A DNA stretch of 38,197 nucleotides from Microcaldota archaeon (GTDB lineage Archaea > Micrarchaeota > Micrarchaeia > Anstonellales > Bilamarchaeaceae), in the NCBI GenBank assembly GCA_030648615.1, contig JAUSHJ010000062.1, positions 1-38,197 of the forward strand. Direction: 5' to 3'. Position 1 is the stretch's first letter; every line of letters begins with the position of its first letter. The notes below the pieces were generated by a model. It made no database searches and was not told where the DNA came from. It worked only from the letters and a program-made list of their open reading frames with translations. Both the position numbers and the translations under genes were made by a program. Below, in pieces: positions 1 through 38,197 of this stretch.

Positions 1-598
1 CTGCTATTTCAACTAATGATGCCCTGGCATTGTTGGAGATGAAAGACAGAAGTTTGACATCTGTATTATCTAATTCTTCTTCTTTGTTTTTTATCACTGT
101 ACAGAATATCTCCTTTTCAGTATTTTTAATTGGAAAAAGATAACTACGGGAGAACTCCAGATACTCGCTAATGATAGATGCATGACAATTAGAGATGTGT
201 TCTCCGAATTGCTTTTTGAACTCCTGCCAGAACGTTTCATATTCCCAGATATCAGTAGCCCAAACACCCAATGCTAAATGAAATGAACCGTTGATACAGT
301 AAATCACTGAGACATTCTTGGATTTAGAGAGATATGAAACTATATCAGCTTCTATTTTTGGATTAGCATTTTGCAATCTAAGGTAAACCCTATGGAAGGT
401 CTGACCTAATTTGGAAAGATTTAGCACAGTATAATAGCCTTGAATTATGCTTCGCTTTTCTAATTGCTGAATCCTATATTTTACAGTCTCCTTTGCAGTA
501 CGGAGTCTCTTACCTAATTCGCTATAACTAATCCTGGCATTTTTATCAAGTTCTGAAAGAATTTTTCTATCTAATAAATCAAGATCTTCTAAACTCAT
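1..598 (-). CDS. Lrp/AsnC-like transcriptional regulator (C-terminus cut by window edge)
   Basis: I translated this leftward frame by hand because it runs off the window; 199 residues are visible. Residues about 6-50 (DLLDRKILSELDKNARISY then SELGKRLRTAKETVKYRI) form a typical Lrp/AsnC winged helix. A middle region with alternating beta/alpha character follows. The last visible stretch (LDNTDVKLLSFISNNARAS, then LVEIA) starts a second Lrp-like HTH, so this looks like a tandem-HTH archaeal Lrp relative. These regulators bind DNA as dimers and often respond to amino acids; the ligand here is unknown. The ATG at 598 lies about 28 bp from a TATA-like AATAAAAAG on the same strand, so the mRNA is probably leaderless. 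The gene is divergent from the 730 gene. Confidence 0.8.
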   Translation of the reverse strand, partial: MSLEDLDLLDRKILSELDKNARISYSELGKRLRTAKETVKYRIQQLEKRSIIQGYYTVLNLSKLGQTFHRVYLRLQNANPKIEADIVSYLSKSKNVSVIYCINGSFHLALGVWATDIWEYETFWQEFKKQFGEHISNCHASIISEYLEFSRSYLFPIKNTEKEIFCTVIKNKEEELDNTDVKLLSFISNNARASLVEIA

Positions 599-603
599 AA
601 TTA

Positions 604-630
604 CTAATTATTAGAAAAATCAATAAAAAG
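604..630 (-). promoter_or_regulatory. Promoter of the Lrp-like gene with near-palindrome
   Basis: Read leftward, a TATA-like element (622-630) sits about 28 bp before the ATG at 598. Between them is CTAATTATTAG (604-614), a palindrome apart from its centre. An Lrp-type regulator often represses its own promoter, so this could be an autoregulatory site; that role is inference. Confidence 0.4.
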
Positions 631-661
631 CTTTCTCTTTTTGTAAAAAACCGATTGAAAG

Positions 662-673
662 TTTAATATATAA
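662..673 (+). promoter_or_regulatory. TATA box for the 730-1576 operon
   Basis: TTTAATATATAA is a strong archaeal TATA-like element. Transcription would begin near 693, leaving a leader of about 35 nt that contains the GGTGAT Shine-Dalgarno site at 720-725. Confidence 0.55.
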
Positions 674-729
674 GAAATGTACAGTTGCTATCAGAAATTA
701 ACACACGATAATATTTTGAGGTGATTGTG

Positions 730-1035
730 ATGACATTGAGAAAGAGAGAAATGACTCACAAAACTGGTCGAACTATCGCTTTAATCGGGAGTTCGCTTGC
801 TCTAATTGGAGTATTGGCAGAAGGAATAATGATCGTAAATGGTGTAAGTAGAATGGAACAGCAAATAAGTAAGATAGAACATGAGAAAAAAATTGATGTT
901 GAAACTGCTGAAAAAATAAATTTCCGTGCTCCAGAAGCGATCATAGATCTGGTTGTAATGGGAGCCGAACTAGCCGCAGCACAGATGCTAATTTCCTATA
1001 GTAAGAGAAAACGAAAAGTAGAAGAGGTAGGGTGA
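730..1035 (+). CDS. Small membrane protein of unknown function
   Basis: 101 residues from the ATG at 730. I prefer this start over the in-frame GTG at 721 because GGTGAT at 720-725 is a full anti-SD match 4 nt upstream. There are two hydrophobic segments: one near residues 14-33 (IALIGSSLALIGVLAEGIMI) and one near 67-85 (around IIDLVVMGAELAAAQMLI). A charged, probably helical linker joins them and both ends are Lys/Arg-rich, so it is likely a two-pass or hairpin membrane protein. The stop codon overlaps the Shine-Dalgarno of the next gene, so the two are translationally linked. I do not recognise the family. Confidence 0.65.
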   Translation: MTLRKREMTHKTGRTIALIGSSLALIGVLAEGIMIVNGVSRMEQQISKIEHEKKIDVETAEKINFRAPEAIIDLVVMGAELAAAQMLISYSKRKRKVEEVG

Positions 1036-1039
1036 AGCT

Positions 1040-1576
1040 ATGAAACTTCTCTACATCCACTCAAAGAACCTGATCATAGAAGCAGGAGTACCAGGCAAAA
1101 CCCCAAGTCAGAGAAGAAGAGCAGAAGCAAAAATGAGAGGAAAATTTGGTAGTTTGCTCCGAGAATTGAATGAAAGAACAGATGTAGTCATCAATTCGAA
1201 AAACGCACTTCTAACATTCGTTTGTGTAGAGAAAGGGGATGAAGGGGTGGATTTAGATAGAGTAAAAACAGATATTCTTAGGAGTAGTGCACTTATCGGA
1301 GTTTCCGAAATTGTAATCGGAGCATTTGCACATTTAAGCAATAACGTTGCTACAGCAGAGCTGGCAAGAGATATTATTGATGAATTGGCTAACTGTGTTA
1401 ACGCTCGGATACTAAATGACTTCATTGACAAAGTGGATATGGGTGAAACCAAAATAAAGATACCTAAAATATACGTATATCCGTTCGGTTGGGATAAATC
1501 AATAAAACTCAATATTCCGTTGCACCATTATAACTTCTCATTTAGGAGTTTCGAACCTTTGCTCACAACTCCTTAG
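1040..1576 (+). CDS. Free-standing archaeal ThrRS-type editing domain (putative trans-editing deacylase)
   Basis: 178 residues. The order of motifs follows the N-terminal editing domain of archaeal threonyl-tRNA synthetase (tRNA-Thr_ED, D-aminoacyl-tRNA deacylase-like fold): an opening MKLLYIHS strand, then LLTFVCVEKGDE (residues 57-68), then GAFAHLS (94-100) matching the family's YPFAHLS, then YPFGWDKSIKL (147-157) matching PFGWYKSF. His98 and Lys153 correspond to residues implicated in hydrolysing Ser mischarged on tRNA-Thr. The Tyr usually before that Lys is Asp152 here. No catalytic synthetase domain is attached; the gene stops right after the editing domain. A good SD (GGTGA, 1030-1034) precedes the ATG. 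The assignment is motif-based; a relative with altered specificity is possible. Confidence 0.6.
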   Translation: MKLLYIHSKNLIIEAGVPGKTPSQRRRAEAKMRGKFGSLLRELNERTDVVINSKNALLTFVCVEKGDEGVDLDRVKTDILRSSALIGVSEIVIGAFAHLSNNVATAELARDIIDELANCVNARILNDFIDKVDMGETKIKIPKIYVYPFGWDKSIKLNIPLHHYNFSFRSFEPLLTTP

Positions 1577-1578
1577 CT

Positions 1579-1797
1579 CCCGATAAATCAACGCATTGAT
1601 TTATGGGCACAATTGTTTTCAACAGAAAACAATGTACAATTATTTTCTAAAGAAAATAATGCACATTAACAACATTTTCTAGGTTGTTAATCGTGCATTG
1701 ACGCTTTTTCCGCGTCAATTGCATCTTTTCGCTCTGAGCGAAAAGCTTTGACACGTTAGTGTCAAATTTTGTCAGCGTTTTTTGCCACGCTAACAAA
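1579..1797. repeat. Chain of eight tandem, sequence-unrelated hairpins
   Basis: Eight consecutive inverted repeats, each with 8-10 bp arms and a 3-9 nt loop, follow one another with few spacer bases. Positions (5' arm / 3' arm): 1583-1591/1596-1604; 1612-1620/1625-1633; 1639-1647/1652-1660; 1665-1673/1683-1691; 1697-1704/1712-1719; 1725-1733/1737-1745; 1747-1754/1759-1766; 1769-1778/1787-1796. The last has one mismatch; the others are perfect. The first extends to 12 bp (CCC/GGG) and the fourth to 13 bp (GCAC/GTGC), each with one bulged base. The arm sequences differ from unit to unit, so the structure is repeated but not the sequence. No ORF explains it. It could be a multi-stem RNA, a protein-binding array or a single-strand-active DNA element. 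Confidence 0.75.
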
Positions 1798-1835
1798 GCT
1801 TGTCTACCCTCTAGCTAGTCTAGCCTTTAGCAACC

Positions 1836-1845
1836 TTTATATACT
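1836..1845 (+). promoter_or_regulatory. TATA box upstream of the 48-aa gene and its structured leader
   Basis: TTTATATACT is a good TATA match with no recognised start codon at the usual 25-27 bp. Transcription would begin near 1865 and give a leader of about 200 nt, rich in hairpins, before the ATG at 2070. It could instead serve a separate non-coding RNA. Confidence 0.45.
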
Positions 1846-1888
1846 TTGTTTTTCTAGTAATGGCGGGAGTAGTTTGGCAGGTCACTTC

Positions 1889-2013
1889 GATTTACTCTAT
1901 TGAGCAAATCTCTCGACATAATTGTTGCTCAAAGCAACAATATGCCCATTGTTCGACGTTTCGAATAATTGGGAGTTCTTCTGAACTTCTAGATCGTGAC
2001 AGCCGATTTAGAG
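1889..2013. repeat. Second hairpin cluster in the putative leader
   Basis: Four more stem-loops. (1) 1889-1893/1906-1910 with an inner CTC/GAG stem after an A-C mismatch. (2) 1921-1929/1933-1941, a perfect 9-bp stem with loop CAA. (3) 1945-1956/1961-1973, about 12 bp with one G-U pair and one bulge, loop CGTT. (4) 1989-1996/2004-2011 with one G-U pair, extendable to 10 bp. A 5-bp stem (1974-1978/1983-1987) sits between the last two. They lie between the TATA at 1836 and the small gene at 2070, so they would form in its 5' leader. Confidence 0.6.
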
Positions 2014-2069
2014 TCTTGTAAAACAAATAAAACTAAGAACTCGAAACATAATAATTGAGAGGTGGGGTT

Positions 2070-2216
2070 ATGGATTTCGTGACGTATCACGCAGCAGAGG
2101 ACTTTGTTAAAGGACTCAAGGAATTAGATCCAATAAGGTATAGAGAAATTAGCTTAAAAGATGTATTGCCTTATTTCGCGGAATTAACTAGAAGAATTGA
2201 GAGAATCAGAAGTTAA
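2070..2216 (+). CDS. Small protein of 48 residues, unknown
   Basis: The ATG at 2070 is preceded by GAGGTGG (2059-2065), one of the better Shine-Dalgarno sites in the window. The product (MDFVTYHAAEDFVKGLKELD at the start, RRIERIRS at the end) is charged and probably mostly helical, with a short basic tail. It has no membrane segment and I recognise no family. The stop overlaps the end of the converging gene by 4 bp. Support is the SD, the codon-like composition and the upstream promoter. Confidence 0.5.
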   Translation: MDFVTYHAAEDFVKGLKELDPIRYREISLKDVLPYFAELTRRIERIRS

Positions 2217-3397
2217 TTCGCTGGATAAAATAGGTCAATATAATGCTGTATCCGCTCAGTGAAGTAGCTATTGGTAGTTTTAGCATATTCGGCATGTGCG
2301 ATTAAAGTTTCTCTAGCCATAACTACAGAAAATAGATGTGGTTTTTTTAACATTTTTTTAACAGCATTAGAGCTAGCAATTCCAAGATTTTGTGCTATTT
2401 GCCTGTTGCTAATACCTTGTTCGGACATATCACGAGCAAGTATTTCTCTAATTAACCTAAGATGCGTATCTTCAAATACTGTTTTTTGAACTTTTGGAGG
2501 TTCTGTACCCAGTATAATCGACCGCATCGTTTCAGTTAACCTTCGTTCTCTTAAACATAAATTTATTTCCGATGTGATAGGAACTGCGCTATATCGCGTG
2601 GTTCCGCTACCAGGAGCATTCACAATTAGAAGACCACCTTCGCGAGCATGACGATTTAGGCATTTTCTTACCGATCCAGACGAAGCATCAATTGGATTAA
2701 CAACAGCACTTGGATTTCTTTTGAATATTCTTGACTCTTTAGGCATCACCAGATTAGTCAGCGTACAGGGTCTTCCAAAAGTTCGTTCGAACTCAGAAAG
2801 TTTCATAAATACCTTAAACGTCAGATTTTCCAGTAATCTTGCAAAAACATCTGGATGATCACGATTAACTGCCAGAACCCAGGGATGATAATTCCCACTT
2901 TCCGACCTTACTTTTGGTAATTTTACTAATTCACCTGCTGATTCCAAAATACCCAGAGCAACGGATAATCGATTTAAATAGAACGGACGAAGATCACCAG
3001 AGATATCTAGATTAAGCAGTTTGGCCATATTCTCAGTAGTAAGAGTTACCATACTGGAACCTGTAAACACATCTAAAATTCTTGAAGGATAATTCAAATT
3101 TGGCCCGAAAACACTCGCACATAGATTAAAGCTCCCTGTTACTGACAATTCGCCGCGTTTTATTGCTGGATTTAATTCGTGCCACAATACATCTCGTATA
3201 ATACTACCATCGAACGTTCCTGCTTCTCTACACTTGTCGGCGATAAGACGATAAATATCTACTTTTTTCATTAGCGGTCTAGCTAAACCAACACCTAATT
3301 CATGAGGCTCAGCCATAAGATGAATTCGTCTCCCAAACCTTCGGCTGGGAGAAGGAGTATTGACAGTAGTTAAAGTTACAACTGCTAAGCTAGCCAT
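2213..3397 (-). CDS. Unrecognised protein with a C-terminal helix-turn-helix
   Basis: 394 residues. Near residues 320-353 the stretch EQGISNRQIAQNLGIASSNA followed by VKKMLKK has the spacing of a helix-turn-helix, so DNA binding is plausible. The rest is mixed helix/strand with Arg-rich patches (for example RRFGRRIHLM near residue 20 and KCLNRHAREGG in the middle). No catalytic motif is visible. The ATG at 3397 lies about 27 bp from a leftward TATA-like CCTTTTTATTAT (3420-3431), consistent with leaderless transcription from a region divergent with trpS. It could be a transcription factor or a mobile-element-derived DNA-binding protein. Confidence 0.7.
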   Translation of the reverse strand: MASLAVVTLTTVNTPSPSRRFGRRIHLMAEPHELGVGLARPLMKKVDIYRLIADKCREAGTFDGSIIRDVLWHELNPAIKRGELSVTGSFNLCASVFGPNLNYPSRILDVFTGSSMVTLTTENMAKLLNLDISGDLRPFYLNRLSVALGILESAGELVKLPKVRSESGNYHPWVLAVNRDHPDVFARLLENLTFKVFMKLSEFERTFGRPCTLTNLVMPKESRIFKRNPSAVVNPIDASSGSVRKCLNRHAREGGLLIVNAPGSGTTRYSAVPITSEINLCLRERRLTETMRSIILGTEPPKVQKTVFEDTHLRLIREILARDMSEQGISNRQIAQNLGIASSNAVKKMLKKPHLFSVVMARETLIAHAEYAKTTNSYFTERIQHYIDLFYPAN

Positions 3398-3453
3398 GTT
3401 AATATGTTATAAAATAGATAATAAAAAGGTTGGTATTCGGAGAAGTTACGAGC

Positions 3454-3466
3454 TTTTATAAATTTT
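3454..3466 (+). promoter_or_regulatory. TATA box of trpS
   Basis: TTTTATAAATTTT is centred about 25 bp before the trpS ATG, the spacing expected if transcription starts at the start codon. No SD precedes the ATG. Confidence 0.6.
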
Positions 3467-3483
3467 AGACTAATATTCCTACT

Positions 3484-4650
3484 ATGGAAGAAATAATCGA
3501 TTCAAAAAAACCTGAATTTGTAGTTACTCCGTGGGAAGTCAGTGGTAAAGTTGACTATGATAAACTAATCAAAGATTTTGGCACAAAAAGAATAGATGAT
3601 GGATTAAGAGAGAGAATGAAAATGCATACTGAAAAAATGCATGTTCTTCTAAAAAGGCAATTCTTCTTTTCCCATAGAGATCTTGATCTGATACTTAATG
3701 ATTATGAACAGAAAAAAGGGTTTTTCCTTTATACCGGAAGAGGACCCAGTGGACCCATGCACATTGGCCATCTAGTACCGTTGATTTTTACGAAATGGTT
3801 ACAGGATAAGTTTGGAGTTAACGTATATATTGAGATTACGGATGATGAAAAGTACGTCTTTAAAAGAGAAAGAGAATGGAAGGAAATACAAAAATTTGCT
3901 AATGAAAACATAGCAGATATCGCAGCAATAGGTTTCGACCCAAACAAGACATTCATCTTCAAAGATAGCGAATATATCAAAAATGTTTATCCGTTAATGT
4001 TGAAAATTGCGAGAAAAATAAATTATTCTACGGTTAAATCGGCATTCGGTTTTAATGAACAAACAAATATCGGGCTGATGTTTTATCCTGCATATCAGGC
4101 AGTGCCAACTTTTTTCGAGAATAAACTTTGCCTAATACCGTGCGCCATAGACCAAGACGTTTTTTGGAGATCTGTGCAACGAGAAGTAGCTGAAGGACTA
4201 GGTTTCAAAAAAGCTGCAGCAATACACAGCAAGTTCCTGCCACCGTTGACTGGGACTGAAGGAAAAATGAGCGCTTCCCAGGCAGAAACAGCAGTATGGC
4301 TCACTGATGATGAAAAAACAGTACGAAATAAAATAATGAAATACGCATTTTCTGGTGGTCAGGCAACAACTGAAGAACATAGGAGATTAGGTGGAGATAC
4401 GGAAAAAGATGTTGCCTATCAGTGGCTAAGTATTTTGTTTGAACCTGATAATAAAAAATTAAGACAGATACATGATAATTATCATTCAGGTAAATTACTT
4501 ACAGGAGAACTAAAACAGATTTTAGTTGATAAAATTAATCTATTTTTGAAAGAACACCGGGAAAATAGAAAGAAAGCTGAGAAACTAGTTGATAAGTTTA
4601 TGTATTCTGGAAAACTGGCTAAAGAGATGTGGAATAAGAATTATGAGTAA
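3484..4650 (+). CDS. trpS: Tryptophanyl-tRNA synthetase (archaeal/eukaryal type)
   Basis: 388 residues, class I synthetase, charges tRNA-Trp in the cytoplasm. The HIGH motif is intact (PMHIGHLVP, HIGH at 93-96) and the second signature is KMSAS (261-265) in GTEGKMSAS. The TGRGPSGPMHIGH context, the N-terminal extension of about 80 residues (FVVTPWEVSGKVDYDKLI) and AIDQD (221-225) are typical of archaeal and eukaryotic TrpRS rather than the shorter bacterial form. The C-terminal helical domain (about 270-388) binds the anticodon. The start is placed by the TATA spacing. It lies upstream of an MBL-fold gene that has its own promoter-like sequence. Confidence 0.95.
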   Translation: MEEIIDSKKPEFVVTPWEVSGKVDYDKLIKDFGTKRIDDGLRERMKMHTEKMHVLLKRQFFFSHRDLDLILNDYEQKKGFFLYTGRGPSGPMHIGHLVPLIFTKWLQDKFGVNVYIEITDDEKYVFKREREWKEIQKFANENIADIAAIGFDPNKTFIFKDSEYIKNVYPLMLKIARKINYSTVKSAFGFNEQTNIGLMFYPAYQAVPTFFENKLCLIPCAIDQDVFWRSVQREVAEGLGFKKAAAIHSKFLPPLTGTEGKMSASQAETAVWLTDDEKTVRNKIMKYAFSGGQATTEEHRRLGGDTEKDVAYQWLSILFEPDNKKLRQIHDNYHSGKLLTGELKQILVDKINLFLKEHRENRKKAEKLVDKFMYSGKLAKEMWNKNYE

Positions 4651-4698
4651 AAAATTCCATATAGTAGTAATAAAAACTAATTATAGCATCAGAAACAT

Positions 4699-5724
4699 AT
4701 GCAAAGAATAACCGCAGCAGTTAATTGTAAAGCAGTAGAAAAACTAAGAACGCACCCACTAGTTGAACCTGTAACGAACAATACATTCATAATCAAAGGT
4801 GGATGGGCAAATGGATTTATTTTTCTTCCCGATGCTGCAGATAATAAATGTGTAATTATTGACCCAGGAACGTCAGAAAAACTTGAAGGTTTGTACCGAA
4901 AAAGATATATTAGTGCGATTCTTGGAGTTGTTGAAAAAGAAGGAATAGAGATAGAAGCAATATTACAAGTGAAAGAGGAACGAAGGGTATTTTTACGAAG
5001 AGTAGTTAGTGAATTAAATTATGGCCACGGTGAAGGAGATGAAATTAGAAAGATATTTTTAGAACGTTCTAGTGAATTACTCAAATTAATTAAAGAATGT
5101 GGATTGGACGTTACAATGGTACTTGCAACTCATCACCACATAGATCATTTGGGTATTGGACACGATTTAGCCAACAAATTAGGCATCAGGTGTTACCTAC
5201 CAAAACCAGACATATTTGAAACTGATAAACTTCGTGATCTTTATCCAATTGCACATATATCTGGCAATTATGAGAGAATAGATTTGGGAACTGGACCATA
5301 TAATATAAAAGTTTGGGATATCTCTGGGCACACTAACATGGTTAGCTTCCTGTTGCCAGATGGAAGTTTAATTGTTGGAGATTTAGTATGTAGTAAGGGG
5401 ATGTGGGATTGTTCCGTTCTTTATATGGAAGATGTCAGAAGGCACCTAACCTCCTTACATGTGATTGGTGGATTGTTAGCAAGTTATAATAGAATTCTTT
5501 TGAGTCATGGTACAAAATATATACTAGCAAAAAAAGAAACATTGGAACTTGTTAAAATAAATCTGGAGAGAGTTGAGGCTGCAAGAGCAATTGCACAACA
5601 AATTGAAGATAACGTAACTGCTGCTGAAACTTACCTAGGTTTAGACAACGGACACGTTGCAAGCATTGAACATCTGGGGCATGCACTTGTAACTGCGAGA
5701 CATATTGGAGAGTATCGGAAGTAG
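4699..5724 (+). CDS. Metallo-beta-lactamase-fold hydrolase
   Basis: 341 residues. The zinc-binding signature THHHIDHLG (144-152) is complete, followed by SGHT (209-212), GD (227-228) and LLSHGT (267-272), giving the two-metal site of the MBL superfamily. Residues about 55-135 carry a helical insertion, and a helical tail (280-341) follows the core. Such proteins hydrolyse thioesters, phosphodiesters or lactones; the sequence does not show which. The length and the tail recall glyoxalase-II-like or LACTB2-like hydrolases more than the CPSF-type RNA nucleases. A TATA-like stretch lies about 24 bp upstream of the ATG, with no SD. Confidence 0.85.
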   Translation: MQRITAAVNCKAVEKLRTHPLVEPVTNNTFIIKGGWANGFIFLPDAADNKCVIIDPGTSEKLEGLYRKRYISAILGVVEKEGIEIEAILQVKEERRVFLRRVVSELNYGHGEGDEIRKIFLERSSELLKLIKECGLDVTMVLATHHHIDHLGIGHDLANKLGIRCYLPKPDIFETDKLRDLYPIAHISGNYERIDLGTGPYNIKVWDISGHTNMVSFLLPDGSLIVGDLVCSKGMWDCSVLYMEDVRRHLTSLHVIGGLLASYNRILLSHGTKYILAKKETLELVKINLERVEAARAIAQQIEDNVTAAETYLGLDNGHVASIEHLGHALVTARHIGEYRK

Positions 5725-5769
5725 AGTATCGGGAACATGTTTTTAAATCTCAAGTAATCATTCCAGTTA

Positions 5770-6420
5770 ATGCCACTCGAAGAATTCAAACTATTAGAGA
5801 AATATGGTTTCAAACTATTACCTTACGGTCTAGCGAAGAGTGAGGCAGAAGCAATCGCATTTGCCAAGAAGATAGGTTATCCGATAGTGATGAAATTAAT
5901 TTCTTCACAAGCAACACACAAAACAGATATCGGTGGGGTCAAAGTTGGTATAAAGAATGAGATTACGCTCAAACTTGCATATAATGAAATCCTAGAAAAT
6001 GCTAAAGCACATAAAATAAAAGAAATTGATGGCATCCTAGTGCAGAAAATGGCTAGGAAAGGATTGGAACTTATTATAGGAGGTAAGAAAGACCCGCAGT
6101 TCGGCCACATGATAATTCTTGGTTTTGGTGGGATTTATGTTGAAGTTTTTAGGGATGTTACTGCGAGACTTTGTCCCATAACTAGAGTAGACATCAGAGA
6201 AATGGTTACTGAATTAAAATCTCACCCGTTAATTGAAGGGGCCCGGGGTAATAAAGGAATTAATATGACTGCACTAGAGCAGATGATGCTCCGCACTTGT
6301 AAGTTTATGGAAAAGGAAAACGTACTCGAACTTGACCTTAATCCAGTAGTTTTCGATGATAGCGGATGCGATTTGATTGATGTGCGATTTACAAAAGTGG
6401 AAACGGGGAAGCTAAAATGA
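5770..6420 (+). CDS. acdB: Acetyl-CoA synthetase (ADP-forming), beta subunit
   Basis: 216 residues, an ATP-grasp subunit. With the alpha subunit it converts acyl-CoA + ADP + Pi to acid + CoA + ATP, a main energy-conserving step in peptide- and sugar-fermenting archaea. Visible features are FAKKIGYPIVMKLIS (31-45), ATHKTDIGGVKVG (48-60) with His50 at the place of the second phosphohistidine described for the Pyrococcus enzyme, and the C-terminal ELDLNPVVFDD motif of ATP-grasp acyl-CoA ligases. TTTTTAAAT (5740-5748) lies 26 bp upstream, so the start is probably leaderless. Its end overlaps acdA by 4 bp (ATGA), indicating translational coupling. It is slightly shorter than typical beta subunits. 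Confidence 0.92.
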   Translation: MPLEEFKLLEKYGFKLLPYGLAKSEAEAIAFAKKIGYPIVMKLISSQATHKTDIGGVKVGIKNEITLKLAYNEILENAKAHKIKEIDGILVQKMARKGLELIIGGKKDPQFGHMIILGFGGIYVEVFRDVTARLCPITRVDIREMVTELKSHPLIEGARGNKGINMTALEQMMLRTCKFMEKENVLELDLNPVVFDDSGCDLIDVRFTKVETGKLK

Positions 6421-7796
6421 AATGCTCCGACAACATAAAATATTTATTTTCTCACAACAGCGTTGCAGTAATAGGAGCTACGCCCATTCCTAATAAAGTT
6501 TCTAACGTCATTATGCGCAATTTAATCGATGGGAAATATACGGGCAAAGTTTATCCCGTAAACCCAAAGTATGAGGAAGTCCTAGGGTTGAAATGTTATA
6601 AAAGTGTTCTTGAAATCAAGGATAATGTCGAATGTGCAATCGTCGCAACTCCTGCTGAATTCGTACCGAAGATAGTCGAGCAGTGTGGTAAGAAAAAAAT
6701 CAAAGGAGTAATTGTAATAAGCGGTGGATTTGGCGAAGTAGGAAATGAAGAGTTGGAAGAAGAACTAAAGAAGGTTGCAGAGAAATATGGAATTGCGTTA
6801 CTTGGTCCGAACTGCCTTGGTGCTTTTGATCCATATACTAAAATAGATAGCATATTCCTACCCATGTACAAGTTAGAACGACCGCCGCCAGGGGAGATTG
6901 CATTTGTAACTCAGAGTGGTGCTGTCGGTTCTACCATAATAGATATGGCTGCGCATTATAAGGTTGGTATTTCAAAGTTTATTTCTTATGGGAATGCAGC
7001 TTCTCTAAACGAGTGCGATTATCTTAAATTTTTGGAAAATGATAAAGAAACAAAAACGATAATACTTTATGTTGAGGGCGCAAAAGAAGGAAGAAGATTA
7101 TTTGAAATTATGAAAAAAGTAAATAAAAAAAAGCCAATTATTGCATTGAAAGCAGGTAAGTATGGCAAAGCAATACTCGCGGCTAAGTCCCATACTGGAA
7201 ATTTAGCAGGCAGCTATACGGCATACAAAGCTGCGTTTAGGCAGGCTAAAGTTGTTGAAGCAGAAACGTTGGAAGAACTTTTTGATTTTGTAAGAGTATT
7301 CAATCAACCACTGCCTAACGGAAATGGGGTTGGAATAGTAACTAACGGTGGCGGAATGGGTGTACTAACTAGCGATGCTTTGGAAATTAATGGTTTAGTA
7401 GTAGCTGATTTTGAAAAGAGCACAGTAGAAGGGCTAGCTAAGATATTGCCAAGTTATGGGAGTGTAAATAATCCGTTAGACTTGATTGCAGATGCAAGTG
7501 CAGAAGGATATGAACGTGCATTGAATTTGTTCATAACTGATAAGAACATTGATATTTTATGTGTCATATTGCTTACACAGACACCACCGATAGATGAGAG
7601 GATTATAGGTGTATTGACTAAAATTAAAGCAAGTACTAGCAAACCTATGATAGTTATTGCAGTAGGGGGAAGCTACACTGATAAGTATAGACGAGTTTTG
7701 GAAGGTTATGGTGTCCCTACTTACGGTTATCCTGATTCTGCAGTTAAAGCATTAAAGAAACTAGTTGAATACGCTGAATTTAGAAGAAAAATGTAA
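6417..7796 (+). CDS. acdA: Acetyl-CoA synthetase (ADP-forming), alpha subunit
   Basis: 459 residues. An N-terminal CoA-binding Rossmann domain (SVAVIGATPIPNKVS, 15-29) is followed by two succinyl-CoA-ligase-like flavodoxin folds (FVTQSGAVGS, 163-172; GVGIVTNGGGMGVLTSD near 305). SHTGNLAGS (258-266) holds His259, equivalent to the phosphorylated His of the family. Length and domain order are normal for a separate alpha subunit; some archaea have alpha-beta fusions instead. It overlaps acdB by 4 bp and converges on the GNAT gene. Confidence 0.94.
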   Translation: MKCSDNIKYLFSHNSVAVIGATPIPNKVSNVIMRNLIDGKYTGKVYPVNPKYEEVLGLKCYKSVLEIKDNVECAIVATPAEFVPKIVEQCGKKKIKGVIVISGGFGEVGNEELEEELKKVAEKYGIALLGPNCLGAFDPYTKIDSIFLPMYKLERPPPGEIAFVTQSGAVGSTIIDMAAHYKVGISKFISYGNAASLNECDYLKFLENDKETKTIILYVEGAKEGRRLFEIMKKVNKKKPIIALKAGKYGKAILAAKSHTGNLAGSYTAYKAAFRQAKVVEAETLEELFDFVRVFNQPLPNGNGVGIVTNGGGMGVLTSDALEINGLVVADFEKSTVEGLAKILPSYGSVNNPLDLIADASAEGYERALNLFITDKNIDILCVILLTQTPPIDERIIGVLTKIKASTSKPMIVIAVGGSYTDKYRRVLEGYGVPTYGYPDSAVKALKKLVEYAEFRRKM

Positions 7797-7819
7797 TGTG
7801 AGTTTGTTTTTAAGTCATA

Positions 7820-8329
7820 TTAGAGTTTCCTTCGCATTTCAGTGTGATAATCGAAGAACCCCCATTTTTTATAAATAGAGTGTGCCTTGATATTTTTAGA
7901 GTGGACGGCTATTGATGCGTATTTCATTTTCTTTTTTTTGAACCATCCAAATGCGAGTTCTTTGAATTTCGTTGCGATTCCTTTATTTCTATAGCCTTGG
8001 GTTATGTAGAGATCACCGATGTAGCCAGTTTTTCTAATAGAGTATACTTTTACATTGTCCTGGATATAGATGAGAGCGTAACCGACAATTTCATTTTTAG
8101 ATTTTTTTAAGTTTTTGATTTCAGCTACAATTACACTGCCATTTGAAGATGTGATTTGTTTAGTTACCCATCTTACCCATAGTTTCTTGATATTTGGAAC
8201 TAATTTGAGGAGTTTGTAACGTGTCTTGTCAGCTTTGTTAAGAATTCTATTATGAATCATGAGTTCTTGAGCTAATTTAAACAAGACTGGCACGTCTTTT
8301 GTTGTTGCTTCTCTAAAGGTCACTCTCAT
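7820..8329 (-). CDS. GNAT-family N-acetyltransferase
   Basis: 169 residues. GYIGDLYITQGYRNKGIA (102-119) is GNAT motif A, with the acetyl-CoA pyrophosphate-binding Q-x-x-x-x-K-G-x-A loop. The final HSIYKKWGFFDY segment is motif B. It is a basic, single-domain cytoplasmic enzyme that moves an acetyl group onto an amine; the substrate cannot be read from the sequence. The ATG at 8329 lies about 27 bp from a leftward AATAAAAACC box. Transcribed toward acdA. Confidence 0.85.
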   Translation of the reverse strand: MRVTFREATTKDVPVLFKLAQELMIHNRILNKADKTRYKLLKLVPNIKKLWVRWVTKQITSSNGSVIVAEIKNLKKSKNEIVGYALIYIQDNVKVYSIRKTGYIGDLYITQGYRNKGIATKFKELAFGWFKKKKMKYASIAVHSKNIKAHSIYKKWGFFDYHTEMRRKL

Positions 8330-8419
8330 AGAAATACAATTAGTTTAAGGTTTTTATTAGTTAGTACCGTAAGATGCGAAATCCAAGACTGAAGACTGGG
8401 AACTACTTATTTGTTGCAA

Positions 8420-8605
8420 GGTAGAGGGGGTCATTATTCAAGTATTATAGGTATTATTTTTATTTAATTTTAAGAGAAGAAGAAATAATAAACAAAATTC
8501 AAAATATTTTTTGTTGTTATGTATCTATAGTTACATTATATTATTATTTATATTAATAAAATAAAAAAATAAAAGAAGAATAATAGTTGAAGTATGCCCC
8601 CTACC
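8420..8605. repeat. Imperfect inverted repeat bounding an AT-rich 186-bp element
   Basis: The left end (8420-8446, beginning GGTAGAGGGGGTCATTATTC) is mirrored by the right end (8582-8605, ending TATGCCCCCTACC). After reverse-complementing, GGTAG-GGGG and then about 12 of 15 following bases agree. The interior is almost pure A/T, and its two sides are themselves partly complementary. It sits in the roughly 340-bp divergent region between the GNAT gene and the gene at 8670, where I find no credible ORF. It could fold into one long hairpin RNA or be a MITE-like element; I see no clear target-site duplication. Confidence 0.5.
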
Positions 8606-8641
8606 CAGACTACGGATCCGTTATACTTAATTAACAAGTGT

Positions 8642-8651
8642 GTTTATATAA
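8642..8651 (+). promoter_or_regulatory. TATA box for the 8670 gene
   Basis: TTTATATAAC lies about 23 bp before the ATG at 8670 and only 17 bp before the in-frame ATG at 8664, which favours 8670 as the start. Confidence 0.45.
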
Positions 8652-8669
8652 CTTTCTAAACAAATGATT

Positions 8670-9902
8670 ATGGTAACTCGACTACTCAAAGTGAAAAATA
8701 TGTTAGCTCACAAATTTCAATCAACTAAAATAACGCCAAAAGGCAAATCTATGATAGCAGCATGCTGCCAACGAATTAAAGATACTAAACCAGAATTAGA
8801 TTTAGTTAAAGTCGAACGTGCTGCTTCAACCATAGCAAATATGCTTCTCAAAGAAAATCTAGGTCAGTTAAAAATGACAGAACCTGAGCACCTAGGCCCA
8901 CTTATTCATGTTGTAAATGGACACGGCGATTTTAGGTATGCTAAAATAACTGGTCTAGAATATGTAGCCAGACTCTTAGATGGGGGCATAGATTTGCCCA
9001 CTCTGATCTGTACAAACAAATACACTCACCCATGGCAAATCTTTGCTTATATGTCTATGGCAGGCATATCTCCAGATTCAGAATTGCCGAACTTTGGAAG
9101 AACCTTAAGAGCTTTGGCAATAAGCAATACCACAATAGATATTCCTACGAAACATCCAAATCAGGAACTCGGTCATCTTCTCTTTGCTGCAGCACATCTA
9201 GTTCCAGATAAGAATATGCCATTTATACTAAACGATCGGAGCGTTACGTTGAGAGAACTCATCATACTAGCTATAGAAACGCATGCAGAACAAGAAAACA
9301 GGCGGAGTACTGTGTGTTACGATGCACATCTGACAGAAGGGCTGTGTGCTGCCACATCGCTAATTTCCGGTGTAGAAGATTTAAGAGGCGAGTCACAAGA
9401 ATTTTTAAATCGACAACTATTCCTCTTGGATGTCGTAGCTACTGCTATCTACTATTTCAGGTCAATACGAGAATACAATTTGTTTGATGCGATTATAAAA
9501 ATACTACATATGCCTGATGATAGAACCTTGCCGTTGATGCTAGTCAGCCACATGCTAGAATTAGCTGCATTTGCGGAATTATTCGGTTACACTATTCAAT
9601 CGAGAGAAATAATTAACTATGTTACAAATGCGTTCAACCAAGAATTGGATTATCATTGTGAGCCGGGATTTCTTGATTTTACTTTAACTCACTATAGGCG
9701 GGCAATAACTCTACTGAAAGAAATTGAATTGGCTAGGTTAGCAGGAATGCCACTAAGTGCCATAGACCTTGCTACGTATACTACTAATTTCGATCGACCA
9801 GCCAAACCTATAATCGATCCTGCCGAAACAGTCTCTAAGAGAGATTCTGGAAGAACAAGAATTATTGAGCTGGGTGGACTTAAGATTGCTTTAATCGACT
9901 AA
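8670..9902 (+). CDS. Unrecognised, probably all-helical cytoplasmic protein
   Basis: 410 residues from 8670 (two more from 8664). There is no signal peptide and no clear membrane span. The sequence is strongly helical, with clusters of His and acidic residues (NQELGHLLFAAAHLV, LAIETHAEQEN, CYDAHLTEGLCAATSL) spaced roughly as in alpha-toroid or helical-repeat proteins. This is only a fold impression. I do not recognise the family and see no nucleotide-binding or catalytic signature. It stands alone between the inverted-repeat region and the converging PH-domain operon. Confidence 0.65.
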   Translation: MVTRLLKVKNMLAHKFQSTKITPKGKSMIAACCQRIKDTKPELDLVKVERAASTIANMLLKENLGQLKMTEPEHLGPLIHVVNGHGDFRYAKITGLEYVARLLDGGIDLPTLICTNKYTHPWQIFAYMSMAGISPDSELPNFGRTLRALAISNTTIDIPTKHPNQELGHLLFAAAHLVPDKNMPFILNDRSVTLRELIILAIETHAEQENRRSTVCYDAHLTEGLCAATSLISGVEDLRGESQEFLNRQLFLLDVVATAIYYFRSIREYNLFDAIIKILHMPDDRTLPLMLVSHMLELAAFAELFGYTIQSREIINYVTNAFNQELDYHCEPGFLDFTLTHYRRAITLLKEIELARLAGMPLSAIDLATYTTNFDRPAKPIIDPAETVSKRDSGRTRIIELGGLKIALID

Positions 9903-9928
9903 ATACTATTCGTATTTCTATAGCTCAA

Positions 9929-11311
9929 TCATTTTGTTCTGTTTTTTTCTACTGCTGCTAGCAACTCTTTCTTCAAACCTTCAGAATTAGCACTATTCAA
10001 ACCATCAATGTGCGATCCGGCCCGTATTCCAATAGTAGACAAGTGCAAATCATAAAGCCCAAATACCCTATCTAAAACATCCATATCTAAAAATATAGTT
10101 TGCACTCGGTTGTATGGGATGAAAATTTCACTACGACCTAAAACTCCTTTCTTTACGATTAATACTTTATCATTTGTTTTGTATGAGTAATTTTTGAAAT
10201 AAAACCATTCATAAACAAAAATTAATAAAATCAGTAGTGCACCTATAATTATAATTGCAAATGTTTTAGCTAAAATAAAAGCCACCATAGTCAGTACTGT
10301 AAGAACGATCATACTGCCAATAGTTTTCTTGATTGGCTTTACGTTTTCAAGTGGGTATGTCGTTCTCAGATCGCGCACTGTTTCTTTACTCTGAACACCT
10401 ATCCTCTGAAGTAGCAAATCTTTCAATTTGTAGGCATCATCTACTTTCATTGCCGGTACGAAATTATATGCTATTTGTTGTTTTCCTCCACTGCCTAATT
10501 GCAAACTTTCTCCGGTTTCTATGCGTACTCCTGCAATTCCCAATAATTTGTATCCCCAAGGCATATAGATAATTACATTTTGTATTCTATCGTATCTATA
10601 ATTAGTCACGTTGCGTACCAAAAAATCATATTTGATACTCATCCAATCATTGGTAATTTCATAAGACAAAAATCTCGATGTAAAATATGCTCCGATGCCT
10701 GTTATGCCTGCTAACAATAAACCCAAACTAATCAAAACAAATAGATAAATCGGACTCACAATCATACTTAACAATCCGACCAGTATTGCACCTATAATCA
10801 CTGGTACTATTGCGGCAAGAGCTGCTTCATTAGGATATAGTTTGTATGGGGTCGTAATCACTTGCTCTTCTTTTATTTTAGTAGTTGCGCCAGTTCTAGA
10901 TTCGTTAACTTCACTTATTTGCTTGTCTATATTTCTAATAATCAAGCTCCTTAATCTATCTGCATCGGCTATACTAATGCCTATCAAATCTCCACCAAGC
11001 GAAGAACTTCCACTCATGGTTTTTATTTTAAGTGTTTTCAAACCAAATATCCTATCCAAAATTCCCTGTTGCTCTTGGACATCTTGTATCTGTTTATAGA
11101 GGAATAGAGATTGACTTTTTGTTATTATTCCGGTTTTCTTAAACACTCCGTCTTCTCGTGCTTCATATTCTGTGTTCTTCAACCAGAAATAATAATAGAT
11201 TAGTATGAAAGGAACGGCTAATACTAATGGCCAGAATATTATAAATGAAATTATCCAAGAAGCAAGCTGTCCTATTACGTATTTACTATTCGGTTTAAAT
11301 ACTTCAGTCAT
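9929..11311 (-). CDS. Membrane protein with repeated bacterial PH (bPH2/DUF304) domains, YdbT-like
   Basis: 460 residues. Three stretches of the bPH2 type can be seen: one near 40-115 (QSLFLYKQIQDVQEQQGILD then RIFGLKTLKIKTMSG), one near 215-300 (NYRYDRIQNVIIYMPWGYK) and one near 375-450 (FIPYNRVQTIFLDMDVLDR then VFGLYDLHLSTIG). Hydrophobic pairs lie near 12-40, 165-205 and 325-365. This matches the YdbT architecture of bacteria and some archaea; the role is unclear, probably at the membrane. I prefer the ATG at 11311 to the GTG at 11317; it overlaps the upstream gene by 8 bp. Last gene of the pheT operon. Confidence 0.8.
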   Translation of the reverse strand: MTEVFKPNSKYVIGQLASWIISFIIFWPLVLAVPFILIYYYFWLKNTEYEAREDGVFKKTGIITKSQSLFLYKQIQDVQEQQGILDRIFGLKTLKIKTMSGSSSLGGDLIGISIADADRLRSLIIRNIDKQISEVNESRTGATTKIKEEQVITTPYKLYPNEAALAAIVPVIIGAILVGLLSMIVSPIYLFVLISLGLLLAGITGIGAYFTSRFLSYEITNDWMSIKYDFLVRNVTNYRYDRIQNVIIYMPWGYKLLGIAGVRIETGESLQLGSGGKQQIAYNFVPAMKVDDAYKLKDLLLQRIGVQSKETVRDLRTTYPLENVKPIKKTIGSMIVLTVLTMVAFILAKTFAIIIIGALLILLIFVYEWFYFKNYSYKTNDKVLIVKKGVLGRSEIFIPYNRVQTIFLDMDVLDRVFGLYDLHLSTIGIRAGSHIDGLNSANSEGLKKELLAAVEKNRTK

Positions 11312-11792
11312 ATCCACTTGCCCGTTTTCCCTTTTCCTTTATTTTCCCCATTATTAACTCCCTTATCTTCTGAGCATTCTCTGAATTAACTCCATCGATA
11401 TGTGCAGCCATGCCAGACATCATTGTGGCAGTAGAAACGTGGACGTCCCACAAACCAAACATACGATCGAATAAATCCTGATCCATATAAACATCTTGTA
11501 GCTTTTCATATGGTAGCATAGTTTCTCTTGGTGTTATCCAATCTTTTCGTATCACTAGGAAACTTTCACCTACGTCGTAAAAGTACGCCTGGAAATATTT
11601 GTTTTCATAAATCCATGTCCACACGCTAAAAATTATTATTATTCCTAAAAATGTAAAAATGCCTAAGAGCATGGAAATGCTTCCTAAGAAAATTCCTGCA
11701 ATTATTGCTAAAATCGTCCAAATAATCATCCCACTGACAAATCTCTTCATTATCTTTTTTCTATCCAAAGGATATTGTTTTATAGTAGTCAT
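11304..11792 (-). CDS. Small membrane protein with one bPH2/DUF304 domain, YdbS-like
   Basis: 162 residues. Two membrane spans near 17-60 are followed by one bPH2 domain (MLPYEKLQDVYMDQDLFDR then MFGLWDVHVSTATMM), whose last part (MAAHIDGVNSENAQKIRELI) closely resembles the end of the larger neighbour. This small-plus-large pair is the usual YdbS/YdbT arrangement. GGTGAT overlaps the pheT stop codon 3 nt before the ATG, so translation is coupled to pheT. Confidence 0.8.
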   Translation of the reverse strand: MTTIKQYPLDRKKIMKRFVSGMIIWTILAIIAGIFLGSISMLLGIFTFLGIIIIFSVWTWIYENKYFQAYFYDVGESFLVIRKDWITPRETMLPYEKLQDVYMDQDLFDRMFGLWDVHVSTATMMSGMAAHIDGVNSENAQKIRELIMGKIKEKGKRASGYD

Positions 11793-11800
11793 TTAATCAC

Positions 11801-13393
11801 CTAAAATTCCAACACACAAACAAACGCAGGGAATTCTAATTTGAAATTGGATTTAACACTGGTGCTAATTTCACCAAAATAACCTGCTTTCTTTCCGTTT
11901 ACATATATACTACAGCTACTCTTGTCAACTAAGGATTTATAGCCCTCTTTTTTTAATTCAACTTTTAAATCTAATTCGTTTATCAATGTTTGAAGGTAGC
12001 CCCTTACATCTGCAAATTCTAATTTTTTATCTATAATTGCAAATATTAATTGTTTTTTTGTCTGTCCATTATAATTTACTAATCCTATTTCATACATTTT
12101 TTGCGGTAAACCGCGTGTCTTATTTACTGCTATAGCTTCCAACATGCTAATTAGCATCGTGGGCTTCACTAATGTATAATCTTCCGTAGCCGGATTCATT
12201 ATTTCGATGTAATTTTTTTCTTCATAGTTTACCGAGTCCAAACCTTTTTTATTAGTAAGAATAAATGATTTTGTTTCTAAAAATCCCATACCGTGCATAA
12301 CTATAGCTGCATCATCGTAAATGTCCTTTTTTAATATACCCGGACTAAAGAAATTTGGTATCGTAGTTTCAAAATTATTATAGCCATAAGCAATTGCGAT
12401 ATCTTCTATGATGTCTACAAAATGTATTATGTCTGCACGATAGGGTGGTACATAGACATACCCAGCTTTTAATTCATAACTCATCTTCTGCAAAAGTTTT
12501 TTCAATTGCGAATCGCTAAATTCCATTCCAAGTAATTTACTTATTTGCTTTTTATCGAGCTTCACTTTTCTAGCTGTCAAGTCTGGTGTTAAAAATTTCT
12601 TATCAGAGTAATTCATTTCCACCTGATAGACTTCCCCGCCCTTATCTATGAACATACATGCGATGATATTGAGCGCTATCTTAATCATGTTCAAATCATT
12701 TCCAGTAACTTCTACAAAGACGTTCTTAGTTGCACTATCTAATTTACCTGCTTTTTCGGAATTGACTATTGGTATTAGAACCATAATATTATTGCCAGCA
12801 TCTACGAAAACCGGGTAACGTTCAAATTTATTTATTAAATGTCCAAATTCCTTGCCTTTAGGGTGTTTTTCCAATATCTCTATTGCATTGGCTTCTCTCC
12901 CATAATTCAAGGGAGTATAAACAATGTCCTGTGGTTTCATGGTAGTATATCTAATCGGAAATTTAATTTTATCCAGATCAAAATATCCCATTCCAAATTT
13001 CTTATTATTTCTTCCTAGAGTTACCATTAATTTATCTTGTAGCTGAACCAAGTCTTCTACGGCACCATCATTTAGTTTCAGTCCCTTCACAACCATATTA
13101 ACTGTATATGGTCTTGCATCGGAGACTGATTTATCTACGGTTGTTGCATAATTTCCTTTCCGAGTTTTATATTCATCTGGTTTTCTAAACTCTTTTCCAT
13201 AATAAGCACAAAGCGATCTTGCGATTCCTTCTGGTGAAAACCAATCTGGCCTGTTTGGTGTTAATTCTACAGTTAGTACTCCGTTACTCTCAGTAGTGGG
13301 TGCACCAATTTCAGTAAGGCCATCAACTATCTTTTCTTTTGTGAGACCGGTATTTTTTTTGATGTTTTCTAGTTTGTATTCTACTACTACCAT
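11801..13393 (-). CDS. pheT: Phenylalanyl-tRNA synthetase beta subunit (archaeal type)
   Basis: 530 residues, close to the usual length of the short archaeal/eukaryal beta chain. Diagnostic stretches are VVVEYKLENIKKNTGL at the start, NGVLTVELTPNRPDWFSPEG (B5/B3-4-like region), DLTARKVKLDKKQISKLLGM and YKAD-like YRADIIHFVDIIEDIAIAYG in the B5 domain, then the inactive catalytic-like domain (VMHGMGFLETKSFILTNKKG). It pairs with PheS, which is not in this window. The ATG at 13393 is 25 bp from TTTAAAAG (13414-13421, read leftward), so it is the likely leaderless start; the ATG at 13402 is too near the box. First gene of an operon with two PH-domain genes. Confidence 0.93.
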   Translation of the reverse strand: MVVVEYKLENIKKNTGLTKEKIVDGLTEIGAPTTESNGVLTVELTPNRPDWFSPEGIARSLCAYYGKEFRKPDEYKTRKGNYATTVDKSVSDARPYTVNMVVKGLKLNDGAVEDLVQLQDKLMVTLGRNNKKFGMGYFDLDKIKFPIRYTTMKPQDIVYTPLNYGREANAIEILEKHPKGKEFGHLINKFERYPVFVDAGNNIMVLIPIVNSEKAGKLDSATKNVFVEVTGNDLNMIKIALNIIACMFIDKGGEVYQVEMNYSDKKFLTPDLTARKVKLDKKQISKLLGMEFSDSQLKKLLQKMSYELKAGYVYVPPYRADIIHFVDIIEDIAIAYGYNNFETTIPNFFSPGILKKDIYDDAAIVMHGMGFLETKSFILTNKKGLDSVNYEEKNYIEIMNPATEDYTLVKPTMLISMLEAIAVNKTRGLPQKMYEIGLVNYNGQTKKQLIFAIIDKKLEFADVRGYLQTLINELDLKVELKKEGYKSLVDKSSCSIYVNGKKAGYFGEISTSVKSNFKLEFPAFVCVLEF

Positions 13394-13484
13394 AACTATC
13401 ATTTGCCTAGATAGCTTTTAAATCATCTTGAATTTGTAGGTGATTAGTGGTACTTTTTTAAATATTTCGTATCTCATTATTTTT

Positions 13485-14213
13485 ATGGTTACTATTTCAG
13501 AATCCAAATTAGTTCTTAAGCAATTGGACAGATACGGAAAAAAACACACCATAATGGACGCACGATTGCTCGCGCATATTGATTCAGATACGAAGCGCCT
13601 TCCGCATTTTCCACTTTTAGACGAAGTTCTATCACCACTTGATTTGAGGGAGGTGATGCGTAGAACGCCAGGCATTAAATCAGATACAGTAATTCCCTCT
13701 GATAATTGGGTTGTTTATCTACCTCAAGGGGCTCATTTCGAATCTGGTAGAGACATTGTAGACTCTAGGTCCAATTTGGATTTAGTGGCAAGGTTTCCGG
13801 CAGAATACGTGCCAGAAGCAGCACTACATCGTCCTAACGTTGCACTCTTCATAACTCCGCGCGGTATTAATCCCACTACTCAGAAAGATCTGGGGGTCGA
13901 AGTTGTTCAAGGTAGGGTTATACTCCACCCTGAAAAGGTAATTGTCGTTGAAAATTTTGTAACTGATCACTTTGATCTTGGAAAAAAAGATTCAGAAACA
14001 GGTCTCGTAGTTGGAGTTTCAGATGATGAACTTAAAGAACTAAAAACACATGTGCCAGGTGTTCTGAGACGAGTTTATAAGCTTGGCCGGGGAGGCACTG
14101 CGGTAGTTCCACTCGCAAGTGGTGCTTTAACTGGTAGTCCTCCACCTGTTTTAGCATTTTGCGATGTAAGTTACGGATTCGGAGCAATAGGTGTTTCAAC
14201 CGCATCTTGCTAA
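13485..14213 (+). CDS. Unrecognised protein, 242 residues
   Basis: I place the start at the ATG at 13485, because TTTTTTAAATATT (13453-13465) lies about 25 bp upstream. The upstream in-frame start at 13440 would lie before the TATA box. The protein is soluble, with short beta-rich stretches (NVALFITPRGINP, GRVILHPEKVIVVENFV) and a Gly/Ser-rich tail ending in Cys. No membrane segment, P-loop or metal motif is evident. It is divergent from pheT and has no recognised partner. Confidence 0.65.
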   Translation: MVTISESKLVLKQLDRYGKKHTIMDARLLAHIDSDTKRLPHFPLLDEVLSPLDLREVMRRTPGIKSDTVIPSDNWVVYLPQGAHFESGRDIVDSRSNLDLVARFPAEYVPEAALHRPNVALFITPRGINPTTQKDLGVEVVQGRVILHPEKVIVVENFVTDHFDLGKKDSETGLVVGVSDDELKELKTHVPGVLRRVYKLGRGGTAVVPLASGALTGSPPPVLAFCDVSYGFGAIGVSTASC

Positions 14214-14244
14214 GTTAACTTAACTAGTTACTTTTTGTCTATAA

Positions 14245-14252
14245 TTTTTTTT
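14245..14252 (+). terminator. T-tract after the 13485 gene
   Basis: Eight Ts lie about 30 bp after the stop codon. Archaeal transcription commonly ends at such oligo-T runs; no hairpin is needed or seen. Confidence 0.35.
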
Positions 14253-14370
14253 AAAGTTAACAAAAATTCTTTACTATCTACAAAATAGTTGGGGTAATAT
14301 TTTATTATCTAAACCTTCATTTTGCGCGGTTTAAAAACTATCATAAAAAATCGACAATTTCTAATGTGGT

Positions 14371-14398
14371 TTCTACCCTCTAGCTTCTACCTTCTAGC
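14371..14398. repeat. Two-unit 14-bp tandem repeat, also found near 1804
   Basis: TTCTACCCTCTAGC is followed directly by TTCTACCTTCTAGC. The 12-mer CTACCCTCTAGC of the first unit occurs exactly at 1804-1815, in another intergenic region. A looser relative on the other strand is at 29728-29749. The function is unknown. Confidence 0.5.
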
Positions 14399-14416
14399 GT
14401 GAGTATTGGCGAAGAA

Positions 14417-15877
14417 TTATCCGCATCTTGCTAAATCCACATCTTTTTTTTGTTTAGCCAATTCTCTTGCAACTTTAGTTGGGTAATCTTCATTCAAACA
14501 ACCTGTGCACAGAGGCAATGCGATTGCTTTCTTCAACCCTTCTATAGATAAGTAGCCCAGACTTTCTACATTCAAATACTCTCTTATCTCTTCTATAGTT
14601 TTATTATTTGCAATCAGTTCCTTGTAGGTAGACATATTTACCCCATAGAAACACGGTGCTTTTATTGGCGGGCATGTAATTCGTAAATGAACTTCTTTCG
14701 CTCCGGCATTTCTTACTAATTTAACTATTTCTCTCAATGTAGTTCCTCTCACAATACTATCATCTACAAGTACGATTCGTTTATCTTTTATCACTTGCAC
14801 GACTGGGTTAAGTTTTAATCGCACAGCATCGCATCGTTTTTCCTGTGTGGGCATTATGAATGTTCTTCCAATATATCTATTTTTTATTAAACCTTCTTCG
14901 AGCCTTATACCGCTAACTTTTGAAAATTCTGCCGCAGCCGTTCTTGCGGTATCTGGTACTGGTATGACTACATCTGCACTCACTGGGTGCTCTCTAGCTA
15001 ATTGTCCGCCTAAATTTTTTCTTACTTCATAAACTGATTTTCCGTTTTCAATGGAATCCGGTCTGGCAAAATAAACATATTCGAACATACAGTGTCGTGG
15101 TTCACATTTTTTTATTTTTACTCTTTTATTCTGTTCGATAATTAATAATTCTCCACCTTCTATTTCTCCTTTATATGGGATTTCATTGATATCAAGTGCT
15201 GCACTCTCAGAAGCAACACAGAAGAAATCTTCATTTTCTCCGTAAACCAATGGTCGTATGGCATTTTGGTCTCTAAATACAATCAATTTTCCATCAATTA
15301 TTCCAACGTTCGAGTAAGCACCATCTATTTTATCCATTACATATTTCACTGCGTTTTCTATTCCATTTTCTAATTTTTCATTTAATAGATAAGCAATAAC
15401 TTCAGAATCTACAGACGTTTCAAATTTTTTCCCTCTAATAGCTAGTTCATCTTTCATTTCTTGAAAATTAGCCAAATGCCCATTATGCGCTATTGCTATG
15501 TTGCCACTTACAAAAGGTTGCACATCACACATTCTACACAGCCCGCTTGTAGGGTATCTAGTATGGCCTATTCCCAATTTACCCTTAATTTTCAAATCTT
15601 TTTCTTTGAAGATATTGCTTACTAAACCTGTGCCTTTTTTCACAATTATTTTTTTCCCGTCAAAAGTTGCCAATCCTGCCGCATCTTGTCCTCTATGCTG
15701 CAATGCCATTAGTGCTTTGTATAAATATGGTGCAACATTTATTTCTTTTTTTGAAAATATTGCGACTACTCCACATTCCTCTCGGAGTTCCCAGTTATCG
15801 GTATTGAGTTTAGCGTCTTGCGTATTATGTCTCGAGCTTTCACTCTCAACTTTTAAAGAATTAGTATATTTACTCAT
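14417..15877 (-). CDS. purF: Amidophosphoribosyltransferase
   Basis: 486 residues. Catalyses the first committed step of purine synthesis: PRPP + glutamine to phosphoribosylamine. The class II glutaminase nucleophile is Cys35 in ELREECGVVAIF. LQHRGQDAAG and IAHNGHLANF complete that domain. RIVLVDDSIVRGTTLREIV is the PRPP-binding loop. Cysteines in RHCMFEY, TCPPIKAPCFYG and PLCTGCLNED match the iron-sulfur ligands of Bacillus-type PurF. Residues 1-34 would be a propeptide removed to expose Cys35, longer than the 11 residues known in Bacillus. The ATG at 15877 is about 27 bp from TATTTTAAAAC, so the start is probably leaderless. Confidence 0.95.
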   Translation of the reverse strand: MSKYTNSLKVESESSRHNTQDAKLNTDNWELREECGVVAIFSKKEINVAPYLYKALMALQHRGQDAAGLATFDGKKIIVKKGTGLVSNIFKEKDLKIKGKLGIGHTRYPTSGLCRMCDVQPFVSGNIAIAHNGHLANFQEMKDELAIRGKKFETSVDSEVIAYLLNEKLENGIENAVKYVMDKIDGAYSNVGIIDGKLIVFRDQNAIRPLVYGENEDFFCVASESAALDINEIPYKGEIEGGELLIIEQNKRVKIKKCEPRHCMFEYVYFARPDSIENGKSVYEVRKNLGGQLAREHPVSADVVIPVPDTARTAAAEFSKVSGIRLEEGLIKNRYIGRTFIMPTQEKRCDAVRLKLNPVVQVIKDKRIVLVDDSIVRGTTLREIVKLVRNAGAKEVHLRITCPPIKAPCFYGVNMSTYKELIANNKTIEEIREYLNVESLGYLSIEGLKKAIALPLCTGCLNEDYPTKVARELAKQKKDVDLARCG

Positions 15878-15936
15878 AATTATATGTTGAGGTTACGTTT
15901 TAAAATACTCTTCATTACAAGTTAATTGGTGATTTA

Positions 15937-16437
15937 ATGTTTATTTTTCAAATGAGTTCTCGAAAGCCAACAGACAAAGAAGTTTTTGAAGGTTTGAAAA
16001 GTATAGAAATCAATGTGGCTCAAAGAAATGAGCTTCTAAAACTTGCAGATCGAGAAGGGCTTTTTTTCTTTACTAATGTACAAAGACAGGGGTTTGCAGA
16101 TGCGGCTCAAAAAAAATTTGGTGACAATGCAAAACCCCCAGATGTTAAATTCAAGGCAGAGTTTACTAAATTTTATCAATCCTGGATAAATTCTTTCAGA
16201 AATGATTCGGAAACTGAGATAGCTAGTAAAACTCAAGCAGTGGCGTACTTCAGAGCTGCATATTCAAATGAAATAGCTAGTTATCCTTCTGAATTTCAGA
16301 AAGCTGCAGAAATTCGTCTGAGTAATCATTTCGCTAAGGGTCCCATGACGCCATCAGAAGTGGGAGATGCTGTGACAACTACTGCTGTAGCATTGGGAAT
16401 AATTAAGCTACCGAAAGGCGCAGTTGCTTCTAAGTGA
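15937..16437 (+). CDS. Unrecognised protein, paralogue of the next gene
   Basis: 166 residues. GGTGAT lies 3 nt before the ATG, fixing the start. The protein is helical and charged with no membrane span or known motif. It shares its first four residues (MFIF) and a weak but collinear pattern with the next gene: an F-T-x-x-x-x-x-x-F-A pattern, then EFTKFYQSWINSF matching ELVKGYYEEWKSQ, AVAYFRAAYS matching ALAYFNSTYS, and MTPSEVGDAV near the C-terminus matching LAPSQIDSKV. The pair probably arose by tandem duplication. Function unknown. Confidence 0.65.
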   Translation: MFIFQMSSRKPTDKEVFEGLKSIEINVAQRNELLKLADREGLFFFTNVQRQGFADAAQKKFGDNAKPPDVKFKAEFTKFYQSWINSFRNDSETEIASKTQAVAYFRAAYSNEIASYPSEFQKAAEIRLSNHFAKGPMTPSEVGDAVTTTAVALGIIKLPKGAVASK

Positions 16438-16441
16438 AACT

Positions 16442-17116
16442 ATGTTTATTTTCGAATTTAATCAATCTGTAAAATCTAAACCCAAAACCGCAATACCAGA
16501 AATCACAGCAGAAACGTGCGTGGTTGCTGCCATTAATATAAATAAACCACCGCTTCTATTTGGTTCTTCAGATCGAGACAATTTTACTGAGTATGCCTCC
16601 GGAAGGCTTGAAGAATACGCTAAAAGCAAAGGAAAACCAATAGCTCAATTTTCCAGCGTATATCTTACTCCTTCACCTATTACCTCTCGCGATAATATTA
16701 CACCTACAACCGAACTTGTTAAGGGGTATTATGAAGAATGGAAATCACAACAGGATCTGAAAAATTTACATTCAGACGAGCCTAAATTAGTCGTACCTGG
16801 GGAGAAGCTCTTATCTCCAAAAGATGCACTTGCATATTTCAATAGCACATATTCCGTTCAAAAACTTAGGGATAATTATCAGACAAAGGAGCCTACTATA
16901 CATCCAATGACTGAAAAAGAAGCTGAAAGACTCAGAGAAGATATTTTGATGTTTGGTCTCAATTATCTAATTCGTAGTGCAAATACAACCCCATTGGCAC
17001 CTTCTCAAATAGATTCTAAAGTTGCAGGGATTCTTGAAGTCCGTACTGTTCCAATAAGTGATGAAGCGCCTGCTCTGGTTGCCATTAAAAGAGGGAAAGA
17101 ATTAGTATCAAAATAA
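16442..17116 (+). CDS. Unrecognised protein, paralogue of the preceding gene
   Basis: 224 residues from the ATG at 16442, five bases after the previous stop. The in-frame start at 16424 lies inside the upstream gene and is less likely. It opens MFIFEFNQS and carries the collinear segments noted for its neighbour (ELVKGYYEEWKSQ, DALAYFNSTYSVQK, LAPSQIDSKVAGI). It is longer, with a Pro/Thr-rich middle. No known domain, membrane span or catalytic motif is visible. Cotranscription with the upstream gene is likely from the spacing. Confidence 0.65.
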   Translation: MFIFEFNQSVKSKPKTAIPEITAETCVVAAININKPPLLFGSSDRDNFTEYASGRLEEYAKSKGKPIAQFSSVYLTPSPITSRDNITPTTELVKGYYEEWKSQQDLKNLHSDEPKLVVPGEKLLSPKDALAYFNSTYSVQKLRDNYQTKEPTIHPMTEKEAERLREDILMFGLNYLIRSANTTPLAPSQIDSKVAGILEVRTVPISDEAPALVAIKRGKELVSK

Positions 17117-17215
17117 TTTAGTTTTCACATACGTCAATCGCCACATATCTATCGTCTATATTTATAAATCGAAATAATCTACTATTTCTTATAACTACTT
17201 ACAGGTGATGTTTCA

Positions 17216-18382
17216 ATGCGTAAAGTTTGTGTAATAGGCGTCGGAATGACTAAGTTTGGCGAGCACTGGGAGCATGGTTTCCGAGAAATGGTTGTCGAAG
17301 CAGGAGTTCGCGCATTGGATGATGCAAATCTGCATGGAGAAGAACTCGAAGCTGGTTTCATCGGAACCATGGCTTCTGGTAGATTAATTGGTCAAGAGCA
17401 CATAGGTGCACTGATCGCAGATTACATGGGACTCAATCCTATTCCTATAACTAGAGTAGAAGGTGCTTGTGCTTCAGGATCTTTAGCATTCAGACAAGGT
17501 TACACTGCAGTTGCCAGTGGTATGCATGACATTGTAGTAGTTGGTGGAGTAGAAAAGATGACTGATCTTGGTGTCAACGAAGTTAGTGATATTTTAGGTG
17601 GGGCAGGAGATCAGGAATGGGAATTATTTCTAGGTGCTACTTTTCCAGGATTATACGCATTAATGGCAAAAAGGCACATGCTTGATTACGGTACAACTGA
17701 AGAAATGATGGCGGCAGCAGCTGTAAAAAATCATAAGCATGGTGCCAAGAATAAATATGCGCAATACCAAAATGAAATTACTATTGAGCAAGTATTAAAA
17801 TCAAAAATGATAGCCGATCCATTGAAAATATTAGACTGTTCGCCGATCACAGACGGTGCAGCAGCAGTAATTCTAGCACCCATGGATATTGCAAAAAAGT
17901 ACACAGAAAAACCCATAGAAATTCTTGCAAGTGCACAGGCAAGTGATACTATTGCGTTGCATTCAAGAGAATCTCTTACTGGTTTAAGAGCAACTCAGGT
18001 TGCTGCGAAAAAAGCATTTGAAACGGCCAAACTACAGCCTAAAGATATCGATGTCGCAGAGGTTCATGATTGTTTTACTATTGCTGAATTGATGGCAATC
18101 GAGGATTTAGGCTTCTTCAAGAAAGGCGAAGGCGGGAAAGCAACGTTAGATGGCAGAACCGCTTTAGATGGTGAAGTCGCAGTAAATACTTCCGGCGGTT
18201 TAAAATCCTGTGGTCATCCTGTTGGTGCCACGGGTGTTAAGCAAATTGTTGAATTGGCGTGGCAGTTGCGCGGCGACAAAGAAACTGAAGGTCGGCAGAG
18301 GAAAGATGCTAAGATTGGTTTAGCACATAACGTCGGCGGTTCAGGTGCAACTGCGGTAGTTCATATACTAAAAGGAGCTTGA
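17216..18382 (+). CDS. Archaeal acetyl-CoA C-acetyltransferase (thiolase, SCP2-thiolase-like)
   Basis: 388 residues. Condenses two acetyl-CoA to acetoacetyl-CoA, the entry to the mevalonate route to archaeal lipids. The nucleophile is Cys85 in VEGACASGSLAF. EVHDCFTIAELMA and GGLKSCGHPVGATG give the active-site His and the second Cys-x-His; the C-terminal HNVGGSGATAVVH completes the fold. In many archaea this thiolase works in a complex with a DUF35 protein and HMG-CoA synthase. The DUF35 gene follows here at 19407 after two unrelated genes; HMG-CoA synthase is absent from the window. TATTTATAAAT near 17160 is the promoter and GGTGAT (17203-17210 region) the SD. Confidence 0.92.
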   Translation: MRKVCVIGVGMTKFGEHWEHGFREMVVEAGVRALDDANLHGEELEAGFIGTMASGRLIGQEHIGALIADYMGLNPIPITRVEGACASGSLAFRQGYTAVASGMHDIVVVGGVEKMTDLGVNEVSDILGGAGDQEWELFLGATFPGLYALMAKRHMLDYGTTEEMMAAAAVKNHKHGAKNKYAQYQNEITIEQVLKSKMIADPLKILDCSPITDGAAAVILAPMDIAKKYTEKPIEILASAQASDTIALHSRESLTGLRATQVAAKKAFETAKLQPKDIDVAEVHDCFTIAELMAIEDLGFFKKGEGGKATLDGRTALDGEVAVNTSGGLKSCGHPVGATGVKQIVELAWQLRGDKETEGRQRKDAKIGLAHNVGGSGATAVVHILKGA

Positions 18383-18386
18383 AAAT

Positions 18387-18896
18387 ATGGCACTCAAACA
18401 AGATACACGAAGACTTGCTGGACTCGCTACGCCTAATCTGGCAGCTGCATTGCGAACCGCTGTTGCTCTATCACTTGCTACCGAAGTTTTCTATGATGTA
18501 AAAAATATCGGATTGGTTCCAGGTACTAAGACAAAACGTGCAGACGGGAATGTATTTACAATAACTAAAGGTGAAGAACCAAAACTTTCCATCGTCGTGT
18601 TTATTAACATACGGACCAGAGACACTATCGATGAACATGGTCTTCAAGATAATCTGAGGTTGCTGGCTGGAAATTCAATTTCTATTCATATGGAAGGTTT
18701 AACTCAAAAAGTTTATAGGATATCTCTCATAGAATTTTATGATCCGAAAGATCCTTCAACTGCTGATAAAATTGAACTGGCTATAGATACAATTAATCGT
18801 GTTGCTGCTAGGGTATTTGATTCAAAAGAAAGAGGAAACTTTACTGATGCGGGTGAAGTTGCACCAAGGATAGAATTAGTGTCTCATATTGATTAG
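18387..18896 (+). CDS. Unrecognised protein inserted between thiolase and DUF35 genes
   Basis: 169 residues, beginning 4 bp after the thiolase stop with a GGAG-type SD inside the thiolase end. The protein is soluble with alternating strands and helices (KLSIVVFINIRTRD, VYRISLIEFYDP, DKIELAIDTINRVAARVFD). No known motif is visible. The tight spacing puts it in the thiolase operon, but no role in the pathway can be inferred from its sequence. Confidence 0.65.
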   Translation: MALKQDTRRLAGLATPNLAAALRTAVALSLATEVFYDVKNIGLVPGTKTKRADGNVFTITKGEEPKLSIVVFINIRTRDTIDEHGLQDNLRLLAGNSISIHMEGLTQKVYRISLIEFYDPKDPSTADKIELAIDTINRVAARVFDSKERGNFTDAGEVAPRIELVSHID

Positions 18897-18915
18897 TAAA
18901 ACGTGGTGAAAATTT

Positions 18916-19389
18916 ATGAGATTAAAATTCCAAAGATCAACAAAAAATATTTTAGCTACTACAGCTATTGTAGGTGCATTTGTAGCAGGAACTGCACTTT
19001 CATATTGGGGTAGTAAAAATGCTACAAATCGTGCTAAAACTTCATTCGTGGAAAAACATACATTTGCAAGACAGACACTATTAGATTTTGCACCAGCAAT
19101 GAGTCGATGCAATCGAGAATCACAATCTCTTGGTCAAGCTCAGCCAGAAGCTATGGTTGCATGTACGAATAGAGCTATAGCTAAAGTTGATCTAGCATTC
19201 AAGGAATCTACTCTGGCAGAACAAAAGCTTCAAAATTCAGGTCACTGGGGTTTTGGAATTGGTTTTTCGTTTGCATTTGCAGCAGCAATTCTATTATATT
19301 CTTCAGCTATAGTAGAACATCTAGGAAAAATTAAAGCTTTATTTAGAGTGGATATAATTTCAAAAAGTATAGAAATAGGATTCAAATAA
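18916..19389 (+). CDS. Small two-span membrane protein, unknown
   Basis: 157 residues; GGTGA lies 7 nt before the ATG. Hydrophobic spans lie near 12-30 (ILATTAIVGAFVAGTALSYW) and 112-135 (WGFGIGFSFAFAAAILLYSS). They flank a segment of about 80 residues with two Cys (SRCNRES and VACTNRA), which would sit on one side of the membrane and could form a disulfide. A basic tail follows. No family recognised. Part of the thiolase-DUF35 operon by spacing. Confidence 0.65.
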   Translation: MRLKFQRSTKNILATTAIVGAFVAGTALSYWGSKNATNRAKTSFVEKHTFARQTLLDFAPAMSRCNRESQSLGQAQPEAMVACTNRAIAKVDLAFKESTLAEQKLQNSGHWGFGIGFSFAFAAAILLYSSAIVEHLGKIKALFRVDIISKSIEIGFK

Positions 19390-19406
19390 TGATTAGGTGA
19401 AAATCT

Positions 19407-19808
19407 ATGAAAAGCTCAATCGCATTAAACTGGAGAAGAATACCTGAACGTTACAGAATACTGGGTACTAAATGTGTTACTTGTAAAACCAATTATTTTC
19501 CAAAGCGAAATGTTTGTCCGAAATGCAGACGAAAGGGAAAAATGGAAGAAATGCAGTATGCAGGGAAAGGAACGATTTATTCATTTACAGAGATATCAGC
19601 ACCACCAGAAGGTTTCGAAGAGCAGGCACCCTATGTTCTCGCTCTTATAGATCTGAAAGAAGGTCCAAGGCTGACTGCACAGATAGTGGATATAAGAGGA
19701 AAAGATGTTAAAATTGGAGATAAGGTAGAATCTGTTTTCAGGGTAATACAAAGAGATGATCCTGACGGGTTGATACATTATGGGTTTAAGTTTAGGCTGG
19801 TTAAGTAA
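19407..19808 (+). CDS. DUF35 zinc-ribbon/OB-fold protein, thiolase partner
   Basis: 133 residues. Four Cys in KCVTCKTNYFPKRNVCPKC (Cys23, 26, 37, 40) form the rubredoxin-like zinc ribbon. An OB fold follows (GKGTIYSFTEI, PYVLALIDLKEGPRLTAQIV, GDKVESVFRVIQ). In archaea such proteins bridge acetoacetyl-CoA thiolase and HMG-CoA synthase and help pass the intermediate between them. GGTGA lies 7 nt upstream of the ATG. Its partner thiolase is 1 kb upstream in the same operon. Confidence 0.9.
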   Translation: MKSSIALNWRRIPERYRILGTKCVTCKTNYFPKRNVCPKCRRKGKMEEMQYAGKGTIYSFTEISAPPEGFEEQAPYVLALIDLKEGPRLTAQIVDIRGKDVKIGDKVESVFRVIQRDDPDGLIHYGFKFRLVK

Positions 19809-20325
19809 GGTTCTAGATACTTCAAAACCAGGAGATAATGTTTTGGGTGCTAAAAGTAAGGGTGTAAATCTAGGTAAATCTACAAAACTTAGTACAGCCG
19901 ATTATGAAGTTTGCGTTCCTTTGGATTGGAAAGTGTTTAAATCTAATGAAGAAACCGGAGTTATCATACTAAGATCTTCAGATAATACGTATAATATGGT
20001 TATATCTCCAACGTATTATGATTCTACATTGGAACAAGTTAAAATAGAAGAATTATTCAAAAGATCCCTCGAGGTTCGTATTAATGCAGAACGTACTTCT
20101 ACTAAAAATGATTTAGTGCTTTCAGATCAAAATGTTATTGTTAATAAAGAACGTATCTATGTCAAATATTCAGGTTATGAAAAAGTTTTATTGCGTATTT
20201 TTACTACTTTTGTAATTGCTGAAAAGGGAAAACTCATCTTTTTCTATATCGAATCTATTGGTACAAATCAAGAAATTTTCTTTAACGTTTGCGATCTTAT
20301 AGTTAGTTCTATTAATGTAAAATAG
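19780..20325 (+). CDS. Unrecognised protein overlapping the DUF35 gene
   Basis: 181 residues from the ATG at 19780, which would overlap the DUF35 gene by 29 bp. A TTG at 19843 with GGAGAT at 19831-19836 is a credible alternative start and would give about 160 residues. The region VPLDWKVFKSNEETGVIIL followed by FTTFVIAEKGKLIFFYIES looks like the PsbP/DcrB-type fold of small ligand- or partner-binding proteins. I rate that as a fold impression only. No signal peptide is visible. Last gene of the thiolase operon by spacing. Confidence 0.6.
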   Translation: MGLSLGWLSKVLDTSKPGDNVLGAKSKGVNLGKSTKLSTADYEVCVPLDWKVFKSNEETGVIILRSSDNTYNMVISPTYYDSTLEQVKIEELFKRSLEVRINAERTSTKNDLVLSDQNVIVNKERIYVKYSGYEKVLLRIFTTFVIAEKGKLIFFYIESIGTNQEIFFNVCDLIVSSINVK

Positions 20326-20349
20326 GAATTTAATTAGTGATATTAACAT

Positions 20350-20529
20350 ATGTCCTATTATATTTTTTCTTACACCGGTCAAATGACCTTCAATCTATGC
20401 GGGTTGGTAAACCGTAACATTTGTGATTTAATGCGGTTTCTTTATAAATATTCCAGGGTAGACATTCCGAAAAACATCAAATTTATTCCGCTTGAACGTA
20501 CTGTAGAAATTACAAAGACAGTTGAATGA
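20350..20529 (+). CDS. Possible small protein of 59 residues
   Basis: The ATG at 20350 follows GTGAT (20337-20341) at a usable distance. The product begins MSYYIFSYTG and ends FIPLERTVEITKTVE, basic and hydrophobic in turn, with no recognised family. It lies alone between the thiolase operon and the 20580 gene, with a GGTCAAAT(G/A)ACC site inside its start region and another just after its stop. It may be a gene or simply a long leader region. Confidence 0.35.
   Translation: MSYYIFSYTGQMTFNLCGLVNRNICDLMRFLYKYSRVDIPKNIKFIPLERTVEITKTVE
20377..20388. promoter_or_regulatory. Palindromic GGTCAAATGACC site, copy 1
   Basis: The halves GGTCA and TGACC are exact complements around a two-base centre, a common dimeric operator shape. 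The copy lies early in the 59-residue ORF. A second near-identical copy is at 20537. Confidence 0.4.
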
Positions 20530-20536
20530 ACCGACT

Positions 20537-20559
20537 GGTCAAATAACCTTAAAAAGATA
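20537..20559 (+). promoter_or_regulatory. GGTCAAATAACC site abutting the TATA box of the 20580 gene
   Basis: GGTCAAATAACC (20537-20548) runs directly into the TATA-like TTAAAAAGATA (20549-20559), which is about 26 bp from the ATG at 20580. A protein bound here would cover the BRE position and could block or recruit TFB. Confidence 0.45.
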
Positions 20560-20579
20560 CCTATACATTTTTTATAACC

Positions 20580-21326
20580 ATGTCCATGTCTCAACTTAAG
20601 ACTTACGCTCGTTTAGAAAAAACAAGACCAAGAGAAAAACATTTTCTTCATCAGATCGGAGAGTTAGTTGTATTGCTGGAAGATCCAGTCAGAACTGCAT
20701 TAGGTTTAGAGAAACGGACAGGAGTAAATTTACCGTTCAATCAATTTCTAAAATTCTCTGGTCGTTCTGGTAGTGGAGAGACTCTACAAATTTATGTTGA
20801 CGTAGTTGATAAAAATGCTTCAGGTGGGGGAACATTAACTAAAAAAAGATTTCTCACATGTGCAGATCAGCCTTGGTCAGAAGGTCACGTATTTCGTTTA
20901 CCCGTAGAGGGATTTTGGTCAGAGATGAGTGCAATTATTACCGATACAACTTCAATTACCCAGGCGGTAGTGTACAAATTCACTACCTATCAAGGGTTGT
21001 TAAGGTCATTAGGCTTTTTCCCCAACTATGATGGTCAGGTAGCGTCTTCTATAATCCAAAGTGGAACCATCTTATCTGGTGGGGTAGGTGCAACTATTAA
21101 ATTTAATCAAGATCCTGCTATTTTTAATGTCGATACTGTCCGTGATTTAGTTTGTGATGTAATCGCACTTTTACAATTAGGGTATGTTCTGCATACGGAT
21201 ACTAATCCGAAGGTAGGTGTGTTAGCTTTACGTCTCCAGGAGGCTTTAGCATCTAGCAAGAGCGGACAAGATAGAAGAGAGGAAATAATAAGGTTTCTTG
21301 ATTCCGGGGTTCGGGAACTACAGTGA
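20580..21326 (+). CDS. Unrecognised protein, 248 residues
   Basis: Start set by the TATA box 26 bp upstream (leaderless; no SD). The protein is soluble and mixed alpha/beta, with a Gly/Ser-rich stretch in the middle and a helical C-terminal third (VRDLVCDVIALLQLGYVLH, then VGVLALRLQEALASSK). No known motif, membrane span or signal. It stands alone, convergent with the accessory operon to its right, and the putative operator at its promoter suggests specific regulation. Confidence 0.65.
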   Translation: MSMSQLKTYARLEKTRPREKHFLHQIGELVVLLEDPVRTALGLEKRTGVNLPFNQFLKFSGRSGSGETLQIYVDVVDKNASGGGTLTKKRFLTCADQPWSEGHVFRLPVEGFWSEMSAIITDTTSITQAVVYKFTTYQGLLRSLGFFPNYDGQVASSIIQSGTILSGGVGATIKFNQDPAIFNVDTVRDLVCDVIALLQLGYVLHTDTNPKVGVLALRLQEALASSKSGQDRREEIIRFLDSGVRELQ

Positions 21327-21367
21327 GATGTTGTAAATTCATTAGTTTAAATCTAATTAGCCAATAT

Positions 21368-21751
21368 TTATCTCATCATTTCAGGAAAGTCAGATATAAA
21401 CCTTTTCGTTCTTTGGTCTTTAGTTGCAGTTTCGTTTACTGCATCTCTGAACATGTCTTTTTCGTGAGGTGTTGCAAGTTCCCATTCATTGGAACGTAGT
21501 ACTCTTAAAACTCCCGCACTTTTTTCCCACAGCATAACTTTTCCATCAGAGAAATCAACTCTTATGGCGGGGTCATCCATACCTTCGTGCATCGGTGAGA
21601 CACTTTTAACTGTTATTTGTCTAGGTTCTGCATATGGAGCTACTCTTTCAAAAGCAGCCCCTAGACTTATATCTCTTCTCATGGAGCGAGTAGGTCTTTC
21701 GGACTTAGCTATTTCATGTGGACTAAGCTCACGTAATATTCTTCCAGTCAT
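21368..21751 (-). CDS. Unknown protein, last gene of the accessory operon
   Basis: 127 residues from the ATG at 21751; GTGAT overlaps the stop of the upstream gene. It is highly charged and Arg-rich. Its last 40 residues (MFRDAVNETATKDQRTKRFI) resemble the C-terminal pattern of its three operon neighbours (F-x-x-x-V-x-E, then a run of about 10, then F-I), but the conserved Trp of the others is not obvious. I count it as a distant member of the local family. Function unknown. Confidence 0.6.
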   Translation of the reverse strand: MTGRILRELSPHEIAKSERPTRSMRRDISLGAAFERVAPYAEPRQITVKSVSPMHEGMDDPAIRVDFSDGKVMLWEKSAGVLRVLRSNEWELATPHEKDMFRDAVNETATKDQRTKRFISDFPEMMR

Positions 21752-21756
21752 AATCA

Positions 21757-23112
21757 TCACAATACTATTCCCATCTCTTTTGCATGTGCTCGAATGAATT
21801 TTGCTTCTTCTGATTGCGGTGATTCCTTTGCTTTTGCGACTAGCTCTAATTTGAATCTAGCAGTAAATCCTCTTTGCATCAGTCCCGATATAGTATCAAG
21901 TGGAGCATTTACCTTAGTTCCACCAAGTTCTGGAATATCATTGTCTTTCATTACCATGAAACTACCTGTTGCCACGAACCAGGAAACTCTCCAACCCATA
22001 TAGCTTCTTGCTATTGCATGTGCATTTTCTGCAGTTGGTTCACCTGCAATTGTTAGTAGTTCCATCGGAGCTTCAAGATAACCAAAACTAACTGGATCCT
22101 TTTTAGACTTTTTAAACGGGGAAGGTAAAATTTTTATCAATTTGCTTAGGAAACTTAGCGGAGTAGGCTGTGTAGGTAGTTTATTCATCAATTCTAATTT
22201 AGGTGATGGTTCTCGGATAAGTGATAGGTTTCTAAAATCGGGTGAATCCGGGCTTCTAGGAGGATATCTAGTTCTGGCATGGGCATCCACGCGTGCAACT
22301 ATAGTTAATGCAAATAATATATCCCTTTCAAATTGAGGATCTAACGTTCCTGGATTCAATCCTTTAATTCTTCCAAGTCTTTGTCCTTCTCTTATTAAAA
22401 AATCTCCGTATTCAGATCTCCTTGATTCAGATCCTTCGGGTTTTGGTAGATTTTTTTCATGCAATAAATTAGACAGGTATGTAGGTCTATTTCCAAAAGA
22501 ATCAACACGTCTAGCTCCAGTAGAGTCAATAGGTCTATCTCGTTCGTCTAAATCTACATTGACATCTTCTTCTCTTACACCTATTCCTAACAGTCGAAGT
22601 TTTTCTCTTGATTCTTCTACCGATAGTGTTCTAAGTGGTGGGTTTCTAAACTCTTTTAATTTGATTGAAGGTTTAGAATCATATTTCCAACCAGATTTTC
22701 TTCTAATATCAACTGGTGCTGCTGGCTGTCTAGGATCAACAACTATTGCTGGTGGATACCCTCTTTCTCCCCGTCTATCTAAAGGTTTAGGATCACTTAC
22801 ATCAGATTCTCTTACGGGCATCGGAAGCTTATTCATCATTCCATATCCTCTTTCTAAAGGATTAAGCTTCCAATCAAATCCTTTTCCACCATCAACTGGT
22901 GTTGCTGGTTGCCTAGGATCAAGAGCCATTGCTGGTGAAAATTCTCTTCCACCATAAACTGATCTTGTTGGATTTAGCGTTCTAGGTCTTTCTAATGGTT
23001 CAGTGCCTCCCAATCCTTTCAAAAACATGATCTTTTTTACTCCTGCTGCAGGATCAGTAGTTACTGGTTTAACATCTTTTTGTCCTTTCGGATTTCCTGG
23101 TTTAAATGTCAT
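21757..23112 (-). CDS. Large unknown protein with Pro-rich repeats and the shared C-terminal domain
   Basis: 451 residues from the ATG at 23112, chosen because GGAGGT lies 7 nt upstream; the in-frame ATG at 23127 precedes that SD. The first 300 residues are Pro/Arg/Gly-rich and probably disordered. They contain two copies of a block of about 25 residues with core ALDPRQPATPVD (near 65-76) and VVDPRQPAAPVD (near 124-135), plus LxNKLP twice. The last 90 residues form the shared domain: GWRVSWFV, then FKLELVAKAKESPQSEEAKF and IRAHAKEMGIVL. No signal peptide or membrane span. It could be a scaffold or adhesion-like protein; nothing proves either. Confidence 0.65.
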   Translation of the reverse strand: MTFKPGNPKGQKDVKPVTTDPAAGVKKIMFLKGLGGTEPLERPRTLNPTRSVYGGREFSPAMALDPRQPATPVDGGKGFDWKLNPLERGYGMMNKLPMPVRESDVSDPKPLDRRGERGYPPAIVVDPRQPAAPVDIRRKSGWKYDSKPSIKLKEFRNPPLRTLSVEESREKLRLLGIGVREEDVNVDLDERDRPIDSTGARRVDSFGNRPTYLSNLLHEKNLPKPEGSESRRSEYGDFLIREGQRLGRIKGLNPGTLDPQFERDILFALTIVARVDAHARTRYPPRSPDSPDFRNLSLIREPSPKLELMNKLPTQPTPLSFLSKLIKILPSPFKKSKKDPVSFGYLEAPMELLTIAGEPTAENAHAIARSYMGWRVSWFVATGSFMVMKDNDIPELGGTKVNAPLDTISGLMQRGFTARFKLELVAKAKESPQSEEAKFIRAHAKEMGIVL

Positions 23113-23130
23113 AAATATAACCTCCATTAA

Positions 23131-23730
23131 TCATACTGTTATTCCAATTTCTTTTGCATTCTCAGTTACAAAACTCCTAAGAGCCTCGTTGGTTTTCATT
23201 GCTTCTTTAACGTCTTTTCTAAATCTGTTTAGTGTATCATCATTATGCCTATTCTTCGGTGTAACTACATATCCGACATGTACATTGGCTTTCATCCAGG
23301 TAACTTTATAATCCTCATAAATTTTGCTTACTGCAAATGGTTTTCCATCTTCCATTTTTAATTCTACGGATCCTTCAACATGTTTGGTGGGAATTGGTTC
23401 GTGAATTACCGAATGACCATCTCTATAATCTATGCTGCCATCGCCACCAGTTCCTGACAGGATTTCATTTGTTGATGCAGCAGTTCGAACTAAATCGCAT
23501 CCTCTACCAGCTTTTAGATTTCGTGATGCCTCGTCAACCTGTCTCAAAAGACTTTCTATTTCTGGGTCTTGCTGTCTTAAAGCGTGTATTCTACGTATTG
23601 CTGTACTGACTACGGCAGAAGGTTGCCTTACTGTAGATAACGCTCCAGCTAGGTGTGAAGTTCTTGATCTTAATTCAATCCCAGCAATCATTTGTGCTGT
23701 AGTTGCTCTAGGTATTCTAAATCCTGACAT
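23131..23730 (-). CDS. Unknown protein with the shared C-terminal domain
   Basis: 199 residues from the ATG at 23730 (MSGFRIPRA). GTGAT overlaps the stop of the upstream gene, so the GTG at 23739 is not the start. The N-terminal 110 residues are helical and Arg-rich (IELRSRTSHLAGALSTVRQ). The C-terminus carries YKVTWMKANVHV, then RFRKDVKEAMKTNEALRSFV and AKEIGITV, which is collinear with the neighbours on both sides. Function unknown. Confidence 0.65.
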   Translation of the reverse strand: MSGFRIPRATTAQMIAGIELRSRTSHLAGALSTVRQPSAVVSTAIRRIHALRQQDPEIESLLRQVDEASRNLKAGRGCDLVRTAASTNEILSGTGGDGSIDYRDGHSVIHEPIPTKHVEGSVELKMEDGKPFAVSKIYEDYKVTWMKANVHVGYVVTPKNRHNDDTLNRFRKDVKEAMKTNEALRSFVTENAKEIGITV

Positions 23731-23735
23731 AATAA

Positions 23736-24152
23736 TCACAATGTTATTTCCATTTTAACTGCGTGTTCTCTGATAAATGCTGATTTTTCTGATGTCGGAT
23801 TGGTTTTAACTTCCTCAACTAATTTTGCTTTGAAAGCGGATACATGAGCTGCTTGTTCTGATGGATTCGAAGGACGAAAGTCACCGTTAAAATTAAAATA
23901 TACGTGAAATCCATCTTCAATAGCCCATACAACCCTGTGCCCATCCTCGTTTTTTCCAATGCCAACCGGAGTTTCAGTTTTACCATTGCTATAAAAATCG
24001 AGTGGAGCTGGTTTGTAAGTAAATGAACGTGATTGTTCCATCCTAGGAAATTTTCTCTCTTCTACACTAGGCAATTCTCTCCTAAATCTAGTATCGGGAG
24101 TAATCATTACTAACTGTGTTATCTTTCCATGTTGTCCTTTTAATTCAGCCAT
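23736..24152 (-). CDS. Unknown protein with the shared C-terminal domain, first gene of the operon
   Basis: 138 residues from the ATG at 24152. GGTGAT (24157-24162, read leftward) is 4 nt upstream and TTTATAAAC (near 24185) supplies the promoter. The last 70 residues carry HRVVWAIEDGFHVYF, then FKAKLVEEVKTNPTSEKSAF and IREHAVKMEITL. That is the clearest short example of the shared domain, with a Tyr/His-Arg/Lys-Val-x-Trp opening and a Phe-Ile-Arg-x-His-Ala ending. No known family recognised. Confidence 0.65.
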   Translation of the reverse strand: MAELKGQHGKITQLVMITPDTRFRRELPSVEERKFPRMEQSRSFTYKPAPLDFYSNGKTETPVGIGKNEDGHRVVWAIEDGFHVYFNFNGDFRPSNPSEQAAHVSAFKAKLVEEVKTNPTSEKSAFIREHAVKMEITL

Positions 24153-24228
24153 TACTATCACCTAGATAAGTTACTCAATCAATGTTTATAAACCTTCATT
24201 TTCCATGATTTTACACACTAAGTTATTT

Positions 24229-24897
24229 CTATGCTGAATTTGAAATTTTTAATTCAGGATTTCTCCTTAAAAATGATCTCATAATCTTACCAAGTTCATG
24301 TGTTTTGCCTGCTTCTCGAGCTAATGCAAGTTTGAATCTTTCGACTTCTTTTAGAGTTGGAAATTCCTCAACTTCTATTCCAGCAAATCCTTCTTTCTTT
24401 GCTACTCTGGTAACCTCCCATATTGTTCTTGCGGCATCGCTTCCAAATCTCCTTGTCATAAGTTTTTTGTTTCTGGCAGTTTCCAAACTAACAAAAGTAC
24501 ATATTATAAAATTATTTCTAAATCTGTTTAACCAATCATGTTTCACCCAGTTTATTCTATAATTAGAATATTGTTTGCCCATTCCAGTAGCATCTGCACT
24601 TGGAGCTGGAGAAACGAAATAAACGGAACTTCTTCGCGGTTTCGAGGAAACAAGTACGCTGTTGTTGTGTAGTCTATTGCCACCATATGGTGGTCGAGTT
24701 GGGTCTACAGCTAAAATTCTAGGTAAAGCTATTCGTTTCTTTTTTGGAGTGTCAACTGTTACTGTTCTAACCAAAGACCAAGGAACTATTTCTTCTGTCA
24801 ATATTCCATTATCTTTTCGAGCGAGCGTTCCATTAGTAGTATCTATTGGCAATCGAGGCAATAATCGTTCTGGTTGTTTAAGTGTTGGGGTTATCAC
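24229..24897 (-). CDS. Unknown protein, divergent member of the local family
   Basis: 222 residues with a GTG start at 24897, placed by a TATA box 26 bp upstream. ILAVDPTRPPYGGN (61-74) matches the VDPRQP motif of the 451-residue neighbour. NYRINWVKHDWLNRF matches the start of the shared C-terminal domain, which here is enlarged by a Lys/Arg-rich insertion before a final helix (RFKLALAREAGKTHELGKIM). It lies upstream of the four-gene operon in the same direction but has its own promoter. Confidence 0.6.
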   Translation of the reverse strand: MITPTLKQPERLLPRLPIDTTNGTLARKDNGILTEEIVPWSLVRTVTVDTPKKKRIALPRILAVDPTRPPYGGNRLHNNSVLVSSKPRRSSVYFVSPAPSADATGMGKQYSNYRINWVKHDWLNRFRNNFIICTFVSLETARNKKLMTRRFGSDAARTIWEVTRVAKKEGFAGIEVEEFPTLKEVERFKLALAREAGKTHELGKIMRSFLRRNPELKISNSA

Positions 24898-24918
24898 GTA
24901 ATTATCATTATAACACGA

Positions 24919-24927
24919 TTTTTAAAT
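24919..24927. promoter_or_regulatory. Single TATA box serving two divergent leaderless genes
   Basis: TTTTTAAAT reads as a TATA element on both strands. Its centre (24923) is 25 bp from the rightward ATG at 24948 and 26 bp from the leftward GTG at 24897. No other good box lies at the right distance for either gene. Confidence 0.5.
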
Positions 24928-24947
24928 ACTTGTCACAAAATACTATT

Positions 24948-25811
24948 ATGGCAGTTCTCAAGGATCCAGAAATAAGAGAGAAAAAAAGAATTAGACTGGC
25001 AGAAGTTACTCCAGAACTTAGTCAGGAGGCCAATGATAGGATTCATGCAGCTCAAGATAATGCTCAGAAACGGGCAGCCAGTTTTATAAGAGATGGAAAC
25101 GATGCAGGGATCTTTAAACTCATTCTTAGTAAAGATGTGTTTGTTTCTCAAGGTGCATTTCAGGCTCTAGATGGTGCTTTTGCAGCAGATCCAGAGCAAA
25201 TAACAAAATACATTCCTAAATTGAAAGAAATTACATTTCAAAATATAGGTGAAGTTTCCGTATCTTCAGCACTCTGCGTTGCGATCTATTATCTAAGAAC
25301 TGAAGGTCCTGAAAAATTACAAGAATTATTCACTAAAGCTGTTGTTGATATTAAACCAAATGCAGTGGAAGGCTTTTCTCGAGTATATCTACAATGGAAA
25401 GATTCGCTACCGGTTAGAATGAAAACTGCACTTGATGAAAACCCTAATAGATTTATAATCTTCTTAACTGATGAAGATAAAAACACATCCAGGTTAGCTA
25501 GCGGGATCCTGGTTAATACAGTAAATGCGGGCGGAGTAGAACAACTCCTGGCTACTAAACTTAAAGTTCTTGCCATTAAACGTAACGATGATATAGCCGA
25601 AGTTGCTGCCTATGCCGTTACTATGAATGAATTGAACAGAAATGGTTACACATCCAATGTAGAATCTCTCACAAAAGAGCTGATTTCAGACAAAGCGCAA
25701 AAAGGTATGACTGCAGCTATAAAATATTGGGAGTCAAGTGAAATAGGTAGTGTGTGGATATCAGAACACCCAGGATATGAACTTCTATTGAAAAATTCAG
25801 AAACAAAATAA
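24948..25811 (+). CDS. Unknown HEAT-like helical-repeat protein
   Basis: 287 residues from the ATG at 24948 (MAVLKDPEIREKK), placed by the TATA spacing; the longer frame from 24882 crosses the promoter. Successive helical pairs of about 35-40 residues (for example ASFIRDGNDAGIFKLILSKD, SVSSALCVAIYYLRTEG, NTSRLASGILVNTVNAGG, DDIAEVAAYAVTMNELN) resemble HEAT/ARM repeats, usually protein-binding scaffolds. No enzyme motif. Shares its promoter with the divergent gene at 24897. Confidence 0.6.
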   Translation: MAVLKDPEIREKKRIRLAEVTPELSQEANDRIHAAQDNAQKRAASFIRDGNDAGIFKLILSKDVFVSQGAFQALDGAFAADPEQITKYIPKLKEITFQNIGEVSVSSALCVAIYYLRTEGPEKLQELFTKAVVDIKPNAVEGFSRVYLQWKDSLPVRMKTALDENPNRFIIFLTDEDKNTSRLASGILVNTVNAGGVEQLLATKLKVLAIKRNDDIAEVAAYAVTMNELNRNGYTSNVESLTKELISDKAQKGMTAAIKYWESSEIGSVWISEHPGYELLLKNSETK

Positions 25812-25862
25812 TTCATTGTATCTATAGCTACATTTTAATATTTTAGTCTTTTAATCTAATAT

Positions 25863-26099
25863 GTGCAACTCCTCTATATCTACGATCTTAAATCAAAAAA
25901 CAAAAAAGAGTTCAACAGGCTAAAGCGCGTTTTCTATTATCACTTACACCACTTCGATAAGTCAAAACTGGTTTTTAGGACAAAATCAGTTTTAATCGTG
26001 CAGGAAAAACACGAATTACTATTCGATGATTTTTTTAAGCGATTCAAAGGAAATATAGAAGTTTACAAAGTTCGTGCCGAAAGCATCGAAGAACTCTAA
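25863..26099 (+). CDS. Orphan Cas2-like small protein (ferredoxin-like fold)
   Basis: 78 residues with a GTG start, 25 bp from TTTTAATATTTTA (25833-25845). The pattern LLYIYDLKSKNKKEFNRLKR, then YYHLHHFDKSKLVFRTKSVL and IVQEKHE...NIEVYKVRAE is beta-alpha-beta-beta-alpha-beta with an Asp at the end of strand 1. This is the Cas2/VapD-like layout of small nucleic-acid enzymes. No CRISPR array, cas1 or toxin-antitoxin partner is in the window. The resemblance is structural; the family is not certain. Confidence 0.5.
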   Translation: MQLLYIYDLKSKNKKEFNRLKRVFYYHLHHFDKSKLVFRTKSVLIVQEKHELLFDDFFKRFKGNIEVYKVRAESIEEL

Positions 26100-26140
26100 A
26101 ACCGTACCTTTTTATATCTTTTACCACATACTTAATTGTT

Positions 26141-27229
26141 ATGGTTGTACGCAGTAGAATACCTAGCTTCTCAGAAGCTGCTCCAGTTCGCTTTCATTCA
26201 CTAGTTGATTCCAGTCGTAATTTTAAGGCATTTGTAGATGAGGAAGGAAGGAAAAAATTGGCCGAATCTGTCGATGCAATAAGAAAACAGGGTGGCAGTC
26301 TGTCCTTTAGTTTACCTCGTTTAAATGAGCTGGGGGGTCAGGCTATGAAGCCCCTTGCTTATACTCATTATCACTGTGCTCAAGTTGGTTTTCTTGCAGA
26401 CGTTGCAGTATCTGTTTTTCTAGTTTTAGGTATGTTGCCAAAAGAATTGGTTAAATTCCCAAGAGAAATTGCACTAACTGCTGGCAATCTCCATGATAAT
26501 GGAAAAGTATTCATACCATATCCCTTACTTACAAAAGAACTTGGTTATATGTTTATGCGAGTTGTGAGGGGAGCAAATCAACCTTTGACAAATGCAGAAT
26601 TATCTGCGTTGAGGCAAAGCCATCTTGACCTAGGGGTAGATTTTCTAAAAAAATTAGATTTTGATCACAAAGATACAATCGTTTCAATGGTTGCATGCCA
26701 CCATGTAACTTATGATGGCCTTACTGCTGGAAAATATGCTAGTTATCCAGAAGGTAAGATAGGGCGCGAGCTTGAATCATATAAAACAATTCTAAAGGTA
26801 TGTGATGTAATAAGTGCCTGTCTGCCTCGTTTCTATAGACCCCAAAATCACATTCAAAATCTTGAAGATGCAATGGCTCTTGCGGTTGCAGTTTCCGGAA
26901 CTCAACTCGATCCAGTCGTTGTAGCAGCTTTGTTCAGCGGTATTTATGGTATGTCTTATCATGAGAGTTCTAGAATGGTTCAGGAGTGTGTTTATATTGC
27001 GAAGGAAAAACTTTCAAAGCTCGAAGAGACGCCAGATGACTGGATTGCATTTTCAATAAATCATGTAGTAAAACCACATCATTTATTCTCCAAATATGTA
27101 ACGCGTACGAGGCGTAATTTATTTCTCGAACATATTTATAGCGATTTATACGGAAACACGGGTGGAGAATTAGAATGCTTATCTAAATGCGCTGTTGCTT
27201 TTAGACCGGAGAAAATACTCTTCCCGTAA
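26141..27229 (+). CDS. HD-GYP-like phosphohydrolase
   Basis: 362 residues. The C-terminal two-thirds follows the HD-GYP family in order: THYHCAQVG (75-83), AGNLHDNGKVFIP (114-126; HD at 118-119, Lys122), RQSHLDLGVDFLKKL (158-172; His161), ACHHVTYDG (185-193), YASYPEG (199-205; SYP where the family has GYP), VCDVISA (221-227; Asp222), and SGTQLDPVV (252-260) matching the typical ending. All likely metal ligands are present. The family cleaves cyclic dinucleotides in bacteria; substrate here unknown. Residues 1-70 are unrecognised. A TATA-like TTTTTATATC lies about 28 bp upstream. Confidence 0.8.
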   Translation: MVVRSRIPSFSEAAPVRFHSLVDSSRNFKAFVDEEGRKKLAESVDAIRKQGGSLSFSLPRLNELGGQAMKPLAYTHYHCAQVGFLADVAVSVFLVLGMLPKELVKFPREIALTAGNLHDNGKVFIPYPLLTKELGYMFMRVVRGANQPLTNAELSALRQSHLDLGVDFLKKLDFDHKDTIVSMVACHHVTYDGLTAGKYASYPEGKIGRELESYKTILKVCDVISACLPRFYRPQNHIQNLEDAMALAVAVSGTQLDPVVVAALFSGIYGMSYHESSRMVQECVYIAKEKLSKLEETPDDWIAFSINHVVKPHHLFSKYVTRTRRNLFLEHIYSDLYGNTGGELECLSKCAVAFRPEKILFP

Positions 27230-27269
27230 ATATGCCACTCGTTAAAAATATAGTCTTGTAAACCATTAT

Positions 27270-27359
27270 ATGACTTCTCGTAAAGCATATTTTTTCGATG
27301 AATTGTCCTGCGAGACAAATATCTCGAAAATAGGTGATCTTCTCCATGATTTTTCGTAA
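27270..27359 (+). CDS. Leaderless upstream ORF duplicating the polB start
   Basis: A 29-codon ORF beginning MTSRKAYFFDE. Its ATG is 24 bp from the TATA-like TTAAAAATATAG (27242-27253), so it is the first codon the transcript offers. CGTAAAGCATATTTTTTCGA (27279-) matches polB's own CGTAAAGCCTATTTTCTCGA (27355-) at 18 of 20 bases. The stop codon lies 14 bp inside polB, so translating ribosomes would end at the polB start. It may be a partial duplication that now tunes polB translation. Confidence 0.5.
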   Translation: MTSRKAYFFDELSCETNISKIGDLLHDFS

Positions 27360-29721
27360 AGCCTATTTTCTCGATGCAGATTATTTAATAAAAAATAATG
27401 AAACCTACATTCGTCTTCTAATCAAGGGGAAAACCACCACTAGAGTCTATTACCGTTACGATCCCTATTTCTATGTTGACGCTCCAGAAGAAGCTAAGAA
27501 TGACCTGGAAAAAGTTCACGGAAGACTTAAAGATGGAAAACTAGTCTCACCAAAAAGTATCGATCGTGTGGACTGGGTCCTGTCCGGTCAACCAAAAAAA
27601 CTTTTTAAAGTTTATTGCAATGCGCCTCCAGATGTTTTAGCAATAAAGCAGGCAATGCCATTTCCATGTTATGAATATAATCTATCATTTTCCAAGCGTT
27701 TCATGTTTGATATGAAGCTCGTTCCATTTTCCATCATCCACTATGAACGTGAAGGAAAATTTATTAAGAAAATAATAAAAATTGAAGAAAGTGATAAAGT
27801 GCAGTTGAACACACTGGCATTTGATATAGAAACTTATAACCCACTGGGTGCTTCCAGAGAAAGAAAAGACCCAGCTATCATGATTAGCTACGCAGGAAAA
27901 ACTTCTGGAGTGCTCTCATTTAAGGATGCTAATAAAGAAGCACACACTCTGGTTCCGGATGAAAAAACTATGCTGGAAAAATTCTGCGAAATTATCGCAC
28001 AGGAAAATCCAGATGTTATCTATGGTTATAACTCTAGTAATTTTGATTTTCCCTATTTACAGGCAAGGGCAGAGGTTCTAAACGTAAAACTTAAATTAGG
28101 TAGAAAAAGTGCCCTATTAAAAAAAGTAACTAAAGGTATGGTTACTGGTATGCGTGTTGATGGCCGTATTCATATAGATATTTATCCTGCAGCTCGTTTT
28201 TTCGGTATAATCGGTATGATAAAATCCCAACAGTTCACCCTAGAAAAAATATATGAAGAGGTAATTGGCAAAAAGAAATTCATGGTAAATAGAAAAAATA
28301 TTTGGGAGATGTGGGATAGTAATGAAATTGAGACACTTTCACAATATTCTTTACTAGATTCCGTTGTAACAAAAGAACTAGGAGATCATTTTCTTCCATT
28401 ACAGATTGAACTAAGCAGGGTAGCTAAAATGCCATTATTTGATGTTGCACTTTCTACTAGCGGTCAGCTTGTAGAAAATCTGCTTATGTACGAAGCTGCC
28501 CAGCAGAAAATGATTTCCCCCTCTCGTCCTTCCGATGGTGCAGTAAAAGAACGTTTAGCTAATCCAATTGAGGGTGCCTATGTAAAAATTCCAGCTCCTG
28601 GTATCTATGATAATATTGCAGTTATGGATTTTAGAGGTCTATACCCGAGCATTATAGTTTCCTATAATATTGATCCATTTACTTTGACAAAAGATGGAAA
28701 TGAAAATGAGTGTTTTGTTTCACCAACAGGTGCAAAATTCATTAAAAAATCTCAGGGACTTATACCATCAGTAGTTAATTGGCTGGTAGACTATCGTGTA
28801 AAGATAAAACATGAATTGAAAAAGACGAATAAGGACGATGAAAAATATAAAATACTTGAAGCGCGTTCTAATGCTCTTAAAATTTTAACCAATTCTATAT
28901 ACGGTTATCTTGGTTATGCTCGCGCTCGCTGGTATTCAAGAGAGTGTGCAGAAAGCACTACTGCCTGGGGTAGAAAACATATTCAAGAAACAATAGCTTC
29001 AGCAGAAAAAGCAGGATTTGAAGTTTTGTACGGTGATACAGATTCAATTTTTTTACTTTATAAAGATAGGAAACAGGTTCTGGCTTTTATGGAAGAAATC
29101 AACAAGTCCCTACCTGAAAAAATGGAGCTTGAATTAGAAGGTTTCTTTACCAGGGGTGTATTTGTAGGTAAAAAAGGTGGCGAAGAGCGAGGAGCAAAAA
29201 AGAAATACGCGATGCTTGGGGAAGATGGACGATTGAAAATACGTGGTTTCGAACTTGTGCGTAGAGACTGGAGTGATATTGCAAAAAATACTCAGAAAAA
29301 AGTTCTCGAAGCTATATTGAGGGAAGGTAGCAAAGAAAAAGCAGTTGCCGCAGTTCGTGAAGCTATAGCTCGATTGAAATCTGGCAAAGTTCCATTTGAA
29401 GAATTGGTAATAGTTACACAGTTAAAAAAAGACCCGCGTGACTATGATCTATTAAGTCCAGAAGTTTCTGCAGCTAAGAAACTTAATCTTCAAGGTGTTC
29501 CAGTGGAAAAAGGTAGTGTTATTTCCTATGTAGTTGGGAAAGCGGGTAAAAGTATTTCAGACAAGGCACAGCCTTTGGAGTTTGCCAAGGATTACGATCC
29601 CGATTATTATATTGATAATCAGCTCATGCCAGCAGTGATGAAAATTCTCAAAGAGTTAGGTTATGATGAGTATGATTTGAAAGTAGGAGGAAAACAGAAA
29701 GGATTGGGGGATTTCTTCTAG
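27346..29721 (+). CDS. polB: Family B DNA polymerase
   Basis: 791 residues from the ATG at 27346, which follows GGTGAT (27333-27338) by 7 nt. The 3'-5' exonuclease motifs are intact: LAFDIETY (ExoI, near 158-165), YGYNSSNFDFPYL (ExoII) and YSLLDSV (ExoIII). The polymerase motifs are MDFRGLYPSII (A), KILTNSIYGYLGYA (B) and YGDTDSIF (C), followed by KKKYAMLGEDG. All catalytic acidic residues are present, so this should be a proofreading replicative or repair polymerase. Length is normal for archaeal PolB. No intein. The short upstream ORF ends inside its start region, suggesting coupling. Confidence 0.96.
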   Translation: MIFRKAYFLDADYLIKNNETYIRLLIKGKTTTRVYYRYDPYFYVDAPEEAKNDLEKVHGRLKDGKLVSPKSIDRVDWVLSGQPKKLFKVYCNAPPDVLAIKQAMPFPCYEYNLSFSKRFMFDMKLVPFSIIHYEREGKFIKKIIKIEESDKVQLNTLAFDIETYNPLGASRERKDPAIMISYAGKTSGVLSFKDANKEAHTLVPDEKTMLEKFCEIIAQENPDVIYGYNSSNFDFPYLQARAEVLNVKLKLGRKSALLKKVTKGMVTGMRVDGRIHIDIYPAARFFGIIGMIKSQQFTLEKIYEEVIGKKKFMVNRKNIWEMWDSNEIETLSQYSLLDSVVTKELGDHFLPLQIELSRVAKMPLFDVALSTSGQLVENLLMYEAAQQKMISPSRPSDGAVKERLANPIEGAYVKIPAPGIYDNIAVMDFRGLYPSIIVSYNIDPFTLTKDGNENECFVSPTGAKFIKKSQGLIPSVVNWLVDYRVKIKHELKKTNKDDEKYKILEARSNALKILTNSIYGYLGYARARWYSRECAESTTAWGRKHIQETIASAEKAGFEVLYGDTDSIFLLYKDRKQVLAFMEEINKSLPEKMELELEGFFTRGVFVGKKGGEERGAKKKYAMLGEDGRLKIRGFELVRRDWSDIAKNTQKKVLEAILREGSKEKAVAAVREAIARLKSGKVPFEELVIVTQLKKDPRDYDLLSPEVSAAKKLNLQGVPVEKGSVISYVVGKAGKSISDKAQPLEFAKDYDPDYYIDNQLMPAVMKILKELGYDEYDLKVGGKQKGLGDFF

Positions 29722-29889
29722 ATTACTGGTAGAAGGTTGAAGGTAGATGGCAGAAGCACTTAATCTATCAACCACATTATCTTTTTTCCCAATCTGGTGA
29801 TCGAATCCTCTTTTTTAACCTCCATCCTTTTTTTGGATTCCATCTCAAATCCTATTAACATAATGCTTATAAATTTATGTTATTATTAA

Positions 29890-29915
29890 TTAACCTAGAA
29901 TCGAATCTAGGTTAA
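29890..29915 (+). promoter_or_regulatory. 10-bp perfect inverted repeat between TATA box and ATPase start
   Basis: TTAACCTAGA and TCTAGGTTAA flank a 6-base centre (ATCGAA) and end 7 bp before the ATG at 29922. The TATA-like CTTATAAATTTAT (29866-29878) puts the transcript start at or near the left arm. It could be a repressor site or a 5'-leader hairpin that would mask ribosome entry. The 200-bp gap 29722-29921 holds no other credible gene. Confidence 0.55.
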
Positions 29916-29921
29916 GATGAC

Positions 29922-31196
29922 ATGACAGAGATTAAAGAAAAACTGCAGGATTCAAATCCATGGTGGAAAGGCGCGTTTACATCAGCGTTCAAAGAAAGAG
30001 AGATATATCCAAAGATAAAAAAATTCCTGCGAATGCCGCAAATAATTGCACTTACTGGGCTCAGGCGGGTCGGGAAAACCACCATTATGCTTAAAATAGT
30101 GGAAGACGCCTTGAAGGATAATTTTGATCCAAAGCACATAATCTATTTTTCTTTTGATGATTCCAAGGAAGCCGATTTCAGGCAGATACTTTCTGAATAT
30201 GAAAAATTAATGGAAAAGAACATTCGTGAGGGGAATTACTTACTATTATTTGACGAAGTGCAAAAAGTGGATAACTGGCAAGAAAAAATGAAAATAATAT
30301 ACGATAATTTTGGAAAGAATGTCAAGATTATCCTATCTGGGTCAGAATCATTATTTATAAGAAAAAGAGCAAAAGAGTCGCTTGCCGGAAGAATATTTGA
30401 GTTTAAGGTAGAACCATTAACCTTTAAGGAATTTTTGGTATTCAGGGGGGTTTCTTACCAACCAATAGGACTTTATGAAAAAGAACTTCGTAACCTATTT
30501 GACGACTTTATCCTTACTATGGGGTTTCCTGAGTTGTATGGGGTTAAAGATAAGGAAACTATAAGAAAATACATAAAGGACGGGATTGTCGATAAAATCA
30601 TTTATAAGGACATTCCGAGATTATTCAGCATAGATGATCCATCCATATTGGAATCTCTCATTAATATTTTTACGGAAGAACCGGGCCAGATAATTGATCT
30701 TTCTGAACTAGGAAAATCATTGGGTTTATCCAGACAGACAATATCTAATTATTTATCTTATCTGGAGCAGTCATTTCTTCTAAGAAAATTATATAATTTT
30801 TCAAGAAATCGGAGAAAGATAGAAAGAAAACTCAAAAAATATTACCCTACTATTATCTCAGTCAATCTTGTGTTTAGAGATGACGATACTTCAAGGTCTA
30901 AGGTGTTTGAGTGGTTGCTTGTAAATGAACTCGATGCAGAATTTTTCTGGCGGGATTCTTATAAAAACGAAGTGGATGTTGTTAAAGCTGAAGAAAAGAT
31001 ATTAGCAATGGAAATTAAATATGGTAAAATAGAAACAACCGGAATAAGTGCCTTCATGAGGAAATTTAAAGTAATCCATGGGTTAATACTGTCTTACGAA
31101 AAGCAAGACAAAATAAATGTAAAGGAAGGGGTAATCGATATTGTTCCAGCATGGAAATTTCTGATGACTTCAGATACTTATAGTAAGACTAAGTGA
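29922..31196 (+). CDS. AAA ATPase of the AAA_14/DUF4143 type
   Basis: 424 residues. The Walker A is GLRRVGKTT (46-54) and the Walker B is LLLFDEVQ (107-114). IILSGSES is sensor 1, and LAGRIFEFKVEPLTFKEFL is the hallmark that follows it in this family. A winged-helix-like middle (LGKSLGLSRQTISNYLSYLE) and a C-terminal DUF4143 nuclease-like fold (RDSYKNEVDVV, ILAMEIKYGK, with E-x-D and E-x-K) complete it. Such genes are scattered, often in many copies, in archaeal genomes. Its role is unclear. A palindrome precedes it. Its position between polB and a small gene suggests insertion. Confidence 0.85.
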   Translation: MTEIKEKLQDSNPWWKGAFTSAFKEREIYPKIKKFLRMPQIIALTGLRRVGKTTIMLKIVEDALKDNFDPKHIIYFSFDDSKEADFRQILSEYEKLMEKNIREGNYLLLFDEVQKVDNWQEKMKIIYDNFGKNVKIILSGSESLFIRKRAKESLAGRIFEFKVEPLTFKEFLVFRGVSYQPIGLYEKELRNLFDDFILTMGFPELYGVKDKETIRKYIKDGIVDKIIYKDIPRLFSIDDPSILESLINIFTEEPGQIIDLSELGKSLGLSRQTISNYLSYLEQSFLLRKLYNFSRNRRKIERKLKKYYPTIISVNLVFRDDDTSRSKVFEWLLVNELDAEFFWRDSYKNEVDVVKAEEKILAMEIKYGKIETTGISAFMRKFKVIHGLILSYEKQDKINVKEGVIDIVPAWKFLMTSDTYSKTK

Positions 31197-31200
31197 TAAT

Positions 31201-31458
31201 TTGACAACCAAAGACGAAATTCTAAAAAACGGTTTTCTCGAAGTGCGAATAAGGGTAACCGGTATATTCCAGCGTCACAAGTTTACTGTAGTTTATGATA
31301 CAACTCCGCTTGGTAAAGTAGTCTATCTACAAATAAAAAATAATATAATTCCAACAGAACTTGCGAAACTTGCTTCAGAATATCAGTTACCTTTTCGTTC
31401 CCCTCTAGGTACTGCATATCCTGCTGGAAAAGGGTCGAAGGATTTTGTGCAGCCTTAA
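31201..31458 (+). CDS. Small unknown protein, 85 residues
   Basis: Begins with TTG at 31201; GTGATA overlapping the ATPase stop is a usable SD. The protein shows three or four strands (FLEVRIRVTGIFQRHKFTVV, GKVVYLQIK) and one helix, with a basic tail. No known motif. It overlaps nothing and ends one base from the converging serA. The weak start codon and close spacing suggest dependence on ATPase translation. Confidence 0.5.
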   Translation: MTTKDEILKNGFLEVRIRVTGIFQRHKFTVVYDTTPLGKVVYLQIKNNIIPTELAKLASEYQLPFRSPLGTAYPAGKGSKDFVQP

Positions 31459-32340
31459 TTATTTAACTATTTCATTTCTTATTTTTTCAACTAGTTCCTT
31501 TCCAATCCTCAACTGTGCTTCCTTAGTTGCAGCACCAAGATGGGGAGTAAAATAAACGTTTTCTAATTCAAGTAGTTTTCCAGAATAAGGTTCTTCCTTA
31601 TAAACATCTAGAGCTGCGCCAGCTATTTTGCCGGATTTACACGCTTCGTACAGAGCAGTTTCATCAATAAGATCGCCACGAGCTAAATTAACCAGGTAAA
31701 CTCCAGATTTCATTTTTGCAATGCTTTTGATATCAATCATATCCTTAGTTTCTGGAGTTAAAATAGTATGTAATGAAATAATATCTGATGATTTAAATAA
31801 TTCATCAATTGATATCGCTGTTGCATTGCCATCTCCTTTTGTTTTAGGGTCGTATGCCAAAACAATCATTCCGAGTGCCTTTGCTTTCTTTGCAACCAGG
31901 CTTCCAATTCTTCCATAGCCGATTATGCCTAAAGTCTTCCCTTCTATTTCTTCGCCAGTTAAGTTTTTTTTATCCCAAATTTTATTTTTCATCTGGTGAT
32001 GTGCTTTTTGCACGTTTCTTAACATTGAAATGATAAGCCCGATTGTTAATTCTGCTACGGCATTGCTACTGGAACTTGGTGTGTTGATAACTTTTATTCC
32101 TCTAGCTTCACATGCTTTGACATCTACATTGTCGAGTCCTACTCCAGCTCTAGCAACTACTTTTAGTTTGCTTGCACTCGTCAGTAGCTCCTTAGTTACT
32201 TTTGTCGCACTTCTCACAATAAATATATCTGCATCTTTTAGGTCATTAGTAAGATTAGTTGGTTTGTAAACTACTTCACCAAGTTTTTTTAGTTCTTCAA
32301 TTACTTCTGGCTCTAAATTGTCAGCAATAACTAGTTTCAT
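31459..32340 (-). CDS. serA: D-3-phosphoglycerate dehydrogenase, short form
   Basis: 293 residues, without the ACT or intervening domain of longer SerA. The NAD-binding loop is LGIIGYGRIGSL (137-148). The catalytic set is Arg221 (NLARGDLID), Glu250 (YKEEPY) and His267 (TPHLGAAT). VARAGVGLDNVD (62-73) and INTPSSSSNAVAELTIGLI (85-103) are typical of this 2-hydroxyacid dehydrogenase branch. It oxidises 3-phosphoglycerate to phosphohydroxypyruvate, the start of serine synthesis. TTTAAAACT near 32365 gives a leaderless start. A related hydroxyacid dehydrogenase activity cannot be excluded, but the neighbours favour SerA. Confidence 0.85.
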   Translation of the reverse strand: MKLVIADNLEPEVIEELKKLGEVVYKPTNLTNDLKDADIFIVRSATKVTKELLTSASKLKVVARAGVGLDNVDVKACEARGIKVINTPSSSSNAVAELTIGLIISMLRNVQKAHHQMKNKIWDKKNLTGEEIEGKTLGIIGYGRIGSLVAKKAKALGMIVLAYDPKTKGDGNATAISIDELFKSSDIISLHTILTPETKDMIDIKSIAKMKSGVYLVNLARGDLIDETALYEACKSGKIAGAALDVYKEEPYSGKLLELENVYFTPHLGAATKEAQLRIGKELVEKIRNEIVK

Positions 32341-32398
32341 AAAACTATTATGTAAATCAGAGTTTTAAACCTACATTATCCTGACAACCAGGACTGAT

Positions 32399-33043
32399 TT
32401 ACTGTAGTTTTCTGATTTTAGCATCTTTAATAGTTTCTGTGCTTGCTACCCAGAATGGAAATTTACGGTCAACATTTTGTACTCCTAAATCTATTAATAA
32501 TCCAGTTCTATATCCTTGTAAGATGCTTTCGTCATATGTTTTAGGCTTTCCGGTTTCCTCAAGCATTACAGACACTTTTTTTATTATGTATTTTTTTCTC
32601 TCAGGACTTTGGTTTGCTATGTCTACCAATCCTCCAAGTGATATCGATATGTTTTCATTAGATATGTTCTTACTATTCATTCTGCCCAAATATAATTCAG
32701 TATAAGCAGGGTTTCTGGTCGTTATCATGGTCCTTAGAACCATTCCAGTATATGGTAGATTTGAGTCTAGATACTTACCTAATACATCTAGAGTTCGTTT
32801 ATCTTGTGGAGAAAGTGCCAAAACTTGCATCGCACGCATTCGTATAAGTATGGTGTCCGAAGATGTATCTTCTAAACATTTTTTAGCCATGAAAAGAGTC
32901 TCAGCATATGCTCTTTCACCAAAAACTTTCTTTATCTCTATCCATGCTTTTTCTGGTGATGTACCTAAAACTATTTTAATAAAATTATCGTGAGTCATTA
33001 AGGATTTTGTTCCTTCATCTGGAAGTAGTTCTCTAATTGTCAT
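32399..33043 (-). CDS. Unknown helical-repeat protein within the serine module
   Basis: 214 residues from the ATG at 33043. GGTGAT is 4 nt upstream, so the longer frame from 33112 is not used. Helical pairs such as RMRAMQVLALSPQDKRTLDV, LGKYLDSN and GMVLRTMITTRNPAYTELYL resemble HEAT-like repeats. No catalytic motif. A TATA-like TTATAAAATAG lies upstream, so it has its own promoter in addition to its position after the aminotransferase. Any link to serine metabolism is by location only. Confidence 0.6.
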   Translation of the reverse strand: MTIRELLPDEGTKSLMTHDNFIKIVLGTSPEKAWIEIKKVFGERAYAETLFMAKKCLEDTSSDTILIRMRAMQVLALSPQDKRTLDVLGKYLDSNLPYTGMVLRTMITTRNPAYTELYLGRMNSKNISNENISISLGGLVDIANQSPERKKYIIKKVSVMLEETGKPKTYDESILQGYRTGLLIDLGVQNVDRKFPFWVASTETIKDAKIRKLQ

Positions 33044-33124
33044 AAATATCACCTGATTTAATTTACTTATAACTATTTTATAATCCTCTCTATCTGTTTT
33101 CCATTCTGGCAAATCTATAAAAAA

Positions 33125-34207
33125 TCACTTCATGATTTTTTCTATCGCGTCCAGACATTTATCCAATTCTTCTTTCGTTACATTACTCATATTTGCAATC
33201 CTTAATCCATTATCTTTAAATTTACCTCTTGAACCGACGATTTTTATTTTGTATTCTTTAGCCAATCTATCTTTGATATTTTTGGCCTTCTCTGGGGAAT
33301 CAGCATAAAACCCAGTAACAGTATAACTTTCGAATCCTTTTTCAGCAATAAGTCCGAAACCAAGTTCAATCAGTCTCTCTCTGATATGTGCACTTAATTC
33401 CATATGTCGTTTTACTGCACCTTGCAATCCACCATTCCTATCCATCACGTCAAATGCTTTTTGCAATGCCCAGAATAGTGAAATCGCAGGAGTATTTGGT
33501 GTTTGCCCATCTTTTTGGTAAATCTTCTGATGCCTTTTAAGGTTTAAGTAGTAACTTGGAATTTTCTCTCTCTCTGAATATCTCTCAACTGCTTCCTTGC
33601 TTAGTCCAATCATTGCCATTCCAGGCGGAGCGCCAATTCCTTTTTGGCTTCCAGTTACAAAACCATCAACTGCAAATTCTTTGAAATTAAAAGGAGTTCC
33701 AGGCCAGGCAGATACTCCATCGATTATTACTAACATACCTTTACTTTTTGCGTATTTACAAATGTCTTTTACATCATTGCGTACGCCGTAGCTGGTTTCG
33801 TTGTAAACCATGCCTAGTACTTGTGCGTTCGCTTCGTCAATATGTTTTTTCGCTCGTTCGAAATTCCAACCGCGTCCGTCATCAATTCTATGCTCAACTA
33901 CATTAGTGTAAACTTTAGCTGTTTCAATAAATTTCTCACCAAACTCGCCGTTAGGAAAGCAAATCATTTTTTCGTTTGGCAAACATAAATTAGCAATTAA
34001 ACATTCTATACCCAATGCACCACTACCCGTGATAACATATGCTTCCTCGCTTTGGTAATATTTTTTTAATCGTTCTACAAGATCAGTGTATAGTGCTGAG
34101 AACTCTTTACTCCGATGAGTGAACATTTCCTGTGCCTGTGCTTCTAGTATTTCTGGTAATACCTTCACAGGTCCAGGAGCTAATAGAATATTTTTGAATG
34201 GTTCCAT
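33125..34207 (-). CDS. Class V aminotransferase (serine/alanine-glyoxylate or phosphoserine type)
   Basis: 360 residues from the ATG at 34207 (MEPFKNILLAPGPVKVLPEI), after an AGGT-type SD. LLAPGPV and MFTHRSKEF at the start, VIDG-like IIDGVSAWPGTPF (Asp163) and GSQKGIGAPPGMA (PLP-binding Lys189) define the fold-type I class V family. In archaea without SerC such an enzyme can make phosphoserine from phosphohydroxypyruvate; others transfer from serine or alanine to pyruvate or glyoxylate. It sits 22 bp downstream of the SerK-like gene and near serA, supporting a serine role. Confidence 0.87.
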   Translation of the reverse strand: MEPFKNILLAPGPVKVLPEILEAQAQEMFTHRSKEFSALYTDLVERLKKYYQSEEAYVITGSGALGIECLIANLCLPNEKMICFPNGEFGEKFIETAKVYTNVVEHRIDDGRGWNFERAKKHIDEANAQVLGMVYNETSYGVRNDVKDICKYAKSKGMLVIIDGVSAWPGTPFNFKEFAVDGFVTGSQKGIGAPPGMAMIGLSKEAVERYSEREKIPSYYLNLKRHQKIYQKDGQTPNTPAISLFWALQKAFDVMDRNGGLQGAVKRHMELSAHIRERLIELGFGLIAEKGFESYTVTGFYADSPEKAKNIKDRLAKEYKIKIVGSRGKFKDNGLRIANMSNVTKEELDKCLDAIEKIMK

Positions 34208-34228
34208 GATATTACCTAACAAATAAAA

Positions 34229-35035
34229 TTAATAAATAACAATAACTGACTCAGTATATCTCCGTACATTAGCAGTATAAATCCTCTGTGCCAGCATATC
34301 TCTAAGATATTTGGTTGCACCTTCCTTGCTCTCATGTAACCAGCCCAACTTCATATTCAATCTGATTATTCTATCTGGGATATGGTGCCTTGTAGATTTA
34401 GGCGGAAGCGGATGATGCGCTTTTGCAGTCTGAACTATTTCATCCTTAGTGTACGATCTTCTGAAAAATACGGTACTGCCCTTTTCAACCTGTTCAACTA
34501 GCTGCTCATCAGGTATATATGCTGGTTCAATGCCTTTTATCGCAGAAGTCAGAATATAATTTTGTTCCTCTACTATTTCTTTTATTTTGTAGTTGCCAGG
34601 ATTGATTAGTTTACATTCCATCTTGCCATTGTTCTTAGTTACTGCCATGAAAGGTGCTCTCATTCCATTTACAGCTTTCAATCCATCTTCATAGCTGATA
34701 GCTTCAGTTTTTATTTCCCCTTTTGTAACTAAAGAGAGCGGTTCATTAAAAGTAGGTAACCAAGTACCAACTTTTATTTTATCATTTTTATAATCTACCA
34801 ATTGGCAAACTGCATGCGGGCATTCAATTATTTCAAGAACTTTTAGTCTATGGTTTCCGTCAAGTACTGTGCCGGTTACTTTATCTACTATTAAAGGATC
34901 AACCAAATGCCCAATATTAAGCATAGTTTCTTTCAGACGTTTCAAATTAGGAGCTATGGTCTGCTCATGCGATAAGAGCTCGTTAGTCGGTCTTATCTCA
35001 AGTTCGTTTAGAATATCCTCTAAGAGTGTTGACAT
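34229..35035 (-). CDS. serK: SerK-like free-serine kinase (ParB/Srx superfamily)
   Basis: 268 residues. The pattern matches the ADP-dependent L-serine kinase of Thermococcus as I recall it: LLSHEQ (21-26; Glu24 at the catalytic Glu), LDGNHRLKVL (58-67; Asp59 at the catalytic Asp, Asn for the first His of DGHHR), VGTWLPTF, then FFRRSYTKDEIVQTAK and PPKSTRHHIPDR near the C-terminus. The enzyme phosphorylates serine to phosphoserine with ADP, giving AMP. The first gene of an operon with the aminotransferase. It is longer at the C-terminus than the Thermococcus protein. The alternative, a ParB-like DNA-binding protein, is less likely because no HTH is visible. Confidence 0.75.
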   Translation of the reverse strand: MSTLLEDILNELEIRPTNELLSHEQTIAPNLKRLKETMLNIGHLVDPLIVDKVTGTVLDGNHRLKVLEIIECPHAVCQLVDYKNDKIKVGTWLPTFNEPLSLVTKGEIKTEAISYEDGLKAVNGMRAPFMAVTKNNGKMECKLINPGNYKIKEIVEEQNYILTSAIKGIEPAYIPDEQLVEQVEKGSTVFFRRSYTKDEIVQTAKAHHPLPPKSTRHHIPDRIIRLNMKLGWLHESKEGATKYLRDMLAQRIYTANVRRYTESVIVIY

Positions 35036-35096
35036 AAAAGAAAGAGGTTAAGTAGAATTTAAATATTTATATGCTTGGCATTCGGCGGGAGACGAA

Positions 35097-35549
35097 TTAG
35101 TTGCAGTTAGGTAACAGTTGAACACCATTAAGAGTTAATTTGATATTATAATGTTTTAATCTAGTTTCCAGTTCTTTAACAATTTCCATTGCAGGTAATG
35201 GTGATAATGTTTTCTTATTTATGCCGTTTAACAGAGCATCTCCTAAATTTTTAAACTCTTCATCATGGTCTCGCATCCATTTTACAACTTGATTTGCATA
35301 AAGACCCTTTAATCCAACTATGGTAAGCTGTGCACCTGCATTATTTTTTAGATCAATTCCACTATCATTAAAACTTTTTTCTATTTTTTCTATATATTTC
35401 ATAAATTCTTTACATAATGTCTTGAGTTCTTGTTCATTTTTTACGGCAGGTATGCCACTAACAATTAGTTGTCTGCATTCTGAAATTAGTTCTAAACGCT
35501 CCTGCCGGAGTTTTATGTTTTCTCTTACTCGTTCAGCCATTATTCCCAT
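35097..35549 (-). CDS. Unknown helical protein, 147-150 residues
   Basis: Starts at the ATG at 35549 or the in-frame ATG at 35540 (MAERVRENIKLRQERLEL). Two T/A-rich boxes near 35562 and 35574 allow either. The protein is almost entirely helical with charged heptad-like stretches (LKTLCKEFMKYIEKIEKSF), so a coiled coil or helical bundle is likely. No membrane span or motif. Divergent from the kinase gene, 79-88 bp away depending on the start used. Confidence 0.6.
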   Translation of the reverse strand: MGIMAERVRENIKLRQERLELISECRQLIVSGIPAVKNEQELKTLCKEFMKYIEKIEKSFNDSGIDLKNNAGAQLTIVGLKGLYANQVVKWMRDHDEEFKNLGDALLNGINKKTLSPLPAMEIVKELETRLKHYNIKLTLNGVQLLPNCN

Positions 35550-35627
35550 AAATATGCTTTTAATAAGGTAAATTTAAAAGATGTTAATAATTATTGCTTT
35601 TAAAGATTTGTATACATCATTTATAAC

Positions 35628-36551
35628 ATGCAACAAGTTCAGAAACAACCAACCCTCATCAGAGTAATGAACGATCAAATTCCTCGTATTCAGGTTCAGG
35701 TAGATCGATTTAGGGAAGTTAATGGGACTAAACCAGTTATTGTAGAACATAGGGAGACCATAATTTTATCAGAACGTTATCGTTTATGCGAACAAATTAA
35801 ATCTGGTGGTCAGGGTTCAGTATACTTTGCACTTGATTTAAGATTTCATGAGAGAGTTGTTGTCAAGATAGCACATCATATTATGGATGCTATTGCTAAT
35901 TCCAGGTTTGTAAAGGAAGCTGCTACTCTTGCGTTATTATCGCATCCAAATTTAGTAAAGGGTTTTGGATTCGCAACTTTTGATAACGGAATACTGTTTT
36001 TTCCAATGGAATATGCCAGTAAAAGGACACTGTGGACCTATCTACAAGAGCATAAAGATGGAGCTATACCAGAAATTGGAATACCTCTTCTATTACAATT
36101 ATGTGATGGACTTTCTGAATTGCACAGAAATGGTATTATCCATAGAGATCTGAAACCAAGTAATCTACTACTTACACAAAACGATACGAAACTTAAAATT
36201 ACTGATTTCGGCTTATTAAGATATCTGGTAGAAGTAGAAGATCCTATTGCAATAGTGGGCACACGTGATTACATGGCTCCAGAACAGAGTGCAGGAAGCG
36301 ATGTAACTTCAAGTTCCGATATTTACTCGTTTGGTATGATCATGTATCAATTGCTTTGTGGTCACCCACCATCAAGTCAGTATTTCGAAAGACCAAGGAC
36401 AATTAGGTCAGACATTTCTCGTAAAACAGAAGAAGTTATTATGCACGCTCTGGCTAAACTTCCAGAAGCACGTTTCCAAGATGTAGAACAACTGAAATCC
36501 GCACTTGAGTCATCTATATTAGAGCGTCCCAGATTCAGATATTGGGGATAA
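35628..36551 (+). CDS. Hanks-type Ser/Thr protein kinase (PknB-like), no membrane anchor
   Basis: 307 residues. The glycine loop is IKSGGQGSVYFALD (57-70). VVVKIA holds Lys80 and FVKEAATL the alpha-C Glu97. The catalytic loop is IIHRDLKPSNLLL (170-182), then ITDFGLLR (191-198), GTRDYMAPEQ (211-220) and SSDIYSFGMIMYQLLCGHPP. Every catalytic residue is intact, so it should phosphorylate Ser/Thr of proteins. The APEQ and DIYSFG forms are those of bacterial PknB-like kinases, unlike the RIO and Bud32 kinases usual in archaea. Residues 1-45 are unrecognised. No transmembrane or PASTA part. A TTTTAAAG box near 35601 gives a leaderless start. Confidence 0.92.
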   Translation: MQQVQKQPTLIRVMNDQIPRIQVQVDRFREVNGTKPVIVEHRETIILSERYRLCEQIKSGGQGSVYFALDLRFHERVVVKIAHHIMDAIANSRFVKEAATLALLSHPNLVKGFGFATFDNGILFFPMEYASKRTLWTYLQEHKDGAIPEIGIPLLLQLCDGLSELHRNGIIHRDLKPSNLLLTQNDTKLKITDFGLLRYLVEVEDPIAIVGTRDYMAPEQSAGSDVTSSSDIYSFGMIMYQLLCGHPPSSQYFERPRTIRSDISRKTEEVIMHALAKLPEARFQDVEQLKSALESSILERPRFRYWG

Positions 36552-36610
36552 AACAAGATAATAAAAGATTATGCGATCAGATGAATTCGCACCGCTCGTT
36601 CATTCTCTCA

Positions 36611-36628
36611 ATTTTCTAAAAAGAAAAT
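36611..36628 (-). terminator. Possible tRNA 3' trailer hairpin or terminator
   Basis: ATTTTCT and AGAAAAT pair around four bases that read TTTT on the tRNA strand, immediately after the tRNA-Gly 3' end. The T-rich loop could end transcription. Confidence 0.35.
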
Positions 36629-36629
36629 A

Positions 36630-36795
36630 TGCGACCGCCGAGGTTCGAACTCGGGTCACTAGATTGGCAATCTAGAATCCTACCGAAGTCCTCCGGATAG
36701 TTTTCAGTTTCGTGTTTCGAGTCCTGAGCTTTACTTTTGTTTTCAAGGCTCGAGACTTCAAGACAGAAGAATATCCAGAACTAGACTACAGTCGC
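36630..36795 (-). tRNA. tRNA-Gly(GCC) with a D-loop intron
   Basis: Reading leftward, exon 1 (36795-36781) is GCGACTGTAGTCTAG. Exon 2 (36685-36630) begins CGGTAGGATT. Joined, they make a 71-nt tRNA. The acceptor GCGACTG pairs with CGGTCGC (one G-U). The D-stem is GTCT/GGAT and the D-loop the classical AGCGGTA. The anticodon stem is CTAGA/TCTAG with loop TTGCCAA, anticodon GCC at 36666-36668. The T-arm is CCGAG-TTCGAAC-CTCGG, discriminator A. CCA is not encoded. Exon 2 alone looks like a tRNA lacking a 5' end. A CTTAGT/ACTAAG inverted repeat (36803-36818) lies just upstream. The gap 36552-36873 holds nothing else evident. Confidence 0.88.
36686..36780 (-). other. 95-nt bulge-helix-bulge intron in tRNA-Gly, between nucleotides 15 and 16
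   Basis: A 4-bp central helix forms between exon GTCT (tRNA 10-13) and intron GGAC. A 3-nt bulge AGT on the 5' side is cut AG/T, and a 3-nt bulge TTC on the 3' side is cut TT/C. The inner intron helix is TCTGGATA with TATCCGGA (8 bp, one G-U). Cutting at the usual bulge positions restores a perfect D-loop. The outer helix is not evident, so this is a relaxed motif. The intron is non-canonical in position; the usual archaeal site is after nucleotide 37. Confidence 0.85.
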
Positions 36796-36873
36796 AGTTG
36801 TTCTTAGTCTATACTAAGCATTAGTAACAAACCAAGAATAATTACTTAGTAAAGAAAGTAATAAAAAACACTC

Positions 36874-37998
36874 TTATTCTATGGCAGTATGCCTAAGAGC
36901 CTCAAGTAGAGGTAAATGTTCATTTCCAAGGAACTTACTTTCCATAATACGCTTCAATAACTCGATATCTATAATCCTATCATGACGTGTTCCAAGTTCT
37001 TCATCAAGAAACCTCATTGCTTTTGCTACAAGTTCTCTTCTAGGCACATATACAAAATTTACTATCGAAGCTACACAATCTGTATTCATTCCAAACTGTC
37101 TCCTTACAAGCGGATTATCTACTGATAAATTACCAAGTCCGATTCCAAACCTGGTTTCGCCATAGGCAATTTCTATTGCCTGAGCGATATTGTCCATTCT
37201 TTTACCATCAGGCAATCCAATTTTTTTCAGCAGAAAAATAGCAGCCTGAGTTAATAATCCGAATGACAAAATTGTGTTAATCATGTTCAAATAGCATGAT
37301 GACGATGTTTCTTCTGCTTCGATATCTGCTCGTATATCTTTTCTTTTGCGTAAGTCAATAATTTCTCTAACGATATCGCCCTTTCCATTGCATAAACGTT
37401 CTATTATGGTACTTCTTAATTGTCCTCTATCTTCGGAGATCTTTTTTATCATTTCTAGTTCATCTAAGCTATACAAAGTTACTGCTAAACACACCTCTTG
37501 AACTAAAGAAGTAATGTTTATTAAGATGAATTTCAGCTCTTCGTTTTTATATTGCGATTCCACAGTATTAGCACGGTCAAATCTAGAGCTCTCGCTCATA
37601 AAAATATGTAGGGGTATACCGAATGTTAGCATATCATGAATAATTTCGAATCCTACTCTTTCCCCAAATTCATCTATAAAAATTCCAGCATTAGTGAATT
37701 CAGACAGTAGCTTTTCAAATTCCGGCTTCCATAGAAATTTTCTAAGTTTTCCAGATAATTCCATATTAGATAAAGTATCAAGCCTCTCCGAAATTATTCT
37801 AAAATTATCGCTACAATTTCTTTCTGGGGTATCATCTTCGATAGAAGCCCTTACCTTTCTGAATAATTCTGCAATTGCAAGCGCTGGTCTAAGAAGTTCA
37901 TATCGTTGTTCATTTACAAATGGTCTCAGGTCTCGGAATCTTATCTCCTTAGTAGTTTTTGCATGTGACAAATATCTATGTAATTCCCCGAATTTCAT
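36874..37998 (-). CDS. Unrecognised helical protein, 374 residues
   Basis: Start placed by TTTTAAATATTT (38013-38026 region), about 25 bp from the ATG. The protein is strongly helical and charged with no signal peptide, though stretches such as MINTILSFGLLTQAAIFLLK are hydrophobic enough to be buried helices or one weak membrane segment. No nucleotide-binding, metal or DNA-binding motif was seen. It is transcribed toward the tRNA. I do not recognise a family. Confidence 0.65.
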   Translation of the reverse strand: MKFGELHRYLSHAKTTKEIRFRDLRPFVNEQRYELLRPALAIAELFRKVRASIEDDTPERNCSDNFRIISERLDTLSNMELSGKLRKFLWKPEFEKLLSEFTNAGIFIDEFGERVGFEIIHDMLTFGIPLHIFMSESSRFDRANTVESQYKNEELKFILINITSLVQEVCLAVTLYSLDELEMIKKISEDRGQLRSTIIERLCNGKGDIVREIIDLRKRKDIRADIEAEETSSSCYLNMINTILSFGLLTQAAIFLLKKIGLPDGKRMDNIAQAIEIAYGETRFGIGLGNLSVDNPLVRRQFGMNTDCVASIVNFVYVPRRELVAKAMRFLDEELGTRHDRIIDIELLKRIMESKFLGNEHLPLLEALRHTAIE

Positions 37999-38079
37999 GA
38001 TTATTATAACGTTTCTAAATATTTAAAAAAGTGTCTTTAAATGAAAACTAATAAAAATCGCTTCTGTAGTAATATTATC

Positions 38080-38197
38080 ATGCCAATCTACACAAAATTC
38101 GGCGACAAGGGTAATACTGCCCTGTTAGGAGGGAAGGTAGTGCAAAAGGATGACGTCCAAGTTGCAGCGTATGGTGAAGTAGACGAACTCAACGCAA
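38080..38197 (+). CDS. PduO-type cob(I)alamin adenosyltransferase (N-terminus only)
   Basis: Thirty-nine codons before the window ends. [20 protein letters not shown] then [15 protein letters not shown] is the signature start of this family (YTK-x-GDKG-x-T-x-L-x-GG and AYG-x-VDELNA), which makes adenosylcobalamin from cob(I)alamin and ATP. CTAATAAAAATC lies about 26 bp upstream, so the start is probably leaderless. Its presence suggests a B12-dependent enzyme in this organism, for example a ribonucleotide reductase or mutase. Confidence 0.85.

Follow-up and report, generated by a model that had tools for sequence, protein, structure and literature searches.

Archaeal tRNA introns that lie outside the 37/38 position, often several to a genome, have been described in Thermoproteales, Korarchaeum, ARMAN-1 and ARMAN-2, Caldiarchaeum and Atabeyarchaeia, and where studied they are linked to a broad-specificity EndA (PMC4033280, PMC4090602, PMC12397907, PMC11291895, PMC3293823). 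D-arm introns are already known among them (PMC4090602, PMC6379350, PMC3293823). A 2014 review names positions 20/21, 22/23, 25/26, 29/30, 30/31, 45/46, 53/54, 56/57 and 59/60, followed by "etc."; it does not name 15/16, and the open end of the list leaves room for earlier reports (PMC4090602). The closest enzyme to have been studied, the epsilon2 (three-unit) EndA of Candidatus Micrarchaeum acidiphilum ARMAN-2, cuts both BHB and relaxed motifs in vitro (PMC12397907, PMC6379350).

Here we document a tRNA-Gly(GCC) gene interrupted by a 95-nt intron at 15/16. The gene lies in a stretch of 38,197 nt, referred to below as the window, which is contig C43 of a 76-contig, 1.65-Mb Micrarchaeota MAG (G000) that is ~90% complete. 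The intron is of a known kind, the non-canonical archaeal BHB intron, and like others of that kind it has a relaxed BHB outside 37/38. It differs from them in that its splice motif takes its exonic half from the 5´ strand of the D-stem, and in that the site is recurrently occupied within one family.

The interrupted gene and its splice junction

All features of the gene are on the minus strand. Exon 1 (nt 1-15; GCGACTGTAGTCTAG) is 15 nt long and occupies 36781..36795. It is followed by the 95-nt intron (36686..36780), placed by junction alignment to orthologs, fold and shuffles, and by exon 2 (nt 16-73, 56 nt, CGGTAGG...GGTCGCA, anticodon GCC; 36630..36685), which reads CGGTAGGATTCTAGATTGCCAATCTAGTGACCCGAGTTCGAACCTCGGCGGTCGCA from 36685 to 36630 and ends without an encoded CCA. 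The first-pass annotation had proposed these exons, and a D-loop intron whose removal joins 36781 to 36685 and restores every arm. The joined sequence, which we judged by ARAGORN and by alignment to orthologs, bears this out: ARAGORN calls a 71-nt tRNA-Gly(GCC) with all arms formed (acceptor stem 7 bp including one G-U, D-stem 4 bp, anticodon stem 5 bp, T-stem 5 bp), and identity to 20 uninterrupted Gly(GCC) orthologs is 77-87%. Removal of the intron thus gives a complete cloverleaf tRNA.

An archaeal splice junction with a 4-bp helix and two 3-nt bulges had also been predicted, and these elements are present. The 5´ strand of the central helix is the GTCT of the D-stem (nt 10-13; 36783..36786), whose partner is GGAC in the pre-tRNA and GGAT of exon 2 in the mature tRNA. 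Its 3´ strand is the intronic GGAC (36688..36691), where most other introns at the site have AGAC, GGAC or GGAT. Beside the resulting GUCU/GGAC helix stand the 5´ splice-site bulge AG|T (36780..36782; AG|U in the RNA) and the 3´ splice-site bulge TT|C (36685..36687; UU|C), the latter placed by pairing analysis. The intronic helix h´ comprises 8 contiguous pairs between TCTGGATA (36772..36779) and TATCCGGA (36692..36699, also from pairing analysis). In the unconstrained fold of the precursor, AGU (nt 14, nt 15 and the first intron nucleotide) is unpaired and forms a 3-nt bulge between h´ and the helix of D-stem strand and intron end, and the 8-bp intronic helix appears as UCUGGAUA/UAUCCGGA. The z-score of this fold is -2.96, with none of 200 shuffles equally stable, and joint pairing of the central and intronic helices was found in 0 of 20,000 shuffles of the intron.

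The strict hBHBh´ motif has flanking helices on both sides, and here only h´ (8 bp) is present; the outer exonic helix is absent. Since there is no proper pairing of nt 8-9 with nt 18-19 beyond the 3´ bulge, the motif is of the relaxed HBh´ form, a refinement of the earlier interpretation, which is otherwise supported. Relaxed BHB forms are likewise genuine substrates.

When all junctions were scored against the 20 uninterrupted orthologs, 15|16 and 16|17 tied as best, CTAG|CGGTA and TAGT|GGTAG being equivalent by this measure, and the same intron could in principle be spliced one nucleotide later. However, BHB sites are cut between the second and third nucleotides of each 3-nt bulge, which yields 15/16, and for this reason we assign the intron to that position. 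The remaining Gly introns match the 15/16 register as well, and splicing at 16/17 is thus quite unlikely.

Two other types of gene were also considered and rejected. Group I introns have a conserved catalytic core and are usually longer than ~200 nt; the window intron is 95 nt long and has no Rfam match. Nor is the gene a split or permuted tRNA, as the exons are in order and 95 nt apart.

A second interrupted copy and the same site in relatives

A second tRNA-Gly(GCC) gene, on contig C25 and the sole further copy detected, has exons identical to those of the window copy, including the 15-nt exon 1, and carries a different, 41-nt intron (TACTG...AGACAA) at the same site. The 3´ flanks of the two copies are identical over ~70 nt with one mismatch, C25 ending within the shared flank, while the leader, the intron and the upstream gene differ. 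Upstream of both genes, on the far side of the differing leader, is a common 24-nt block (GAGTGTTTTTTATTACTTTCTTTA; window 36850-36873, minus strand) that is a possible promoter. The C25 copy is either the result of a recent duplication or a strain variant located in a different neighborhood, and the two copies in this MAG could reflect strain variation, with one of them perhaps decaying.

An uninterrupted second tRNA-Gly(GCC), in combination with a missing spliced product, had been named as a finding that would speak against the interrupted gene. No such uninterrupted copy was found in the genome by a pattern search allowing up to 3 mismatches or by Rfam, and the second copy that does exist is itself interrupted at the same position. 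As the genome is about nine-tenths complete, an uninterrupted copy could lie in an assembly gap. The GCC anticodon is needed for GGC and GGU, and at least one interrupted copy should therefore be functional. On inspection of the 20 Rfam tRNA matches in this genome, several other tRNAs were seen to have introns in the D-arm, in the T-arm and at 37/38.

Within the family, the Gly(GCC) site is intact in 24 species and interrupted in six others, by introns of 81 nt (G009), 57 nt (G007), 32 nt (G014), 29 nt (G012), 148 nt (G001) and 42 nt (G034); in the last three of these, the Gly gene has a second intron in the T-arm. While the bodies of the introns at the site look unrelated by eye, the central helix is conserved. 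In 7 of the 8 Gly introns of the window, C25 and the six species, intron positions -6 to -3 read GGAC, AGAC or GGAU and form all four pairs with GUCU, so that five of the six other species keep the full helix, with G034 retaining only two of the four pairs. The intron in the tRNA-Gln gene of the window's own genome (G000) forms three of the four central pairs, and the 148-nt intron of G001 is without a contiguous h´ helix. A further 15/16-type intron, in the tRNA-Asp(GTC) gene on contig C4 of G000, has GUGU in the D-stem and GCAU at the intron end, so that both members of the third pair differ. We consider the helix kept in diverged Gly introns, together with this Asp pair altered on both strands, the strongest evidence that the central helix is under selection.

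D-loop introns at 14/15 or 15/16 were observed in tRNA-Asp(GTC) both in this genome (L013/L151, C4) and in several species of genus g12 (L076, L080, L143, L145, L146); such an intron is absent from tRNA-Asp(GTC) of G018. The g12 introns fit 14/15 as well as 15/16 and were therefore left out of the 15/16 count. A candidate from another family (G272) was omitted because its insertion does not fit the site cleanly.

The window locus could instead be a tRNA pseudogene, an old Gly(GCC) gene that was broken by an insertion and is no longer used, with the real tRNA supplied by another gene. Two Gly(GCC) copies in the assembly and repeat sequence within the window intron are what such decay might leave. 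Against it, the C25 copy is broken at the very same nucleotide, the exons of both copies are identical and fold perfectly, and interruption recurs in six other species, five of them with the full central helix; decay would not conserve both splice sites. We regard the pseudogene as very unlikely.

Shared intron ends and a dispersed heptad repeat

The C25 Gly intron and the 15/16 intron of tRNA-Gln(CTG) on contig C53 share an exact TCTAGTACTGTTTTTGACATNTGT, of which TCTAG is exon and the remainder intron, as well as a GACAA 3´ end. With up to 3 mismatches permitted, TCTAGTACTGTTTTTGACATNTGT was not found in 42 other genomes of the family. The shared 5´ intron end suggests transposition between tRNA genes and fits the intron transposition described for Thermoproteales (Fujishima 2010, as cited in PMC4033280 and PMC4090602). 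There, too, similar introns are found in different tRNA genes; the present case differs in consisting of one pair only, C25 Gly(GCC) and C53 Gln(CTG), and in coming from a Micrarchaeon. The tRNA-Gln(CTG) gene (L020/L150, G000:C53:8769-8860) also has an apparent insertion in the T-arm.

The window intron contains three heptads of the form CNNRARA (CTCGAAA CACGAAA CTGAAAA; 36701..36721, minus strand), which belong to a dispersed repeat. Four tandem copies of CNNRARA matched this genome 13 times, some of the hits overlapping, whereas a reversed control gave no hit, and among the 116 genomes sampled they were found almost only in this family and in G097. Elsewhere in the genome the repeat is present at C8:32206-32261 and on contigs C52, C44, C65, C41 and C63. 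Similar heptads are found in the T-arm intron of the genome's tRNA-Gly(TCC) and in introns of G001 and G034, and a repeat resembling CNNRARA stands immediately upstream of the C25 Gly gene. The repeat thus turns up within several tRNA introns as well as directly upstream of tRNA genes. Its presence in this and other tRNA introns makes it probable that the window intron was enlarged by the repeat. A parallel exists in Nostoc, where tRNA-Leu(UAA) has a self-splicing group I intron. In that intron, degenerate 7-nt repeats likewise enlarge a hairpin (PMC3488679), although the example is cyanobacterial and its sequence unrelated.

Might the interruption, then, be a mobile or repetitive element whose ends resemble a splice motif by chance, with no splicing taking place? 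The dispersed heptads, with their 13 overlapping hits against none for the reversed control, and the similar repeat immediately upstream of the C25 gene are features of such an insertion. Yet the repeat is confined to the middle of the intron, whose ends are the BHB strands, and shorter introns at the same site are without it. We consider a chance insertion highly improbable.

Splicing machinery, rtcB and gene detection

Introns at 15/16 had been described in the first-pass annotation as rare and in need of an endonuclease of relaxed specificity. The second part of this statement agrees with the gene content, since a search for the type of endonuclease found the epsilon2, broad-specificity form; the first part has to be qualified, as the site is recurrently occupied in the family and is not a one-off. 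The host EndA, encoded on contig C32, is 405 aa long and matches ARMAN-2 EndA (4fz2) end to end with E = 6e-136. The counterparts of Y160 and K161 of the ARMAN-specific loop, and of Y236, H251, R275, K282 and W384, for which roles have been reported (PMC12397907), are all identical in the alignment. With the catalytic triad, the YK of the loop and the other residues all kept, the enzyme is by sequence an epsilon2 EndA. Its 21 relatives in named genomes are all from Candidatus Micrarchaeota, in agreement with the archaeal host that had been proposed. The genome differs from ARMAN-2 in having a separate EndA-like protein of 163 aa (L002:1465-1956, minus strand, G000:C50), in which the catalytic His appears to be replaced.

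The ligase RtcB is encoded on contig C63, so that an endonuclease for relaxed motifs and RtcB are both present. This rtcB, the sole one found in the genome, is itself interrupted: a frame-breaking insertion of 32 nt follows YCMPDGH (G000:C63:25109-25154, minus strand; L167/L169). Read across the 32 nt, the product matches Pyrococcus RtcB end to end (E = 2e-160), with MPDGH-S-GYGFPIGG at the site where Pyrococcus has MPDGH-Q-GYGFPIGG. A 32-nt insertion at the same site of rtcB is present in G001, a species of another genus (C51:19658-19703, plus strand; L164/L168), and the two insertions are identical at 28 of 32 positions, with a diverged loop. Both fold so that an exonic stem encloses a GUC/GAC helix, together with a 3-nt bulge and a hairpin. 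The pattern was found in no other of 296 genomes. We suggest that this insertion in the ligase gene is probably a pre-mRNA intron of the BHB type, whose splicing would probably need the RtcB ligase itself. Among archaeal pre-mRNAs, that of cbf5 is known to be spliced (PMC2738675), and a limited literature search found no published report of an rtcB intron. A different arrangement was observed in G006, G007, G012 and G014, where RtcB is encoded in open frames of 950-990 aa with a break near Pfam position 50, the pattern that an intein would give.

From the sequence and fold of the window gene, its conserved site and helix, and the presence of endonuclease and ligase genes, we infer that it is transcribed and its RNA cleaved and ligated, and we are confident that the gene encodes a functional tRNA-Gly(GCC) and that its D-loop intron at 15/16 is of the archaeal, protein-spliced type. 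In this model, the precursor would be transcribed whole, the D-stem 5´ strand GUCU (nt 10-13) would pair with GGAC near the 3´ end of the intron, and the 8-bp intronic helix would stack on GUCU/GGAC, giving the relaxed HBh´ motif. The epsilon2 EndA would then cut AG|U and UU|C and RtcB would join nt 15 to nt 16, after which the freed D-stem strand could re-pair with GGAU of exon 2 to form a normal D-arm. Such an exchange of partners by one strand of the D-stem, as the precursor becomes the mature tRNA, would be a simple and testable splicing arrangement.

More tentatively, 15/16 may be an intron hot spot in this Micrarchaeota family because half a splice motif is already in place in nt 10-13 of the D-stem, with introns moving between tRNA genes and being enlarged by heptads, and the splicing system may depend on itself because the rtcB mRNA carries its own BHB-like intron. 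Any DNA ending in the complement of nt 10-13 plus two nucleotides would, on this doubtful but possible reading, become removable.

The warning that gene callers may miss the gene proved justified. On the unjoined window locus, ARAGORN with default settings called no tRNA and Rfam reported nothing at the gathering score; exon 2 alone gives a partial match to the Rfam tRNA model of 23.3 bits, where the threshold is 29. With introns permitted, ARAGORN misnames the gene as tRNA-Arg(TCG) with a 79-nt intron in the anticodon loop, a call that we reject, and whose chance of being right is negligible, because it would reduce the D-stem to 3 bp and require a long extra arm, leaves a perfect Gly(GCC) anticodon arm unused, and is contradicted by relatives, which have Gly(GCC) at this locus. 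Since standard tools miss or misname such genes, the tRNA inventories of Micrarchaeota may seem gapped when they are complete. The interesting part of these findings is the recurrent use of 15/16 and the presence of two different introns in one genome. One site that holds unrelated introns in seven species, is empty in 24 and carries two different introns in a single genome forms a natural series on the gain and movement of introns.
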